This document shows, piece by piece, positions 1-7,283 of a DNA stretch of 7,283 nucleotides; position 1 is the stretch's first letter; each line of letters opens with the position of its first letter. The notes beneath the pieces are model-generated. The model worked only from the letters and a program-made list of their open reading frames with translations. It ran no database searches and was not told where the DNA came from. The translations under genes were made by a program, and so were the position numbers. Location: contig WTGR01000438.1 of NCBI GenBank assembly GCA_011523485.1, positions 1-7,283 on the forward strand, given 5' to 3'. The stretch comes from Acidobacteriota bacterium (GTDB taxonomy: Bacteria > Acidobacteriota > Vicinamibacteria > Vicinamibacterales > UBA8438).

Positions 1-1
1 G

Positions 2-1588
2 TACCTGTCGAGCCGGCGGCTGGCGGAGGTGGAGCTCATCGCCCACCAGACGACGATCGCGCGGTACCTGGACGCCGTGACGGCCGACGTCCGGCAGATG
101 TACGAGAACGCGGCGCACGCGATGCTCGACATCCCGGCCGAGGTGCTGGCCGCGAAGCGGTTCGACGACATCGGCCGGCACTTCGACGCGGTCGACACGT
201 CGGCGGCCAGACTGCTGTTCGCTGCGACGTTGGATGGATGCCTGTGCCTGACGCGGTACTACGATCCGGCGGCCGGCACGATGAGCATCGGCGCCGAGCC
301 CGACGTCGAGGTGGTGGTGCTGCGCGCCAGCACGCTGCTGCGCCTGCGGCAGCAGCAGTGGCTGGGCCTCGACGTGTCCGGGTTGGACGTCGACGAGGCG
401 GATCCCGCCAATCGGGTCGTCTATCGCTTCGTCACCGGCGCCGCCGGGAACGCAATCGGCCTCGTGGGTTTCGTGCTGGATACGGATCGGTTCGAGGGCG
501 AGTACTTGCCTCGCGCAATCGAGGAGATGCTGGATCTGCTGCCCGGCGGGGTGCCGGACAACCTGATCGTGCGCGTGTCCGACCCGCACGGACGCGTCGT
601 GACGGGCACCCACGACGGCGCCGGACAATCGGACGTGCTGGCGGCGCGATTCGACTTCGTGTTTCGGGACTGGGAGCTGTCCGCGCGCAGCCGGCACACG
701 GCCGCCGCGCGGATTCTCGAGTCGAATGCGTTCTCGAGCTGGGCGTTGACCGTTACGATGTCCGTCTCGGTGATCGTCGGCGTGCTGCTGACGTGGCGCG
801 CGGCGGGCCGGGAGCGGCGTCTCTCCCGCATACGGAACGCGTTCGTGGCCAACGTATCCCATGAGTTGCGCACGCCGCTGGCGTCGATAGCGGTGTTCGG
901 CGAGTTCCTGCGTTGCGGGCGCGTCACGTCGCCGGAGAAGATCGTCGAGTACGGCGGCCACATCGAGCACGATAGCAATCGCCTGCGCCACCTCATCGAC
1001 AACGTTCTGGACTTCGCACGCATCGAGTCCGCGGCGGTGGAGTACCGCCGGGAGGACGCGGCGATGGAGGACTCGGTAGGAGCCGCCGTCAGTGCGGTGG
1101 ATGCGCGCCGCGAACGGGACGGCTTCACCATCCTGGTGACCTGCCCCGATTCCCTGCTGCCGGCGGTCCGCATCGACGAAGAAGCCATGACGCGGGTCTT
1201 CGTCAATCTGCTCGACAACGCGATGAAGTACTCGGGCCGATCGCGGCGGGTTCGCGTGGATCTGTCCTGTCGCGACGAGGGCGTCGCCGTGTCCGTAACC
1301 GATTTCGGCATGGGGATCGCGCCCGAGGAGCAGGAGCGGATCTTCGATCGGTTCTACCGGACGACCGCGCCGGCCGACGACGGCGTCGCCGGCACCGGCC
1401 TCGGACTGGCGATCGTCCGGCAGGTCGTGCACGCGCACGGCGGGAGGGTCGAGGTCGACAGCCGCCCGGGCCGCGGCGCGACCTTCACCGTGGTGATTCC
1501 GGCGGTCGGTGCGTCGGCGGTCCGCGACGGCGTTGGCGTTTCCAGCACGGAGGAGGGTCCGGGGATGGAAGCCGGGGCCCGGGCCTGA
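2..1588 (+). CDS. Sensor histidine kinase, 5'-truncated by window edge
   Basis: Membrane-bound sensor kinase of a two-component system. It would autophosphorylate on His and pass the phosphate to the adjacent regulator. The frame is open to the left edge, so the true start lies outside the window. Counting from the internal GTG at position 29, residues 1-235 are an input region I cannot assign to a known domain. One membrane segment is visible at about 237-256, and a first one presumably lies upstream. The HisKA H-box follows (VSHELRTPL, His278). The HATPase_c domain has an N-box ([11 protein letters not shown], Asn393/Asn397), a G1 box (DFGMGI, 425-430) with the F-box-like ERIFDRFYR, and a G2 box (GTGLGL, 455-460). 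All catalytic motifs look intact. A Gly/Ala/Glu-rich tail of about 28 residues extends past the ATPase domain. The response regulator starts 20 bp downstream, so the two are very likely co-transcribed. The signal it senses cannot be read from the sequence. Confidence 0.95.
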
Positions 1589-1608
1589 ACGCACCGGATA
1601 GAGGGGCC

Positions 1609-2292
1609 GTGAGCAGAATCCTGATCGTCGAGGACGATCGTTCCCTGGCAACCGCGCTGTCGGAGGGGCTGCAGTACGAGGGCCACGTGACGCTGCTGGC
1701 GCGCGACGGCGCCGCCGGCCTGCGCCTGGCCGGCCAGGGCGGGATCGATCTCGTCATTCTCGACGTCATGCTGCCCGAAGTGAACGGCGTCGACGTCTGC
1801 CGGAGGCTGCGATCGCGCGGGAGCACGATTCCGATCGTCATGCTCACCTCGAAGAGCCAGGAGCTCGACAAGGTCGTCGGCCTGAAGGCGGGGGCGGACG
1901 ACTACATCACGAAGCCGTTCAGCTTCATGGAGCTCCTCGCGCGCGTCGAGGCCGTCCTGCGCCGCTCGCGACGGTTCGCGGAGCAGGCCCATACCTACGC
2001 GTTCGGAGACGTGACGCTGAACTTCAGGACCCGCGAGGTCACGAAAGGGAAGAAGCCCCTGGCGTTGCAGCCGCGCGAGTTCCGGCTGCTCGAGTACTTC
2101 ATCGAGCATCGCGGCGAGGTGGTGGGGCGGGATCAGCTCCTGGACTCTGTCTGGGGCCACGGCGCGGTTTCGCCGCTGACCCGCACCGTCGACATGCACA
2201 TCGCCAAGCTGCGCCAGAAGATAGAGGACGACTCGTCGGATCCCCGCTGGATCGTCACCGTGCACCGCGTCGGCTACCGGTTCACCGGATAG
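1609..2292 (+). CDS. OmpR/PhoB-family response regulator
   Basis: DNA-binding response regulator of 227 aa, the normal length for the family. The receiver domain (about 1-118) has the acidic pair Glu8/Asp9-Asp10, the phosphoacceptor Asp52 (LVILDVMLP), the switch Thr80 (VMLTS) and Lys102 (TKPFS). The C-terminal winged-helix domain (about 127-227) carries the family signatures [24 protein letters not shown] and the terminal VHRVGYRF. The GTG start is preceded by a purine-rich GAGGGG, although the spacing is tight. It begins the standard [10 protein letters not shown] strand, so the start is convincing. The gene follows the kinase by 20 bp and is almost certainly its partner. Its position directly upstream of the lasso operon, same strand, makes that operon a candidate target. 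It could equally be autoregulatory or act elsewhere. Confidence 0.96.
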
Positions 2293-2310
2293 CGCCGCCA
2301 GACCCGTCGC

Positions 2311-2330
2311 GGGGCTCCGTGTTCGGCCCC
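2311..2330 (+). terminator. Weak hairpin just after the response regulator
   Basis: GGGGC (2311-2315) can pair with GCCCC (2326-2330) around a loop of about 10 nt, starting 18 bp past the regulator stop codon. No T-run follows; the next bases are C-rich. It is therefore not a convincing intrinsic terminator and could be chance in GC-rich DNA. Read-through from the two-component genes into the lasso operon cannot be excluded. Confidence 0.2.
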
Positions 2331-2362
2331 ATCCCCCACCGGCCGCAACCGTTCACGGCCAT

Positions 2363-2388
2363 GCAAGCAAGAGATCGCCAGTGCTTGC
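2363..2388. promoter_or_regulatory. Inverted repeat GCAAGCA-N12-TGCTTGC
   Basis: A perfect 7-bp inverted repeat, GCAAGCA (2363-2369) and TGCTTGC (2382-2388), with a 12-bp spacer. It lies in the 253-bp region between the response regulator and the lasso precursor. It could be an operator or an RNA hairpin. The absence of a T-run argues against a terminator. No binding protein can be named. Confidence 0.3.
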
Positions 2389-2426
2389 GCGGCGCGGTGT
2401 ACGCGATGGCGTTGCGTCGACTGCCG

Positions 2427-2444
2427 TGACATTGACGCATGTCA
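2427..2444. promoter_or_regulatory. Operator-like inverted repeat TGACAT-N6-ATGTCA
   Basis: A perfect 6-bp inverted repeat (TGACAT, TGACGC, ATGTCA read in order) centred about 110 bp upstream of the precursor ATG. It contains the -35-like hexamer TTGACG (2432-2437), though no good -10 lies 16-18 bp downstream. TGAC recurs at 2433 and 2455, giving a mixture of direct and inverted half-sites. It is a candidate binding site for the adjacent response regulator. OmpR/PhoB-type regulators more often bind direct repeats, so the assignment is only an inference. Confidence 0.35.
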
Positions 2445-2545
2445 TCGAACCGGCTGACCGGATGCAATGTCTTCCCCCGGCCCCGACCCCACAATACGTT
2501 CACATCCGGCGGCGCCGCCGCCATATCCAGAATGGGGAGGAAAGA

Positions 2546-2689
2546 ATGACTGCACCGCGCAACTGCCGCCGCAAGAAGACGTACGTCACGCCGCGAGTCG
2601 TCGATTTCGGGGCCATCGACGCCATGACCGGCGATTGCTTCGGACTCTGCCTCGACGGCATGAACGGCGGATTGTTCTGGGGTCCCTGA
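2546..2689 (+). CDS. Lasso peptide precursor (A protein), 47 aa
   Basis: Ribosomally made precursor of a lasso peptide. The ATG is chosen because GGGGAGG (2534-2540) sits 5 bp upstream; the same frame is open further upstream but has no such site there. The leader contains YVTPRVVDFGAIDAMT (residues 13-28). This matches the known lasso leader pattern YxxPxLxxxGxxxxxT in exact spacing, with Val18 for Leu. YxxP is the part bound by the B1 protein, and the Thr is normally the penultimate leader residue. The core lies within GDCFGLCLDGMNGGLFWGP (29-47). Asp37 is the only acidic residue after position 30, so it must be the ring acceptor. That gives a 9-membered ring if the core starts at Gly29, or an 8-membered ring if it starts at Asp30. 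Cys31 and Cys35 both lie in the ring. Leu43-Phe44-Trp45 are possible steric plugs. The downstream B2, C and B1 genes confirm the class. I do not recognise the peptide. Confidence 0.93.
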   Translation: MTAPRNCRRKKTYVTPRVVDFGAIDAMTGDCFGLCLDGMNGGLFWGP

Positions 2690-2705
2690 TTCCATTCCCT
2701 CGGAC

Positions 2706-2754
2706 CCGGGTCGTCGGGCGGACGGGTCGACGCGCCGCCCGCTCGACGATTCGG
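2706..2754 (+). promoter_or_regulatory. Strong stem-loop between precursor and B2 genes
   Basis: In the 89-bp gap after the precursor stop codon, 2706-2715 pairs with 2745-2754 (10 pairs, two of them G-U). Inside that, GGGCGG (2716-2721) pairs with CCGCCC (2735-2740), with a 4-nt bulge at 2741-2744 and a 13-nt loop. No T-run follows, so it is not a classical terminator. It sits where RiPP operons often need abundant precursor mRNA and less enzyme mRNA, so it may be an mRNA-stability, processing or attenuation element. GC-rich DNA raises the chance background, but 16 pairs is well above what I would expect to find by accident. Confidence 0.5.
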
Positions 2755-2778
2755 CTCGAGCGTTGCGGGGAGCAGTCG

Positions 2779-3198
2779 ATGACTACGGCTTTCGACGGTT
2801 CGCGAACGGGTCTCTCGATGCAGGCGTTCCTGATCTTCGTGCTTCTGGACGTCGGATTTCTCGTCCTCGGATTTCCCCGGACGTACCGGTTCACGAGATG
2901 GTGGGTTGGAGTGGCGCGCGCGGCGGTATCGACAGCGCCCGAGCGTCACGTGGAACGGACCATGGCGGCCGTGCGAACCGCCACGCGCTACTACTGGCGG
3001 CGCGGGCTGGATTGCCTGCCCAGGGCTCTGACCATCTACGTGCTCTTGCGGCGCCGGGGCGTTCCCGCGACGCTGCATATCGGCGTGAAGCGCTATCCGT
3101 TCGGCGCCCACGCCTGGGTCGAATGCCTCGGCGACGTGCTGGACGATTCGATTGACGATTGGCGGCACGAGCCCTACGCGTCGATCATCTCGACCTGA
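2779..3198 (+). CDS. Lasso peptide leader peptidase (B2, transglutaminase-like)
   Basis: Cysteine protease of the transglutaminase-like fold that removes the leader from the lasso precursor. It has 139 aa, the usual size of a stand-alone B2. The ATG at 2779 is preceded by GGGGAG (2767-2772) at good spacing. The frame extends upstream over the precursor gene, but those starts lack support. A hydrophobic N-terminal stretch (about 14-32) is followed by a basic/aromatic segment, as is common in B2 proteins. The catalytic Cys79 lies in LDCLPRALTIYVLLRRRG. His111 lies in FGAHAWVE, and the acid is probably Asp123 in GDVLDD. Family hallmarks such as LHIGVKRYPFGAHAWVE are clear. It stands 30 bp before the cyclase. 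No B1 domain is fused to it; that function is encoded separately at 5088, as in other split-B systems. Confidence 0.92.
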   Translation: MTTAFDGSRTGLSMQAFLIFVLLDVGFLVLGFPRTYRFTRWWVGVARAAVSTAPERHVERTMAAVRTATRYYWRRGLDCLPRALTIYVLLRRRGVPATLHIGVKRYPFGAHAWVECLGDVLDDSIDDWRHEPYASIIST

Positions 3199-3228
3199 AC
3201 CTGTCGGGCAGCGACAAAGGACAAACGG

Positions 3229-5100
3229 ATGCAAGCTATCGGCGGCGTATGCCGTCTCGATGGGGGCCCGGTCGATCGCGCGATGGTCGGGTGGATGAAC
3301 GATGCGGCGCAGCTCCTGTTGCCCTGTCGCCGGAGGTCCTGGACCCAGGGCTCCATCGGACTCTTCTGCGCTTCGCCCCACGTCGGCGCAACGGGTCCGG
3401 TGGATGCGGAGCCTGCGGGCGACGGTCCGGGGCAGCGCACGCTCGTCTTCGACGGTCGATTGGACAACCGGGAGGAGCTGGTTGCCGAGCTCCGCCGGCA
3501 CGGCGCCCGGCCGGGGGCGTCCGACGTCGCGTTGACGCTCGCGGCGTACGCCGCCTGGGGCGACGACTGCGCGTCGAAGCTGATTGGAGACTTCGCGTTC
3601 GCCCTCTGGGACGCCGCCCGGCGCCGGTTGCTGTGCGTCCGGGATCCGCTCGGGGTACGGCCGCTGTACATGGAGCTGCGGGACGACGTGGTGTGTTTCG
3701 CCACGCAGATCAGGCAGATTCTGGCCGCACGCCCGCACACGCCGGCGTTCGATCTGGAGTTCGTCGCGGACCGGCTCGCGCACGGCGTCGATCGGGCCGA
3801 CGCCGCCTGCACGCCGTATCGGGGCGTGTCGCGGCTCAAGCCCGGCCACCGCCTGATCGCGGCGGACGGGCGCGTGCGGATCGAACGGTACTGGGAGTGG
3901 AGCAGCGGGGAAGCCGCGGCCGATAGAGACCTCCGCGAGTATGTCGACCGGTTCCGGGAGACGTTCTCCAGCGCGGTTGCGAGTCGGATGCGCGGCGCGG
4001 GCAGGCTCTGGTCGGACCTCTCGGGCGGCCTCGACTCGTCGTCGATCGTGAGCGTCGCGGCCCGCCGGCGAGGCGGTTCCCGGTTGTCGGCCATCAGCGT
4101 CGTGTTCGACCGGTCGACGTTGAGCGACGAACGGCAGTGGGCCGCCGCCGTGGCGCGCACCCTGGGTGTCGACCGGCATTGCATCGACGGCGACGCGCAA
4201 CCGCCGTTCACACGGCTCACCGAGGCCGTCCGGTACTGGGAGGAGCCCCATGCCGCCACGGCGTTCTTCGGCGTGCACCGGCAGTACCAGCGGCTGATGG
4301 GCGGCGCCGGCGTACCGATCCTGCTCACCGGCATCGGCGCCGAAGCGGTCGTCATGAGCAAGCAGCAGTCGCCGGTGCATCTCGCGGATCTGGCGCGCCG
4401 CGGGCGACTGGCGGCGCTCTGGCGCGAGCTCGGCCGCTGGCAGCGAGCGCTCGGGATCCCGCTGGGCAACGTCGCGTCGCGGTACTGCCTGCGACCGCTG
4501 GCGAGCCGTCCCCTGATCAGCCACGGGCGGTTGCCGGAGATACCGGGCTGGATCGCACGCCCCTTCGCGCGCCGGTGGAACCTGGAGGGGCGCGCCCGGA
4601 ACGGGAGCATGCCGCCGGCGCGGCGGGGCGTGGCCGATCAGTGGCACGTCGAGAGGGTCGGCCGCATCAGCGGTTTCCTGTTGCGGGGCTGCCTGGAGAA
4701 GGCGTGCGACATACGGTACCCGTTCCTGCACCGGCCGCTCGTCGAGCTGGCGCTCGCGACGCCGTGGAGCCTGAAGGCCGTGCCGGGAGAAACGAAGGCG
4801 CTCCTGCGCCGCGCAATGGAGGGCGTGCTGCCGGAGGAGGTCAGACGACGCACGCAGAACGCCTCGACCGGCCACGCGGCCTACACCGGCCTGCGCCGGG
4901 AATGGCCGGTTCTCGAGCGCATCGTCGCGTCGTCGATGCTGGCCGAACTGGGCGCGGTCGATCGTGAACGGCTGCGCAACGCCCTGCACCTCGCCCGCCA
5001 GGGACACGCGTTCGATCTCGGCGGGCTCGTCTCGACGTTGACGCTGGATGCGTGGCTGCAGCACGCCGCCCGCAAGGGAGATTCCGCATGGCTGAGCTGA
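3229..5100 (+). CDS. Lasso cyclase (C protein, asparagine synthetase-like)
   Basis: ATP-dependent macrolactam synthetase that adenylates the ring Asp side chain and joins it to the core N-terminus. It has 623 aa, the typical length. AAAGGA (3216-3221) is the ribosome site. The N-terminal half (about 1-220) is a class II glutaminase-type domain with motifs such as FDGRLDNREEL and GDFAFALWD. It has Gln2 in place of the catalytic Cys2, as expected for lasso cyclases, which do not use glutamine. The synthetase half carries the PP-loop SGGLDSSS (265-272) for ATP, then LLTGIGAEAVV (365-375), RYPFLHRPLVELAL (496-509) and ETKALLRRAMEGVLP (521-535). Two expected active-site positions differ: GxG(G/S)DE reads GIGAEA (368-373), and the Lys usual in the RxK segment after VLPEEV appears as Gln543. 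Whether this lowers activity or marks a subfamily is unknown. Its end overlaps the B1 gene by 13 bp. Confidence 0.93.
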   Translation: MQAIGGVCRLDGGPVDRAMVGWMNDAAQLLLPCRRRSWTQGSIGLFCASPHVGATGPVDAEPAGDGPGQRTLVFDGRLDNREELVAELRRHGARPGASDVALTLAAYAAWGDDCASKLIGDFAFALWDAARRRLLCVRDPLGVRPLYMELRDDVVCFATQIRQILAARPHTPAFDLEFVADRLAHGVDRADAACTPYRGVSRLKPGHRLIAADGRVRIERYWEWSSGEAAADRDLREYVDRFRETFSSAVASRMRGAGRLWSDLSGGLDSSSIVSVAARRRGGSRLSAISVVFDRSTLSDERQWAAAVARTLGVDRHCIDGDAQPPFTRLTEAVRYWEEPHAATAFFGVHRQYQRLMGGAGVPILLTGIGAEAVVMSKQQSPVHLADLARRGRLAALWRELGRWQRALGIPLGNVASRYCLRPLASRPLISHGRLPEIPGWIARPFARRWNLEGRARNGSMPPARRGVADQWHVERVGRISGFLLRGCLEKACDIRYPFLHRPLVELALATPWSLKAVPGETKALLRRAMEGVLPEEVRRRTQNASTGHAAYTGLRREWPVLERIVASSMLAELGAVDRERLRNALHLARQGHAFDLGGLVSTLTLDAWLQHAARKGDSAWLS

Positions 5101-5354
5101 GGATTGCCGACCATGCGCATTCCGTTCGCATGGACGATCAGGTCATCGTGGCCGACATGCGGTCGGGGCGCTACCTGGGACTCGACGACGTCGGCGCCAG
5201 GGTATGGGACCTGATCGGGGAGGGCGCTACGCGTGCGTGCATCGTCGAGCGCCTGTCCGCGGAGTACGACGTGGCCGGCGGGATCCTCGAACGCGACGTG
5301 CAGCGACTCCTTCAGGACCTGCTGCGGCGTCGCCTCGTCGAGTACGCGAGTTGA
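5088..5354 (+). CDS. Lasso leader-binding protein (B1, PqqD-like RRE)
   Basis: Small stand-alone RiPP recognition element of 88 aa that binds the precursor leader and delivers it to B2. The fold is the PqqD winged helix-turn-helix. An N-terminal beta region (DDQVIVADMRSGRYLGLDDVGARVWDLI in outline) shows the family pattern of a strand pair, then Y-x-L-x-x-x-G-x-x-(V/I)-W. The helices IVERLSAEYDV and LERDVQRLLQDLLRRRLVEY follow. The ATG at 5088 is chosen over the in-frame one at 5052 because AAGGGAG (5074-5080) precedes it by 7 bp and the family begins here. The start lies inside the cyclase gene (13-bp overlap), which suggests translational coupling. It is the last gene of the operon; the next gene is convergent, 21 bp away, with no visible terminator between them. 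Confidence 0.92.
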   Translation: MAELRIADHAHSVRMDDQVIVADMRSGRYLGLDDVGARVWDLIGEGATRACIVERLSAEYDVAGGILERDVQRLLQDLLRRRLVEYAS

Positions 5355-5375
5355 CGTGCCCGCTCGCTCCGCCGG

Positions 5376-6638
5376 TCAGTCGACGATGGCGGCGTAGACG
5401 GCGGCCGTGAACGCTTCGCGGAACCCGTTGCCGTAGGCCGGCGACGCCGCTCCCATGATGACGGTCACCATGTCCTCCTCCGGGTCGATGAAGAAGCGGG
5501 TGCCGGAGGATCCGTCCCACCAGAACGTGCCCTCGCTGACCGGCAGGGGAGACGCGTCCTCGTCCATCACGACGCAGAAGCCGAGCGTCCAGCCGCGGCC
5601 GGGCTGCGGGTTGCCGAAGCCGATCGGCAGCAGGGCGTCGGGCACGCGGTTGACGGTCATCAGCGCCACGGTGGACGGCTGCAGGATCCGGACGCCGTCG
5701 AGCTCGCCTTCATTGAGAAACATCTGAGAGAACCGCAGGTAGTCGCGCACGGTCGAGACGAGCCCGACGCCGCCCTCGATCAGCGCCGGCGGCTCGGTGA
5801 AGGGCACGGCCTCGATGGAGTACGGGCGCAGCTCGCCGTCCGGCCCGGGCCGGTAGGCGGGGCCGAAGCGGTCGGCGCGGGAGGGATCGACCCGAAAGAC
5901 GGTGTCGGTCATCCCGAGCGGCTCGAACACGCGCTCCCGGAGGAACTCGTCGAAGGGCATCCCGGACCAGACCTCGACCAGACGGCCGAGGATGGTGGTG
6001 GATACGCCGTAGCGCCAGCGGGTTCCGGGATCCTCGAACAGCGGCACCCGCGCGGCGTTGTCCACCATCTGCGGCAGCGTGATCGAGCGCAGCCGCACCT
6101 GCTCGGCGCGATAGATGGCGGATCCGCGGCTCCCGAGACCGGAGGTGTGCAGCAGGAGGTGTTCGACGGTCATCTCCGCGGCCCGCGGCCGGGTCGCCGC
6201 CATGTCGGGGTTGGATGCATCCGTGAAGACGCGCTGGTCCGCGAACTCCGGCAGGTACAGGGAGACCGGGTCGTCGAGCTCGAAGCGGTCTTCCTCCCAC
6301 AGGATCATCACGGCCAGGCTCGTGATGGGGCGCGTCATGGAATAGAGGCGGAAGAGGGCGTCTTCGCGCATCGCGAGGCCGCGTTCGCGGTCGAGCGCGC
6401 CGAGCGCTTCGAGATAGACCAGTCGGCCCTGTCTGACCACCCCGGCCACGACGCCCGCGATGTCGCCCGCCTCGACGTGGGTCCGGAGCCGGGCGGTCGC
6501 CTCTTCCAGCCGCTCGGCAGAGAGTCCCACGGCTTCGGGCGCGGCCCGCGGCAACCCCTGCGCGCTTGCGGGGGGCGGGACGCTCCCGGCCGCGACCGCG
6601 GTGAGACAGACGGCGACGAGGGTGAGCCTGCAGGTCAT
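5376..6638 (-). CDS. Exported serine hydrolase, beta-lactamase/esterase family
   Basis: Penicillin-binding-protein-like serine hydrolase (class C beta-lactamase / family VIII esterase group), 420 aa from the ATG at 6638-6636. That start is chosen over the one at 6695 because AAGGAG lies 7 bp upstream (plus-strand 6646-6651) and it opens a clean signal peptide (about 1-26: MTCR, hydrophobic core, PASAQ cleavage region). The protein therefore probably acts in the periplasm or outside. Ser100 heads the active-site tetrad SMTR (100-103), where the family norm is SxxK, so the general-base Lys is Arg here. Tyr210 (RWRYGVST) fits the second motif, and WWDGSSGTRF (373-382) occupies the place of KTG/W-x-G. 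Other family marks are LLLHTSGLGS and ALIEGGVGLVSTVRDYLRFSQMFLNEGELDGVRIL. The substrate is unknown. The gene is convergent to the lasso operon, and a functional link is not shown. Confidence 0.9.
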   Translation of the reverse strand: MTCRLTLVAVCLTAVAAGSVPPPASAQGLPRAAPEAVGLSAERLEEATARLRTHVEAGDIAGVVAGVVRQGRLVYLEALGALDRERGLAMREDALFRLYSMTRPITSLAVMILWEEDRFELDDPVSLYLPEFADQRVFTDASNPDMAATRPRAAEMTVEHLLLHTSGLGSRGSAIYRAEQVRLRSITLPQMVDNAARVPLFEDPGTRWRYGVSTTILGRLVEVWSGMPFDEFLRERVFEPLGMTDTVFRVDPSRADRFGPAYRPGPDGELRPYSIEAVPFTEPPALIEGGVGLVSTVRDYLRFSQMFLNEGELDGVRILQPSTVALMTVNRVPDALLPIGFGNPQPGRGWTLGFCVVMDEDASPLPVSEGTFWWDGSSGTRFFIDPEEDMVTVIMGAASPAYGNGFREAFTAAVYAAIVD

Positions 6639-6655
6639 GACGTTGCTCCTTCGCG

Positions 6656-6669
6656 GCCTGCCGGCAGGC
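6656..6669. promoter_or_regulatory. 14-bp perfect palindrome upstream of serine hydrolase
   Basis: GCCTGCCGGCAGGC is a perfect palindrome lying 17 bp upstream of the hydrolase start codon, in its leader region. It could be an operator or form a small hairpin near the ribosome site. Its GC content makes chance occurrence fairly likely, and no binding factor can be named. Confidence 0.25.
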
Positions 6670-6685
6670 GGCCCGCGTTCCGTGC

Positions 6686-6691
6686 ACCATA
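6686..6691 (-). promoter_or_regulatory. Possible extended -10 for serine hydrolase
   Basis: Read on the minus strand, TGGTATGGT includes TATGGT preceded by TG at the extended -10 spacing, about 48 bp before the ATG. No good -35 is present at 16-18 bp. It lies in the 182-bp divergent intergenic region (6639-6820), which must hold promoters for both flanking genes. On the plus strand TTGCCT (6716-6721) with CAGTCT (6739-6744) is an even weaker candidate for the other gene. Confidence 0.25.
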
Positions 6692-6820
6692 CCACCAGAA
6701 AAATCCGGTTCGGGCTTGCCTTACGCGACGGTCGATGGCAGTCTGTGCGCAGCGCATTCGCCGGCGCGGTGCAGTGCGCCGCGAAGAAGTCTGTTCGAGG
6801 AGTCTGAGGAGGACCCTGAC

Positions 6821-7283
6821 ATGATGCGAAGACTGACCGTTTTGAGCCTGGGCGTCGTGGTGGCCGCCGGCCTGGTGTGGGGCGGGATCCAGAGCGGCGT
6901 GGTCGGGGCTCAGGGGATGATCCCGAACGCGCCGATGTTCGAGGTCGACCCGTTCTGGCCGAAGCCGCTGCCGAACAACTGGCTGCTCGGCTCGACCATC
7001 GGGGTCTCGGTCGACTCGGACGACCACGTCTGGATCGTGCACCGCGGCAACCTCGCGCCGAACGAGATTCCCGCCGCGCTCGACCCGCCGTTCGCCGAGG
7101 CGTGCTGCTTCGCGGCGCCCCCCATTCTCGAGTTCGACCAGGAGGGCAACCTCGTCCAGCATTGGGGCGGACCCGGTGAGGGTTACGACTGGCCCGAGTC
7201 GAACCACGGCGTCTGGGTCGACGGCATGGACAACGTCTGGATCGGCGGCAACGGCGGCGACGACTCGCACGCCCTGAAGTTCA
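6821..7283 (+). CDS. Exported beta-propeller (NHL-like) protein, 3'-truncated
   Basis: N-terminal 154 codons of a secreted protein that runs off the right edge. The ATG at 6821 has AGGAGG (6807-6812) 8 bp upstream; a second ATG follows directly and is less well spaced. Residues 1 to about 31 form a signal peptide (MMRRL, hydrophobic core, then VVGAQG). After it come two blade-like repeats, IGVSVDSDDHVWIVHRG and HGVWVDGMDNVWIGGNGG, with the D-x-x-(D/G)-x-V-W-(I/V) pattern of NHL/six-bladed propellers. Between them are a CC pair (EACCF) and ILEFDQEGNLVQHWGG, a typical blade strand. Proteins of this type are often annotated as peptidyl-hydroxyglycine-lyase-like or as hypothetical. The function is not known. 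The gene is divergent from the serine hydrolase. Confidence 0.85.
   Translation, partial: MMRRLTVLSLGVVVAAGLVWGGIQSGVVGAQGMIPNAPMFEVDPFWPKPLPNNWLLGSTIGVSVDSDDHVWIVHRGNLAPNEIPAALDPPFAEACCFAAPPILEFDQEGNLVQHWGGPGEGYDWPESNHGVWVDGMDNVWIGGNGGDDSHALKF

What the first reader, a model, noticed from the sequence alone, without database searches (positions are those of the whole stretch)
2546..5354. Complete lasso peptide operon (A-B2-C-B1) in a probable Acidobacteriota
Four adjacent same-strand genes encode every protein needed for a lasso peptide: a precursor with an exactly spaced YxxPxVxxxGxxxxxT leader, a Cys/His/Asp leader peptidase, an Asn-synthetase-like cyclase without the glutaminase Cys, and a PqqD-like leader binder. 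Characterised lasso peptides come mainly from Actinomycetota, Pseudomonadota and Bacillota, and I do not recognise this precursor. The product is likely undescribed.
Basis: partly seen in the sequence, partly recalled or inferred. Interest (0 to 1): 0.9.

Follow-up and report, generated by a model that had tools for sequence, protein, structure and literature searches.

The report
Lasso peptide operon with in-ring cysteines
This stretch of DNA, probably from an uncultured acidobacterium, carries the genes to make a lasso peptide, a small knotted peptide, and its family keeps an unusual pair of cysteines inside the predicted ring.

Summary
In detail: A (2546-2689), B2 (2779-3198), C (3229-5100) and B1 (5088-5354) form a same-strand lasso-peptide operon, probably of a Vicinamibacterales-type acidobacterium. 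In NCBIfam all four score best to lasso models, though A, C and B1 stay below the curated cut-offs.

What it missed is more interesting. The precursor belongs to a discrete family (74 distinct sequences) whose core begins [D/E/G]1-C2-x-G4-x-C6-x-D8. G4, C6 and D8 are in 74 of 74, C2 in 73. If D8 closes the ring, both cysteines lie inside it; the passages I read of two reviews describe no ring-ring disulfide. In 57 of 74 residue 1 would be Asp or Glu. A crude ring model says that a C2-C6 disulfide and a threaded tail nearly exclude each other in an 8-residue ring, less so in a 9-residue ring (the alternative cleavage register). So the thiols stay free, or the product is a new type.

A histidine kinase upstream occurs in 6 of 193 genomes of the class, the same 6 that carry the precursor. 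New variant of a known kind; no product has been observed.

The parts
2546..2689 (+). A: 47-aa lasso precursor; core DCFGLCLDGMNGGLFWGP (or GDCFGL... if cut one residue earlier)
   Evidence: homologues; conservation; dN/dS
2582..2629 (+). leader motif Y(-17) to T(-2) (residues 13-28 of the precursor)
   Evidence: sequence; alignment to TbiA and TfuA leaders
2633..2656 (+). predicted ring residues D1-C2-F3-G4-L5-C6-L7-D8 (amine of D1 to side chain of D8)
   Evidence: G4, C6, D8 in 74 of 74, C2 in 73 of 74; ring closure is inference
2779..3198 (+). B2: transglutaminase-like Cys leader peptidase; C79, H111, D123 invariant in 7 aligned sequences (window plus 6)
   Evidence: NF033537 87.2 bits; Transglut_core3 88.9 bits; alignment; model
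3229..5100 (+). C: asparagine-synthetase-like macrolactam cyclase; Gln in place of the glutaminase Cys; SGGLDSS motif invariant in 17 aligned sequences
5088..5354 (+). B1: PqqD-like leader-binding protein
   Evidence: PF05402 56.7 bits; TbiB1 5v1u E 2e-14
2..1588 (+). histidine kinase, 5' end cut off by the window edge; linked to the operon
   Evidence: in the same 6 of 193 genomes as the precursor
1609..2292 (+). OmpR/PhoB-type response regulator
   Evidence: directly upstream of A in L001, L002, L006 and L071; in L003 2.9 kb upstream of the kinase
2293..2545 (+). intergenic region with the presumed promoter; a TTGA and some further columns are invariant in 5 loci
   Evidence: the sigma-70 scan found no site, so the promoter is inferred

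Best explanation
A complete lasso-peptide operon under a linked two-component system. B1 binds the YxxPxV leader and presents it to B2, whose Cys79-His111-Asp123 cuts after T(-2)-G(-1). C uses ATP to activate D8 and joins it to the amine of residue 1, giving an 18-residue peptide with an 8-residue ring D1-C2-F3-G4-L5-C6-L7-D8 and the tail GMNGGLFWGP. C2 and C6 both lie in the ring. The kinase and regulator upstream switch the operon. Shown: genes, families, order, conservation, co-occurrence with the kinase. Inferred: cleavage site, ring closure, threading, cysteine state, regulation. Odds within this reading: cut after T-G with an 8-ring 0.65; cut after T with a 9-ring, in the TGD/TGE group or in all, 0.35. 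The role in the cell is unknown; an exported signal or competition factor is my guess, at low confidence. The cysteine rivals below overlap with this statement and are not exclusive of it.
For: Families. Solved relatives: TbiB1, TfuB1 and two 2026-copy PqqD entries; TbiA and TfuA leaders, the TfuA leader ending in T-G as here. Family: 74 proteins with E <= 10 among 285 candidates, the weakest at 1.1e-11. Invariance. In 17 of 74 distinct precursors residue -1 varies (D, A, S, H, N, T) while +1 is Gly, the usual T(-2)x|G1 with D8. In 12 hand-picked unrelated precursors with an LT motif (read) T(-2) gives residue 1 G, A or S in 12 of 12 and an acid at 8 or 9 in 11 of 12 (L036 has none there). Operon order in 5 relatives. 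Kinase (E <= 1e-90) and precursor (E <= 1.1e-22) in the same 6 of 193 genomes.
Against: A, C and B1 are below the curated NCBIfam cut-offs. No transporter domain in 20 ORFs scanned from L001, L002, L003 and L006 (not every ORF was scanned and some may be wrong frames). Residue 1 = D/E in 57 of 74 is not among the five first residues named as examples in one review passage (PMC6784204: Gly, Cys, Ser, Ala, Trp). Gly is at -1 in 57 of 57 with an acid at +1 and in 0 of 17 with Gly at +1, which also fits a cut that stays in front of Gly (9-ring). One genome (G172) has kinase, precursor and B2 but no C or B1 in the next 1.0 kb and no C like this elsewhere (best E 7.4e-45). The precursors were gathered with a profile that already holds the conserved positions, so the invariance is partly selected for. 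L004, with a leader motif but a three-residue core, was left out of the 12.
Confidence: 0.72

Rival explanations
1. Ring-ring cystine lasso. B2 cuts after T, so G1 closes on D9, and C3-C7 forms a disulfide inside a threaded 9-residue ring: a disulfide topology outside classes I-IV.
For: Gly sits at -1 or +1 in 74 of 74, never at both, as if the first ring residue must be Gly. Both Cys are kept in 73 of 74. Ring model: a 9-ring with a C3-C7 disulfide reaches a pore of 1.5 A or more in 18 of 223 accepted closures, best 1.91 A, close to the best free 7-ring (1.99 A).
Against: Thr was penultimate in all previously reported precursors, with Ile in Bradymonadales as the exception described (PMC10368454, abstract and section 22); Thr at -1 would be new. 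If the cut were after T in all, the 17 xG precursors would start with D, A, S, H, N or T.
Confidence: 0.2
2. Unthreaded bicyclic peptide: 8-ring isopeptide plus C2-C6 disulfide, the tail hanging free. It uses lasso enzymes but is not a lasso.
For: The 8-ring with a C2-C6 disulfide reached a pore of 1.5 A or more in 1 of 323 and 0 of 231 (Gly1) accepted closures, against 46 of 123 for the free 8-ring and 41 of 128 for the free 7-ring (counts from the printed fractions). The kept Cys pair suggests a bond.
Against: Lasso cyclases close the ring around the tail (established knowledge), so the tail would be in place before oxidation and the disulfide might simply not form. The model is crude.
Confidence: 0.15
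3. Threaded 8-ring lasso with two free thiols that bind a metal, a thiol partner or a second copy of the peptide. This is the cysteine state that fits the best explanation most simply.
For: Follows from the ring model if threading happens; conserved [D/E/G]CxGxCxD; no thioredoxin or DoxX domain in the 20 flanking ORFs scanned.
Against: No direct evidence of a metal or partner. The CA-CA distance of C2 and C6 in the three widest free 8-rings is 8.5-10.8 A, which makes binding of one ion by both hard.
Confidence: 0.35
4. Silent or decaying cluster without product.
For: No transporter seen among the ORFs scanned; G172 lacks C and B1 at the locus; L004 has a leader followed by only three residues.
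Against: Purifying selection in the precursor; operon order kept in L001, L002, L003, L006 and L071.
Confidence: 0.06

Closest known systems
Lasso peptides of the split-B type (TfuA/fusilassin and TbiA systems)
   Same: Separate B1 and B2, AsnB-like C, YxxPx[VL] leader with T(-2); the TfuA leader ends in T-G as here; TbiB1 is the best solved relative of B1
   Different: Gene order A-B2-C-B1 (the actinobacterial order A-C-B1-B2 is recalled, not tested); two Cys inside the predicted ring; residue 1 mostly Asp or Glu
[quoted passage not shown]
   Same: Cysteines in the core
   Different: In the classes as described in the passages read, each bond has at least one Cys outside the ring (PMC9266682, PMC13352647); here both Cys are in it
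Lasso clusters of Acidobacteriota reported by surveys
   Same: Phylum and cluster type (PMC8692599, passages)
   Different: The passages give no precursor sequences, so whether this family is among them is not known
Humidimycin and MS-271 clusters (class I)
   Same: A histidine kinase and response regulators belong to the cluster (PMC7168211, passages)
   Different: No transporter, DoxX, thioredoxin or CapA domain among the 20 flanking ORFs scanned here; the kinases were not compared by sequence

Membership tests
Lasso peptide biosynthetic operon | Precursor with YxxPx[LV] leader and Thr at -2 | tested here: met
   TbiA and TfuA leaders; the NCBIfam precursor model is not reached (13.8 bits, cut-off 33)
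Lasso peptide biosynthetic operon | B1 leader-binding PqqD-like protein | tested here: met
   PF05402 above cut-off; TbiB1 E 2e-14; below the cut-offs of the narrower NCBIfam models
Lasso peptide biosynthetic operon | B2 Cys peptidase with Cys-His-Asp | tested here: met
   NF033537 87.2 bits against 33; C79, H111, D123 invariant in 7 sequences; no fold comparison obtained
Lasso peptide biosynthetic operon | C: AsnB-like cyclase without glutaminase Cys | tested here: met
   best family NF033535 305.8 bits (below its cut-off of 525), Gln at residue 2, SGGLDSS kept
Lasso peptide biosynthetic operon | Acid at core position 7, 8 or 9 | tested here: met
   D8 (D9 in the other register) in 74 of 74
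Lasso peptide (product) | Isopeptide-closed ring threaded by the tail | not testable with these tools
   needs expression, MS/MS, ion mobility or NMR
Lasso class I | Cys1 and two disulfides from ring to loop and tail | tested here: not met
   only two Cys in the core, at 2 and 6
Lasso class III | one ring-tail disulfide | tested here: not met
   no Cys in the tail of the window core, given ring closure at D8
Lasso class IV | one tail-tail disulfide | tested here: not met
   no Cys in the tail of the window core, given ring closure at D8
Lasso class II | no disulfide | not testable with these tools
   oxidation state unknown

The most novel reading that the evidence does not exclude
The family makes a further kind of lasso-enzyme product with both cysteines inside the macrolactam: either a threaded 9-ring with a ring-ring cystine, or an 8-ring in which oxidation and threading exclude each other, so that the thiol pair acts as a redox lock between a threaded lasso and an unthreaded bicycle.
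Probability: 0.33. Interest if true: 0.78.

Novelty: new variant of a known kind. Interest (0 to 1): 0.58.

Why it matters
Lasso classes are defined by where disulfides sit, and the class lists I read (passages of two reviews) have none with both cysteines in the ring. A family of more than 70 precursors that keeps a CxGxCxD ring makes three points testable with one expression experiment: whether a lasso cyclase accepts an acidic first residue, whether B2 can shift its cut by one residue, and whether ring oxidation and threading are compatible. It would also give a concrete product target in a group of bacteria known here almost only from assembled metagenomes.

Tried and rejected
Rejected: asparagine synthetase, N-acetylglutaminylglutamine amidotransferase or XrtA amidotransferase for C (all score lower than the lasso cyclase model). 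Rejected: the serine hydrolase downstream (5376-6695, -) as a dedicated isopeptidase: it occurs in 22 of 193 genomes, 16 of them without this precursor, and is of the beta-lactamase family, not the prolyl-oligopeptidase type of known lasso isopeptidases (recalled). Spread by plasmids: no match to C at 1e-30 among 72,556 plasmid records. No Rfam family in the window at gathering score. The hairpin after A (2687-2780) folds about as well as shuffles (z -1.14; 23 of 200 as good). No sigma-70 site in 2200-5500 and no terminator on + (one on -, as many as in shuffles). B2 has no convincing PDB relative by sequence (the three matches at E 0.026-0.058 have unrelated names).

Independent switches between Gly(-1) and Gly(+1) were not counted on a tree; only shows two groups of xG cores (9 with TW[VIL][VFY]P ends, 8 with [FY]GA or [FY]GYEP ends), the second nearer to GD cores.

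Ring model limits: ideal bond geometry, trans amides, no side chains beyond CB except CG and SG, a straight line in place of the tail; the 1.5 A mark was chosen after the first run, where the best disulfide 8-ring reached 1.20 A against 1.93, 1.91 and 2.19 A for free 7-, 8- and 9-rings and 1.85 A for the disulfide 9-ring.
Full report
The window carries a histidine kinase (from before base 2 to 1588), a response regulator (1609-2292), A (2546-2689), B2 (2779-3198), C (3229-5100), B1 (5088-5354), then a convergent serine hydrolase (5376-6695, -) and the start of a further protein (6821 on) whose relatives in L001 and L006 have an NHL repeat.

Family assignment. B2 passes the curated NCBIfam lasso B2 cut-off; A, C and B1 score best to lasso models but below the cut-offs; Pfam supports PqqD, Transglut_core3, Asn_synthase and GATase_7. 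B1's solved relatives are TbiB1 (E 2e-14), 9x8z (8e-7), TfuB1 (6e-5) and the lasso chaperone 9x90 (1e-4). C's only PDB matches are a hydroxyamidotransferase (7ylz, E 7.6e-25), asparagine synthetases and CarA. A profile of nine precursors (A2) has three PDB matches at E up to 10: the TbiA leader (0.017), the TfuA leader (0.38) and ubiquitin-S31 (5.6), which I take as chance. In B2, C79, H111 and D123 are invariant in seven aligned sequences, two of them fragments. An AlphaFold model (best of five, mean pLDDT 76; the others 53-74; seven sequences) places C79 at the start of a helix and H111 in a strand. No fold comparison was obtained.

Host. The genome scan with the C alignment gave 60 loci; four have 65-90% identity (L001, L002, L003, L006), titled Acidobacteria or Vicinamibacterales, the rest 38% or less. 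The window's C is 90% identical to L001 and 95% to L071. The order of kinase, regulator, A, B2, C, B1 and the flanking hydrolase is shared with L001 and L002 and, with about 1.9 kb between B1 and hydrolase, with L006; L071 covers regulator to hydrolase. Among 193 genomes of the class of the L003 genome the precursor profile matches at E <= 1.1e-22 in 6 (G001, G002, G003, G004, G172, G187); 13 further genomes match only at E 2.3e-5 to 0.0085. In an even sample of 396 genomes of the phylum only G003 matched at 1e-6. So the family looks rare and lineage-bound; one close precursor (P0125) is labelled Gammaproteobacteria. The calls say nothing about habitat.

Two-component system. The kinase (E <= 1e-90) is found in 6 of 193 genomes, the same 6 that carry the precursor (in each genome only the best few first-look candidates were scored). 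The serine hydrolase is not so linked: 22 of 193. Kinase and regulators in a lasso cluster have precedent in humidimycin and MS-271 (PMC7168211, passages). In L001, L002, L003 and L006 a CRP/FNR-type gene lies upstream of the kinase.

Precursor family. A search with A2 found 74 proteins with E <= 10 among 285 candidates, the weakest at 1.1e-11; 74 of 74 show the leader motif. With seven from loci that makes 81; removing duplicates over 17 leader residues plus core leaves 74 distinct (the equal numbers are chance). Invariant in 74 of 74: Y-17, P-14, G-8, T-2, G4, C6, D8. C2 is in 73 (P0194 has Ser), G9 in 73. One sequence (P0188) has a 51-residue core and was kept. Positions -1/+1 are G/D 53, G/E 4, x/G 17 with x = D 7, A 5, S 2, H 1, N 1, T 1. 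As hits were gathered with a profile, this conservation is partly selected for; the empty range between E 1.1e-11 and 10 argues for a discrete family within the reach of that search.

Register. Thr is penultimate in lasso leaders (PMC10368454, abstract and section 22). The 17 xG precursors fit T(-2)x|G1...D8 directly. Twelve unrelated precursors, hand-picked for an LT motif (other motif hits, L004 and L047 among them, were dropped), give residue 1 G, A or S in 12 of 12 and an acid at 8 (9 of 12) or 9 (2 of 12); L036 has none. For the 57 TG[D/E] precursors T(-2) gives D1 or E1. The TfuA leader, which also ends in T-G, is a precedent for Gly at -1 before another residue 1 (Trp in fusilassin, recalled; PMC6784204 names Trp among first residues, one passage). 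The alternative is a cut after T that keeps Gly first (9-ring). I favour the 8-ring at 0.65.

Cysteines. In either register both Cys lie in the ring. Passages of two reviews (PMC9266682, PMC13352647) list class I (two bonds, from ring to tail and to loop), II (none), III (ring-tail) and IV (tail-tail); the first also mentions engineered stlassin variants with ring-loop bonds. Neither names a ring-ring bond. My model of closed rings asks how wide a straight channel can be. Pores of 1.5 A radius or more: free 7-ring 41 of 128, free 8-ring 46 of 123 and 8-ring with C2-C6 disulfide 1 of 323 accepted closures (counts from printed fractions); 8-ring with Gly1 and disulfide 0 of 231, 9-ring with C3-C7 disulfide 18 of 223, free 9-ring 50 of 100. 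Starts that did not close were dropped: accepted of started are 128/144, 123/144, 323/576, 231/384, 223/384 and 100/144. So in the favoured register a ring-ring disulfide and threading nearly exclude each other; in the other they are just compatible. This is a crude geometric argument, not proof.

Literature limits. Ten searches were made: lasso with Acidobacteria, class V, ring cysteines, first-residue terms, Vicinamibacter, cyclase and first position, RODEO/Asp8, two-component system, free cysteine/unthreaded, and core strings. Of the papers listed I read passages of eight (PMC9266682, PMC13352647, PMC8692599, PMC9426513, PMC6784204, PMC8498205, PMC7168211, PMC5974421) and the abstract and one section of PMC10368454; of 38 papers holding lasso peptide and Acidobacteri only 20 were listed. 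Nothing I saw describes this family, but only open-access PMC texts are held and supplements were not read, so a row in a mining supplement cannot be excluded.

Conclusion. The finding is real and correctly read as a lasso operon; lasso clusters in Acidobacteriota are not new as such. What lifts it is the conserved in-ring Cys pair with a mostly acidic first residue.

Noticed in passing
L084 (G172:C219), 249-2120: Kinase, precursor and B2 are present, but C and B1 are not found in the next 1.0 kb and no close C was found elsewhere in that genome: deletion or assembly error.
   Followed up: partly
L006:10231-11967: A 578-aa ORF without Pfam match between B1 and the serine hydrolase; the window and L001 have no room for it there.
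   Followed up: partly
L072 (G116), minus strand near 1152 and 1387: A different lasso cluster of the same class with two precursors whose cores carry a CEC motif behind the ring acids.
   Followed up: no
L004:7241-7348: Leader with the exact lasso motif followed by only GSR before the stop, next to B2 and C relatives: truncated precursor or frameshift; left as it is.
   Followed up: partly
P0125: Close precursor relative labelled Gammaproteobacteria MAG on a 2.3-kb contig: misbinning or transfer.
   Followed up: no
L001:3836-4621, L002:3771-4484, L003:4182-4865, L006:2864-3643: CRP/FNR-type regulator genes upstream of the kinase in four loci; in the window this place lies beyond the left edge.
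   Followed up: partly
window 5376-6695 (-): Beta-lactamase-family serine hydrolase, best NCBIfam match methyl acetate hydrolase AcmB (180.9 bits, cut-off 550).
   Followed up: yes
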